Program-made: the position numbers and the translations under genes | Source: Siphonodentalium dalli | Lineage: Eukaryota; Mollusca; Scaphopoda; Gadilida; Siphonodentaliidae | Direction: 5' to 3' | DNA: 64,000 nt | NCBI GenBank assembly: GCA_032622095.1 | Contig: CP136067.1 | Span: forward strand, 75,046,705 to 75,110,704 | Notes under the pieces: generated by a model | The model's database searches: none | What the model saw: the letters and a program-made list of their open reading frames with translations, nothing else | Told to the model about the DNA's origin: nothing | Shown here: positions 1 through 64,000 of the stretch, piece after piece | Layout: each line of letters opens with the position of its first letter | Position numbering within the stretch: position 1 is the stretch's first letter

Positions 1-767
1 GGAAATGAAATCTCCCGATTCAAAAAATAAAACCCAAATTAGCCGACCGCTGTAGCAAGTAATAGGCCATGCATGCTATAGTGTTACAAATCAATTAGGA
101 ATTATATTGCCTGTGAATCATACAGCTTCACAATGTTGACACAACGTCAACTCTCTTTTGTTTAATAGTGTTGAGTAAGTAAATGTGGCTTCATTGTCCA
201 GGCAAGGATTATAATATACAAAACAAGAAGCCCTCCTTTGTGCCACACTTAATAAATTGTTGGTTTCTGCTTGCCCCGCCTGACTGCTTTAAAAGCTGCC
301 AACTCGAATTATTATATTGCTGGTTATATATTTTTTTGTGTCACTGAAAGTTCCATTTCCGTCTTGGTGGTATTCCTTGTTTTGTATACAAAATAACAGA
401 ACGCGAATCTAGTGGACCTCAAACATTACTATCAAATGTACTTTCTTTAAATTCACCGATGTTACCTGATATTACTGAATATATTTGGCGACAAAATTAT
501 CTGAAAGCACCATTTTATGGTGTAAATCTATAGTTTTAATCGTTTATTTGCCTTGTTCAAAATAAAACATGATCTGTAACCAGAAAATCATAATTGATTC
601 CCAATGATTCCGTGATTTTAGAGACACTGGGTGTCAAGGTGTCAATTTTGAAAGTAAACAGGTCTGGCTCTCGTGGTGTTTTCCTCATGGCAAGGACTGT
701 CATAAACTGCTGAAAGTAGACAAACTAAGGGTCGAAACTCAGGTAAAATGGATCCGACAAATCTACC
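1..767. other. No gene seen; AT-rich intergenic DNA
   Basis: I see no convincing ORF, RNA gene or bounded element here. The sequence is AT-rich with scattered short tracts. Confidence 0.5.
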
Positions 768-902
768 CCATCTACATGTCAATGTTAATATCCAGGACAA
801 ATTTCATGATGATCAGAAGAACATTGTGGCATGTAGCCCATGTTAATGGATTTGAATTTTGAAATCAAAGATGGCCGCTATGTTTTTTTGCCAAGTGTTG
901 AC

Positions 903-2329
903 TAGTGATGAGCCGATTGTCAAATAGAGCCTTGCGCCGTTTGCCAATTATTTGAGATCACAATCGGCCGATTCAGGTGCCGATTCCGATTATTGTAATA
1001 ATTATACCAAAATATGTTATATACTACTTTGATGTGGAAGCAACAACATCAGTAATATACCAGTATACATAAGTAAACGTTTGGGTAAGTATAAAGGTAG
1101 GCATGGGTGGACTTGTGAACGAATTCCTGCGTCCTGACAACCAATACACATGTTATATTATGCTAAATTTACCGTAGATTTATGTCTATAAGTCGCTATT
1201 TGATGACCCGGTATTTCCCCTCAAAATGGGCATGCGCCTTATACAACTAAGTCAATATAGGGGGTCTGAATTCTGGCTACAATCAAACACAGGTGAGTTT
1301 TGGCATTCGCCGCGATAACAACTCAGAAGAGTGCATGACCGTTCACACCAAAACAGGAACGAAATGTTTAATTACAAATAAAAACAATTAAATAATATTA
1401 ATAATTGTTACCAGTGTATTTATCACTATACAATTAATAAAATACAAGAATTCAACATGAGACCTCCGTCTGAGGAAGAGAATTTTGATGTTATACCCAA
1501 GCCTTGAAATAGTGTCTGTCATTTGCAGAATGAGGTCCCCAGAGGGTGAATTTAGTGATGCTACCCCACATAGCGGGCTAGCATCACCAAATTCACCCTC
1601 TGGGGATCTCATTCTGCTTACACCTCAGCAGAATGAGGTCCCCAGATAGTGAATTTGGTGATGCTAGCCCGATATGCGGGGTAGCATCACTAAATTCACC
1701 CTCTGGGGACCTCATTCTGCAAATGACAGACACCCTATTTCAAGGTTTGGTTATACCACATTATCCTGAACTCAACTGTAGAGACGCTGAATACCAATTA
1801 CTGTCTACATGTTTTTTTTGTTATGTCGGCTTTTAGATAAGAGGTCATTGAGGTCACTGGCTGACCTGGAATCAGTTTGAATACTAGTTACTACGTTGAA
1901 TAGTAGTTGTTAATTGGTGAACAATGGGAAATGTTGTAAACACACTACACTATATAATGGGTCTCGTCGAGATATTTTACATATTTATTTCAATTCATTC
2001 AATATATAATAACTGAAGCGTGGTGAATGCAGTCAACCGCGTAATTATGTGTCAGGTGACGTGTACTTTCGGGGGGTTTATACCCGTGTTTGGCAGGACC
2101 TGGCTGTATATTATCAAATTTGTGTTTGGTTACACTTTCCCCATGTTTACTGGTCATTTATTCAACAAAACATCGTTATATTTAACACAGTTTATTGAAG
2201 AAAAACAAGCACCTGATTATTATTTAGACAATCGGAAATGCCGATGTTGAAACCCGAGTACCGATTGTCATCCGATGGGCCACAATCGGCCGATTCCGAT
2301 TGTCGTTCCTGATTATCGGCTCATCACTA
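903..2329. mobile_element. Non-autonomous hAT element, 1427 bp
   Basis: The ends are inverted: the left begins TAGTGATGAGCCGAT and the right ends ATCGGCTCATCACTA, with further subterminal CAATCGGCCGATT motifs on both sides. The flanking 8-mers are GTGTTGAC (895-902) and ATGTTGAC (2330-2337), seven of eight identical, matching the 8-bp duplication of hAT elements. The TAGTG start is also typical of hAT ends. I see no transposase, so it must be mobilised in trans or be dead. It holds the nested palindrome at 1491-1756. It sits inside an older interspersed repeat that resumes on the right, which supports the boundaries. Confidence 0.85.
1491..1756. repeat. Palindrome made of two hairpins
   Basis: The hairpins 1525-1617 and 1628-1720 each have a stem beginning GCAGAATGAGGTCCCCAG. 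They are themselves mirror images around about 1622. The outer inverted sequence (TGTCTGTCATTTGC and its complement) extends the arms to about 1491 and 1756. The whole lies inside the hAT element. Confidence 0.85.
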
Positions 2330-2724
2330 ATGTTGACAAATTTCATAATTATCAGACCAACGGTATGACCTATAGCCCATGCTAATGGATTTACATTTTT
2401 TAATACTGAAAACCAAGATGGCCATGTTTATTGCCGAATGACCCCAAATAACATGTTCTTTATCTACATGTCAATGTCGACATCCATGATAAATTTCATT
2501 ATCATCACACAAATGGTACGGCCTGTAGCCTGTGATAATGGATTCAATTGTGAAATCCAAGATGGCCACTGGCGGCCATGTTTTTTGCAGATTGACCCCA
2601 AAATCACTCGTTAATGTTAATAGCCATGACAAATTTAATAATGATCCGACCAAAGGTACGACCTGTAGTTTGTGCTAATGGAAATTAATGATGGACACAC
2701 GGACGATGGATACAACCCAAGTCA

Positions 2725-4640
2725 AGTCAAGTTGAGCTAAAAATGATGGCTCCCATCTAGTGGTCACTCCAAAGATCCATACGATGTATTTAGTGACAAT
2801 CGGATGAGGGATGTGCATGGCCTGTAGAGTCATGCAAAGAGTAAATCCAAGATGGCCATCGACGACCATCTTTTTCCTCTAAATTCGGAAAAATTTGATG
2901 GCTCCCATCTAGTGGTCACCCAGAAGGTCCATATGAAGTTTGGTGACGATTTGATGAGGAATGTGGTCTGTAGTGTGTGCAAAGGATTTAGTCATGTTTT
3001 TTTTTATCGAAAATTTGACCTTTAAACATGGAAATTAATTTTTAACATGTTTTTAACAGATTTCAGAAATGAAAATGTCAATGACAATGAAGCTTAACTT
3101 TGAGAGGGGCTACTGTCAAATGTTAGTTAATGGAGCGATGGGGAATGCAGAAAGTTGGTATGTCCATGTAATACTAAACACCAAATGGATTTAGTCATAC
3201 AAAGAGCAAAATCCAAGATGGAAACTGGCAGACATGTTTTTAACAGAATTCGGAAAAAATGGTAAGCTCCCATCTAGAGGTCTCTCCAAAGATCCATATG
3301 AAGTTTGGTGACGATCAGATGAGAGATGTGGCCTGTATGGTGTGCCAAAGTAAATTATTGACAGAAGCACACACTCACCCATGCACGGACGACCAACCCA
3401 CGGCAATAGCTCAAACTTTACAAAATAATGTTTGTATTTCATCACATGAAAATGTTTTAAAACTTTTTTAAACTTTTCAAAACTCTTCAGCTCTTGTTGA
3501 GATTGTCTAGATACAGTACTCAACTTTTAGTGAAATATGCAGGAAAGCAGATAGAAAAAGAACATTTTCAGAAAAATATATGGACACAACCTACCATTTG
3601 CTGTCTTGTTCACAACAAGTCCCTCATGTTCGCCACCACCAACATGAGCTGCATTTTTATCATTGTCAGAGCCATGTTTCAGTTTTCTTTCGATTGTTAT
3701 CACCGTAGCGCTGCCCTTCTTTGAGGGTGTCATCACAATTTCTGTAACAAATGTAAAGTAGATTGATCAAATGATTTCACATAGGTTTCACATATTGCAC
3801 AGAAGGTCAGCAGATTTTAACCAGGAAACCTGTCAAAATCAGACATACATTCTTATATCCAGTCAAAGCCAGGGTTCACACTGTCGGTGGCCAGACTTTG
3901 GGCTGCAGTGTGTGCCGATGGATTCACATGTGAAATCCAAAAAGGCTGCTGATGGCCATGTTTTTTAATGAATTTTGGAAAAATTGGATAGCTCCCATCT
4001 AGAGGTCACCCCGAAGAGTCATACGAAGTTTGGCGACGATCGGATGAAGGATGTTGCGTGTAGGGTGTGCAAAAGTCTTGAAAAGAGTAAAATCCAAAAT
4101 GGCTGGGGGCGCCCATATTTTTCAACGAAATTCAATAGATCCAATCCGGAGATGATCCTAAACACGTCTGTAAAGTTTGAAAATAATATTTTACAGATAA
4201 ATGCAGCTGAAGGGTGAGCCAATGTATTCAAATTTAAAAACCAATTCTGCATTAACTGTTTAGTGTGCTAGGTGGACAACCAGAAACTGTGTAGCAGCTA
4301 GAGCTCAAGTTTACTTGTTCTACAGTGTTCTTGGAAGACAACAGAGGAATTTACAGACAACAACGATGGCTACTGACGGCCATGTGTTGGGGAAAAAATT
4401 GACAGCTCCCATTTAGAGGTCACCCTGAAAATCCATATGAAGTTTGGTGATGATTGGTCATCAAGTGAAGTGGTCTGTAGGGCGTACCAAAGGATTTAGT
4501 CATGCAAAGAGTAAAATAAAAGATGGTTGACGGTGGCCATGTTTTAAAAATCTGATAGCTCCCATCTGGAGGTGATCCTAAACATGACTGTAAATTTTCA
4601 AAACATTTGTCCAATAAATGTGGGCTGCAGGGTGTGCAGG
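2725..4640 (+). repeat. Degenerate repeat array with GCTCCCATCTAGAGGTCACC units
   Basis: Units recur at about 2743, 2898, 3262, 3987, 4402 and 4553. Each runs from GCTCCCATCTAGWGGTC through CATATGAAGTTTGGTGACGAT and GATGARGGATGTGG to AAATCCAAGATGGC. Spacing and identity vary. Fragments recur near 19810 and, reversed, near 34660-34690, so the family is dispersed. Short ORFs in it are not conserved between copies. Confidence 0.75.
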
Positions 4641-4869
4641 GGGGGGGGGGTGTTAGTAAAAAAAATTGCAGGAAGCTATGCCGTTTTTTTGCATTTTGCA
4701 CTAAAATTGGTCTAAAATCTCATAAATCTCTACTAATATCACTCTTATGGCTGGAGATGATCTCAATTAGTTCAAATAACCGTTTACCCTGTTTCAGAAG
4801 CTGTTTTAATTGAAAAAATAGAAGTTTTATAGGAGTAGCTTTTTACGAGAAAGATAATGGTCGGGGTTA

Positions 4870-7460
4870 GAATTTTCTAAAGTGACATCGTTGTTGTCAG
4901 GGGCAGAAAAGGGAGAGGGGCAGAAAAACAATTTGTCGCCGATTGCCACCAAACTTATATATAATCATCCCCATAATATGAGGAATCTAATGGCGTGGTT
5001 TAAATATGGCAAAAGTCGCGCTGTTCGCGTCAGGGGTGCCCGGAAGGGGGGGCAGATTTTGTTTTCTGTCGCCGATTGCCACGAAACTTACATATAATCA
5101 TCCCCATGATATGAAGAATCCAACAGTGGTTTAAATATGTCAAAAGTGGCGTCGTTTGAGACAGGGATGAACGGAAGGGGAGAGGGGCACCAAAATTGAT
5201 AAAACTTATTTTAGCGCCGATTTCCACCAAATTGATATATATTCTTCTTCATGATACAAGGAATCTAATTGTGCGATTTAACAACGCCAAATTGTTGTTT
5301 TTGAATGAGAGATTGGGAGGGGGTGGGCACTAAATTTGATAAGTCGTCGCCGATTGCCACCACACTTATACAAAATCATCCCCATGGTATGAGGAGTCTA
5401 ATGGTGTGGCTTTTATCTGTCAAATGCGGCCTCATTCGAGCCAGGGTTGCATTGAAAGGGACAGGGGCACCAAAATTTATGCACAATTTTTTTACCGCCA
5501 ATTTCCACCAAATTGATACACGTTCTTATCCATAATACGAGGAATCTAATCGTGATTTAAAGACGCCATAGTGGTGCTGTTTGGGTGAGAGATGGAGAGG
5601 GTGGGATTGGCGCCAAATTTGATAAAAAAATTGTTTAGTCGCCGATTATCACCAAACTTATAAACAATCATCTCCATGATATCAGGAGTGTAATCGTGTG
5701 GTTTAAGGATGTCACAAGTGGGGCCATTCGAGTCAGTGGTGTATAGAGATGAGAGGGACACAAAAAATTATATCTATATGTTTAGTGCCGATTTCCACCA
5801 GATTGATACATATTCTTCTCCGTGATACGAGGAATCTTATCGTGTGGTTTAGATACTAGTGTTGAAACGATTAATCGACTAGTCGAAATCGATGCGATTA
5901 TTAAATTAGTCAATCCCGAAATCTGCTAGTCGACTAGTCGGGAAAAAGCAGTACCTATGTGCGATCATGACAGCAGTGCCATTGCACGGCCATATTATCA
6001 TGTAATCTGTAACAGTTAACACATATTAACTTCTTAAAGCCTTATTGCATCGTACCTTTAACGATGCCACTGCCAGTCGTGCACTGGCGGTGAACTCCAT
6101 GACCTGAACTGAACCCAATGTATGCACGTGTAGGCGCAGTTTCTTTTATGTTGATCATCAAAGACATGTTCAAAGTGTCGCTGCCGACTGAACACTGTCT
6201 AGTTCCATGGACACAATTGACCAGTGATAACTTCTCACTGTCGCACTTGTAATATTAGAGTAATGATGCAACAAAATGGCTTCAATGATATACGAAACAT
6301 AATTCGCGACAAGTCAAGCTGGTAAAGCCAACTCACTAACTGAATAAATTCTAGATCACTCTTATACCCATACCACCCCCCAACTATCCCCCCCCCACGA
6401 CACATGAGGCGCCAAATTCAGAGAGACAATAGAACACACCCGACATCTCGTTAGCGACACTTACGAACGAGACTTGCCTATTTATTTCCATGTTACCAGC
6501 GACAATTTTTGTTTAAATAAAATGTTTTTATTACCTGCATTCCGCAAACCGTGAGATTATAGGAGAGCCAGGTTTAATACATCAAATTGGGAGACTCACG
6601 GGAAAAATGGAGATTACATAGTTCACGTGCTTTCTGTTTGAACGTTCTGACACGGAAGAGTTGGATACTCGAAACTGCGATGCCACATGGCCCATTTTAT
6701 ACGTCATATGGGCATAGAAACGGGAACTCTTAGAAGGGGTCCGACTAGTCGACTAGTAGTCGATTACCTCTGGCAACTAGTCGATTCCTTAAAATCGCTA
6801 ATCGTTTCAACACTATTAGATACACCAAATTGGTGCCCTATGGGTGAGAGATATGGGGACCTTAAATTTGATACGAATTTGTATACTCGCCAATTTTCAC
6901 CAATTTCATATATATGCATCTCTAATCTCTAATGAGTCTTAGTGTGTGCATCTTGAGTCCGAAATAGGGACGGGAGGGTCACCAAAATTGATACAAAATA
7001 GTTTTAGTACCAATTACCATCAAATTCAGACACGTTCTTCTCAAATGATACAAGAAATAAAATCGTGCTGTCTGTCTTTTTGTCTGTCTGTGTGCGTTCT
7101 ATATATAACTTCACGCGGTACAATCGAGATGGCACCAAGGCGTTCTAAGAGGGGTAACTTTTTACAAGGAAGATAATGGTGCGGGTTAAAATCTTCTAAA
7201 ATGACGCTGTTGGTGGGAGGGGAAATTAAAAAATTATGGTGAAATAGTTTTGTCGCTGAATTCCACCAAACGAATACATAATCACCTTCGCAATATGGCG
7301 TTGTTCGAGTCAGCGTTGCATCAACAATTGATTTAATAAACCAAATTCCACCAAATTCATACACGTTTTTCTCTAATGATATACCATGAATTAAATCACA
7401 TTTGGTGTCGTTTGCGTCACGGATGGCGAGCGGATATTGATAAGATTGCTATTCGCCGAT
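4870..7460 (+). repeat. Degenerate tandem repeat of about 140 bp, split by a hAT insertion
   Basis: The phrase GCCGATTGCCACCAAACTTA followed by ATCATCCCCATGATATGAGG recurs at about 4935, 5070, 5215, 5347, 5500, 5640 and 5788, then again from about 6893 to 7460. Copies carry substitutions and indels, and no coding frame is maintained. The hAT element 5857-6815 splits the array. Confidence 0.8.
5857..6815. mobile_element. Non-autonomous hAT element, 959 bp
   Basis: The ends are TAGTGTTGAAACGATTA on the left and its complement TAATCGTTTCAACACTA on the right. The flanking 8-bp duplication is perfect: TTAGATAC at 5849-5856 and 6816-6823. Just inside each end are clusters of ACTAGTCGACTAGTCG, plausible subterminal transposase-binding repeats. 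No transposase ORF is present. It is inserted in the 140-bp tandem array. Confidence 0.93.
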
Positions 7461-7815
7461 ATCGACATATAAGTTATATACAGTCACCAGGCCATCTCCA
7501 TATCATTTTAAGTAGTTGGGCGTTCACATTTCACAATCCCGACATATGGTGACCCACATAAGTCACTTGAACAATTGTATCTTCTTAACAGTCATATTTA
7601 TATGGGAATGGCAATCAAGGCATTCACACAATGAGCTAGCAAAAAGAGTTAACTAGAAGAAGCATTAAACATATATTTATCATTCTACTAGTATTGTTCA
7701 AGAGATACATATATTCGTGCAAACTGAGAGACCTCGAACCGTCAGATGATTGCATATATATAATAACAAAATTTAGTCTGTTCCATTCAATACAGTTTCC
7801 ACAAAAAGTTACAAT

Positions 7816-8025
7816 TTGTCAAGAGATATGGAAGGCCTGTTCAAAAATAGTGGTCACAGTGTGCAGTCAAATATAGTTTCTTCTGATATACAAGAAAATG
7901 CAGTTAGTAGCACAAGACTTTTCAGGATCCTACCAATACTGACATCTGACAAGGGTTTTAGTACAGACTCATCGACTGACATAAACAACTCAAAATCTCG
8001 CTCTGTGCCTGGCACATGTAGCTGA
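7816..8025 (+). CDS. Hypothetical ORF, possible terminal exon
   Basis: I do not recognise this serine-rich frame, which could encode up to about 69 residues and stops with TGA at 8023-8025. It begins after an AG-rich stretch that could supply a splice acceptor. AATAAA-type signals follow near 8290. It lies outside the repeat families I could identify, so it could be the last exon of a host gene. There is no domain, no matching upstream exon and no second copy to confirm it. It may be chance. Confidence 0.2.
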   Translation: MSRDMEGLFKNSGHSVQSNIVSSDIQENAVSSTRLFRILPILTSDKGFSTDSSTDINNSKSRSVPGTCS

Positions 8026-8956
8026 TATATGTGCGCAGCAACATTTCGTTTAAACTAAGAATATTTAGCCAATATATAGCATCATGAACAGAGGAGCACC
8101 TGGAAATTTCTTTGAAACATCTGTATCTTCATGGAGATATGATAGCCAGGTGTCCTCGAGATCTTAGTCCAACCCACTAGATTGATTGATACATCTCAAT
8201 ATGTAAAACCCAATTATCATCTTTTATCGAACGAATGTGTTTATGATGTTCATGTATCATATTATAACGTCTAATATATACGCAGTTGTAAATAAATAAA
8301 TACTTCATTATTGGTGGAACGGATTAATCGCGATAAACAGAATGACAATTGACAAGGTGAGCCACTACTTATATTCCATGACTGTAATAATCATGTTTTG
8401 TGATGCTATTTGAATATACAATTTATGAGAAAATGTATAACACTTTAAGCAAGAGCATTCTCTATTCCCAACAAATATCCACAGCATACATTAACCTGGG
8501 CAACGCCGGGTAACCCTGCTAGTCTAACATATTCCATACCACTTATGTTATTCTACTGGAGCAGCTTAGTTCTATTATACTAAAACTAGGTGAAACAGGC
8601 TCCCTTTGGGAGCCTACATTCAGCATCGGAGATACCTGTGGCCCCCTTTGTTGGACTTCGCACACATTTTGATCTTAGACAGAGCCTTCATTTAGAGGTG
8701 GCCCCTTTGTGCGCTTCAAGCACAATTGGTCATTGAAACATTTTGATTTATATATATTGTTTTAATATACTTTTTTTTAAAGATGGAATTCCTTGCTCAA
8801 TTTAACAAAACCAATTTTATTTTATTTTTGTTTAATTAAAAATTTTGAAAAACTAATACCATTATAACATCCGCCAGGGTACCACGAGTCACAACACCAA
8901 ATTTGGTTGAACTCGGTCCAGGGTTCTGAGAGAAAACTACGGACATTTATATATAT

Positions 8957-9552
8957 AGATGACAAGCAGTCACAGCACTATACCAGACTTGGATTCTTTC
9001 GGTCTTGTGAGAGATCATCTGAGTTGAAAGACATGCAAATAATTCACTGATTGGATTGATGCACTGATGACAGATATTTTCTACCCATTGATAGTCAGAT
9101 TAATGTTTGAGACAGTTGCTCGCTCTTTTTCAATGCACACAATGATCTAGGCATTGGTTGGATCAGGACAAGTTTACTTATATATGCAAACTTAGGTCAT
9201 TGTACAGGATACACACAATTCCATAATTTCTAACCATTTCCCGATTAGTCTGTCAACCAGCCCATTATCTAGCATTATGCCTTAACACTTTTGTCTACTG
9301 GAGCAACCTCTGTTATAATAAATGACAAACAGTCACTATGCCAGACTTGGATATTTTAGGTGTTGTGAGAGTAACAGATCATATGAGTTGATAGACATGC
9401 AAATATTTCACTGATTGGCTTGATGCACTGATGAACAGTGTGATGACAGTTATATTCTAGCCATTGATAGTCACATTAATGTTTGAGGCAGTTGCTCTTT
9501 TTCCATGCACACAATTATCTTGGCTTTAGTTACATCAAGACAAGTTTATATA
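8957..9552 (+). repeat. Direct duplication of about 230 bp
   Basis: 8957-9190 and 9322-9552 align throughout: ATGACAARCAGTCAC, CCAGACTTGGAT, GACATGCAAATAWTTCACTGATTGG, CATTGATAGTCA and AATGTTTGAGRCAGTTGCTC occur in the same order. The copies are diverged, with a small insertion in the second. The duplication is old and I see no coding content. Confidence 0.8.
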
Positions 9553-9559
9553 TTTCAGT

Positions 9560-10333
9560 TTTACATTTTCTCGAAGCTTCTTTCCGAAGAGTGTCGGGAA
9601 GGAATTTTTTCACCCCACCACCCCATATGCAACATGCCATATAGCTTAATGTTATCTCTCATAAGGCCCTGAGGTCCCAGTAACATAAATATGGTGTTTT
9701 TGCAATTATAAATTCTTATAATATGTTTTAAACTGTTACAAATGTCATATAAGGGCACAAAAGGTCTTTTAGTAAAAAATTTGCATGAGGGTGTAAAAAA
9801 TGTGTAACCCACCCACCCCGGCATACCTTCCTGCAAATTTTTTACTACCCCCCCCCCTGATATCTCCAACAAATGTGGGCTCCAGAATGTGCCAATGAAT
9901 TCAGATGTGAAATCCAAGATGGCCACTGGAGGTCATGTTTTTATTGAATATCGGGGAGGGTGGTTCTGCAAAAGAATGCCGTACACAGCTGATTATGTGG
10001 TGAGTTATCTTTTAAAACCTGAATATACACATTGTGTAGCTACAAATTCAAAAAATCCAATTTTAATGCGGAGAAAAATGAAGCGAACGATCATTTTTAT
10101 CACTTCAAAGTGTAACTATTGCATTTTAAAATAAAATCAGTCCGCACATTGGCAGCGGTTGGAAAGAGTCAACATGCCCATGTCCATTGATGTATCAGTC
10201 GTATTGATCAGTCAACAGATATCATGACGAATATATGCACCATGTTTTGAAGACAATTACCTGCTGAAGGTGTACGGGTTGGAGTACTAATCTGGTGAGT
10301 TGCTGTATGGGTTTAATATCACACATTTGCATA
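9560..10333. other. Non-coding, with repeat fragments
   Basis: A fragment of the 768-2700 family lies at about 9870-9945, next to a poly-C tract. Short ORFs on both strands cross this repeat and are not supported. Confidence 0.4.
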
Positions 10334-10774
10334 CTGTATATACCCGTCATTTAGCCCAGGGGACTCGTGAATTGTTTGACACAAAATCTTGGGACTGGGC
10401 TTACCTTCGAGGACTCCCACATGCAAAATCTGAATTTGTGTTCATAGTGATAATCCAATGTCATATTTTATAATTCATAATTTGGTTTGTGTTAGATTAG
10501 TATTTAAAATAAGACACAAAGATCATTTTATATATTGTAATACAGCATTTTGTGAAACACATTGGGGCAGGAACTAGGAATGAGTTTGCAATGGACATTA
10601 GCTGGATTAATGCTATTTTTTGCATTAATTTTTGTCATCTTTATTCAGAGTTAACCTGACATCAATGTATACTCGCCCCCCTCGCTTATCGAGGACCACC
10701 CCATGATTTTTTTAGAAATAAAAACATAGACTGGGCTTATCCTCAGGGATGGGCTTACTGACGGGTGTATACAG
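10334..10774. mobile_element. TA-flanked MITE, 441 bp
   Basis: The left end CTGTATATACCCGTCATTTA and the right end are inverted over about 25 bp with three mismatches. Both are flanked by TA, the target duplication of Tc1/mariner-type elements. A second inverted block (ACTGGGCTTAYC) lies inside each end. No transposase is present. The superfamily rests on the TA alone. Confidence 0.7.
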
Positions 10775-12511
10775 TATGATATATCTGGGTGATAAAACAC
10801 AACAGCTAGAGACTGGTCACTGTACATTCACCAAAAATGAAATAAGATAAACCAACCTGACGCCACGTGGTTTGGGGCTGTGGGAGGTGAGAGGGACTCT
10901 CAGAGAAATTCATGCCTGACATTATCAATTGGAAATTGAGGCGGGGATGGAGGTGTAAAAAATTCTAGACATGGGATGTTGGGTCCGCGGCAAAGGGGAT
11001 TTTACGATTGAGTCTCATTTTTCACTGGTTCAGATTTAGTATTAGGACGGATAACCTTTAAAGAAACTCAATGCCTTCAAAGTTGGTTCATGCAAAAGAA
11101 CACAAATTGCATGCGAAATAACACAATTTGTATAACAGTTCGTCAGAGAGAAAAACACATCCCAATAAGAATAGATTTGATATCTGATTCCGGAGTTGAT
11201 GTCAAAGGAGTATCAATTTTTATAGACTGTCAGTTGCATCAACACCACATCGAAGATGCGCAGGGGAGGGATAAACTGTTACACCAGATTTGCTTTCGGT
11301 TCCCAAATAAGGGCATATTTTTATCCACACAAAGAGAGGCCAGGTTAACTCATTCGAGTATGTCTTTTGTTAGTTTCTTACTGGGAAACATGAGGGAACA
11401 GTGGTTGCTATGAGAAGTGGAGTAATTTTCCTATAAAATTAACCCTCTGTGATTTCTTCCACCAATAGAACTGTGTCCTGGCCATTTCTAAGTACTTATG
11501 GTATGCTTGCCCAAATATTGAGTTCTGGTAGTAATAGAACGTCACAAAAGTCATTAATAGTACTTATGGTATATATATTAAAGGGAGACTGTACCCAAAT
11601 CCGATGTATAAGCCATCTCCTACTTTATTCAACTGAAAATATGAAACAAATAAATGAATTGGAGTCAGGGTGAGTGCAAAATACTCTAATGTGCTCTTAT
11701 AAATGATGTAAAACAACATGGTAATTACAATGAAATTGAGTAAATGACTTCAGCCTTTTACTTAATTTCGTTAAAATGATCAGGTTGTTATATGTGGTTC
11801 TTTGTGAACCTGAGTGAATTTAACTATCATTATTGACTCTAATTGAGTAATTGACTGAATTTAGGTACAGTATGCATGCAAACTACATTGTATGTCAAGT
11901 AACTGAAGTTCAAAGTTCTTTATCTAAACCTACCTACCGGTATTGTGGCCTAGAATGCGATCAGTAATTAAATCAGTGAAAAGTATGCCAATATATATTT
12001 TTCTTTCTTGTGTTTCAGATTGATTCATTATCATTTTACAATTTGTGTCTGTTTAAAAGTGATCTGAAAATGGATTATGTGTGCCTAGTAGGTTTATTTT
12101 CAGGATTGACTTATTTCCATTCTTGAGTACGGAGTTGACCATCTTTTTTCCGATATCCAGTAGCTCGTCCATTAACCTGACATAAGTGACAGTTGTGAGG
12201 AATGGAGTTTCTAACAACTGGATGTTGCGATGTATACTATATTAACTCATATAAACAACTGACTAACAATATAACTTGGCCGTGAGGTGAGTACAGTTCA
12301 TGGTTATGCTTATGCACATTGGAGTGACGTATTGGCTATCCCCCGACATCCTCTGCGGGGAGGCAACAAGATAAAAACATAGCACTGCTGTATAGCTGCA
12401 CAAATAACTATAACAACTTTGATTCATGAACAGTTCATAAAGTCAGCAATATGCAGCCGCTAATTCATATTGGTGCTCATTGTAACAATCATGAACATAG
12501 ATACACATATG
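10775..12511. other. No supported gene
   Basis: The open frames at about 11090-11413 and 11449-11673 show no recognisable domain or motif. The rest is AT-rich without a clear repeat boundary. Confidence 0.4.
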
Positions 12512-13054
12512 TCACGGATGTTCAGCTTTGTTAGTACAATCCAATACGGTTCTGATAGTCATCGTACTGGACTCTTTGAAAACAGGATGGTGGGAAACAT
12601 GACATTTACCAGTTTCATTGAGATTAACAACATAGCTTGACACCTTCGCATCAAATCCACATTTCATCGTGTCTGTTAGAATGCTATCGTATTTGAGAAG
12701 TCCTGGTGTCATGCTCACGTGTCGCAATACTGCACTTGTTCCTTGTGTCAGACCAAGGTAAATGTGCCACACAATGATTGTCAACATAATCAATGGAATC
12801 ACAGTATCTCCCAAGCAAATCACTGCTATTCTCCATTGGATAATCAACATCGATGTCGCCGTGTTTCTCAAATTCCTCAGTTCACGGTTCTCTGAACAGT
12901 CCTCGGTCAGTACACTCAACATCATATAGTCCAATTTTGGCGAAGATTTTATCCGACCAGCAAGATGATATTCTAATTTTGACTGAACTGCTATTGGGCC
13001 TGACTTTCCATGAATCTGAGGTCCATCATAACGTATAGTACGGATCCACAACAA
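12512..13054 (-). pseudogene. BEL/Pao protease-RT junction and RT start
   Basis: GPQIHGKSGPIAVQSKLEYH near the start matches the conserved segment after the protease in BEL/Pao polyproteins. The end (a KYDSIL segment, then VSHHPVFKESSTMTIRTVLD) matches the RT fingers region that precedes the first catalytic motif. The middle is out of character, suggesting internal frameshifts. The frame stops before the catalytic aspartates, so no polymerase could be made. Confidence 0.7.
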
Positions 13055-13289
13055 TTAGTATGTCAATCTCGAAAGAATCAGTGTTTCCTGTTGTATGGGC
13101 CAATTTGAGACCACAGATGTGTTCATAGTGTGATAAATTGCGATAAGTACTGATATCCAATGGTGTTGAGATTTAAGGAACTACTAGAAGTCTTAGTTTC
13201 ACATCCCCAGTGTCACATGGTAGTCTCACATGGGCGACATCAAGAGATCTTGTTCGAGGAATTCCATATCCAAATGCTGACACATTTAT

Positions 13290-13802
13290 TTAAAGTTTAC
13301 CGATCGAGTTCAGTTCCAGTCTCTTTGCAAATGTTTCAGTTATGAATGAAAATTGTGAACCATCTTCAAACAGGAATTTTTCACTTTTACAACATATCTG
13401 GGAAGAAACGTCAGCCGCCACAGTTTTCAGCAACATTGTCGAGACACAAGCGGTACTGCAAGCAGCATTGTTTGTACTTACATTGAACCCACAATCTTGA
13501 TCGCGTGTGTCCGAAGATGAGGCAAACATTTGGTGAGTGGTCTGATTTTGGTTGAAATCGTTCATAGCCGTGATTCTGGATGGGTTACAGACTCGAGTGA
13601 TTTTTACGTTGACAAATTCTGCATCAAAATTTCGATGCACAAACGAACACAAGGTGAGAACTAGAAAGACAATTGTAACACAAATTCTGTTCTTTGATGA
13701 CATTGAGTCTATCCTCAAAATTACTGACATTAGAACAAGAATATAAAGAGTGGGTTTGAGATTTACAATAAACACAATACAGCTTATTTGAAGACGAATC
13801 AC
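13290..13802 (-). pseudogene. BEL/Pao aspartyl protease remnant
   Basis: The end of this minus-strand frame carries MLLKTVAADV followed by LFEDGSQFSFITETFAKRL. This is the DUF1758/retropepsin pattern in which the catalytic motif is usually D-S/T-G. Here the motif reads E-D-G-S, so the aspartate is followed directly by Gly. That may be decay or a one-codon loss. The first half overlaps the gag knuckle in another frame and is not convincing protein. Confidence 0.65.
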
Positions 13803-14647
13803 TGAAATTGTTAGGAATTACATTTTTGGCACTCGTGAACATAGTTGAAATAGGTGATTGCTTGTAATAATGGTCTTCACAGCCAGCTTCAAGAATTTTA
13901 ATCTCTTGGATGAGCAATTTCTGAATTTCGGAACTTACTATTTCCATACTAACGGACAATCGTACAACATATAACAGGAGGCAACTTTTGTAATACTGTT
14001 GATGCCAACATGTCACTATTTGATACAGTATGTTTGTTCATCGCCTCCAGAGATCGCACATGCGACTCGAGTTCTTCTCGAAATCTGTTTAGGCTATACA
14101 AGTTATACTGAGGACGAGGAAGTGCAGACAATGCTTGGAGATGTGCGTTAATAATTTTAGGTGACTGTCAAAAATTCTGCTTCAGATTTTTGATAGCCTG
14201 AACGTAGTTATCATTGGTAAGTGGTAAACCCATTATACCACAGGAGGCTTGTTCTCTAAGTGTTGGAATTTCTGAATCCTGGGCAACTCAGTATCTGGAA
14301 CACTGCGAATGGCAGCTTCAAATGAGTCCCAGAATGTTTGCCACTCCATAATGTCACTCGAGAATATTGGCAAAGTTAATTTGGGAAGAGATACATTTCT
14401 GGTAAATGATTTCGGTGAATGATAATTTGTTGCTGTTTCGAGTTTAGCTGATGCCTTCTTGTGGTCGGAAATCACAATCTGAGCTGACAGTAATGTTTTT
14501 TTCAATTTTACACATGTAATTCTCAGTCTCATTTACACTTACATGCACCTGAAGTTTTTCATATACGGTACACATAACAACCGTTAATTGAAGACGGCGT
14601 ATCTCTTCGTTGCAATTTCTGTATTGATTCAGAGGTATATGTATCAA
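13624..14647 (-). pseudogene. BEL/Pao gag remnant
   Basis: The minus-strand frame at 14233-14532 contains the gag core typical of BEL/Pao (DUF1759-like): LPKLTLPIFSSDIMEWQTFW, followed by FE and a KFQHL segment. The next piece (13949-14131) has the downstream gag pattern of LESHVRSLEAM then LQKLP. The frame 13624-14016 has a cysteine- and histidine-rich stretch (CVYC, then LCYNCLSSSH) resembling the nucleocapsid knuckle. These parts are in at least three frames separated by stops, so no full gag can be made. Gag normally packages element RNA. Confidence 0.75.
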
Positions 14648-15469
14648 AAACTGACTTTGAGTCTGAGTATTTTCTCGTTATCTAATGTATAGCATAGGGG
14701 CGTAACTATTCATCGTGATTTTGATGCATCACGATTTCCAATTCTCGATTCGATTCACGATCCGTTTCCTTGCCAATTCGATTCCGTATTTTAAAATTAT
14801 AACAACCTAGAATTTTTCCGTTAAATGATTCAACACTCGTTGAATATGTTTCTTATCAAATTCAGATGTGAAATAAATATTGTGAACTATAAGTTCTATT
14901 GATTACACAAGTATTTCTAAATTGAACAGTTTAAATATCATGATAAGATAATATGCTGTGTAAAACTCTACTGAACCGCTGTCAGTCTGTATTACTGAAA
15001 AAACTTGGAAGCAGCCAATATCATACTCCAGAGTAGCTGCATCGCGATGTGCATCGAACGTCAGGCAAAAATCGCTGTTTTACTTTCATTTATACTGGGA
15101 GTTTAAATGTGAAATATCTAATCACGCATGCATAATCAATTGTCAATTTTCAGATCTCAGTCATTGCAACTGGTGTAAAGCCTTCCAAAAGTTCTGTCAT
15201 CTAAATGCTTCTAGCCCCGATAGATATTACTTGAAAATAAAATATATTATACGAAAAATTTACATTGTACCTGCACATTTATTGAGAGATTTGTAATTAC
15301 TCCACAGTATAGTCTTCTAACTTTCTTGCATAGATATAGAGCTGTGGCAGATGTTTAACCCATACCTTGGCGATAGTGATTAGCTATAACTGATAATTGG
15401 TCAAAGATATGATCACAGTAATCCATATATCAGTACCTAACTTAAAATCAAAAGCTCAAATAATTTGTC
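14648..15469. other. No gene seen
   Basis: Near 14697 AGGGGCGTAACTATTCATCG followed by CGATTCGATTCACGAT resembles one end of a hAT-type element, but I found no matching opposite end. The rest is AT-rich and featureless. Confidence 0.4.
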
Positions 15470-15489
15470 TTAACCCTTTGAACCCGAGC

Positions 15490-15552
15490 GGCCGGAAAAC
15501 CGGCCACTGCGTGAACCTCCAAATACCCCAGCGGCCGGTATACCGGCCGCTG
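15490..15552. promoter_or_regulatory. Subterminal GC-rich palindromes
   Basis: Two palindromes lie 16-78 bp inside the left end: GGCCGGAAAACCGGCC and a perfect 24-bp palindrome centred on GTATAC. In piggyBac the C-terminal cysteine-rich domain of the transposase binds a subterminal palindrome, so these are candidate binding sites by inference. Confidence 0.5.
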
Positions 15553-15710
15553 GACCGGCCATATATCGACCGCCACGTGTTTGTTGTTTACATACATGTT
15601 TACATCGTTTACATACATGTTTACATCGTCGTGGTCGTCTGCTTCTCCAATAATTATGTTTTTCTTTGTGTCTTGTTGCTATTGTGTTTAAGCACACAAC
15701 ATCATGAATT

Positions 15711-16028
15711 ATGAAGCCTAAAACATTTTCGGTAGACGAGGTGGTCCGGCAAATTTTGGAATCGGACGCGGAAGATTTCGATGAAGATGACTACGCCATT
15801 TGTGAGTTAGAATGGGAGAACGAAAAAACATTTTCGGTAGACGAGGTGGTCCGGCAAATTTTGGAATCGGACGCGGAAGATTTCGATGAAGACGACTACG
15901 CCATTTGTGAGTTAGAATGGGAGAACGAAAGCACAGTGACACTGGGATATATTCAGACGTCAGTCGCTCCAGGCGTGTGTGGCGTTGTTTCAAGTAGAGA
16001 TACGACAAGAGATCAATGTATGGGGTAG
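15711..16028 (+). pseudogene. piggyBac-type transposase N-terminus with a 35-residue tandem duplication
   Basis: The frame starts at ATG 15711 (MKP) and holds two nearly identical 35-residue units beginning KTFSVDEVVRQILESDAEDF. The DNA period is exactly 105 bp (15721 versus 15826), so the duplication is in frame. A Val-rich DEVVRQIL helix followed by an acidic Asp/Glu run is the usual start of piggyBac transposases. About 30 unrelated residues follow before the stop. The RNase H-like catalytic core and the cysteine-rich C-terminus are absent, so this cannot be an active transposase. It could still be a short acidic peptide. A synonymous difference between the units (GATGAC versus GACGAC) shows the duplication is not brand new. 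Confidence 0.7.
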
Positions 16029-16790
16029 TTGAGGTGTTGTGGAAGTGGGCGGAGATTACGTCGAGGTAGGGGCGTGACAGGGGGCGTGGCTTCATACCTG
16101 CAATTAGTCACGGTGATTATAATGCCCATACGTTGAAAAGAGACGCAAATTCGTTTGTCATACGTACCTTTACACCGAACGAGAAGCCGGGACCAAAGAA
16201 TGTACCAACTTCAATAAGTATGGACAGTACACCCCAATTTATTCTGGGATGATGCACTCTGGCATTTGATTGTCGACGAGACCAACCGAAACGCTCGTCA
16301 CGTGATTTCGAAAAAACATAACATGCGCCTATGAAATGTCTAAAATGGGGCATAATACGATTGAATGCTCAGGGCAATGGTGTCATTGGATCATTAGGGT
16401 TAGCAACCATTGCCATACCCTTAATCAAAAATTTGGTTCACTCATCCGGCCAGATATATAACAAATTTCACAGTGGGGCATGGGCTGCATCGAAAACGCC
16501 ATTTCCTAGGGCTGAAATACGTCGATAAAAGCTATAATTGCATTTCAAATTCGATTTCGGGTAGCTGCATAGCAACCGTTGCCAGGGAGAGATCGTGTGG
16601 CAATGTATCCCGATCTTAAAATACTCAGTGGTCCATGGGGAACATACATGTAAAGTTTCAGATCTTTGGCACCACTTAAACAGAACCCACCCATTGCGCC
16701 TAAACAAAGTCGACAATAAATAAAAAATAACACTGGGAGCCCAGGGTCATGGTGTCGATCGTTGTGGGGAGCCAGGGTTCAAAGGGTTAA

Positions 16791-17160
16791 GAAGGGGTTA
16801 AAGTATTTGGGGTGGGGGAGGAGCCGTTTTAAATCTCATAACTCTGTCCCTATTCACACAAGGACCTCTCACTGTGAGATCCAATGGTTTAGCTATTAAT
16901 CAATTTGACAGATAGGATAAACAATTATCCGGTTGTTTATCTTTACCTTCATACAACCACCCCCTAGAGCTCTGTAGTCTGAAACATATGTCATCCCTCA
17001 ATTAATATCAGATTTCGCTTGGAATGACATCTATTAAAGGTACTCTCATATACTCAGGATATTGGATGTTCACAGGGTAATTTATTGATATCATTATATT
17101 ACATGCAACTATTGCAATAAAATCTTCATATTTTCAAATCAGGACATCACACCTAATTAA
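16791..17160. other. No gene seen
   Basis: AT-rich, non-repetitive intergenic DNA without a supported feature. Confidence 0.4.
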
Positions 17161-17700
17161 GGTATATAACTAAAATAAATTAGTGTCAATGACAATTTTT
17201 TTTTTTAATTAAATAATTTTTTTTATTATTATAAAAGTTTTTAAATATGTTTTGTGTGTTAAATTGAGCGAGGAGTTCAATCTAAAAAAATATTAAAAAT
17301 ACAAATTTCGAATTTTTTTCAAAAAAGGGTCATAACTCCTTTAAAATAAATCGGATCAAACCGATATTCAAATTGGATCTGTATTTTGGGCTGAAAATAT
17401 CACATACCAAATTTGGTGTCAATCTGAGTTATGGTAGCATGCATGAATTCTAAGTCGAAAAAGGGCCATAACTCTGTAAAACAAAATTCGGATCAAACCC
17501 ATATACTTGATCTGTATTTTGGGCTGAGAAACCTATATACAAAATTTGGTTCCGATCAAATAGAAAATGTTTGAGTTATCGCATTATGCCTAAAGTGTCT
17601 ACGGACGGACAGACAGACGACTAGACGGACGGACGAACGATAAGTGGCCAATCCAGACGTTGACACTATGTGTACCATACTATGGTATGGGTACACATAA
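17160..17700 (+). repeat. Interspersed repeat, copy 1
   Basis: It contains two rounds of GGCCATAACTC, GGATCAAACC, GATCTGTATTTTGGGCTGA and ACCAAATTTGGT, then ACGGACGGACAGACAGACG. It ends in ACCATACTATGGTATGGGTA. The same series recurs at 18470-18860. Confidence 0.8.
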
Positions 17701-18469
17701 AAAGTTTTATCTCATGCAGAGTACAAGAAAAATGTATCAAACCTGGTGTGCCCCTTTAATATTTCAATTCACATTTGTAATCAATTGAAATCAATGTCGA
17801 AAAAGCTTTCCATTAATATATAAATAAAACAAACTAGACCTACAGTTCTAAAAGTGTTATGCACAATTATTTTGTTCTCATAGACTGATACAGAGCTCTC
17901 AAGTTTTAAAAAATTTGAAAACCAAAGTTGTCTTCCCATGCAACAAACAAAATTCCAACGAATCTACTAAACACAATCACATTATTAACCTCCAATAGTA
18001 ATGCTATTAAACAATAAAACCAGATTATGCCTTTAAGATAAAATTTAAATATCCATGCATATAAAATATAATAGTATAGACATTCCATCTATGATATCTC
18101 ATCATATGGCCAACACATCTCCCTGCAGTTAATTCACTAAATGCAAGAGAGAGTCATTGTAACTGGATACTGTCTCTGTGTGAGAAGAGAACTTCATGGC
18201 ATTGTAAACCTGATTTATTAGATTCTATCTGGACAGTGCAAGCTGTGTATCTTTGTAATATATTCAGTAAAAGAGACTGTCAGAGAGAGAAATAGTTAAA
18301 AACTTCCATAGGGTTCATTGTTAAAGTGTCATGTTGCCCCCCTAAAAATGAACCGAGTGTGACGCCTTGAACAAGTTATGAACTAGTTGTCAAAGTAATG
18401 CTCCACAGACCACACCAAATATCACTCCCAACACCAATAGTAATTTTTCAAGAATTAATAGAGTTAATT
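17701..18469. other. No gene seen
   Basis: AT-rich spacer between the two copies of the interspersed repeat. The short ORFs have no recognisable content. Confidence 0.4.
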
Positions 18470-18860
18470 AAAATAATCAAAGGGCCATAACTCCATTAAA
18501 AAATATCGGATCAAACCCATATTCGAACTCGATCTGTATTTTGGGCTGAGAAACTCGCATACCAAATTTGGTTCCGATCAGATAAAATTTGTTTGAGTTA
18601 TGACAGCATGCATGAATTCGAAAAAGAGTCATAACTCCGTAAAAAAAACTCTGATCAAACCCATATTTGAACTAGATCTGTATTTTGGTCTGAGAAACTC
18701 ATATACAAAATTTGGTTCTGATCAGTTAGAAAATGTTCCGAGTTATCGCACCATGTGTAAAGTGTCTATGGACAGACAGACAGACGGACGCACGACGAGT
18801 GGTCAATCCGGACAATGACACAATGTTTACCATACTATGGTATGGGTAAACATAAAAACC
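18470..18860 (+). repeat. Interspersed repeat, copy 2
   Basis: This is a second copy of the 17160-17700 family in the same orientation. It has the same AACTC...GGATCAAACCCATAT order, the GACAGACAGACGGACG tract and the terminal ACCATACTATGGTATGGGTA. Confidence 0.8.
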
Positions 18861-20087
18861 ATATACAAAACAGAAATTAAAAATCTCCATGGCCAAATAA
18901 ATAGTTTCAAGATAACTACCTTCGTTGGGATTTGCCATCTTCTCTCCAGTCACCTGCAAGAGAACAACAATTATCATATTTTATATTGTCTAATAGTTTT
19001 TTTTATTTTGATTAATAGGCAAAAATAAAAAAGACCTGTGTTTCTGGTGCCCCCGACTATTTTCATTTTATTGAATTTTGCAAAATTAGTACGCATACGA
19101 TTATATTTTCGGTGTAAACTGATTCATTTCCATATAAAACGAACACATTTTGTGTTCTGTTAAACTGGAATTATACCACACTTCAATTAGGTCACAGCCA
19201 AATCAAAAAACTTATGCCGAATCAAATTAATTTTTTCATGTTTTAGTCAATAAAACAATAAATTGCACTATATTCTAATATTATATACTTAGTTTTATTA
19301 TTTTATTGTACATTACAAACAAGGAGAAGAAGTCCTGGGGGTATTCATATTTATTTTGAGCAAAGTTGAAAATAAAATGAAAAAATAAAATAAAATGAAA
19401 AGCCACTTACCCAAATAAACATGTAGAATGTACATGTGAGAAAATATTTACATAGCAATTGTTTTGTTTTTTTACACTAAAGCATGTTGGTTGGTCGATT
19501 GCCAATTGGGGAAGTATGTTATGCCCAAATAAAACAAACAAACGTCACATGCACAACTATAAACCAATTGATCTATAATTCATGGATATAGCTTTAAATA
19601 CTGTGCTGTGTGGTATAATCTCCATCCTGTAGATAGATTTCGGATTAAACAAGAGAACCCCAAGGCGTGGCTTAATACGCCAGCTTGCAAAGTAAATAGT
19701 TGTCATCGTTCAATTACTATCAAAGATGAAAGTGTCAACGACACTGTAGCTCAACTTGGGAAGGAGTTTTTTGCTGAGCAACGAATAGAATGATAAAGAA
19801 GAAAAGTAAACTAGAGGTCACCAGAAAATCCATATGAAGTTTGGTGATAATTGGATGAGGGATGTGGTCTGATTGGATTAGGTGACTAGAAAAGCATGCA
19901 TGTCCACTAGAAGTGATCTCTTTACAGCAATATGATGCACACTTGTGACCATGGCCCTCTGACTGGGCGGACTCTTTTCAATTTTATCTTATCTTATTGT
20001 AAATTCCTCCTATGTCAGGAGAACCGCTGATGGCCCGGCATAGGCATACACACTCATAGCTGTATAGACTTTTTGTTTGATTTTAGA
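18861..20087. other. No supported gene
   Basis: AT-rich, with an A-rich AAAATAAAATGAAAAAATAA tract near 19370-19400 that recurs at 24680-24715. A fragment of the 2725-4640 repeat lies near 19810-19875. Confidence 0.4.
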
Positions 20088-20215
20088 TGCGAAATCATGG
20101 CGTATCCTTGGTTACCTCCACTTGCGACGTAATCACAGTCGTGTGTACGTAAAAATCGTAGCTGGAAATGACCGTAGGGTAGTCAATCACATGCTTTAGA
20201 ACAACCTACGATTTA
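20088..20215. repeat. Partial copy of a MITE family (see 39391-39714)
   Basis: ATGGCGTATCCTTGGTTACC, then GACCGTAGGGTAGTCAATCA and CATGCTTTAG, are the reverse complement of 39490-39600. The terminal repeats are missing here, so the copy is truncated at both ends. Confidence 0.75.
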
Positions 20216-20588
20216 GACCATAACAGGTCAACTGAGATGACGCACACACAATCAACAATGATTACATGGGACAGTATGGTGAGATTACCATACCATTATA
20301 ACAAACCCAATTTTCAAGTAACAATAATTTCTTATAGATATTTCAAACTAGAGTACATTTAATCATATAAATTCCAATTCTTACTGGAGCATAGCACAAT
20401 GCTTCATTTACTGATTTACAATTATGAGGTTCTTTAATTAAGCCTTCTTCTATAGTACAAAGCTGATTAAAGACCACTTATGTTATCTGATAAAAGATAA
20501 ACAAAGAAAGACTTACCAACACAGTCACAGGTCAATTAATTATATGGTAAATGAGATAATTACCACCTTGCCCCTGGCAGGTGGCAAT

Positions 20589-20741
20589 GGGTACAGGACG
20601 TTTCGTACCATGGTCGTTTCGTACTTGGTCGTTTCGTACCATCTGGTCGTTTCGTACCATATTTCTTGGTCGTTTCGTACCGCATTGTTTGGTCGTTTCG
20701 TACCATGTAGAAAATCAATTGGTCGTTTCGTACCATGCGTT
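20589..20741 (+). repeat. Left arm: seven GGTCGTTTCGTACC motifs
   Basis: Seven motifs are separated by irregular spacers (ATCT, ATATTTCTT, GCATTGTTT, ATGTAGAAAATCAATT). The same spacers occur in reverse order in the right arm, so this is a true inverted terminal repeat and not independent microsatellites. Confidence 0.92.
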
Positions 20742-21087
20742 GGAAATGGGGAAAACACGGTATTTTATATATATATTTATATTATGTATGTATAATTATT
20801 CATGTTCTGGAATGCGGCGAAAGATCTTATGAGATTTGCTTACATCGAATGTGAATAACAATCACGCTGACAATAGTATTCATCTGATTGACTGCGGGAA
20901 AGATCTTATGAGATGTTTTTACAACAAGTGTTAATACTAATCACGCTGTATAAACAAGAGGTGAGCTCTTACTGATTACCACTAATTACCACCTGGCTTC
21001 TTGATCACACCTTTTCGTGAGTTGTTTTTGTTGGAATCCTATAAGTAACATGAGATCCCCCATCATTTCATCATTCATCTCACAATC

Positions 21088-21144
21088 ATGTCTGACTTTC
21101 TCTCCGACGTTAATTGTATACAACAAAAAAGGAGACGAACACAG
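21088..21144 (+). CDS. Possible first coding exon of the MULE gene
   Basis: ATG at 21088 opens 19 codons ending in a basic KRRRTQ segment, followed directly by a splice donor (CAG/GTAAAT at 21145). The next strong acceptor is TTTTTGTAG at 21370. The phases do not match: this exon ends in phase 0, while the transposase frame after 21370 needs two carried bases. Either the element has suffered an indel, or another exon is used or missing. Confidence 0.35.
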
Positions 21145-21370
21145 GTAAATATTTGTTCTCATAGAATAGAATTGTATGAATAAAATAATAGAATTGTATG
21201 ATTAAATGATTTTTTTCAAAATATAACTTATATGATTTTATTTTTATTTCAATTATATAAGTAGAATAATGCTATTATTTCAATTAGCAGAAATAAGGGT
21301 ATAATTAGAATAATATATAACAAACTGAAATTTTTCTTATTTATGTTTATATCTTCTTTTCATTTTTGTA

Positions 21371-21873
21371 GGCAAATGCGAAAGCTTTATGCTTTGCCAC
21401 TTCTGCCAGCCGAACACATCCGACTAGCATTTGCCAGGATGCGAGATCACCCGACAGCAAAAATCGGCAACATGCCGTTGATATACGAATATGTGCAATC
21501 GCAGTGGCTGGACTCTCGATGTCTACCAATGGAATCGTGGTGCGTCTACGGGCGCTCCATCCGAACGAACAACGATACCGAGGGATGGCACAGACGCATC
21601 CAATACAAAAACAAGGCAACAAACGTCCCGTACTATATCCTGGTTCCAATGCTCAAGAAGGAATCGGCAACGACAGACATGACTGTAAAGTTGGTTGGGG
21701 AAAAAAAGATGAAAAGGTACCAAAGACTCCAGTATCGGGAGAACCAGGCGCAACTATTCTGCTTGTGGAGCAACTACGAAAACGGCGGCATCTCCACCAG
21801 TGGTCTGTTGAAGGCATGTTCGAAACTGTTTGCGCCAAAAGTTGTTGACAATGTCGAGTCGGCTGATTGTTAA
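21371..21873 (+). pseudogene. C-terminal fragment of a MULE-family transposase
   Basis: The open frame runs from before the putative acceptor at 21370 to TAA at 21871-21873, about 165 residues. The segment ESWCVYGRSIRTNNDTEGWH (about residues 64-83 of the extended frame) is the conserved C-terminal motif of animal MULE transposases. It is preceded by a helical LLPAEHIRLAF region. The DDE catalytic domain and any N-terminal zinc finger are absent, so this is a remnant of an autonomous copy reduced by internal deletion. A polyadenylation signal AATAAA follows at 21939-21944. Because the gene fragment remains open, the deletion may be recent, or the piece may be kept for another reason. Confidence 0.75.
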
Positions 21874-22339
21874 TATCAAATATCATGTTCGTTGTGTAAA
21901 ATAATGTTGTTAATGTTAATATGTTATTGTTATTTTAAAATAAAGAATAAAGTATGAAATTAATACTGTTTCCCCCCATTCCCAACATGGTACAACACAT
22001 GGTACGAAACGACCAATTGATTTTTCTACATGGTACGAAACGACCAATTGATTTTCTACATGGTACGAAACGACCAAACAATGCGGTACGAAACGACCAA
22101 GAAATATGGTACGAAACGACCAGATGGTACGAAACGTCCAGGTACGAAACGACCATGGTACGAAACGTCTAGAATCCGTGGCAATCAGCACCTAATCTAA
22201 TCAAACTTCACCATCACTTCGGCTTTGACATAATTGACAAATATTACACCTATTGTAAAAACATGGACCAATGAAAGTATTATCCCATAGGATAAATAAG
22301 TCTTAATTTTGATCAAGAAGGCAGTCAGTTTTTGGAAAC

Positions 22340-23583
22340 TACCTCTGGCAGGGAGTGGAGCGAAAAGGTCGTGATTGCTTCGATCTGATTAGTTCCTCTT
22401 TGTCAGAGTGCCGAGCACGGGTGAGTTGTGTGGCCGCGTCCTCGGATGTAGCTGCCCCCGTGCTTGACGCCGGTGAGACGGTTTTGGATTAGGATTATGG
22501 ACTTAATCCCAGACGCCGTGTTGGCCGCAGTGCAAAGGAGTCGGGTATTGGACATTGCTAACTGGAGTCTCCAGTCTAGCAGGGGATACCTGACCCTTTG
22601 CCTGTAGTTCCGGACTGAAGATGCTGGCATCCAGAGATCGCAGGCCCGGGACACCAACTCCAAGACTGCCTCCTGTTCCATGAAGAGTGGGAAGGGGCCT
22701 CCCAAGAAGAAGACGCCTACCAGAAGAAGAAGGGACGCCGCCAGACGGGCGAAATGGAAGAAGAAGAAGGGGGTGACTGTTGATCTGCCAGTCACCCCTC
22801 CCGTGTGGTTCAGCCGACATCCAGTGTCACAGCCGGCAGGTCGGAGTTGTCTGAGAGACGCTCAGATGACCCGATCTGCATGGAGACAGGCGACATTGCA
22901 CCAGCTAGCAGGGACTCCGTTGATCTGCCGGAGGTCCCTGCTGTCGTCGTCGAGGCGAGCGGAGAAGGAGCAGGAAACCACCCCTGCTGTTCCTGCCGCC
23001 AGCTTCGAGGTAGAGTTGGACAGCTTGCCACCACGGACACCAGAGTTCCATCTCATCCCGGTGTCTCCCAGCTCTACCACTGGCAACAACAACAACATCA
23101 GTACAGACACCACCGAAGAAGACAAAGAAGAACTCATTCTGCTGAAACACGAAGCCTTGACAAGCCGAGTACCCGCTGCGGCAGCCAAACAACAAAAATA
23201 CATCATGACCAAGGCTGACTGCGCACTGTTGGAAAAAGATACAATATACACAGCAGCAGACTCTGGTGACCCGGCTAACCTAGAATACCGGTTAGTGGAC
23301 GGGATCATCCAGTTCCGGAGGGGGATGCCAGTCAGGAAGACCGACACCAACAGCTCGAGCTACACATCTCCCTTGGACGCCTCTTCGTCTGCACAACCGC
23401 CAGCGAAGAGGCCCAAAAAGAAAAAGATAGACCAAAAATTGCTTCTTTTTTTTTATTATTTATTTTCTTATGTGTTCTAAATAAAGGCAAAAAACATGAG
23501 GGGTTAAGGGGAGGACCAATCGGTCCTTCCGACAATCCCGGGGCTAGCCACCCCATCCCACCTTCCAAAAAAAAAATAAAAAA
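22340..23583 (+). mobile_element. Retroposon with ORF1-like gene, 1244 bp
   Basis: An 11-bp direct repeat TTTTTGGAAAC flanks the unit (22329-22339 and 23584-23594). The unit ends in an A-rich tail (AAAAAAAAAATAAAAAA). This is the signature of target-primed reverse transcription. It is far more GC-rich than its surroundings. It carries one ORF and no reverse transcriptase, so it resembles a LINE that kept only 5' region, ORF1 and 3' end. A short hairpin (GGACCAATCGGTCC) lies near the 3' end. Confidence 0.75.
22680..23480 (+). CDS. ORF1-like protein of a retroposon, function unknown
   Basis: The frame encodes up to 266 residues. It starts very basic (KKKTPTRRRR, KWKKKKG), passes through a Pro/Ser/Thr-rich region and an acidic TTEEDKEELILLKHEALTSR stretch, and ends in another lysine cluster (KRPKKKK). 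Basic nucleic-acid-binding ends fit a LINE ORF1, but I recognise no RRM, zinc knuckle or coiled coil. Between about 22805 and 22980 the +2 frame reads more like protein (acidic, balanced composition) than the annotated frame, so two compensating frameshifts are likely. AATAAA overlaps the stop at 23480-23485. The alternative is a captured host gene fragment. Confidence 0.5.
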   Translation: MKSGKGPPKKKTPTRRRRDAARRAKWKKKKGVTVDLPVTPPVWFSRHPVSQPAGRSCLRDAQMTRSAWRQATLHQLAGTPLICRRSLLSSSRRAEKEQETTPAVPAASFEVELDSLPPRTPEFHLIPVSPSSTTGNNNNISTDTTEEDKEELILLKHEALTSRVPAAAAKQQKYIMTKADCALLEKDTIYTAADSGDPANLEYRLVDGIIQFRRGMPVRKTDTNSSSYTSPLDASSSAQPPAKRPKKKKIDQKLLLFFYYLFSYVF

Positions 23584-23594
23584 TTTTTGGAAAC

Positions 23595-25180
23595 GATGAG
23601 GAAGGCAGTTGAAACTACAATAATGGATTCATGGGACTACAAACGAAAGCTAAGTTATATATATATTCTTTATTTATTAGGTTTATGACTTTAGCCCTAT
23701 GATCATGACTTAATTTCTACATGACAAATTTTATATTAGTGCTAATTTCAGGTTCATATGTTGAAATATAACAATACATATTTTATAACCAATAGGAGGA
23801 TTTTATGTCATCATGTCTTCAATTAAATTAAGTCAATCCTACTCTGATATTTATGAATTAGTTGCACATCCAGATTATGTATGATTCAACGAGAAGGGCT
23901 AGATAAATATTCCTACACAAAGGATAGTTATGGAACCAAGTACATGGTCTAATTCCTAATAGTGTTCTGTTCAGATGATTCATAAGGTATAACTCAAGGA
24001 ACCATATTTCTAGCCTTTTAGGCGGTGTTAAATATTAGTTCCAAGTAACTAATTATAGCCATATATGGCGGTGTCAATAACTAATTCAATCCAGTATCTT
24101 AGCCTTAGTATCTTTCCTCCGACTTCATTTTATTTTTTTGTAATTAGGAATTCGCGACCACGGAATTAGCTTAAACAAGTAAACCATTTCCTTGCAAATA
24201 TCGTCAATTCACGAAAAACGGAAGTGCCGCCATTGTTGTTGTAGTATATTCGTATTCCCTTGTCATTGTTCGGCAAACCTCGCCGATTTCTCGAAAGCGG
24301 AAACCAGAAAACACGCGATACTTGTGCCGGAATATGTATTAACTACCGGTAGTAAATCGAAAGTAACCGGATATTTTGCCGATTGCACATGGCGATTGAA
24401 TATGGCGGAAACACTTCCGTGTGCGGATAGATCCGGAGTTTTAGCTATTAAACTTCCCAAATGCGTTCATATGAATCAGAATAGAAACATCATGGCGCCT
24501 GTCAACTATAGCACAGACATGTTGTCGTGCGTGAACCGGTACCACACGGATTCTGAACTGACAGAAAAGGACATAGTAATAAAATGTCGGATTAAAAATA
24601 ATTCTGACACTTTTTAAATCGACCCAAAGCTCAAAATTCGATTATTATAGTTTATCCACCTCTCACCGCATCCACCCTGAAAAATAAAATGAAAAAATAA
24701 AATAAAATGAAGTACCCGCCCGCCCCTGTTTTTTTCCCTCATGTTACCCTAAACTCAGGTATTCTTCCTTTTGGCCTTATAGGCAGTGTCAAGTATTAGT
24801 TCTAAGTAACTAAAATTAAAGCTGGTGTTAACGATCATAATACATTCATATATGCAATGTTGAGCTTCAGTTGACATATATAACATAATCTGGTGACTTC
24901 TCGACAATTCACAAATATCAGGATATTTACACTTCATATATAATATCTACAAGGTAGAATGCATAACTGTTCTATAACTTCTATTGCCTACATATATCAT
25001 TCATATTCTATTGATTCCTCATTCAAATATGTTCATCATATATATAGATATAGGCACGTTTCTGTTCTACTTCTGTATCTTTTACGTCCAAGAGATCAGG
25101 CATGTTTCTGTTCTATTTCTGTATCTTTTACGTCCAAGAGATCACTGTGGGTTCCATAGTACGTTCAATCCCGGTGAAAA
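23595..25180. other. Mostly non-coding; possible TIR element at 24125-24715
   Basis: CTTCATTTTATTTTT at about 24125 and its complement AAAATAAAATGAAG at about 24702-24715 could be inverted ends, but no target duplication is visible. A short phrase (GGCRGTGTYAARTATTAGTT) is duplicated at about 24012 and 24782. A 47-bp tandem duplication lies at 25054-25146. Confidence 0.35.
24192..24617 (+). CDS. Hypothetical ORF within the possible TIR element
   Basis: The open frame encodes about 141 residues (the start is a non-ATG codon; ATG codons occur inside). It contains many cysteines early (CRHCCCS), then mixed composition, with no domain I recognise. Its position between the inverted CTTCATTTTATT sequences suggests an element gene or a stranded host exon. 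Nothing else supports it. Confidence 0.2.
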   Translation: MQISSIHEKRKCRHCCCSIFVFPCHCSANLADFSKAETRKHAILVPEYVLTTGSKSKVTGYFADCTWRLNMAETLPCADRSGVLAIKLPKCVHMNQNRNIMAPVNYSTDMLSCVNRYHTDSELTEKDIVIKCRIKNNSDTF

Positions 25181-26310
25181 ATGAGATAAGCAAAGTTATT
25201 AGATGAGAAACTGAAACTGTAAGTATTGGAAGTATTGGAAGAATACGGTATAAGAGGGCAACTACATACATGGCTAACATCCTTCCTCACCAAAAGAAAA
25301 ATGAAAGTAGTACTTGAAGGCCACAGTTCCACCGAGGTAGACGTGGACTCCGGAGTACCGCAGGGAACAGTATTGGGGCCTCTCCTGTTCCTTTGCCATA
25401 TTAATGACTTACCGGACACAGTGTCATCAACAGTACGACTCTTCGCAGATGACTGTCTGCTATACAGACAAATAAACTCCATCAAAGACCAGGTCATACT
25501 CCAACACGACTTAAAGAGCCTTGAGACATGGGCAAAAAACTGGGGCATGACATTCAACGCCAAAAAATGCTACGTGATGAGTCTAAAAGGAAAACACAGC
25601 AAATACTACACGCTGGATGGCGAAATACTCAGCCAAGTCAACACCAACCCATATCTTGGTATCCAGATTTCTAAAGACCTGAAATGGACATCACAGGTGA
25701 ACAACACGGCCAAGAAAGCTAGTGCCACACTCGGTTTTCTCAGAAGAAACCTGAAGTTTATGCCAGAAAAATCCAAGAGAACTGCCTACATATCATTAGT
25801 AAGATCAATAATGGACTATGGAGCTATAGTTTGGGACCCCTACCAGCAGAAAAATATTCAACGAAAGGCAGCAAGATTCATCACTGGAGACTACAGGTCA
25901 AGAGAAGATGGCAGCATGACGAGAATGTTGAAAGAACAACAATTACCAACACTTCATGCTGTCGAAAAACACAGCGCCTAACCTACTTTTATAAGGTGGC
26001 AGAGGGTCTGGTACCGGCTATACAAACAAACAACTTCCTAACTAAGGCTAAGGCAAGGAGGAGAATCAAACCAAAACAATTCAAGGACCATCAAACAACA
26101 AATATCCTTGAGAGGAGAGAGACGAACAATAATAAGTGCTTTGAAATACCATCAACATCCTGTGACCAGTACAAACATTCATTCTTTGTGGACACAGCAG
26201 TGTACTGGAACAAATTACACCAAGACGTTGTTGCACTAAACACACCAGAAGAATTCGCAGCTGCGCTATCAGAAACATCTGCAGCAGCTGTTGGCGCCGC
26301 GCAATAACAT
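25180..26310 (+). mobile_element. 5'-truncated LINE
   Basis: The unit begins inside the RT domain, after the first catalytic motif, and ends after the polyprotein stop near 26307, followed by a short 3' region. I could not fix the ends or a target duplication. The RT type resembles the Jockey/CR1/RTE-X group; I cannot place it further by eye. Confidence 0.8.
25226..26307 (+). pseudogene. LINE reverse transcriptase, C-terminal part, one frameshift
   Basis: The first frame (25226-25981) has the RT motif SGVPQGTVLGPLLFLCHIND (about residues 42-61) and the catalytic FADD box (about residues 73-76, FADDCLLYR). The thumb segment PYLGIQISKDLKW follows, then a LVRSIMDYGAIVWDP segment. Near 25975-25982 the frame shifts, and the typical LINE C-terminus (YFYKVAEGLVPA and on) continues in the next frame to 26307. 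The first RT aspartate and the endonuclease are missing by truncation. Truncation plus frameshift means it cannot act in cis. Confidence 0.88.
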
Positions 26311-26410
26311 CGCCCACCGCCCGTCCTATCATACCAAATTGGTTACTTGGACGTATTTATCCAGATCCAGATTCATAACTTTTATTCTCCCGCATCAGGG
26401 TATGACTTGT

Positions 26411-27323
26411 CAGTCCTTCGATTTTGAGGCGCGCAATTGCGCTTGCGCACCTTGGCGCACGCGGATCTAAAAACCAGCGAGTTATTAAATGCGCACGCCG
26501 AAAAATTTAAATGCGCGCGTCGGAATTTGCAGCCAGTGAACGAGATTTTAACAAACAGCACATCAATGGTTAAACGCCGACAAGACTATTCACCGTGTAT
26601 CTTTCTCAGCAGCGATGACATTGATTACGAACATAATAACAAAGATCAAAGCGGCCGCCGGCGTCTTTCTCACTCAATGATTGGGGTACACCTCGTCACA
26701 ACTGCTGCACGTGCGAGTTCCCGCAAAAAACAGTGTCAATTCTTTGGCAGCCTCGTTTGATGTTTCGGCATGCGGGATTCGCCGATTCATTTGAATATTA
26801 TTGCCATAGATTAGGTTTTAAGTTTAACTATACTTCGAAGCTATACTTCGAAGCCAGTATCTTTCGACTCGGAGAAAAATGGACATTGGAGCCTCCTCAA
26901 ATACCGACTCTATCAAAACGAAAGAGAGCCCCGGTTGATTCCGGTGAATCTGATTGCGGTAACGATTCCACTTCCGAGTTTGAAGTTTTAAGCGACTGCG
27001 AGTCTGGTGAGCATGCGCTCTCAGACGCGGAAGTGGACTCATTACCGTGATTAGCTTCACCTGGATTGCCAGATAATCGGATTATTGTGGACTAGATATT
27101 GTACTACAATATAAACATATGTTTTTATTTCTGTTTTCACTTTAAGTTGCCAAAGGCACACTTGGAATTACACGTGTGTATCATTATAATTGTGTTTGTC
27201 TTTATTCAGTAATCATTTCATCCATGTTAATTTGAATTGTGCTCCCGCAAAAAAGGCGCGCGCAAATTCCAAAAGCTCCGAGCAATATATCGCGCACCTA
27301 CGTTTTCCAAATTCGAAGGACTG
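26411..27323 (+). mobile_element. TIR element of unassigned superfamily, 913 bp
   Basis: The inverted ends CAGTCCTTCGATTTTG and CAAATTCGAAGGACTG (one mismatch) are directly flanked by a 6-bp repeat ACTTGT (26405-26410 and 27324-27329). GC-rich GCGCGCAATTGCGC-type motifs lie inside the left end. Two overlapping open frames (26437-26760 and 26733-27050) have no recognisable domain. The second ends in a basic SKRKRAP stretch and then a Ser/Asp/Glu-rich tail. A 6-bp duplication fits few known superfamilies. Confidence 0.65.
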
Positions 27324-27386
27324 ACTTGTACAAAATCATAATATAGAATTAGATCCCAAACAGGTGTTGTTGCTGTTACTTTCTGA

Positions 27387-28530
27387 CGGAACGTCGAAAT
27401 ACCAAGCAGAACCAAGCTGAAGAAAACTAATGCGGAAAATGACACTTAAAGCATGTTTTGTGGTGTATAATGAAGAAATAAACCATAATAATGCAACATG
27501 ACGTGGTTTTTTTTGACTTTTGATATCACAGCGAGCGTAAAACTAGAAAACAGTGCGGCGATCGCGAAAAACTTCAGCTTGGTATTTCGTCGTTTACAGG
27601 TACTGCTTGGTTTATCAGCGAAGGTGATAATTAATTTTCGGGAACATAATTATGGCACTGCGCGGTAGAGCCTTTGTTGCTGATTAATTATCGATGTGCG
27701 ATCGCGGCTTACTCTGGCTTACCGAAAATATTTCAGGGATGTTTTGACAGTGATATTCAAGCTAGGTTTCACAGGTTTCATAGAAACCAAAATGGTTGAA
27801 TAAACAATATATAAGTGATGATTAAATGAGTTAATGGTGTCATATCCATGCCTATATAGAGGTCTCATATTTTCTATTTCTCCATTCTGATCATTGATAT
27901 GAGTAAATTACAACATGCCTTCAAAGTCAATACTTTATCCATGTGGTGTATGTGCCGAGGAATGTCATGAGATTCGCAGCATCGGATGCGATCTTTGTGA
28001 TCGTTGGTTCCATTTGGACTGTGAACAGCTGAAGATAAGTGATTTCCGCAAATCCCATCTGGCAGATATTAATTATCACTTATCAGCGGATAAACTAATC
28101 CATGAGACAGAAGTTTGTGTTCGCGTTATACAAAACATCTAACAAAACACTCAGTATTGAACCAAACTTCGTATAGTAATAGTTTGAACGTGAATACATA
28201 TACCGGTACCAGATAAAGGACGAGGGGAGTTTAAACAAGTCGATACTACTGGTTGTGATAGAAATTATTAGTCTTTTGGCGAACCAAGCAATTCTATATA
28301 TCGCTGATAAACCAAGCAGTAGCCAGTACCTGTAAACGACGAAATACCAAGCCGAAGTTTTTCGCGATCGCCGCACTAGTTTTATGCTCGCTGTGTCATC
28401 AAAAGTCAAATAAAACCATGTCATGTTGCATTATTATGGTTTATTTCTTCATTATACACAACAAAACATAAGTGTCATTTTCCGCCTTAGTTTTCTTCAG
28501 CTTGGTTCTGCTTGGTATTTCGACGCACCC
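27387..28530 (+). mobile_element. Long-TIR, MULE-like element with PHD-finger ORF, 1144 bp
   Basis: The arms 27387-27620 and 28302-28530 are inverted over about 230 bp (core CGTCGAAATACCAAGCAG) with few differences. An 8-bp repeat CTTTCTGA flanks them at equal distance on both sides (27379-27386 and 28531-28538). Very long arms plus an 8-bp duplication fit MULE-type elements. No transposase is present. The only gene content is a partial PHD finger. Confidence 0.8.
27915..28142 (+). CDS. Partial PHD-finger protein within a TIR element
   Basis: ATG at 27915 opens 75 codons. Residues 8-36 form the first two thirds of a C4HC3 PHD finger: C10, C13, C25, C28, H33 and C36, with the usual Trp before the histidine (CDLCDRWFHLDC). 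The last cysteine pair is missing: after residue 37 the frame enters unrelated sequence and stops. PHD fingers read histone tails, often H3K4 methylation or the unmodified tail. Either the protein is truncated, or the last part lies in an exon that I cannot see. The neighbouring 29037-34640 element also encodes a PHD finger, of a different sequence. Confidence 0.6.
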   Translation: MPSKSILYPCGVCAEECHEIRSIGCDLCDRWFHLDCEQLKISDFRKSHLADINYHLSADKLIHETEVCVRVIQNI

Positions 28531-28563
28531 CTTTCTGAAGATCACCGGTCCTCTCATAAGTTA

Positions 28564-28676
28564 ACAACAACCAACGATATCATAATGCACGTGACATCGC
28601 AATCGTCTGAACAAACTATCAACGATCTCGTCGGGCCCGATTCCTCCACTGACGATTGTATCGTGGTCGTCTGAAG
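28564..28676. repeat. Partial copy of the 39391-39714 MITE family
   Basis: CAACGATATCATAAT, CAATCGTCTGAACAAACTAT, CGATCTCGTCGGGC and the terminal ATCGTGGTCGTCTGAA match the reverse complement of 39393-39510. Only one end is present. Confidence 0.8.
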
Positions 28677-29036
28677 GTACACTCCCGAACAGTCGTAATT
28701 TTTGTTTTGTCGAAAAATTGAGCGCACGGCCACGAGAGTGCGTCGAAATAAGACGCCGGCGTCGAATTTTCAACGTAAAATCGGGGTGTTACGAATTATA
28801 TACACAGTAGTCAACATTTTAATGCTATTACTTAAAACAATTGATATAATTATCGCGATTTCATCGTTTAATTTCAACGAAAAATTACCGTTTTCTGCCC
28901 AAAAAATCGACGCTTCCTGAACACTATAAATAACCGGTGTTCAATGCGCATGCGTAAGACTAAAACCTTACTTATTTGACAACCATACTTATATGTCAGA
29001 ACACCGGGATCACTGCGGATTTGCATACTCTAACTG

Positions 29037-29077
29037 GGTAGACGAAGATGGCAATCAGTTGAGATGCGGTTACGAAA
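29037..29077 (+). repeat. Left terminal inverted repeat
   Basis: 41 bp starting GGTAGACGAAGATGGCAATC and ending GCGGTTACGAAA. It matches the reverse complement of 34600-34640 with two mismatches. Confidence 0.85.
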
Positions 29078-29584
29078 TTTTATCTGCGATTACGTTATGG
29101 GACCGGAGACTCCCAGGTAGCGATATTGGCATTAACGAACTATCGTTTTGAAGTTTAATGGCGGACTTTTACGAAAGTGTCTCGACTGCGTTGTATTTTG
29201 CCGTCATCACATTATTATTGCAATGATGATTATGTGCAGTTTATTTTAACTTTTGCACTGCAGCGTAATGGTAAGTTAGGTGTTTGTTGTTATTTATTAT
29301 ACGATTATTTATTATTTTATGACAGCGATAATCCGATTGTTAGCAAAAACAAGGTCAAACTCAAACTTTGAATTGTGTAGTAGATTTGGCAGTCCGGCTG
29401 AAGTGCGCATGCGCGGGATAACACCGGCAGAGATAATTACCACGCCGACCAACAATCACTACGACCTGCTTGCTCGATATAAATCCATCAGCATCAGCCG
29501 GCCAATGACAACAATCGACGGACACTCTCTACGACGACTTGCGGGGGATACGGCACAACATATACTTGTGTAAGTCTACTTTAG

Positions 29585-31084
29585 TGGCGTCGTCGACAGG
29601 ATTGGATTAACACTCAACGAAGCGACACAGAAATTCAGTTGATTTTCCGATGGTTACTGTGGAAAGAAGAGCCGACCGAGGAGATCCTGTTCCGATCGAG
29701 CCCAGAAGCTAAAAACTACTGGATCAATCGAAAACGATTCCTCATGAGGGATGGGCTCATTCACCGCAAACGCCGGGACGGGACACCGGTCTTGTGGATC
29801 CCACAGGCTTACCGGCAAGAACTCTTATCCCTTTGCCATGACTCTCCAGTGAGCGGCCATCAAGGATGGTCCCGAACTAAAGAGAGGTTAAAAACGCAGT
29901 ATTACTGGTACCACATGAGTACAAAGGCGGAAGAGTTCGTGAAGTCGTGCCGAGAATGCAACCTGCACAAGAAGCCTTCTAGAAAGGCACGATACCCTCT
30001 GACCATCTATCAATCCGGGGCGCCAATGGAAAGGATCCATATTGATTTCATTGGCCCGCTAACCAAAACCGCGGATGGGAACGAACACATCTTAATGATG
30101 GTGGAACAATTCACCAAATGGGTTGAATGTATACCGTTGCCATCACAGACGGCAGAACAGACGGCAACAGCTGCGGTGATAGGATTTTTCTGCAGATTTG
30201 GTTTTCCGCTACAAATATTCTCGGATCAAGGCAGAAATTTTGAGAGTGCAGTATTTACGCAGATGTGTGAAATGTTACACATTCATAAAGCAAGGACAAC
30301 CCCCTATCACCCCTCTAGTAATGGGCAAGTGGAACGCTACAACCGGACACTGATGGATGCGGTTCGCTGTTTCGTATCCAAGAAAAGCAATGACTGGGAT
30401 AAACATGTTCCCCTCGTCGCCAGCGCAATGCGTTCCTCCTTAAATCGGAGAACGGGATACACCCCGAACCGACTAATGTTGGGAAGAGAGGTAAACCATC
30501 CAGCAGATATAGTCTTCAAACCGCCTTCCGTGAGGGCTGACAGCTACTTGCCAGAGTATGTCCAAACTTTACAAGAGGGACTAAGGGAAGCACATGCAAG
30601 TGCCCGTAAATCACTGGAAACCACACAATATGTGATGAAGAGGGACTATGACGTGAAGGCCAAGATCGTCCAATACAAACCAGGGGATGCGGTTTACCTA
30701 TTGGACCCAAGCATTAAAAAAGGGCAGAGCAAGAAACTCTGTCCAGTATGGAAGGGGCCGGGCCTAGTTTTAGACCAGGTGATGCCATACATATTCCGGG
30801 TACAGATGTATAGAACAATGATGACAGTCAACCACGACCGTCTGAAACCCTGTAATGACAGGGACTTGCCAGACTGGCTGAAAAAACGACGAAGGAAACA
30901 GAAAGACATTAGTTCAAAGCAAGCCACCTATTGTACATGTGGGAAGGGAGATGACGGTCGCCTTATGATTCAATGTGAAACTTGCTTCGACTGGTACCAT
31001 GCAGCTTGCTTAGGCTTGACGCAGGAAGACGTTGATAGGGTAACGAAATATCTGTGTGATTCCTGCAGAATAGGCAGGGACTAA
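29585..31084 (+). CDS. Gypsy-type integrase with C-terminal PHD finger
   Basis: The frame is open from 29585 (after a stop at 29582) to the stop at 31082-31084, and has no early ATG. The protein therefore probably begins in an upstream exon. Numbering residues from 29639: an H2C2 zinc finger (H67, H74, C104, C107), then an RNase H-fold catalytic core with D136, D196 and E232 (D,35,E spacing, all intact), then the C-terminal SH3-like segment around WKGPG (371-375). A PHD finger follows at 431-476, with CTC, MIQCETC, DWYHAAC and LCDSC. The Met before the third cysteine and the Trp before the histidine are the pattern of H3K4me3-reading PHD fingers. The integrase would cut and join element ends in the nucleus; the PHD may steer it to active chromatin. 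No internal stop is present, so this copy looks functional or young. Confidence 0.9.
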   Translation, partial: WRRRQDWINTQRSDTEIQLIFRWLLWKEEPTEEILFRSSPEAKNYWINRKRFLMRDGLIHRKRRDGTPVLWIPQAYRQELLSLCHDSPVSGHQGWSRTKERLKTQYYWYHMSTKAEEFVKSCRECNLHKKPSRKARYPLTIYQSGAPMERIHIDFIGPLTKTADGNEHILMMVEQFTKWVECIPLPSQTAEQTATAAVIGFFCRFGFPLQIFSDQGRNFESAVFTQMCEMLHIHKARTTPYHPSSNGQVERYNRTLMDAVRCFVSKKSNDWDKHVPLVASAMRSSLNRRTGYTPNRLMLGREVNHPADIVFKPPSVRADSYLPEYVQTLQEGLREAHASARKSLETTQYVMKRDYDVKAKIVQYKPGDAVYLLDPSIKKGQSKKLCPVWKGPGLVLDQVMPYIFRVQMYRTMMTVNHDRLKPCNDRDLPDWLKKRRRKQKDISSKQATYCTCGKGDDGRLMIQCETCFDWYHAACLGLTQEDVDRVTKYLCDSCRIGRD

Positions 31085-31114
31085 TTGCTGTCTTTCTTTT
31101 TCCTCTGGTTGCAG
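31085..31114 (+). promoter_or_regulatory. Strong 3' splice acceptor between the two genes
   Basis: Directly after the integrase stop lies a pyrimidine-rich tract (TCTTTCTTTTTCCTCTGG) ending in TTGCAG at 31114. The first ATG of the KptA-like gene is 17 nt further on (31132). By inference, the second protein is made from a spliced transcript that skips the integrase. A donor (GTAAGT) lies at about 29570. Confidence 0.5.
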
Positions 31115-31131
31115 GTACATGTACACGCCGC

Positions 31132-33230
31132 ATGTCATCTGAGGAGGAAGGTCTTTTAGAGGAAGGACGGCCTTGGAGGGCTCGATACAGCACAGCTGTA
31201 ACAGCCGGAACCCCAAGGTCACCTTCAAAACGGGAAGTCACCATCAGTGATGGTAAAATAGCAGCCATCTCTGATGGCGAACTAAAAGGGAAGTGACCAT
31301 CGGTGATGGTATAAACCAAGAACTCAGGAGATCACCAAGGAAGTGGGGACCAGTGAGCCTAGCCACCGACAAGGATGGTCCATCCCTAACTAAGCTTTCT
31401 AGACTGGGAGGAACACCCAAGAGAAGGGTGGTAATCACGGACAAGCCATCTCTGATGGCTTCACCAACGATCGATCAGCGGGAAGTCGGGAACCAGCCAT
31501 CACAGATGGCATTGAGACCCAAACAACCTGAGGGGGGGCAGCCATCACAGATGGCATTGAGACCCACACAACCTGAGGGGAACCAGCCATCACAGATGGC
31601 ATTGAAACCCACACAATCTGAGGAACTAGCCCAATTAGGACGGTTCCTAGTGGGCATGATGAGGCATGGTAACAATATGCCAGAAGAATGGAAAGGGAGT
31701 ATGGCGGCCAATGGAAGCTTACCCCTGGATTTGATCCTCTCCCATCCACAACTGACAGGGGTGTCTCAAGATACCATTATAGGGATGGTTGACACCGATG
31801 AAAAACAACGATGGGGTCTAGAAATGAGCCTGGAAGACACTAGCCATCCCCGATGGCTGTTGAAAGCACGACAGGGCCATAGTGACACCATGCCAGTGAC
31901 AGAGGAGGGGCTATGCCCTGCTACACTAGAGACCTGCCCAGCGGCAGTGCATGGCACATTCCACCGCCACTGGGAAAGCATTAAAGCACAGGGACTGAGC
32001 CGGCGAAAACGGAAGCATATTCACTTTGGCCACGATGATAAAGTCTTGGGAGTGGGGGCAAGAACCAACGCCGAAATACTTATGTATCTGGACGTACCCC
32101 AGTGCCTGGAGGGAAACAGAATCCCAATATTTCTAGCTGAAAATGGGGTTATCCTAAGCCCGGGAAATAGGGATGGCTTTATCCCCATGCCCTTTTTCCA
32201 CCAAGTGATTGATCGCCAGACGGGGACGACAATATGGAAACCCCTGGAACTGCCTGTCCCATCCAGGAGGGATAGCGTGGAGATGCCCATCATCGAATCC
32301 GACTCCGACAGTGAGAGGGAAGATCAATCAGTCAGTCAACAAAAGCAGCTGGAAATGCCAACTGTGATGGCAACGAGTGGGAGAGATGAAGGTGACATCC
32401 AGAAATTGCTGGGGGTGACCCAAACAGGGCAATTAGAAGAATCCATCACCCCGATGGAAGTAGATCCACCCTCGGAGTCTAGAGTAGACCCACCAACGAT
32501 AGACCCACCAACGATAGACCTCGGCAACGGAGGCGCACTAGGAGATCCATCACCGATGGACCCTAATGTGATCGGTCGACAGCTCAGAACTGAGATTGCT
32601 AGGGGAGATATCTCAAAGGAAGGGGTGGCACAGGTCATACAGGACATGACCAGCAATGAAAACCTGCTACCGGCAGCCATCCTTTTCCAGATCCTTTACG
32701 GAAGACCCGGCTTCATGTTAAAGGAAAAGGCCTTGGAGTTACTGGATGGCCAATATAGACTGGCGCTAAGATTAGAGAAGCTCTCGTGGATCGGCGCAGC
32801 GAGGCAAGAGGGAGAGTTCTATCACTCCAACACATGGAACTCTATACACCTCCAGTACACCAGCAACGATCCCATCAAGGAGGACGTGCGGCTAAGGGTG
32901 GTAGGAGGGGCAGAGAGAGTTCTCTATATGAAGGACACGGCTATGGAAACCTCATCATTTGTCATGGACCTAAAACCGGTAGAGTCAATGGAGGTAACCC
33001 CACAACCCAGCCATCCACAGAAGCCAGGGAGATCTGCGAAAGGGACTTCAGGGAAGTCACAACCAAATGCTGCACAGACCCTGACATATGGGAAGTCTCA
33101 GCCTCAACAGGCGCCTGTAAAGCGGAAACAGACTTCACCGAAGTCGCAGCAGCAGGTCTCGCAGACTTCAGGGACTTTCGTCGAACAACATATTGCTAAA
33201 TATCACGATTCGGGCAATTTTATACTATAG
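31132..33230 (+). CDS. KptA/Tpt1-like RNA 2'-phosphotransferase domain protein, one frameshift
   Basis: The first frame starts at ATG 31132 and stops at 31296 after 54 codons. The second (open from 31293) continues for 645 codons. A repeated EVTISDG-type segment crosses the break in both frames, which points to a one-base indel at the AAAAGGG near 31285-31290. Numbering from 31293, residues about 113-305 match the Tpt1/KptA family: MMRHG (R124-H125, the catalytic Arg-His pair), DEKQRW (169-174), KARQGHS (191-197), VHGTF (219-223), KHIHF (241-245), GART (255-258) and NGVILSPG (284-291). In the family signature IRAxQGHS the first Arg is Lys here. Tpt1 uses NAD+ to remove the 2'-phosphate left by tRNA splicing. 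The flanks (N-terminal PSQMALRP repeats, an unknown 425-560 segment and a Gln/Lys-rich tail) are not in known Tpt1 proteins. Confidence 0.85.
31230..31620 (+). repeat. Cluster of CCATC-N3/4-GATGG mini-hairpins inside the coding region
   Basis: ACCATCAGTGATGGT, GCCATCTCTGATGGC, ACCATCGGTGATGGT and AGCCATCTCTGATGGCT, plus three AGCCATCACAGATGGC, lie within 400 bp, with more diverged copies to about 32570. Copies fall in different reading frames (read as TISDG, PSLMA or PSQMA), so the DNA or RNA, not the peptide, is what recurs. Confidence 0.75.
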
Positions 33231-34599
33231 TTGACAGTGGTTATCATTGTTTTTGGCAATTAATAGATTCTGATAACTGATGCGGCATTTCTAAAAAATT
33301 AAAAATGTTGTTAGACTCTCATTATATGGGGAACATCGAATCGGATTGAGTACCTTTAACCAACATGGGGTCCTATGTACCAGCAATTTTGAGATTGACT
33401 CCACCTGACAGAGTTGTTTCCATTTTGGACTTTAATATACAAAAAACAATAAACCCAACCCACCCAAATTCTTGTCCCTACATGGTTGATATAAGTTTTG
33501 TAGGATCAGTGTAGACTTAAATGAAGTCTGAACTGCCCCAAAGACAACATACCAGACCTCGATGTTTTATTAACTAGAACATAACGTAACACGTTAATAC
33601 TATATAGGGAATGTATAGAACTCAATTATTCACAAAATCCATCTCTGACCGGTACCAACCTATATACAAACCACTGTGGTTGTAACGCTAGGTTTTAAAG
33701 AGCGTTTTTTCTTCGAAGAAATATATATTGACTAAATAACGAAGGTATTCATAAATAATAAAAAATAAAGAGCGTTTGTTTAGTCGAAGAAATCTATAGT
33801 GACTAAATAACGGAGATATTCATAAATAATAAGCGTTTTAAAGAGCGTTTTTAAAGAGGTGATACCATAAAATATTCCTGAACTTTAAATGGGTTTACCA
33901 TACTCTAACAGAGTAGAGCCATGTAAACTATGGTTTATCTGGCTTTTATGGCCAGTTAATTTTCCTTATAATATTATCATAAGCTGGAGTTAGATATTAA
34001 GCAAATGTTTAATTTGAGTTTGTTACTGCCATGGATATGTATCTTTATTTAGGTGTGTTCCTAGATAAGTTTTTGAAACTTCAGAACTTCATATTTCTGC
34101 ATACAATTTAAATACAAAAATTAATTATACAACATCAATATGAACTTGCAACTTTATGATTTTCAGAACTAGATGGGCACCCCCCCCCCCCCCCAATCGT
34201 TCATATGGTGTCATATCAGTTGACACATCTAGAATAAACATTTTCTGGTCCACCCGGCTTGATCGAAACAACGGAGATGAAGAACGAGCGATGTTGCATG
34301 GCATCACCCGCCCGACCACGATGATCCAAGTAATCATGTGGGGAGGCTTAACGTGGATGTAAATGCTATTCATCGACATATAAACACGGTTACGCGAACT
34401 GGGCCAAGTAATTGCAATTGGTGGTCTTTAAATCCGCGTAATAGAGGCTCGAACACTTTGTATCTGTGAGTATAATATTGCGTTCGTCCGGTACGGCAAA
34501 CCGACAGTACGTTTTAGCTGACGCGATGACGTCACGAATACGTGTGTTGACATGAGTGCGGAAAAGTTCCCAGTCAAAGTTCGTACTCTATGCCATTAT
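33231..34599 (+). other. Non-coding 3' part of the integrase/KptA element
   Basis: No gene. AAAGAGCGTTT and GACTAAATAACG phrases are repeated at about 33692-33850. A poly-C tract lies at about 34181-34194. A phrase GAATCGGATTGAGTACCTTT at about 33339 recurs near 37170. Confidence 0.45.
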
Positions 34600-34640
34600 T
34601 TTCGTAACCGCATCTGAACTGATTGCCATCTTCGCCTACC
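34600..34640 (-). repeat. Right terminal inverted repeat
   Basis: TTTCGTAACCGCATCTGAAC through CTTCGCCTACC is the complement of 29037-29077 with two mismatches. It is followed by the 9-bp duplication. Confidence 0.85.
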
Positions 34641-34727
34641 CTCTAACTGCAGACCCCAAACTTCATCTGGATATTCTGGGTGAGCACTAGATGGGTATGG
34701 CAAGCCGTTTTCACATTTTCGATTTAT

Positions 34728-36795
34728 TTGGACTTAACACGTTCACTGCCGAAAACCAATGGGTAATTCCATCCCGTATGCCAACATGGGATTTGATGTT
34801 TTACCGATAGTAGATGATATTTTACGTATGTATGAGTAATGGTTCGACCAATATCGGGTCATATGATGCTGAAACATGTTATAAGACTACTACGAGATAA
34901 CTCGTAGTCGGCACCTGGGACGGAAGTTATTAGTGTTTCATCCCTGGTGCCAGCTACGAGTTATCTCGTAGGTAAATACAATTACGTTGTCAGTGTCTTA
35001 GATGACGAAGGTGCTATACATGTACAAGCATATCGTATGTAAGACATGGTAACTGAATTTATATATGATAATTGGTACAAACTACGTCGAATAAGACGTA
35101 AAAAAACATAATATGTAATTACCTACGAGATAACTCGTAGCTGGTACCAACGATGACCACTGGTGAGTTTCATCCCAGGTGCCGACTACGAGTTATCTCG
35201 TAACTAGTAGGAGCTTTATAACACGTTTCATCTTCATTTGACCGGGATTTTATCGACAAAAATTGTATAAAGCACGATAATTCCTTTATATATACACAAT
35301 GTGTCCGGGAATGGTCTAGTTGCAGATGTATATCATGGTTCATGGACTTACAGAAGAGGTCCTGGTGAATTGGAGTATCCTACCAAGATTTCTATCTGGA
35401 CCCCACCCCTTGTTCGGGCTGTGGGAATCGTTGTATCTCAAGCCATCGTAATTATACATATAAAATCGATCAATGGCATCGTTGCAGTCTGAGTAAACTC
35501 ATACCTAAATATGCATTACAACATTGAATATTATGTCTGACGGATAACATCGCTATCTCATTTCCAAGTCCTCGGGATTCCGTAATCTGATTGATTGCGT
35601 ATATTATTTTCCGTCCAATGAAACCGTATGGGTTAATAAACAAGTGTTAGTGGGCGGAGACTCCCACAATGTCACCTCTAAATATAGTAACAGATCGGAA
35701 TTTCGTCGGTATTTCTCCGATCGATAGCGATGCTTGCAAATACAACAGAGACAGAAAAAATGGCTTCGAAATTATTTGGTACGATTCGGATTAATTTGAA
35801 GGATGTGCTAGACCTGATAGATAGGCCTGCGCATGGTACCAACTTGGCCTCCCATAAATATAAATAGAACTCACTCATGTCCGTGTATTTGATTTACTTT
35901 ATTGTAACATGGTTTGCAAATCAAATTATTTGTCGTAAAAAAGTCATCTGAAAGTGAAAGTTAAACACCGAGGAAATGACTTAATTTTATGCTTTTAAAT
36001 AGTTCTAAAGCATCATTTTTGATGACGACCTTATTTTTTGCTCTCGGATGCAGCTTTCCGGTTGATGCAGCGAGTTCATCTCCCGAAAAAGAATAGTCGC
36101 ACACGACAAATATTATCTTCTGTAAGTTCATGTCGCGACACAGGCCATTGTTTGCGAAGCACAACAAATAACACGTGGGGACACCTGTCAATCACCGATG
36201 TATTTTTTTAAATCCGTGACGTCATTTTGGGGGGAGCTCTTCGCTGAATAGAAATGGTTTTGGCGACATTAGCTCCAGAACATTTCTTGCGGTTTGTGTT
36301 ATTATTTATGTGGTATGAACATTACTACGAGTTAACTCGTAGTAGCAGTCCCCATGGAACCGTTTACTACGAGTTAACTCGTAGTGGCAGTGAACGTGTT
36401 AAGTCCAAATAATTGGACTTAAGTCCAAATACCACATAATTGTGAATTCGGCGAGGAATTGGACTTAAGTCCAAATAAAATACACTTAAGTGCAAATACT
36501 GATATTTTCATCTAGATTTGGACTTAAGTCAAATTCCTCGCCGAATTCACAATTATGTCGTATTTGGACTTAAGTCCAATTCATTTGCACTTAAGTGCAA
36601 TTCAACTGTATAAGAAACACACCAATCAGATATTAAGAAGGTCCATCATTTGGACTTAAGTCCAATTAGTGGATTGATTTGGACTTAAGTCCAAAATGAT
36701 TTGATTTGGACTTAAGTTCAATTCATTTGAACTTAAGTCCAATAAGTCCAATTATTTGGACTTAAGTCCAATTCATTTGGACTTAAGTTCAAATG
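34728..36795. repeat. Cluster of CTTAAG-centred palindromes, split by a TTAA element
   Basis: About a dozen copies of TTGGACTTAAGTCCAA, or of the variant TTGCACTTAAGTGCAA, lie between 36399 and 36795. Half of one sits at 34728-34737 and its other half at 36399-36406. A longer inverted pair (TAATTGTGAATTCGGCGAGG and its complement, about 36437-36558) folds over part of the cluster. No ORF is present. See 44644-44736 for related palindromes. Confidence 0.85.
34738..36398. mobile_element. piggyBac-like TTAA element, 1661 bp, without transposase
   Basis: The perfect 13-bp inverted ends CACGTTCACTGCC and GGCAGTGAACGTG are flanked by TTAA (34734-34737 and 36399-36402). Six CTACGAG...CTCGTAG palindromes lie at 34890-34907, 34954-34971, 35123-35140, 35186-35203, 36325-36342 and 36367-36384. 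The left four form two inverted pairs with GGCACCTGGGA-type loops. No transposase is visible; the short ORFs inside have no domain. Confidence 0.88.
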
Positions 36796-38719
36796 CTAAG
36801 TAGGAACTAGATGACCTATCTGGACTTGCCATAAATGTATTTATTTTGACACATGGGCATGCATCCATGCATGGTCATTTCCCTACTTACAGGGGCGTAC
36901 GCGTAGCCTTTCTAGTATTTAAGACTGAGAACCAATTACTTTGATTCATTGTATCATTGATGAAGAACGGACGTATGAATTTGGTTCAAACTAGCGCTAA
37001 ACATATTTGTATCAAATTTCAAAAATCAATATCTAATAACTCTGAGCTTTGTTTGGTGGGTTCCTCGACCCGAATCAAATATTTTTTTAACCCCAAAGCC
37101 AAAGAAATAGTAATATAGGACCCTCTGGTCGGATTGTTGTTGTTGGAATCTGTTGAGATGGGGACCCTCTGATCGGATTGAGTACCTTTAACTATCACGT
37201 TCGATCATAACTGGCGACGGAGTATACAGGATGTCCTTCGGATGCTGATATATCAGTGAGAAATACTCAATGTTTGTTTTTATATGTCTCCGAATGGTGT
37301 ATATTTGAACAATGTTCTAGATAACGAACAACCACATAGAAGATAAATACATTTTTAATGGATCATAAAAACTATAAGTAAGAAACGCTCTTTATTCATG
37401 TCTTAATTATCGCAAAATAAAAAAAGATTATAAGAGACGCTCTTAATAATACATCGTCAATATTTCATTAGAACAAAAACGGAATTTCACAATGACATGC
37501 AATTTCGTCGGAATTCCCCCAAGAGGTTGTAACCAAGATAGGCCTACACATAATCGACAAGCAAAGAAATAGAAACGTCATGCAATATTATTATATATAT
37601 AGCGGGACAGCAAGAAGAAACCGCGATTTTTTATAATAAAGAAATAAATAAATAGTTTTTTATTAATGTTATTATTTTAAATGATTTTTAATGTTTCATG
37701 GGTTTGGTTGCTGTTAATTATTACTATAATAAAAGTGAGCACAATCCATTATTTTGACTCCATCAAATTTGGGTTGAAAATGGGTTAGAAAAGTAATTAA
37801 TTATGTGTTTTCAAATAAAGAATAAACGTCAATTTCGTTCAGTTAAAAATTTCAATATAGCTACTGTTATGTATGTCTGTATTGTCCGTGACACCTTCTA
37901 TTAGCTTCTGTAAATATGTTTCATAATTTGTATTATATTATTCGTCCAATAAAGTGTGTTAAATATTACTACAACTAAGTTAATCAAGACCCTTGTAAAT
38001 GATCCCACAATCGCGTCAATTAGTTGTTATTGTTACAACTAAATGTTCTTTCGATAATACAAAGACCAAGCTGCCAACAAGCCACAATCCCTGCACTGTC
38101 AATAGACTGGTCGAATCTTCCCAGCCGAATCTTCCCGCGACCGAAAAATACCGAGCCGAATCTTCACGCGACCGAAACTTCCCGTTCCCGAAATCGATGG
38201 TCCCGTCCGCTCTGTGTTCGAACACTCACTGTGGACCGATACGACGAAACATGATAGAGCGTTGGTTGGAACACACCTAATGTCATAGCTAAATTTTATG
38301 AAAGTTGAAGCGCGTTAAATCTCAGAAGATTTCGAAGATAATGGTCAGAATCGAATGCAATTCAATACATCAAGAGATTTAATTTGGTAAGCTACATTTA
38401 TCGACCAGTATCAGAGTGAATAAACCGTACATTTGAACACATAATCGGAAGTCGCTTACCACTAGGCGAGAAAATTCTATTTTTAGAACAAAATACTGCA
38501 GAAGAATCAAAACAATACCATAAAAAAAACAACCTATGCATTTGCCGATCGCAACTGGGCTCCATTTGAGAGAAGGATTCTTTTTATAGATAAAAACGTC
38601 CTTTGAAAGTTTGATCACTTCAGAAAATAGTTTTCTCCACAAAAATTCCCTCTTCAAAAATATCATTTTTAAATTTAAGAATAAGATATCATTTACGTAC
38701 GTTCAGATCACAGTTCGTG
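36796..38719. other. No supported gene
   Basis: AT-rich. A GACCCTCTGRTCGGATTG phrase is duplicated at 37120-37180. At about 38110-38190 CGAATCTTCCCGCGACCGAA-type units repeat two to three times. An open frame at 37999-38280 crosses these repeats and has no recognisable domain. Confidence 0.4.
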
Positions 38720-39393
38720 ACAGTTGTTGGAAACTTGTCAAAAAACCCGAAAAGAGATGTCACCACCACTACTTATTAATATAATTGACAAGTAGGGAAA
38801 GCTACTGAGCCCACCCATCTCCATCAAACCATGTCACCGCTCGTTTCGTGTTCAATTGCAACAATAAAAACATTAATTTCGGAAAAGTACCACATCCTAG
38901 TAATAAAACATATATTTCTTTTCATGTTTACCGTAAGTGCAGTAGAAAATTATCACTTTATAATTACTTTTATCGTATACAACATCCGAAAACAACTGTG
39001 CAACTGTGGGCTGCCGATTCCACGAGTCGCCATCCGAGAGTCAAGGGCAGATAATTTCAAATGCTATTATCTGCGCTTGACTCTCGGATGGCGACTCGTG
39101 GAATCAGCGAGCCGCTGTTGTTTGGGAAGTTGTATACGATAAAAGTAATTATAAAATGATAATTTTCTACTGCACTTACGGTAAACATGAAAAGAAATAT
39201 ATGTTTTATTACTAGGATGTGGTACTTTTCTGAAATTAATGTTTTTATTGATACAATTGAACACGAAACGAGCGGTGACATGGTTTGATGGGAGACGGGT
39301 GGGCTCAGTAGCTTTCCCAACTTGTCAATTATATTAATAAGTAAGGGTGGTGACATCTCTTTTCGGGTTTTTTGACAACTTTCCAACAACTGT
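38720..39393. mobile_element. Fold-back element: arms of about 330 bp, 10-nt loop
   Basis: 38720-39055 and 39066-39393 are inverted copies that differ by a few substitutions and small indels, with only about 10 nt between them. The outer ends are ACAGTTGTTGG and its complement. The inner stem is CAGATAAT/ATTATCTG. A transcript in either direction would form a long hairpin. There is no clear target duplication. The mirrored ORFs on the two strands are a by-product of the symmetry. Confidence 0.9.
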
Positions 39394-39714
39394 GGTTCAG
39401 ATGACCACGATTCAATCGTAAGTGGAGGAATCGTGCCCGACGAGATCGTGGATAGTTTGTTCAGACGATTTCGATGTCGTCGTGATTATGATATCGTAGG
39501 TTGTTCCTAAAGCATGTGATTGACTACCCTACGGTCAAATTATGTCACATGTGGAGGTAACCAAGGATACGCCACGATTTCGCATCTAAAATCAAACTGC
39601 GCTTGATACTATTTTATGACCTACGATTTTGACGTGAGCATGCGCAGTCCAACTACCGGTTACTTCCTATGACGGAAATATTTCCACTTACGATTGTATC
39701 GTGGTCGTCTGAAC
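39391..39714. mobile_element. MITE with 30-bp TIRs, about 324 bp
   Basis: The left end GTTCAGATGACCACGATTCA and on to AATCGTAAGTGGA is the complement of the right end (TCCACTTACGATTGTATCGT then GGTCGTCTGAAC). Partial copies lie at 20088-20215 and 28564-28676. It abuts the fold-back element. No target duplication is clear, so the superfamily is open. Confidence 0.75.
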
Positions 39715-42687
39715 GTTCACTTATTTATACAGCATATGTCGGAAATCCACTATAGGCACATTCTTATAGATAAGTGGGCCCAATGCCATTAATGGACATG
39801 ATGTTTCACCGAAAATCAAAGTTAACCGTAAGAGCCAATTAGGTCAGTTTCTTGAAGTAGGGTATCCATATAATTAAAATCTGTATTGGCGGACCTTTTA
39901 ACAAATTATCCCCTGACATACAACAGATGGAAATATGTGGCTCCAATTTCCCATGCGACAGAATACGTTAGGCCTATCACTGCCGACTATGCAAACGTCA
40001 TTATGTACAGCCCTCTTAATTCAGATTATTTGGCTTCGGCAATCCGCTACGGCAACACTATGCTGTGGCCCAGTTTTCTTCAGCAAATTGCTTCGGCAAT
40101 GCTGATTGCCGTAGCCAATTATGAAGTCTGTTATGTATAACACAACGAGATTGCATTCGGATTTGCAAAGTATTATAATGATCTGAAACTCGTCCAAGAT
40201 CACAAAACTAGTGCTCTAAATCTAATTCTTTATCTTCTCAAATTTTGGAAATTGTTATAATTCGTCACCATGGGAACCACAGTGGATAAGTATGGGGAAT
40301 AATAGGTTGCCAAGGCTAAATTAAGCAAACATGTATTGTGGAATTTGTGGCAGACATGCATATACAAAATGATATATGATTATATATAGGTTATTATAAA
40401 GTTATATAAACTAATGAATTTGAAAGGATATTATCTGCGATGGCTATCGATTAAAATCTAGATTTTACTAACAGTATGGGCGCTCGACATGATTTATATG
40501 AACGTTGTGAAGTCAGTTGCAATATTGTACATTGACGCACACATCACCCGTGCTCTTTAACATGAAACCTTTGTGATCACAATCGACTAGTCCACGCAAC
40601 GTGTATATATATACCTTCCCAAGAAACAACCAACAATCATTTCCCAATAAACAATTTGGTGTGTCAGGCATGAAGGCTAGTGAAGCTGTCGAACATTCCA
40701 AAAATATATGGATCACATGTGAGATACTGTTTTGAACTTATGATATATATGTTGAAAAAGATACGATTGTGTCACGATTGCATGACCACATATATTGTCA
40801 ATATATAAAGCATATATATATGAGTATACATATGGTCAATCTTGACGGCGTGACACATATCATTGTGGTAGAGCACAGGGGTGGGTCTTAAGTGAACCAT
40901 CAGTCGCTATATCACAAACATTTATGAAGCTCTGAGTCTAATCATCTGGCAGGGTCTATGGAAACACTAAGCCTACCTTAAAAGTCTTCTATATATTTAT
41001 TCATCAAACGGAACACATCCAACAAGCATCACAACATGAAGACGACATCACAACACATATATAGGCTAGCTTGACAGCAACATCACATCAAGCATCAATC
41101 CAGATGACCAACGTAAAACCAACAGGAGTTACAGGACCCTGGCGAACAAATACATAGGTTGTAGTTGCTGCCGAATAAATATCCAGTATGGATATAAATA
41201 AATATGTGAAATGTGATTGTGTCAAAAACCAACTTCCCTATTGTCGATATAAACAACTATTTTGACAAAATCCTAACTGTGACGAACAGTTAGAAATAAA
41301 ACCTACATGCTAGTATAAAAGGGTGATTATGAACGCAGTGTGCGATTTCCAACATCACTAAACTATTGGGCAAATATATATTGCAAATGTGACGTAACTC
41401 TAAACATACAAAACGAAGACAATAGTATTAAAATACATATATAATAATGGGTAAAAACGTAACAGAATATCACATACCATATCGTAGGAACATAGGCCAC
41501 GATGTCATAACGTAGTATTACTCTTATTCTTTATAACTTTATACTTCTACATTCTTCAAGGCATTTGAAGAATTTACGCTATCACCGACGCAATAACAGG
41601 AGCGATGTGGACAGCGCGAACGCTAATTATGAAATGACAAAAGGCGGCAAATAAGCTTACCTGCGATTGGCTAAGACAAATTAGTATCAGACAGTTAGAT
41701 CTAATATTGGGCGCTAACATAGACAGAGTAGACTTAAGCGGGTAAGAGATTGGGCTAAGTTAAGAATATGAAATAGCGAAATGCAGAACAGGTAATGCGG
41801 CTGGGGACGGGAAGTGTAAAGAACGGAATAGCGCGAAATGGAATGAAATGGACCAAGTACGCGGAATGAAATGATAATGCAGCTATAAAATGTATATTAG
41901 TGAATTAGGTATAATAACTTAGTTAGTATACATGTGTAGCATCTAATAAAGGCATATACTGTTTTGGTATATAAAGTAGCACTGTCACACTATGAGTTAA
42001 AAACAGTATCTCACATGTCACTTTTCTGACCTGATGCTGATGATCAAATTATTGAAATAAATGTGCCGTATGCAATTCATGCCACCATCCAATTCCCCCA
42101 GTCTCGACATGCAAGTTAAAGGCACGGATGGCCGCCGATAACACACATTCCGTTCACCTATAAAATAATCACAAATACCATTGGTGTATAGTAACAATGA
42201 ACGGACAGTTTCGCAATGATAGTTGTTGATTATTTAAATCTGTTTCTCAGCTTTATGTGGATATTCTCTTTCAAAATACTATAGATCACGTACCAACATG
42301 AGTGTGTCTGCTAAATACGCTGCTTCAATCTCTCGGGCACATTTTATTAACCCTTACTTTGCAAATTTATGCATTTTGGAAAAATACCACAAGCTACCCC
42401 ATATTGAGCGCATATAGGCCTATAAAACAACTGCTGCTGATAGTTCGACCATTATCTACGAATCCTGTCCAATCCATGCTCAAGATTGCCACATTACATA
42501 ATATTATACAGTATCCTATTGATTTGAGTGAAGTATGGCCTACAAGAGAAAGCTAGTTCTTCCAGCTTCATCATCCTTTATCATGGATAGTGACGCTGTT
42601 AAAACACCGAGTTTTTACATGATTCTTGTGAATTCATAAACAACTCTGGCATAGATTGCTATGTACAGTGGATGATTAATACAAATG
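39715..42687. other. No supported gene
   Basis: Three kilobases of AT-rich DNA. Open frames at 39886-40140 and 42302-42556 show no domain, start context or splice signals that I can support. Confidence 0.4.
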
Positions 42688-43770
42688 GGTAACGTATTCT
42701 GTCGATAACGTATTCTGACGGAATCAAACAATTATTTCACTGGGAAATCATAAACATCTGCCAACTGGTCCCAATACTTGATGTGTATATAGAGGATATG
42801 AAATGAGTGTTTCTCTCATATGATATTCATGAAACGAGTCTTAAGAATTTTCAGTTTTCTCGAGCCTCCGGCGAGAGAAAACTGAAAATTCGTGACGAGT
42901 TTCATAAATATCATGAGAGAAACACGAATTACATATTCTATTTATCATATGACACCTATAAATTGATTATGATGTCCAAAACGCACACAAATCACTAAAT
43001 AGCTATATGACATCGGCAGCAAAAGGTTAATGTGACGTCACTTCATTGCACCGGAAGCCCAATTACACCTGGTGAACTAGCAGAAATAATATGCACGCGA
43101 AGATATAGTGCGCTATTCTGTTCTCAGTTTGTGACATTATATCGTATGTTTATTAGATAAATACGAATTACATATTCTATTTATCGTATAACAATGTCCA
43201 AAACTATATATTTCAAGATTATAATTGCGTGAATTTCGGCATCGCGTTGATTGACGCGCACAAATTTGACCTGCATTTAGTTAGAGACACGGTTCGGCCC
43301 CGGCTGCCATTCAGCCAATCAGAACACACTTTTTGTCAACAAACCAATCAAATTATCGGAAGGTGATATGAACTAGTAGTTCATATGAAATTGATTTATG
43401 ACATACTTTCCAAAGTAAATAATGATTGAGTCATATGATAAAATAAATTATAAGCAATATGCAAACAACTGAGTATGAATAAAGAAACGACTCCCAACCA
43501 TTTTGCTGATGCAGGGTAAAAGCTAGGTAACTTATCTGTGGCAAAATTTCCGTACCCTTCTAAAGTGGCACAACTTTATATGGAATTCCTTCGAACACTA
43601 TGCGGCAAACTTAACGGAACGGGCTTTACATATATCATGTGCGCGCTGTACGTTCACTTTTACTGAGTAATCCATGTTGTAAAAACAATTTCAAGAGCCA
43701 TGTATGAGTGTTATTTCGTCGGCAACGTATTCTGTCCTCATTTCGTCGGTAACGTATTCTGTTACATATT
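42688..43770 (+). repeat. Direct GTAACGTATTCTG motifs flanking a 1-kb block
   Basis: Two motifs (GGTAACGTATTCTGTC, GATAACGTATTCTGAC) lie at about 42690-42722. Two more (GGCAACGTATTCTGTC, GGTAACGTATTCTGTT) lie at about 43721-43762, each preceded by TTTCGTC. The block also contains a direct duplication (ACGAATTACATATTCTATTT at about 42922 and 43163). Confidence 0.6.
42806..42925. repeat. Near-perfect hairpin with arms of about 56 bp
   Basis: Arms from GTGTTTCTCTCATATGATAT to CAGTTTTCTCG fold onto CGAGAGAAAACTG through ATATCATGAGAGAAACAC, with a loop of about nine bases (AGCCTCCGG). A few mismatches are present. Confidence 0.85.
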
Positions 43771-45009
43771 TTTGGGACACTCACTCCTGATGTCATAGAA
43801 CTGTGGTAATTATCCAGAGTTCAGGGTCTATGCATGTGTGCTAGCGCACTGGTCTTGTCATTTAAATCGGTGATATCACGTTCCGCCGGGGACCGTGAAA
43901 ATCGTCTTGTCGCGATGTTTCACATACAGCTGTATTCAAAGCCTTGGATAGTTGAGTTGTGATAATTTATTTGGCAGATAACACAAGGATAAAAACAATG
44001 AACAACATAATTTTACATTTGGGTACCCAGCTTTGTGAAAGCAGCTAGTCTGCAGCACTTACCTATATGCGTCCTATGCCTACAATTCTTCTCCGCTATT
44101 ATTGTTTTCAACCATTGTGATGAATATATATAATATAAACAAATTTATAACAGGTTCATTTCGCAATCAACTGACATCAATCACTAATTAAATCACACTC
44201 TGTGTCAGATTTTATAAAGCTGGGTTCCCAAATGTAAATTTTACAAAAGCTGGGTACCCAACTGAATATTAAAAAAAAATGGGTAGCCATGTTTTACATA
44301 TATCTCCGAGAGGTAATTTCATATCAATGTCAATGGAGGTAACGGAGGTAGGAGAACAGTTTGTATTCCCTTATTAGAATATTCCTTATTGTGCATAATT
44401 AAATTTTCCTTATTATGCTATTTAAAGCGCTATTTACATCCTTATTGCGTTTAAGCACAAATAATAAATAATAAATAATATCTCATAATATTTATGGAAA
44501 TAATCTGAATAGGCCTACATGTGGACTGTCACAAGGTCACCAATAAACTTCACCCATTGCAATATGGACTACACCATTTGAATTACAGGGAGTTTATGTA
44601 ATGTGGCTAATATTGCGCTTACTAACTTGTAAGCGCCATTAGCTCTTTTTGTGCTTTAGTGCAATTAGAGCTTCCTTTATTGCACTTAAGCGCAACTAGA
44701 TAATCCTTATTGCACTTAAGTGCAATTAGATATTTCTTATTAAGTTGAAAGTTACGATGTATAACTATAAGCGTTAGATTCCAATAGAAAGTGTCACATA
44801 TAGCACTTTGGAGTGGAATGTGGAATGCCATAAATTTTATTTGCTGCTAGGTTATTATGTCCTGTGATTAAGCGAATAATGTTTCATCTTGTTTGTTGCA
44901 AGCTGTATTTATATATCCACATCATTTTATGTTTATTCTGGGGTACAAGTCACGAGTGTGATATGCTTTGCCAGAAATATCCCAGCGTTTTTGCCATGTT
45001 TCACAGTCA
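43771..45009. other. Mostly non-coding; small MITE-like unit and CTTAAG palindromes
   Basis: Inverted ends TTTACATTTGGGTACCCAGC (about 44012) and AGCTGGGTTCCCAAATGTAAA-like sequence (about 44217-44238) bound about 227 bp, without a clear target duplication. No gene is seen. Confidence 0.45.
44644..44736 (+). repeat. Three 30-31 bp units with TGCACTTAAGTGCA palindromes
   Basis: GCAATTAGA/GCAACTAGA phrases begin at 44661, 44692 and 44722. The second and third units carry TTGCACTTAAGYGCAA, the same palindrome variant found in the 36.4-36.8 kb cluster. Confidence 0.75.
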
Positions 45010-46760
45010 TCACTCCTCGACCGTCGTCCGTCCGTCCATCCGTTTGTCCATCCGTCCGTCAACAATTCTTTAAACATCTTCTTCGAATGGGTTCATATTT
45101 GGTGTGGATGTTCCCTAGGTGACTCACATTTAGATTTGTTCAAATGAGGTCACTGGGTAAAATAGTTGAGAAAGCAGGGCCATAACTCTATTCCTCCATA
45201 GTAATTCTTAGAATGACTTCTCAAGAACCATTGGGCCGATTTAGCTTATATTTCGTATGGAGAGTCCTTGAGTGACTGGGGTTCAGATTTGTTCAAATGG
45301 GGTCACTGGATCAAATAGGGGCAGAGCCAGGGACACAACTCTTAAAACAAATACCAAATTGTTTAGATTGAACTCATTGCTCAATTTGAAAAAAACAAAA
45401 CAAAAAAAATCAAATTAAGTTTTTTTAATTTTTGTTTAAAGCATGTATACATGTATGTTCATATATGTTGAATAACACTATTGTTATATGATGATAATGA
45501 TCTAAATAAAAATATTAAAACCAAAAAAAAAGTTTTCTTGCTCAATTTAAATGTTTTTTTGTTTTAACTTTTAAATTAAAAAAAAACAAAACATCCAGCA
45601 GGGTGACTCAACCAAATTTGGTTTAAATCAGTCTAAAATCAAGAACATGCAAACAGCAGATACTTAGAGCTCTATGAGGAAGGTGCCTGCGATCCCAGAA
45701 TGTTTACTTAACACCATATAGAAGTCACATTGATTATAAAGTAATAAATGCAATGGCAGTGTTAACAAAATCTGATTGGAGTGACAGCTCCTTTGATTAA
45801 TACCGGTACCCTAAAACTATCTGCCTGTTAGAGAGTTTGTATATAAATGACCTATGGCTTTTGATAACAAACTCCCAAGGCCAAGTGTGATTAATGAATC
45901 TGACAGCTAGGCCAGTAAAACTAAATACCTGTTTTATCAGGCAATTACATATGGGAAACTCAATGAGAAAGAAGGAGGCATTTTTCTTAGCTTACCTGAG
46001 ATTAAGAATGGAGTCATATTTTGTGTGGATGGTCCCTAGGTGGCTGGTATTCAGTTCTGTTCAAATGAGGGTCACATGGTAAAAAAAAAGTGGCATAGCT
46101 AGCGACCTAACTCTCTCCATCCATAGTAATTCTTAAAACATCTTCTCAAGTATCATCGGGGCTATTTAGCTTATAATTAGTATGGAAGGTCCTTGGGTGA
46201 CAGGGATAGAGATGTGTTAAAATGAGGTCACCGGGTCAAATAAGGGCGGTGCCAGGGACATAACTTGTCCATCCAATGTAATTCTTAAAATGTCTTCCTA
46301 TCAAGGACCATCAGGCCTATTCAGCTTATATTTGGTATGAGTGACTAGGATTCAGATTGATTCAGAATTTGATCACTGGGTCAAATAGGGTCGGAGCCAG
46401 GGACATAATTCTTTACCTCAATAGTTATTCTTAAAACATCTTCTCAAGAACCATTTGGCATATTTAGCATACATTTTGGTATAGAGAGTCCTTGGGTGAC
46501 TGGGATTCAGATTTGTTCAATTGGGTTCACCAGGTCAAATAGGGGTGCGACCAGGGACATAACTTCCCCCCCCCCCCATAGTAATTCTTAAAATGGCTCC
46601 TACTTAAGAGTCATCAGGCCTATTTAGCTTATATGTAGTAACCAGTATCAAGGGTCCTTATGTTACTTGGGACTGGGTTACAGATTTGTTAAAATGGGTT
46701 TGACCAATCAAAAAAATGGCATTTGGTGTATATGGCCTATGGAGAGTTGGGATCAAAATT
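45010..46760 (+). repeat. Degenerate tandem array, TTTGTTCAAATGGGGTCACT units
   Basis: It begins after a CCGTCCGTCCATCCG-type tract. Units recur roughly every 150-190 bp with TTAGCTTATATTTGGTATGG, GGTGACTGGGATTCAGAT, TTCAAATGRGGTCACTGGGT, CAAATAGGGG and GGACATAACTC. Diverged and non-coding. Confidence 0.75.
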
Positions 46761-47050
46761 TGTTTGAATGTGCTCCACCATTAAACAAAAAGGGGGGGGG
46801 GGGATGTCAGGTTGGAACTTTGCAACAGTTATGAAAACTTGAGGTATCAGATGTAAAATTCCAACATGTGCAAAGGAATTTTACAAACTTGGGAGTGTGT
46901 TTGCTTCAGTTGGGAGGGAGCAGACTATGGACTATGTGGGGTGGGGGGATCAGGACCAAATTTCAAGGTGGACACCCCACTGCTCAACTGGTACCCTCTA
47001 GGCTACGTCCCTCTTTAGGACTACTTGTTTTTAAGTGAATTTGACAAGTA

Positions 47051-48080
47051 CTAACTCTTATAGTCTTCCGAGTCCCAGTCTTTAGAGTCTGTGAGGGTCT
47101 CCACAGTCATTGACTGTCTTGTTAGCACATGTTTCAATTGCTTTATTGATAAGAGACCTGTCACTCTCCAAACTGCTACTGGTATCAGTATTGAATGTCT
47201 GATGAAAGTTTTATTTAATTTAATTCTAATTTTTGCTATGATCCCACAATTACCTAAGAATTGTCCTAGTTTAGCAGATGCTGCAGCTCCGTTCCACTTG
47301 CATGATCCTTGAATGTTCATTTTTGGTCTATTGTTAGACCAAGAACTTTCTTTAACGTAACAACTTCTAACGGTTGATTGTTCTCAGAATGTCAGGCATA
47401 TTGGACCAGTATACATCACATCAGTTTTTGTCACACATACATTTACACCATTTTGGAAGGTCAGTCATAAAGAATAAACAGAATTGGGCTTAACACAGAG
47501 CCTTGGGGAAGACCAATTGATGTTGTTATCCATTCGCTGATATGATTATTTACATTGTTCTGAGATTTTCAGTTCTTTAGAAAGCTTTGGATGTATGAAA
47601 ACATTCATCCATTTATGCCGTTGTTGAATAATTTATACAGAACTCCTTTTCTCAAGATGATTGAATCGAATGCACCTTCAAAGTCAATGAAAGTTAGAAG
47701 GCCGTGATCATGATTATTCTTTATAGAAAAAGCACTCTTCATTGATGTTTATAAGGGCATGAGTTGTTGATTTGAATTTTATGTATCATGCATATTGTTT
47801 TTCATTCAAGATGTTGTCACTTTAAAGTTTCTAAATTAACCAGTTTGTTACTATCCTTTCATAAAGTTTGCCCAAGACACTGGTAAGACTAATATGCCTA
47901 TAACTTTTTGCTTGATGATAGGTAGATTTACAAGGTTTTGGAATATACAATTTTTAGCAGTTAGAAACTCCGTTAGATTCAAACCGATCTCCCAGTATCA
48001 TTGTAAGAATTTGTTGAGAATTGATGATAATTTGTCAGCCCCTTATATTTTTGTCGCAGAAACAGTCGAAAGCCCAGGCC
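47051..48080 (-). pseudogene. Decayed LINE reverse transcriptase
   Basis: Reading leftward on the minus strand, three RT landmarks appear in the right order. SYRHISLTSVLGKLYERI is at about 47912-47852 (the entry to the RT domain). FIDFEGAFDS is at about 47695-47658 (motif A, with its catalytic Asp). GLPQGSVLSPILF is at about 47515-47480 (motif B). Stops and frameshifts lie between them, and the second catalytic box (YADD-type) is not visible. No endonuclease, element ends or target duplication were found. The motif style is that of L1/I/R1-like LINEs, different from the LINE at 25180-26310. Confidence 0.8.
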
Positions 48081-48093
48081 TTCTAAACAGTGA

Positions 48094-49600
48094 TTATTAT
48101 ACCCCCTTTTAAAAAAAAGGGGGTATACTGTTTTGCACCTGTCTGTCCGTCCGTCTGTATGTATGTCGGATGTCTGTTCATGTCATAACTTGGAACAGTA
48201 GTGCTCGGATCTCAATGAAATTAGGTAGGGATGTTCACTAGGATATTAAATAGAGGGTTCCATCGTTTTGTTTGGATTTTCCATTCTAGAGTTATTCATC
48301 TTTGTTTATCTGGAAATGATGGCTTTTTGGTCCGTCTGGTGTCTCTTCATGTCATAACTTGAATAGTAGTGCTCGGATCTTAACTCATTACCACTCTGAC
48401 TGCAGCTGATTACAAACCCCAGGTTACTTTGACATTGTGACGTTAAAAACTCGGCGCACATTGCCACGGCGACGTAATTTACGTCCCATTTCCTCAGAGA
48501 TTTTGACGATTTAGTCGGCTTTAGCATGTTTTTACCTTAGTTCTGTGATCGCTGTCATTCTAATTTATAAATTCTAGAAATGGCCTTTCGTGATTTCGCT
48601 ATTTAGTATTTATACAGAATTTGTTGTTTCAAATTACCAATTTAATAGACTGTGCCACCTTTCCATAATGTCACAATTCCAAGTTTAAATGTAAAATGTT
48701 GCAACAGTTATCAAAAGCAATCATCTTTTTTATTATTTTTTAACAAATGTACTTTCGAGCAAGGTAAGGCGTGAATGGAATAAAATTTTCTGAATGGATA
48801 GAATATACTTCAACCGCATACTTCATGTAAAATGATGATTAATGGAGAAAGCCACGAAAATTTAGTTTTTACTTTTATTAAATAAAAAGGTGTCAAAAGG
48901 TGCTTCTGAGGAAATGACGTAAGGTGACAAAAGTTGCCTTTGAGGAAATGACGTAAGGTGACAAAATATGCTTCTGAGGAAATGTTGTGAGGTGTCAAAA
49001 GGTGCTTCTGAGTTGTAATGAGTTAATGAAATTTGGTATGTATGTTCACTACTATGAGGGCATTAAATAGAGGGTTCCATCGTTTTGTTCGGATTTTCCA
49101 TTCTGGAGTTATTCATCTTTGTTATCTGGAAATGTTGGCTTTTTGGTCCGTCTGGTGTCTGTTCATGTCATAACTTCAACAGTTGTGTTGGGATCTCAAT
49201 GAAATTTGGTTTGGATGTTCACTACTATGAGGACATTAAATAGAGGGTTCCATCGTTTTATTTGGATTTTCCATTCTAGAGTTATTCATCTTTGTTTATC
49301 TGGAAATGTTGGCTTTTTGGTCCTTCTGGTGTCTGTTCATGTCATAACTTCAACAGTTGTGCTGGGATCTCAATGAAATTTGGTATGGATGTTCACTACT
49401 ATGAGGACATTTAATGGCGCATTGAACTGTTTTGTTTTGGTTTTTCGTTCTATAGTTATTCACCTTTGTCTATATGATAATGCTGATTTTTGGGTCCATC
49501 TGTCTGAGTATACTCAGTATAGCAGTCATAAGTTATAGATATGCCCACACTAGGCGGTATGCCACAAGGGGGTATGCACCGGATGACAGCCCATCTCTTG
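48094..49600 (+). repeat. Tandem repeat of about 170 bp starting at GGGGGTATAC, split by a TTAA element
   Basis: It begins with an inverted TACCCCCTTTT/AAAAGGGGGTA pair and a GTCTGTCCGTCCGTCTG tract. Units carry GTCATAACTT, CTCAATGAAATTTGGTATGG, ATGTTCACTACTATGAGG, GAGGGTTCCATCGTTTTGTT and GTTATTCATCTTTG. It closes near GGGGGTATGCACCGGATGAC. The 48384-49022 element is inserted in it. Confidence 0.8.
48384..49022. mobile_element. piggyBac-like TTAA element, 639 bp
   Basis: It is flanked by TTAA (48380-48383 and 49023-49026). The inverted ends CTCATTACCACTCTGA and TCTGAGTTGTAATGAG match at 14 of 16 positions. Inside the left end is the palindrome GACGTAATTTACGTC. Inside the right end are repeated TGAGGAAATGACGTAAGGTG units. 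No ORF of note. The host repeat continues seamlessly across the insertion. Confidence 0.85.
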
Positions 49601-50812
49601 TTGAGTGATAATATATAATTTAAAATTAATTAGTCCACTTACTTTGATGTTAGAAAGGCTTAAAGTTGTGGTGAATAGGTCAGCAGACAGTATGCATTTG
49701 AAATGGGCTAATTACTAGCCCATTTTGTCAATGTTGGACGGATTGAGCTAACTTTTAACTGCCCTCCAGGAATGATTAACAGTCTGAGAGCCTACCGCTA
49801 ATAGGCCTGAGGGCTGTTAATCATCTCATAGTGGTTTCCATGTCATGTAACTGACAAACCGAAGCAGTGTAAATAGGTCGAAACACCTCAGTACATCATT
49901 CAAATAAATAGTGTGGCTCCCCTTACATCGTTCAACTGAAGTGAGCACCATCAGCACATATATTCTCCCCAAAATGGCCCAGATGTGAGTGAATATAGCT
50001 GACACTGAGTGACCCACCAGAGGCAATCGTCAACGTGTATGGGCAAATAGGCTGGGTTTTTGGTATATAATAGACTGTCAGTGTGCAATCAAACAGGGGA
50101 TGATCACAATGTATAAACAGCTACAGTCAAATCGGTTTCGAGGAATGATTACGTCATTGTGTCTCTATCTTGAAACATTGCGCTTACCCACACATGTCGC
50201 GGATGCCTTCCAAATCTATCCCCCCCTCACTCGTGTGTGCAAGTGGATGCATCCAACTCTAGATAACTGGTGTATCTATGACATTGCTTATGTGGACGCC
50301 AGCATTATCTCATTATTAGGGGGGCACAGCAGTTGTTTTTTTAAAATACATATTTCATAATGTGGGGCTCTATTTAGGGGCTAGGTATTTTATCATTTAT
50401 AATTCAAATAAAGCAGATCACTTCTGACCCCAAGCTAAATCGTACAACATTGTTGAGAGTTTTCCAATTGTTTTGGATAATGGAAAGTGTAGCAATTACT
50501 TTAGATGACTTTCAGTTCATCGAACTGTACTATGTATTGTATGGATCAGTCATATTAAAACTAGACCTAATTTTCATTACTTTCAACTTAGTCTTGAGAC
50601 ACTCATGGAATAAATTATTTCAAACAGGAGAAATCCACCAATGCGCATCAATGAGTGCATTGCTAAACCAATCAATAGCTTCCAGCAAAACCATTAACTA
50701 TTCACATTCTGCACTCAATAATAATTATTCATACTAGCCCCGCCCAATGTTTCTAAAAATAAGTATTACGGAAGGCGGAAATGATGAATGAAAGCGAGGC
50801 TTTGCGAAAACA
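49601..50812. other. No supported gene
   Basis: Open frames at 50100-50360 and 50450-50737 have no domain I recognise and no splice signals I can support. An inverted ATTAACAG.CC/CCTGAGGGCTGTTAAT pair lies near 49775-49820. Confidence 0.35.
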
Positions 50813-50909
50813 ATGGCTGATTTTGGTGAAATCCAAATGATCAAAATTGCAATTAAGAACGTAGTGCAAAAAATAAGTATTGATTCACTGAAACAAAAAC
50901 AGGAGCATA
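50813..50909 (+). CDS. Exon-like ORF interrupted by the TTAA element array
   Basis: ATG at 50813 (context AACAATGG) opens about 32 codons ending SIDSLKQKQEHI just at the TTAA where the first tandem element begins. Composition and start context look like real coding sequence. The SLKQKQEHI pattern is reminiscent of the segment before the Walker A motif in RecQ-type helicases, but that is only a resemblance. If the array is recent, the exon once continued into sequence now at 55111 and beyond. That flank gives only a short continuation without a helicase motif. Confidence 0.3.
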
Positions 50910-50913
50910 TTAA

Positions 50914-52246
50914 CTCATTGAGTGCCAGGTCTCCTGAGGGGAATCGATATCTGTACGCCAGGTCTCCTGGGGAAAAAGAACATTATTCACACTAACTACA
51001 TATTTAGTTTGACTATTCAATATAGGACAGAATCGAATTGACAGCAGGCATTGCTAGTATAGGCCCTATCCATGACCTGCTTTTAAACTCCATGTCCGGT
51101 ACTCGGGGGTCATCATAGGTCAAAAATTTCATGTTGCCATGGCAACGAGGACTTAAAATTGACACCGATTGACTGAAATCACAAAGTTGTTGTTTTGTGT
51201 GGCCATCTAAATAATTTATTCAGTGTAGTTTTAGACATTAATTTTGCTGGTGGAATAACATAGTAATTTAGATAGGATTGGGGGGGGGGGGGGGTAATCG
51301 GTGTGACTAAACGAATTTTGTGAATGGGATGACGTTTACAATGAACACTCTCCGAGAAAAGCAGATTATTAAATTGAAAACTATTTGGAAATGCATTGTT
51401 TCGTTCTTTTTGGCATATAATATTCGCACTTGCCGCGGTGGGACGTATTTCCAGTTTGTACTGTATCTAGGTGACAATGCCACATATTAGTACATCGGAT
51501 TAACCCGGTGACGATTATATCCGATTCAGCGCATCGACCTCCCCCCCCCCCCCCCCCCCCTTCCATACCAAATTTCAGTTCGATATCGTAAATAATGTAA
51601 GAGCAATATACTAACAAATTTTTTCTATAGAAATTCTCATTGTAATTTGGCGAACCCCTTAAGGTACAGAGTTTGATTGACATATTGTGTACATTGTCGA
51701 CATCAGCGTTCCTGTGTCGTTTGGTGTCAAACCAAGTTTACGATGGATCAGGGCATGCCCGACTTTATAGGAATCGACATTTACGCAATTAAAATCGGTT
51801 TCCAATTAACAGATATGTACGCTGTATCCGTTGACCTCTTAGAGAGTTTGAACTCTGCAAGTCTAAGTCACGCCCACAGATCACATCAATTTTCACCACC
51901 TGTTTTCATACGACTGCATCTCCTAAACGCCTCGACGTGCGGAGCTGCCCGATGCGTCATTTGAACGGAGACATGCTGGGCTATACCCCGCTGTACAAGT
52001 TGAATCTGCGCATGCGCGTATATACAGACCCCCCCCCCCCACTTGAAAATTAAACAAACGCTTCTCCCAAAATGTGACTTGTAGTATGCAGGGTTCTAAT
52101 CATGTGCAAACAGATTGAAATTGTGAGATTGGATTAGAAGGCAGAATGTTACAAACGGTGTGTGTTGGGCGACGAGATATCTCGTCGCCGGCGCTCAGAT
52201 GGTGTTTTTCGGGCGACGAGATATCTCGTCGCCGGCGCTCAATGAG
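50914..52246 (+). mobile_element. Tandem TTAA element, copy 1 (1333 bp)
   Basis: TTAA at 50910-50913 and 52247-52250. The inverted ends are CTCATTGAGTGCC and GGCGCTCAATGAG. Two GCCAGGTCTCCTG repeats lie inside the left end. Two palindromes with core CGACGAGATATCTCGTCG lie inside the right end (52168-52189 and 52212-52233). Interior poly-G (about 51280) and poly-C (about 51540 and 52030) tracts differ in length between copies. A 95-codon open frame (51677-51964) is identical in all three copies, but it has no recognised domain. Confidence 0.85.
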
Positions 52247-52250
52247 TTAA

Positions 52251-52409
52251 GGAGGCATTTTCTCGGAAAATTTCAAATTAAGGTATATGCTGTGAAATTA
52301 GTGTCAACTTGAAGAGCGCAGCAAATATATAAGATATCTGTTTACGGAATTGACAATTTCCAACTCAGTCCGGAGTTGTGCCCGATTGAATTCCCAAAAA
52401 CTGTAAGCC
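52251..52409 (+). repeat. 159-bp spacer between tandem elements, copy 1
   Basis: It starts GGAGGCATTTTCTCGG and ends AACTGTAAGCC. The same sequence and length recur at 53739-53897. It is not found outside the array. Confidence 0.9.
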
Positions 52410-52413
52410 TCAA

Positions 52414-53734
52414 CTCATTGAGTGCCAGGTCTCCTGAGGGGAATCGATATCTGTACGCCAGGTCTCCTGGGGAAAAAGAACATTATTCACACTAACTACA
52501 TATTTAGTTTGACTATTCAATATAGGACAGAATCGAATTGACAGCAGGCATTGCTAGTATAGGCCCTATCCATGACCTGCTTTTAAACTCCATGTCCGGT
52601 ACTCGGGGGTCATCATAGGTCAAAAATTTCATGTTGCCATGGCAACGAGGACTTAAAATTGACACCGATTGACTGAAATCACAAAGTTGTTGTTTTGTGT
52701 GGCCATCTAAATAATTTATTCAGTGTAGTTTTAGACATTAATTTTGCTGGTGGAATAACATAGTAATTTAGATAGGATTGGGGGGGGGGGTAATCGGTGT
52801 GACTAAACGAATTTTGTGAATGGGATGATGTTTACAATGAACACTCTCCGAGAAAAGCAGATTATTAAATTGAAAACTATTTGGAAATGCATTGTTTCGT
52901 TCTTTTTGGCCTATAATATTCGCACTTGCCGCGGTGGGACGTATTTCCAGTTTGTACTGTATCTAGGTGACAATGCCACATATTAGTACATCGGATTAAC
53001 CCGGTGACGATTATATCCGATTCAGCGCATCGACCTCCCCCCCCCCTTCCATACCAAATTTCAGTTCGATATCGTAAATAATGTAAGAGCAATATACTAA
53101 CAAATTTTTTCTATAGAAATTCTCATTGTAATTTGGCGAACCCCTTAAGGTACAGAGTTTGATTGACATATTGTGTACATTGTCGACATCAGCGTTCCTG
53201 TGTCGTTTGGTGTCAAACCAAGTTTACGATGGATCAGGGCATGCCCGACTTTATAGGAATCGACATTTACGCAATTAAAATCGGTTTCCAATTAACAGAT
53301 ATGTACGCTGTATCCGTTGACCTCTTAGAGAGTTTGAACTCTGCAAGTCTAAGTCACGCCCACAGATCACATCAATTTTCACCACCTGTTTTCATACGAC
53401 TGCATCTCCTAAACGCCTCGACGTGCGGAGCTGCCCGATGCGTCATTTGAACGGAGACATGCTGGGCTATAGGTACCCCCGCTGTACAAGTTGAATCTGC
53501 GCATGCGCGTAGATACAGACCCCCCCCACTTGAAAATTAAACAAACGCTTCTCCCAAAATGTGACTTGTAGTATGCAGGGTTCTAATCATGTGCAAACAG
53601 ATTGAAATTGTGAGATTGGATTAGAAGGCAGAATGTTACAAACGGTGTGTGTTGGGCGACGAGATATCTCGTCGCCGGCGCTCAGATGGTGTTTTTTCGG
53701 GCGACGAGATATCTCGTCGCCGGCGCTCAATGAG
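52414..53734 (+). mobile_element. Tandem TTAA element, copy 2 (1321 bp)
   Basis: Nearly identical to copy 1 apart from homopolymer lengths and a few bases. Its left target site reads TCAA (52410-52413), one change from TTAA. Its right site is TTAA (53735-53738). Confidence 0.88.
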
Positions 53735-53738
53735 TTAA

Positions 53739-53897
53739 GGAGGCATTTTCTCGGAAAATTTCAAATTAAGGTATATGCTGTGAAATTAGTGTCAACTTGA
53801 AGAGCGCAGCAAATATATAAGATATCTGTTTACGGAATTGACAATTTCCAACTCAGTCCGGAGTTGTGCCCGATTGAATTCCCAAAAACTGTAAGCC
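53739..53897 (+). repeat. 159-bp spacer between tandem elements, copy 2
   Basis: Same length and sequence as 52251-52409. The next element follows after TTAA at 53898-53901. Confidence 0.9.
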
Positions 53898-53901
53898 TTA
53901 A

Positions 53902-55106
53902 CTCATTGAGTGCCAGGTCTCCTGAGGGGAATCGATATCTGTACGCCAGGTCTCCTGGGGAAAAAGAACATTATTCACACTAACTACATATTTAGTTTGA
54001 CTATTCAATATAGGACAGAATCGAATTGACAGCAGGCATTGCTAGTATAGGCCCTATCCATGACCTGCTTTTAAACTCCATGTCCGGTACTCGGGGGTCA
54101 TCATACATGTAGGTCAAAAATTTCATGTTGCCAGGGGGGGGGGGGGGTAATCGGTGTGACTAAACGAATTTTGTGAATGGGATGACGTTTACAATGAACA
54201 CTCTCCGAGAAAAGCAGATTATTAAATTGAAAACTATTTGGAAATGCATTGTTTCGTTCTTTTTGGCCTATAATATTCGCACTTGCCGCGGTGGGACGTA
54301 TTTCCAGTTTGTACTGTATCTAGGTGACAATGCCACATATTAGTACATCGGATTAACCCGGTGACGATTATATCCGATTCAGCGCATCGACCTCCCCCCC
54401 CCCACCCCCCCCCCCTTCCATACCAAATTTCAGTTCGATATCGTAAATAATGTAAGAGCAATATACTAACAAATTTTTTCTATAGAAATTCTCATTGTAA
54501 TTTGGCGAACCCCTTAAGGTACAGAGTTTGATTGACGTATTGTGTACATTGTCGACATCAGCGTTCCTGTGTCGTTTGGTGTCAAACCAAGTTTACGATG
54601 GATCAGGGCATGCCCGACTTTATAGGAATCGACATTTACGCAATTAAAATCGGTTTCCAATTAACAGATATGTACGCTGTATCCGTTGACCTCTTAGAGA
54701 GTTTGAACTCTGCAAGTCTAAGTCACGCCCACAGATCACATCAATTTTCACCACCTGTTTTCATACGACTGCATCTCCTAAACGCCTCGACGTGCGGAGC
54801 TGCCCGATGCGTCATTTGAACGGAGACATGCTGGGCTATACCCCGCTGTACAAGTTGAATCTGCGCATGCGCGTATATACAGACCCCCCCCCCCCCCCAC
54901 TTGAAAATTAAACAAACGCTTCTCCCAAAATGTGACTTGTAGTATGCAGGGTTCTAATCATGTGCAAACAGATTGAAATTGTGAGATTGGATTAGAAGGC
55001 AGAATGTTACAAACGGTGTGTGTTGGGCGACGAGATATCTCGTCGCCGGCGCTCAGATGGTGTTTTTCGGGCGACGAGATATCTCGTCGCCGGCGCTCAA
55101 TGAGTT
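53902..55106 (+). mobile_element. Tandem TTAA element, copy 3 (1205 bp)
   Basis: Same ends and order as copies 1 and 2, with TTAA at 53898-53901 and 55107-55110. It lacks about 130 bp between GTTGCCA and the poly-G tract near 54133, and has a small insertion (CATGTA) near 54106. No spacer follows it; unique sequence begins at 55111. Confidence 0.88.
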
Positions 55107-55110
55107 AAAC

Positions 55111-56433
55111 AGAGTTTTATAGAGGCAATTCATTTCAGACCGAATTGGCTTTACAGGGATTGAAGCAACAGCCATTGTTAGTCAATCATATATGAATTGT
55201 CACATGTCAATCAAAACAGTAAACCATACGCCTGAGTGTCATAGCACCATCACTGACATTTGACCCACAGCATACATTCCAGTGTTGACGTCATATAGAA
55301 ATATGGCGATCAAAGCACAATATAACTAAAATTGTGCTTTTACTTTGCACTAATGAGTCACATATAGGTTCATCCCACTGACTTTAGCAGCCAAATTGGT
55401 GATAGGGGTGGGGTGGTCTGTTTCTTCGCGCATTGCACAGATGCAGAAAGTTTCCAGATGAGAACTTTATTTTGGGCCATCAGATTGAAAACAAATTTGG
55501 TATGTGAGTTTATGAGTTCAAATACAGGTCAGTATTGATTATGGGTCGGTCCACACATTTTTGCCAGAGTTCTGGCCCCTTTTCTACTTAGAATCTTCCA
55601 TCCATCAGTCCGTCTGGAAAGTTCCTGGAATATAACTTTATTTGGCTAGGATCAAAACCAAATTTGGTATTTAGTTTATCAGCTCAAAACACAGGTCAAG
55701 TTCAAATATGGGTTCAGTCTGCCCATTTTTGCCCGAGTTATGGCCCCTTTTCGACTTAAAATATGTCAGTTTGGAAAGTTTCCGGATGATAACTTTATTT
55801 TGGGTTATCGGATCGAAACCAAATTTTGTATTGAGTTTATGAGCTCAAAATAAGGTCAAGTTCATTATGGGTGCGGTCTGCCCATTTTTGCTGGAGTTAT
55901 GGCCCCTTTACAACTTAGAATTATGTCGTTTTGAGGTTTCTGGATAACATTCGTTTGTGTGATTTGATCTGAACCAAATTTGGTATGTGAGGTTATCAGC
56001 TCCAAATACAGGTCAAGTTTGAATATTCGCACTGCCCATTTTTGCCAGAGTTATGGTCTTTGTCGACTTAGAATTTGCTGATTATTTTGGTTTCCGGATA
56101 ACTTTACTTTTAGTTATTTGATTGTTTTTAAATTCAACTGAATCTCTTGATATTTGGTAAATGGTTCCAATTTCAGAAGACAAAGGCCAAGTTTGAATTT
56201 AGTCACGGTCCGATGAATTTTGACAGAGTTAAAAAAACGCTATCCATACGAAAAATCCACCTTTTCGGGTGACTCATGTTCGGCGACCTATTATCTTATT
56301 TGAAGGAAATTTCATATGGAGATTCGCCTTTGAGAGTTCATTCAAACAAGAGTCCAATCACATTCTACACATTAATTTTAGATTTGTTATCCTTTGAAAT
56401 TGCCAACTGAAACTTGGGTGGCTTCAAGGAAAC
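55111..56433 (+). repeat. Degenerate array upstream of WDR37 (CAAATTTGGTATGTGAG units)
   Basis: From about 55440 to 56120, units of about 125 bp carry GATAACTTTATTTTGGG, ACCAAATTTGGTATTGAGTT, AGGTCAAGTTCAAATATGGG and TGCCCATTTTTGCCAGAGTT, followed by ATGGCCCCTTTTCGACTTAG. Diverged and non-coding. 55111-55440 and 56120-56433 show nothing definite; the latter should include the 5' UTR or promoter of WDR37. Confidence 0.7.
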
Positions 56434-56585
56434 ATGCCAACGGAAACTGCTACAAAACCAATAAGAAAGTCAAAAGGAATGAGAATATACAACCGTCATA
56501 GGACAGGTACTGAAGAATCCCAAGCTGACTCGCAGCTCTCGAAGTATGAATCTGACTCTGATGGGATCCTCCCTCTAAAACTAAG
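56434..56585 (+). CDS. WDR37: WDR37 orthologue, first coding exon
   Basis: ATG at 56434 (context GGAAACATGCC, A at -3) opens 50 codons plus two bases and runs into a donor at 56586 (CTAAG/GTAAGA). The protein begins MPTE and is basic and serine-rich, as in vertebrate WDR37. It ends in LPLKLR, which joins in phase to the next exon. WDR37 is a conserved animal protein with a disordered N-terminus, a short coiled coil and a C-terminal WD40 propeller; it pairs with PACS1/PACS2 in vertebrates. Only the disordered N-terminus is encoded here. Identification rests on the start and on the following exon. Confidence 0.85.
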
Positions 56586-57538
56586 GTAAGATCTGAAACC
56601 AGTTTATCATTGAAAGAATATGTATATCAGTGTAAAGAAAAACCCATGAAAGCAAGGATCTCTAGACACAAATTTTGCTTGAATCATCAGTAAATAGTGT
56701 AACTTTAAATTCAGTGAGTTCAATCAACCTCTTGAAACTACTGAGTCATAATACTCATTTACAAATTTGATATGTGTGCATTTTTACTAATGCATTAACT
56801 CACTAAATGAAGCGTAATGCTGAGTATACATCTATTTATTTATGGTAATCATATGTGACAATTGGTTTAAACATTTAAGAAAATATGTGTCATGTGACCA
56901 ATCACAAGTGGTTCAATAGGGAGGATGGTAAATATTGCCTTCATGATATCATTCCCTTTTATCCAATACATGGATAGAACGATACAAGTGTGTGAACTGG
57001 TTAACGTTATTACACGAGTTTGTTGTGATGCGATGCTATGTACAATGAGAATGTGAGGTGAAATAACTAGTTAACCAGAGCCTGCAACTGTGTCGTTCTA
57101 TGTTTATTGCACACCCCAGAGACTGTAGATTGCAGAATACTAAAATTTATATTGGTGTTACCTTATTTAATTGAACAAATTCATAACTTAGTCATTTGCC
57201 ATCAAATATGTTGTTAACGTAATAGGTTTGTATTGCCTAAAGACAGTATCGGTACAGATTTTGTTATTGAATGTTTTGAAACCTTGAAAAACCATTATTT
57301 TGATAAAAAAAATTATTGAATGTTTGAAACCTTGAAAAACCTTTATTTTGATTATTATTCTATTATTAAAAATGCCCACAACATAGTTGAAGGAAGATGT
57401 GAACTGTCTCTCATAGCAAGTTTCTTTCACTAGCTTTACGCTAATGCACATTCTAGAGAATCTCTCATAGACCTTAGAGAGTATCACCAAATTTAATACG
57501 GATAGTACACAGTATTTAAGGGTTCTTGTTTATTGTAG
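56586..57538 (+). other. WDR37: WDR37 intron 1
   Basis: 953 bp between donor GTAAGA (56586) and acceptor TTTATTGTAG (57538). It is AT-rich. A short duplication (TTGAATGTTTGAAACCTTGA near 57268 and 57314) is the only internal feature I see. The minus-strand ORF there is a by-product. Confidence 0.8.
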
Positions 57539-57609
57539 GGAGAGACTTTATGATCTATTTGGTCAGATTGAGAAAGAGTTTGAGAGCATCTATGCTGACA
57601 ACATTACTC
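57539..57609 (+). CDS. WDR37: WDR37 orthologue, second coding exon
   Basis: After acceptor TATTGTAG, 71 bases complete the split Arg codon and encode ERLYDLFGQIEKEFESIYAD followed by NIT. They stop at a perfect donor (ACTC/GTGAGT at 57610). The segment L-x-x-L/D-L-F-G-Q-I-E-x-E-F-E is the conserved helix that starts the WDR37 coiled coil, which makes the identification strong. Phase is 1 at the donor. The WD40 exons must lie beyond the window, across the minisatellite. Confidence 0.92.
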
Positions 57610-57631
57610 GTGAGTATGCCACTAGCCAGAT

Positions 57632-60600
57632 AGTACTAAGGACTACACTGTAATATAACATCATATGATGTTATAGTACTAAGGACTACACTGTAATATA
57701 ACATCATATGATGTTATAGTACTAAGGACTACACTGTAATATAACATCGTATCATGTTATAGTACTAAGGACTACACTGTAATATAACATCATATGATGT
57801 TATAGTACTAAGGACTACACTGTAATATAACATCATATGATGTTATAGTACTAAGGACTACACTGTGATATAACATCATATGATGTTATAGTACTAAGGA
57901 CTACAATGTAATATAACATCATATGATGTTATAGTACTAAGGACTACACTGTAATATAACATCATATGATGTTATAGTACTAAGGACTACACTGTAATAT
58001 AACATCATATGATGTTATAGTACTAAGGACTACACTGTAATATAACATCATATGATGTTATAGTACTAAGGACTACACTGTAATATAACATCATATGATG
58101 TTATAGTACTAAGGACTACACTGTAATATAACATCATATGATGTTATAGTACTAAGGACTACACTGTAATATAACATCATATGATGTTATAGTACTAAGG
58201 ACTACACTGTGATATAACATCATATGATGTTATAGTACTAAGGACTACACTGTAATATAACATCATATGATGTTATAGTACTAAGGACTACAATGTAATA
58301 TAACATCATATGATGTTATAGTACTAAGGACTACACTGTAATATAACATCATGTGGTGTTATAGTACTAAGGACTACACTGTAATATAACATCATGTGAT
58401 GTTATAGTACTAAGGACTACACTGTAATATAACATCATATGGTGTTATAGTACTAAGGACTACACTGTAATATAACATCATATGATGTTATAGTACTAAG
58501 GACTACACTGTAATATAACATCATATGATGTTATAGTACTAAGGACTACACTGTAATATAACATCATATGATGTTATAGTACTAAGGACTACACTGTAAT
58601 ATAACATCATATGATGTTATAGTACTAAGGACTACACTGTAATATAACATCATATGACGTTATAGTACTAAGGACTACACTGTAATATAACATCATATCA
58701 TGTTATAGTACTAAGGACTACACTGTAATATAACATCATATGATGTTATAGTACTAAGAACTACAATGTAATATAACATTATATGATGTTATAGTACTAA
58801 GGACTACAATGTAATATAACATCATATGATGTTATAGTACTAAGGACTACACTGTAATATAACATGATGTTATAGTACTAAGGACTACACTGTAATATAA
58901 CATGATGTTATAGTACTAAGGACTACACTGTAATATAACATCATATCATGTTATAGTACTAAGGACTACACTGTAATATAACATCATATGATGTTATAGT
59001 ACTAAGAACTACAATGTAATATAACATCATATGATGTTATAGTACTAATGACTACACTGTAATATAACATCATATGATGTTATAGTACTAATGACTACAC
59101 TGTAATATAACATCATATGATGTTATAGTACTAAGGACTACACTGTAATATAACATATGATGTTATAGTACTAAGGACTACACTGTAATATAACATCATA
59201 TGATGTTATAGTACTAATGACTACACTGTAATATAACATCATATCATGTTATAGTACTAAGGACTACACTGTAATATAACATCATATGATGTTATAGTAC
59301 TAAGAACTACAATGTAATATAACATCATATGATGTTATAGTACTAAGGACTACACTAATATAACATGATATGATGTTATAGTACTAAGGACTACACTGTA
59401 ATATAACATATGATGTTATAGTACTAAGAACTACACTGTAATATAACATCATATGATGTTATAGTACTAAGGACTACACTAATATAACATGATATGATGT
59501 TATAGTACTAAGGACTACACTGTAATATAACATCATATGATGTTATAGTACTAATGACTACACTGTAATATAACATCATATGATGTTATAGTACTAAGGA
59601 CTACAATGTAATATAACATCATATGATGTTATAGTACTAATGACTACATTGTAATATAACATCATATGATGTTATAGTACTAAGGACTACACTGTGATAT
59701 AACATCATATGATGTTATAGTACTAAGGACTACACTGTAATATAACATCATATGATGTTATAGTACTAAGGACTACAATGTAATATAACATCATATGATG
59801 TTATAGTACTAAGGACTACACTGTAATATAACATCATATGGTGTTATAGTACTAAGGACTACACTGTAATATAACATCATGTGATGTTATAGTACTAAGG
59901 ACTACACTGTAATATAACATCATATGGTGTTATAGTACTAAGGACTACACTGTAATATAACATCATATGATGTTATAGTACTAAGGACTACACTGTAATA
60001 TAACATCATATGATGTTATAGTACTAAGGACTACACTGTAATATAACATCATATGATGTTATAGTACTAAGAACTACACTGTAATATAACATCATATGAT
60101 GTTATAGTACTAAGGACTACACTGTAATATAACATCATATGATGTTATAGTACTAAGGACTACACTGTAATATAACATCATATGATGTTATAGTACTAAG
60201 GACTACACTGTAATATAACATCATATCATGTTATAGTACTAAGGACTACACTGTAATATAACATCATATGATGTTATAGTACTAAGAACTACAATGTAAT
60301 ATAACATTATATGATGTTATAGTACTAAGGACTACAATGTAATATAACATCATATGATGTTATAGTACTAATGACTACACTGTAATATAACATCATATGA
60401 TGTTATAGTACTAAGGACTACACTGTAATATAACATCATATGATGTTATAGTACTAAGGACTACACTGTAATATAACATATGATGTTATAGTACTAAGGA
60501 CTACACTGTAATATAACATGATGTTATAGTACTAAGGACTACACTGTAATATAACATCATATCATGTTATAGTACTAAGGACTACACTGTAATATAACAT

Positions 60601-63600
60601 CATATGATGTTATAGTACTAAGAACTACAATGTAATATAACATATGATGTTATAGTACTAATGACTACACTGTAATATAACATCATATGATGTTATAGTA
60701 CTAAGGACTACACTGTAATATAACATCATATGATGTTATAGTACTAAGGACTACACTGTAATATAACATATGATGTTATAGTACTAAGGACTACACTGTA
60801 ATATAACATCATATGATGTTATAGTACTAATGACTACACTGTAATATAACATCATATCATGTTATAGTACTAAGGACTACACTGTAATATAACATCATAT
60901 CATGTTATAGTACTAAGGACTACACTGTAATATAACATCATATGATGTTATAGTACTAAGAACTACAATGTAATATAACATATGATGTTATAGTACTAAG
61001 GACTACACTAATATAACATGATATGATGTTATAGTACTAAGGACTACACTGTAATATAACATATGATGTTATAGTACTAAGAACTACACTGTAATATAAC
61101 ATCATATGATGTTATAGTACTAAGGACTACACTAATATAACATGATATGATGTTATAGTACTAAGGACTACACTGTAATATAACATCATATGATGTTATA
61201 GTACTAATGACTACACTGTAATATAACATCATATGATGTTATAGTACTAAGGACTACAATGTAATATAACATCATATGATGTTATAGTACTAATGACTAC
61301 ATTGTAATATAACATCATATGATGTTATAGTACTAAGGACTACACTGTAATATAACATCATATGATGTTATAGTACTAAGGACTACACTGTAATATAACA
61401 TCATATGATGTTATAGTACTAAGGACTACACTGTAATATAACATCACATGATGTTATAGTACTAAGGACTACACTGTAATATAACATCATATGATGTTAT
61501 AGTACTAAGGACTACACTGTAATATAACATCATATGATGTTATAGTACTAAGGACTACACTGTAATATAACATCATATGTTATAGTACTAAGGACTACAC
61601 TGTAATATAACATCATATCATGTTATAGTACTAAGGACTACACTGTAATATAACATCATATCATGTTATAGTACTAAGGACTACACTGTAATATAACATC
61701 ATATGATGTTATAGTACTAAGAACTACAATGTAATATAACATCATATGATGTTATAGTACTAAGGACTACACTGTAATATAACATCATGTGATGTTATAG
61801 TACTAAGGACTACACTGTAATATAACATCATATCATGTTATAGTACTAAGGACTACACTGTAATATAACATCATATGATGCTATAGTACTAAGGACTACA
61901 CTGTAATATAACATCATATGATGTTATAGTACTAAGGACTACACTGTAATATAACATCATATGATGTTATAGTACTAAGGACTACAATGTAATATAACAT
62001 CATATGATGTTATAGTACTAAGGACTACACTGTAATATAACATCATATGATGTTATAGTACTAATGACTACACTGTAATATAACATCATATGATGTTATA
62101 GTACTAAGGACTACACTGTAATATAACATCATATGATGTTATAGTACTAAGGACTACACTGTAATATAACATCATATGATGTTATAGTACTAAGGACTAC
62201 ACTGTAATATAACATCATATGATGTTATAGTACTAAGGACTACACTGTAATATAACATCATATGATGTTATAGTACTAAGGACTACACTGTAATATAACA
62301 TCATATGATGTTATAGTACTAAGGACTACACTGTAATATAACATCATATGATGTTATAGTACTAAGGACTACACTGTAATATAACATCATATGATGTTAT
62401 AGTACTAAGGACTACACTGTAATATAACATCATATGATGTTATAGTACTAAGGTCTACACTGTAATATAACATCATATGATGTTATAGTACTAAGGACTA
62501 CACTGTAATATAACATCATATGATGTTATAGTACTAAGAACTACAATGTAATATAACATCATTATGTTATAGTACTAAGGACTACACTGTTATATAACAT
62601 CATATGATGTTATAGTACTAAGGACTACACTGTAATATAACATCATATGATGTTATAGTACTAAGGACTACACTGTAATATAACATCATATGATGTTATA
62701 GTACTAAGAACTACAATGTAATATAACATCATTATGTTATAGTACTAAGGACTACACTGGTATATAACATCATATGATGTTATAGTACTAAGGACTACAC
62801 TGTAATATAACATCATATGATGTTATAGTACTAAGGACTACACTGTAATATAACATCATATGATGTTATAGTACTAAGGACTACACTGTATTATAACATC
62901 ATATGATGTTATAGTACTAAGGACTACACTGTAATATAACATCATATGATGTTATAGTACTAAGAACTACACTGTAATATAACATCATATGATGTTATAG
63001 TACTAAGGACTACACTGTAATATAACATCATATGATGTTATAGTACTAAGGACTACACTGTAATATAACATCATATGATGTTATAGTACTAAGGACTACA
63101 CTGTAATATAACATCATATGATGTTATAGTACTAAGGACTACACTGTAATATAACATCATATGATGTTATAGTACTAAGGACTACACTGTTATATAACAT
63201 ATGATGTTATAGTACTGAGGACTACACTAATATAACATCATATGATGTTATAGTACTAAGGACTACACTGTAATATAACATCATATGATGTTATAGTACT
63301 AAGGACTACACTGTAATATAACATCATATGATGTTATAGTACTAAGGACTACACTGTAATATAACATCATATGATGTTATAGTACTAAGGACTACACTGT
63401 AATATAACAGCATATGATGTTATAGTACTAAGGACTACACTGTAATATAACATCATATCATGTTATAGTACTAAGGACTACACTGTAATATAACATCATA
63501 TCATGTTATAGTACTAAGGACTACACTGTAATATAACATCATATGATGTTATAGTACTAAGGACTACACTGTAATATAACATCATATGATGTTATAGTAC

Positions 63601-64000
63601 TAAGAACTACAATGTAATATAACATCATATGATGTTATAGTACTAAGGACTACACTGTAATATATCATCATATGATGTTATAGTACTAAGGACTACACTG
63701 TAATATAACATCATATCATGTTATAGTACTAAGGACTACACTGTAATATAACATCATATGATGTTATAGTACTAAGGACTACACTGTAATATAACATATG
63801 ATGTTATAGTACTAAGAACTACAATGTAATATAACATCATATGATGTTATAGTACTAAGGACTACACTGTAATATAACATATGATGTTATAGTACTAAGA
63901 ACTACAATGTAATATAACATCATATGATGTTATAGTACTAAGGACTACAATGTAATATAACATATGATGTTATAGTACTAAGGACTACACTGTAATATAA
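57632..64000 (+). repeat. 43-bp palindromic minisatellite in WDR37 intron 2, continuing past the window
   Basis: The unit is AGTACTAAGGACTACACTGT followed by AAT and the perfect palindrome ATAACATCATATGATGTTAT. The period is 43 bp (agtact at 57632, 57675 and on). By length there are about 150 units, and the array is cut by the window end. Variants include shortened cores (ACATGATGTT, ACATATGATG), ATATCATG and GTGGTG cores, and ACAATG for ACACTG. Order of variants repeats at offsets of 1485 and 1653 bp, so blocks of tens of units were duplicated together. Confidence 0.98.

Follow-up and report, generated by a model that had tools for sequence, protein, structure and literature searches.

The usual gene set of a retrotransposon consists of GAG and POL, to which some elements add an envelope protein. 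In errantiviruses, the env of gypsy is a third ORF that is expressed from a spliced mRNA (PMC4276936). Orchid Gypsy elements contain an extra ORF with an AlkB m6A RNA demethylase that was tested and found active (PMC9289625). KptA domains, members of the Tpt1/KptA/TRPT1 family (PF01885), occur in animal RNA-virus polyproteins, sawfly nucleopolyhedroviruses and Bodo saltans virus (PMC9503650); the word stem 'transpos' is absent from the main text of that paper.

Here we describe a KptA gene in a 64,000-nucleotide stretch of the genome of the scaphopod mollusc Siphonodentalium dalli (hereafter, the window). The carrier of this gene is very probably a Ty3/Gypsy LTR retrotransposon lineage with an enzymatic third ORF (ORF3), a reading that covers both its identity and its anatomy. 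That identity, anatomy and an active-enzyme role of ORF3 all hold together has, in our estimate, a probability of roughly 0.8.

The POL of these elements resembles that of PHD-bearing Ty3/Gypsy elements (the source names include Lytechinus, Pinctada and Batillaria), with the same RT-RNaseH-integrase-PHD composition and about 50% identity over integrase-PHD, as obtained with the integrase part in the window, whereas the KptA-TatD ORF after POL is the feature of the elements described here. Among the 120 of 502 POL matches listed, TatD was found only in P0099 and PF01885 in none, a weak negative given that these are mostly POL pieces. P0099 (source name Acanthaster planci) combines integrase-PHD and TatD in one chain without KptA, and KptA in a retrotransposon ORF is therefore known from one genome alone. 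Errantiviruses, such as Drosophila gypsy, share with our elements a third ORF after POL, which here is preceded by a splice-acceptor-like site, but their ORF3 encodes an envelope protein, whereas the ORF3 described here encodes enzymes. The orchid elements have likewise gained an RNA-editing enzyme, although a different one, in plants and recently, whereas the ORF described here is common to four diverged families (PMC9289625). The KptA-bearing viruses are also selfish elements but not retrotransposons (PMC9503650).

Among the literature matches listed, no print report of a retrotransposon-borne KptA ORF was found in the open literature, and no KptA-type or TatD terms were found in the available parts of papers on accessory domains in retrotransposon polyproteins (PMC6338049) and on mollusc LTR elements (PMC6238403). 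A Ty3/Gypsy lineage appears to retain what is, by sequence, an NAD+-dependent RNA-end enzyme, along with a nuclease, in a third ORF through deep divergence; therefore, such elements would face a phosphorylated nucleic-acid-end problem worth some 900-1500 codons. The lineage is also a natural test case for the open question of the role of Tpt1/TRPT1 beyond tRNA splicing.

The KptA domain and the window copy

The initial annotation of this DNA recognized a KptA/Tpt1 domain, and the Pfam search bears this out: PF01885 matches residues 113-291 of the frame that starts at 31293, with an E-value of 5.5e-33 and 114.9 bits against a curated cut-off of 26. Among solved structures, the domain is best matched by 'tRNA 2'-phosphotransferase 1' chains, 7yw3 (E 2.3e-30) and 7yw2 (E 1.6e-28). 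Of the residues aligned with the closest TRPT1-type chains, 74 of 203 are identical, and the C-terminal NGVIL.PGN.DGF stretch is common to 7yw3 and the window domain. The key residues of the latter are R124, H125, K171, R173, H220-G-T222, R240 and R257 (residue 1 being the GTG at 31293). Alignment to the 7kw8 and 7yw4 rows reveals a complete Arg-His-Arg-Arg tetrad (R124, H125, R173 and R240; tetrad numbering taken from PMC6333775) as well as the NAD+-binding HGT motif (H220-G221-T222). The family score, the tetrad, HGT and the NAD-contacting Arg are thus common to ORF3 KptA and to Tpt1/KptA/TRPT1, but the latter proteins stand alone, whereas here the domain shares a retrotransposon ORF with a C2H2-like stretch and TatD.

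All eight key active-site residues are kept in the window copy, in 16 of the 20 related loci that were fetched from the genome and in all 12 rows of a domain alignment that includes the window and leaves out L040 (with a stop inside KptA), L041-L044 and L054-L057. The 4 exceptions among the loci are L041, in which the third tetrad position is a stop, the fragments L043 and L044, and L056, with other residues at the Lys and at the third tetrad Arg. By eye, the tetrad and HGT are present in all 9 aligned phage and plasmid homologs (9 fetched of 108 matching records). At the Arg position of IRAxQGHS the window has Lys, which had been suspected of altering activity. This position is Cys in chain 7yw4 and Lys in the phage homolog L010 and in 6 of the 12 element rows; because it lies outside the tetrad, all residues of which are present, and is Cys or Lys in relatives, an inactivating effect of Lys is not supported. 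We take chain 7yw4 to be yeast Tpt1, its Lys at 69 fitting the yeast numbering in a paper on Tpt1. Single-sequence structure prediction gave low confidence only (mean pLDDT 40.3 and 49.9), neither the ORF nor the KptA piece had a match at E <= 0.001 in protein-database searches, and no host TRPT1 gene was identified among the weak KptA matches of the genome.

To judge from the pieces that survive, namely an LTR piece, integrase-PHD and the KptA half of ORF3 (Table 1), the window copy is a derelict, rearranged, half-lost derivative of a Ty3/Gypsy LTR retrotransposon; it has a single LTR piece, and RT and RNaseH are absent. The LTR piece matches both ends of L039 (188-349 and 8265-8426), as well as L040 and, at 99%, L041 (7986-8209). 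An exon-1/intron model of the integrase gene, drawn from the window alone, was dropped because the segment concerned turned out to be this LTR piece. Together, the integrase piece and the KptA part show 93-94% DNA identity to L038, L039, L040 and L042. L038 and L039 run uninterrupted, in a single frame, across the stretch where, in the window copy, the frame is broken between the piece that starts at 31132 and the KptA frame, which is open from 31275 to 33230. Within the gene span originally proposed, 31132..33230, the ATG at 31132 lies in another frame than KptA, and beyond 33184 the KptA frame continues through sequence without homology to the family.

Table 1. Features of the window copy and of the TIR unit around it (positions in the window)
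Feature	Position	Strand	Basis or remark
Left TSD copy, 9 bp, CTCTAACTG	29028..29036	.	Read in sequence
Left TIR of the surrounding unit, 41 bp	29037..29077	+	39/41 identical to right TIR
LTR piece of Gypsy family, 225 bp, TG..CA	29374..29598	+	Matches direct repeats of related copies
Integrase part of POL	29600..31084	+	Pfam
H2C2 domain of POL	29798-29974	+	Pfam
rve core of POL	30020-30313	+	Pfam
PHD finger of POL	30932-31066	+	Pfam
Pyrimidine tract and CAG, 3'-splice-site-like, directly after POL stop	31088..31114	+	Sequence reading
ORF3 N-terminal piece (MSSEEEG...)	31132..31296	+	Frame differs from KptA part
Truncated KptA half of ORF3	31275..33184	+	Open frame; homology to L038-L042 stops at 33184
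KptA/Tpt1 domain (PF01885)	31629..32165	+	Pfam; residue 1 = GTG 31293
Right TIR, 41 bp	34600..34640	-	Pattern count and TIR alignment
Right TSD copy, 9 bp	34641..34649	.	Read in sequence

The TIR unit and the LTR retrotransposon lineage

The TIRs noticed at the outset are real: 39 of the 41 positions are identical, the pair is bordered by a perfect 9-bp duplication, and the window has just two occurrences of the 24-base TIR pattern (chance mean 0), for which the genome_contigs database gave no match. With integrase-PHD and KptA enclosed by these repeats, KptA could be taken for the second gene of a Ginger-like cut-and-paste DNA transposon moved by its own integrase, and the PHD finger is no argument against such a model because some Ginger1 transposases are reported to contain PHD fingers (PMC2836005). 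This origin is nevertheless exceedingly improbable. For the left 124 bp of the unit, the genome contains at least 42 matches, including the one in the window, and for KptA at least 66, but only in the window does a KptA match lie within 20 kb of a TIR-left match. The unit has GG..CC termini (starting with GGTAG) and a 9-bp TSD, as opposed to the TGTNR termini and 4-bp CCGG/CCGT TSD of Ginger1 (PMC2836005); its integrase groups with RT-bearing Gypsy POL proteins; and an LTR piece lies inside the TIRs. The termini, the TSD, the integrase kinship and the absence of TIRs at other KptA copies all speak against a Ginger-type DNA transposon, which we reject. The C-terminal OTU or Ulp1 protease of Ginger1 had no match in the Pfam scan of the window; one Ginger1 without OTU/Ulp1 is noted in PMC2836005.

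We therefore assign the KptA gene to the lineage of LTR retrotransposons. The initial annotation was correct in that a mobile element carries the gene, but this carrier is an LTR retrotransposon, with the gene in ORF3, rather than the unit with the TIRs. The related copies do lie outside TIRs, not as the ordinary host gene envisaged there as the alternative, but, in the loci fetched, within retrotransposons, with integrase and TatD around KptA in 17 of the 20 fetched loci. The unit with 41-bp TIRs and a 9-bp TSD probably moved retrotransposon remnants as passengers. Its TIRs and TSD fit the ranges reported for MULEs, the TSD range being 8-11 bp (PMC6446971), but no MULE transposase was found in the scanned ORFs of the window unit. 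In another copy with these TIRs, L058 (5 kb), no ORF reaches 120 aa, and integrase plus KptA are not present.

For 23 of the at least 66 KptA matches in the genome, the open frame is 800 aa or longer. The 20 loci, fetched as 10-kb pieces and chosen by high identity or long open frames and not at random, account for 22 of the 66 matches, and the window for one more; the 17 loci mentioned above have the order integrase-PHD, KptA, TatD, the exceptions being L041, L043 and L044. KptA forms the first half of ORF3, downstream of POL, in Ty3/Gypsy elements of four families (A-D), with the layout KptA/Tpt1, C2H2-like stretch, conserved middle region and TatD nuclease. In the four families, Pfam E-values are 7e-32, 2.2e-41, 8.6e-45 and 1.4e-47 for KptA, and 3.1e-39, 7.3e-37, 9.5e-36 and 4.3e-36 for TatD. 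One aligned TatD (PF01026) copy from each of the four families has invariant HxH, Glu, His, HxH and Asp residues, which we take to be the metal site.

Upstream of ORF3, each of the four families has Pfam matches to H2C2, rve and PHD; families A and C and the upstream piece of D also match RNaseH and RT, and B matches RNaseH. The POL order protease-RT-RNaseH-integrase was found in the lineage, read in pieces (L049/L062 and L050/L061), with a protease match below the Pfam cut-off in L062 and above it in L060 and L061. The best preserved anatomy is that of copy C5 (family C; L049 and L062), which spans about 12.5 kb, with a 280-bp LTR match at 100%, TG..CA ends, a 4-bp TSD (TTAC), a purine tract ahead of the 3' LTR and open frames, including an ORF1 with a CCHC knuckle and an ORF3 of 950 aa. 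The LTRs of family B match at 99.6% over 229 bp, TG..CA ends and TSD being established for C5; comparison of the available pieces of L050 and of L042 revealed no LTR pair. In the window's own family, two intact copies have open frames of 1371 and 1390 aa, and TatD was detected in both, at the end of ORF3 by Pfam scan in L039 and by tblastn in L038. In the viral_contigs database, KptA, integrase and TatD had no match; in genome_contigs, the integrase alignment matched 8 loci, with no KptA below E 0.42.

Possible roles of ORF3

In one printed copy from each of the four families, a CAG or TAG follows T-rich sequence between the POL stop and the ORF3 start. In intact copies, ORF3 is probably made as a separate protein, likely translated from a spliced subgenomic mRNA, like errantivirus env (the acceptor is putative and read from sequence only, with no donor found). 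With its full active site, the KptA domain would act, at the expense of NAD+, on nucleic-acid ends that bear phosphate: it would remove the 2'-phosphates of cleaved or healed RNA ends, cap 5'-monophosphates with ADP-ribose, or do both. TRPT1 ADP-ribosylates 5'-phosphorylated RNA and DNA using the same tetrad (PMC6582358). TatD would trim nucleic-acid ends, in the manner of a 3'-5' exonuclease, and the two enzymes would jointly process or protect element RNA or cDNA ends against host nucleases or silencing. We put forward this end-processing or counter-defence role tentatively; the intact, apparently recent copies make the question of ORF3 testable.

A somewhat unlikely alternative is that ORF3 serves RNA repair or priming in the particle, KptA clearing 2'-phosphates from healed ends of the genomic RNA or of a tRNA-derived primer and TatD trimming, with no part in counter-defence. 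This would be consistent with 2'-phosphate removal being the classical Tpt1 reaction, which requires exactly the residues kept here (PMC6333775), and with the RNA-processing role proposed for KptA inside the polyproteins of a few animal RNA viruses (PMC9503650). The substrate could also be DNA, with KptA ADP-ribosylating 5'-phosphate cDNA ends and TatD processing 3' ends, so as to steer integration or protect cDNA. TRPT1 also modifies 5'-phosphorylated single-stranded DNA (PMC6582358), and human TATDN1 and TATDN3 act on DNA as 3'-5' exonucleases and AP endonucleases (PMC10085689), but 3' ends are what integration requires, and we regard a role on DNA as unlikely. In a further and quite improbable reading, a whole animal Gypsy clade is armed against silencing: KptA would ADP-ribosylate small silencing RNAs, or the precursors of these, at their 5'-monophosphate ends, or would cap RNA of the element that has been cleaved, TatD would remove whatever ends are left, and the element would in this way escape germ-line piRNA/siRNA silencing. 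Such an escape, if true, would be the first retrotransposon-encoded NAD+-dependent counter-defence known to us.

Divergence and selection of ORF3

KptA could, finally, be a host TRPT1 copy captured by chance and functionless for the element; its nearest solved relatives are TRPT1-type chains (74/203 identical), and several copies, that of the window among them, are broken. We consider this very unlikely: the KptA domains of the four families are only 34-44% identical, yet the active-site residues are kept in the 16 of 20 loci noted above, the TatD partner and the position are identical each time, and KptA dN/dS is below 0.5.

The closest family pairs, A-B and C-D, show, respectively, 62 and 61% identity in the integrase and 45% in TatD in both cases; KptA pairs in the same way (A-B 37%, C-D 44%), but B-D also reaches 37%. 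Judged by this co-divergence, ORF3 was likely gained a single time, which remains unproven because A+B and C+D stand apart in the integrase tree, with weak deep nodes. The dN/dS for KptA is 0.12-0.48 in the 10 pairs with a value, of 14, and for TatD 0-0.39 in 6 of the 7 pairs with a value (8 pairs in all), the other pair, L048/L049, giving 1.16 on 5 changes; change counts within families are small. These comparisons leave out L040, L041, L043, L044, L054, L056 and L057 and include L042 in TatD and whole-ORF3 pairs only, L055 in a TatD pair only and L052 in a KptA pair only. The values are signs of purifying selection on the predicted ORF3 enzymes.

KptA and TatD in the third ORF of Ty3/Gypsy elements

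Judged from sequence, the integrase encoded in the window most likely forms the last part of a Ty3/Gypsy POL, because its relatives carry polymerase domains and because of its position in a tree. A protein search yields 502 matches at E <= 0.001. Of the 120 listed, the top ones share about 50% identity with the query over 97-99% of its length, and several of the proteins also contain RVT_1 and RNaseH. Maximum-likelihood analysis of 72 rows places the window integrase in a set of eight (support 96/80), which includes two rows whose proteins additionally have RT or RNaseH. The Gypsy POL relatives and this placement argue against the alternative assignment, a Ginger1 transposase.

The Siphonodentalium dalli genome (2.23 Gb, 9 contigs; window at C7:75046705-75110704) contains at least 66 KptA matches (28% to 100% identity), and for 23 of them the enclosing open frame is 800 aa or longer. 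Twenty 10-kb regions covering 22 of the 66, a non-random set picked for high identity or long frames, were fetched, and 17 of the 20 show the order integrase, KptA, TatD; the exceptions are L041, with no integrase match, and the fragments L043 and L044. In all four copies scanned with Pfam, one from each of families A-D, POL domains are followed, in the next ORF (ORF3), by PTS_2-RNA, the KptA domain, and TatD_DNase. The region between KptA and TatD shows, by eye, a C2H2-like stretch as well as a HWRAL-type segment that is conserved; the Pfam scan of the four copies detects no zinc finger there. In family D (L050), KptA is preceded within ORF3 by some 660 residues that include repeated 'GSGSAGIAGD' units. 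In the internally deleted copies L041 and L043, almost nothing separates the LTR or integrase start from the KptA region; deletion and copying of spliced RNA are two possible origins of this junction.

The copy on contig C5 (L049 and L062, read separately) is bounded by LTRs (TGTAGAA...AACACA) that match at 100% over 280 bp, with flanks sharing TTAC; TGGCGACGAG, resembling a primer-binding site, lies just after the 5' LTR, and a GGAGAGGGAGGAG tract just before the 3' LTR. This element of about 12.5 kb encodes a 1029-aa ORF1 with a CCHC knuckle and a below-cut-off PNMA match, a POL with RT, RNaseH, H2C2, rve and PHD and a below-cut-off protease match, and a 950-aa ORF3; the POL frame is open on either side of the fetch border, and base counts put both sides in the same frame, the single codon that spans the border being unread. 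The identical LTRs point to recent movement. The family B LTRs, about 10.7 kb apart, are 99.6% alike across 229 bp, with ends and TSD unsettled; for L050 (family D) and L042, no LTR pair of at least 100 bp was found between the two pieces compared.

Percent identities among the families are highest for A-B and C-D by integrase (62% and 61%) and by TatD (45% each), with other pairs lower; for KptA the values are 37% and 44%, except that B-D also reaches 37%. FastTree recovers A+B (support 1.0) and C+D (0.994); support for its deeper nodes is weak.

The predicted echinoderm protein P0099 (source name Acanthaster planci) joins a Gypsy integrase-PHD to TatD but has no KptA. Of the two ORF3 parts, TatD may thus be the older and more widespread. 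P0099 is of the same ORF3 type, with a C2H2-like stretch, seen by eye, between PHD and TatD. None of the 120 listed integrase matches (of 502) is annotated with PF01885, a weak negative given that most are POL pieces.

In one printed copy per family, the interval from the POL stop to the start of ORF3 contains CAG or TAG preceded by bases rich in T or in pyrimidines. This sequence resembles a splice acceptor, which would make ORF3 comparable to the env ORF of gypsy, expressed from spliced mRNA (PMC4276936, in part); the likeness is one of sequence.

Features of the window and of related copies
Feature	Location	Evidence
Integrase frame (H2C2, rve, PHD)	window 29585-31084	Pfam
Splice-acceptor-like stretch	window 31088-31114	
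KptA frame (+)	window 31275-33230	PF01885, residues 113-291 from GTG 31293, E 5.5e-33
LTR piece	window 29375-29583 (to 29598 vs L041)	BLAST vs family-A copies
Retrotransposon body	window 29600-33184	BLAST vs family-A copies
Left end of TIR unit	window 29037-29160	
RVT_1 piece	window 25226-25981	E 9.9e-17
Palindromic repeats	window 36400-36800	
Tandem array	window 57481-63814	
PTS_2-RNA / TatD_DNase, family A	L039	E 7e-32 / 3.1e-39
PTS_2-RNA / TatD_DNase, family B	L045	E 2.2e-41 / 7.3e-37
PTS_2-RNA / TatD_DNase, family C	L049	E 8.6e-45 / 9.5e-36
PTS_2-RNA / TatD_DNase, family D	L050	E 1.4e-47 / 4.3e-36
5' ORF3 with repeated units, family D	L050 1991-3970	
Internally deleted copies	L041 3865-5389; L043 3867-4181	

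Conservation and possible function of ORF3

The KptA/Tpt1 domain proposed in the initial annotation is borne out by the PF01885 match (114.9 bits; cut-off, 26). Its best solved relatives are the 'tRNA 2'-phosphotransferase 1' chains 7yw3 (E 2.3e-30; 74 of 203 aligned residues identical) and 7yw2 (E 1.6e-28), which we take to be mammalian TRPT1. Chains 7kw8 and 7yw4, the latter presumably the yeast enzyme, reach 33.1 and 30.2 bits, far below 108.8, so the window domain looks to be of animal origin.

Alignments map the key residues to R124, H125, K171-x-R173, H220-G-T222 and R240, which lies 20 residues past the His of HGT, the spacing also seen for Arg121 of the Clostridium enzyme. In 7kw8, the residue aligned with R257 is Arg137; the numbering of this chain agrees with that of RslTpt1 in the available part of PMC6333775, where Arg137 is linked to NAD+ use. 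The Lys replacing Arg in 'IRAxQGHS', previously suspected of altering activity, gives no basis in sequence for such doubt, because the position is outside the key residues and variable among homologs: Cys in 7yw4, and Lys in the phage homolog L010 (one of nine aligned) and in 6 of 12 element rows of the domain alignment.

The window and 16 of the 20 loci have all eight key residues. Of the other four loci, L041 is interrupted by a stop codon at the position of the third tetrad Arg, L056 has substitutions both there and at the Lys, and the fragments L043 and L044 span part of the domain. KptA dN/dS within families is 0.12-0.48 (10 of 14 pairs with a value, the others being one identical pair and three saturated between-family pairs), TatD gives 0-0.39 in six of seven pairs with a value (the seventh, 1.16, rests on 5 changes) and whole ORF3 0.08-0.49 (8 pairs). 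This low trend, on small change counts, fits a working ORF3 protein.

According to the portions of the sources consulted, TRPT1 ADP-ribosylates 5'-phosphorylated RNA and single-stranded DNA via its Arg-His-Arg-Arg tetrad (PMC6582358), TatD relatives act on DNA as 3'-5' exonucleases and AP endonucleases (PMC10085689), and TATDN2, described as a structure-specific RNase with R-loops as its target, is required in medaka germ cells (PMC12709183). By analogy, ORF3 would process or protect nucleic-acid ends at some stage of the element life cycle, and host nucleases or silencing by small RNAs are possible threats that it counters; candidate substrates are element RNA, element cDNA ends and host small RNAs. 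Among the best matches in the open-access literature, none reports a retrotransposon with KptA, TRPT1 or TatD, although one review of retrocopies (PMC5408686) contains both TATDN2 and LTR-retrotransposon terms; Repbase or subscription literature may catalogue such families. A survey of NAD+/ADP-ribose functions in viruses, in the part available, lists KptA in a few animal RNA viruses, sawfly nucleopolyhedroviruses and Bodo saltans virus (PMC9503650).

The window copy and its surroundings

The family-A piece in the window lacks RT and the TatD half, and its ORF3 start (31132) is in a different frame from the KptA part, a stretch through which L038 and L039 are open. It is surrounded by 41-bp TIRs and a 9-bp duplication. 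The left 124 bp of this unit have at least 42 genome matches, the window's own included, and when these are set against the 66 KptA matches, only in the window do the two lie within 20 kb of each other; the TIR copy L058 shares only 182 bp with the unit. A mobile element does carry KptA, as originally proposed, but the gene is part of the retrotransposon lineage and not of the TIR unit. We read the latter as a separate element enclosing a rearranged retrotransposon piece and MULE-like in TSD and TIR length (PMC6446971, in part). Its left end is a repeat family of its own; the ORFs scanned in the unit include no transposase.

Elsewhere in the window, the RVT_1 piece belongs to a different, probably non-LTR, element, and short palindromic repeats (TTGGACTTAAGTCCAA) cluster in direct and inverted order. 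The large tandem array has a 43-bp period, with many copies 90-100% identical near 57.6-58.9 kb and inverted-orientation stretches further right.
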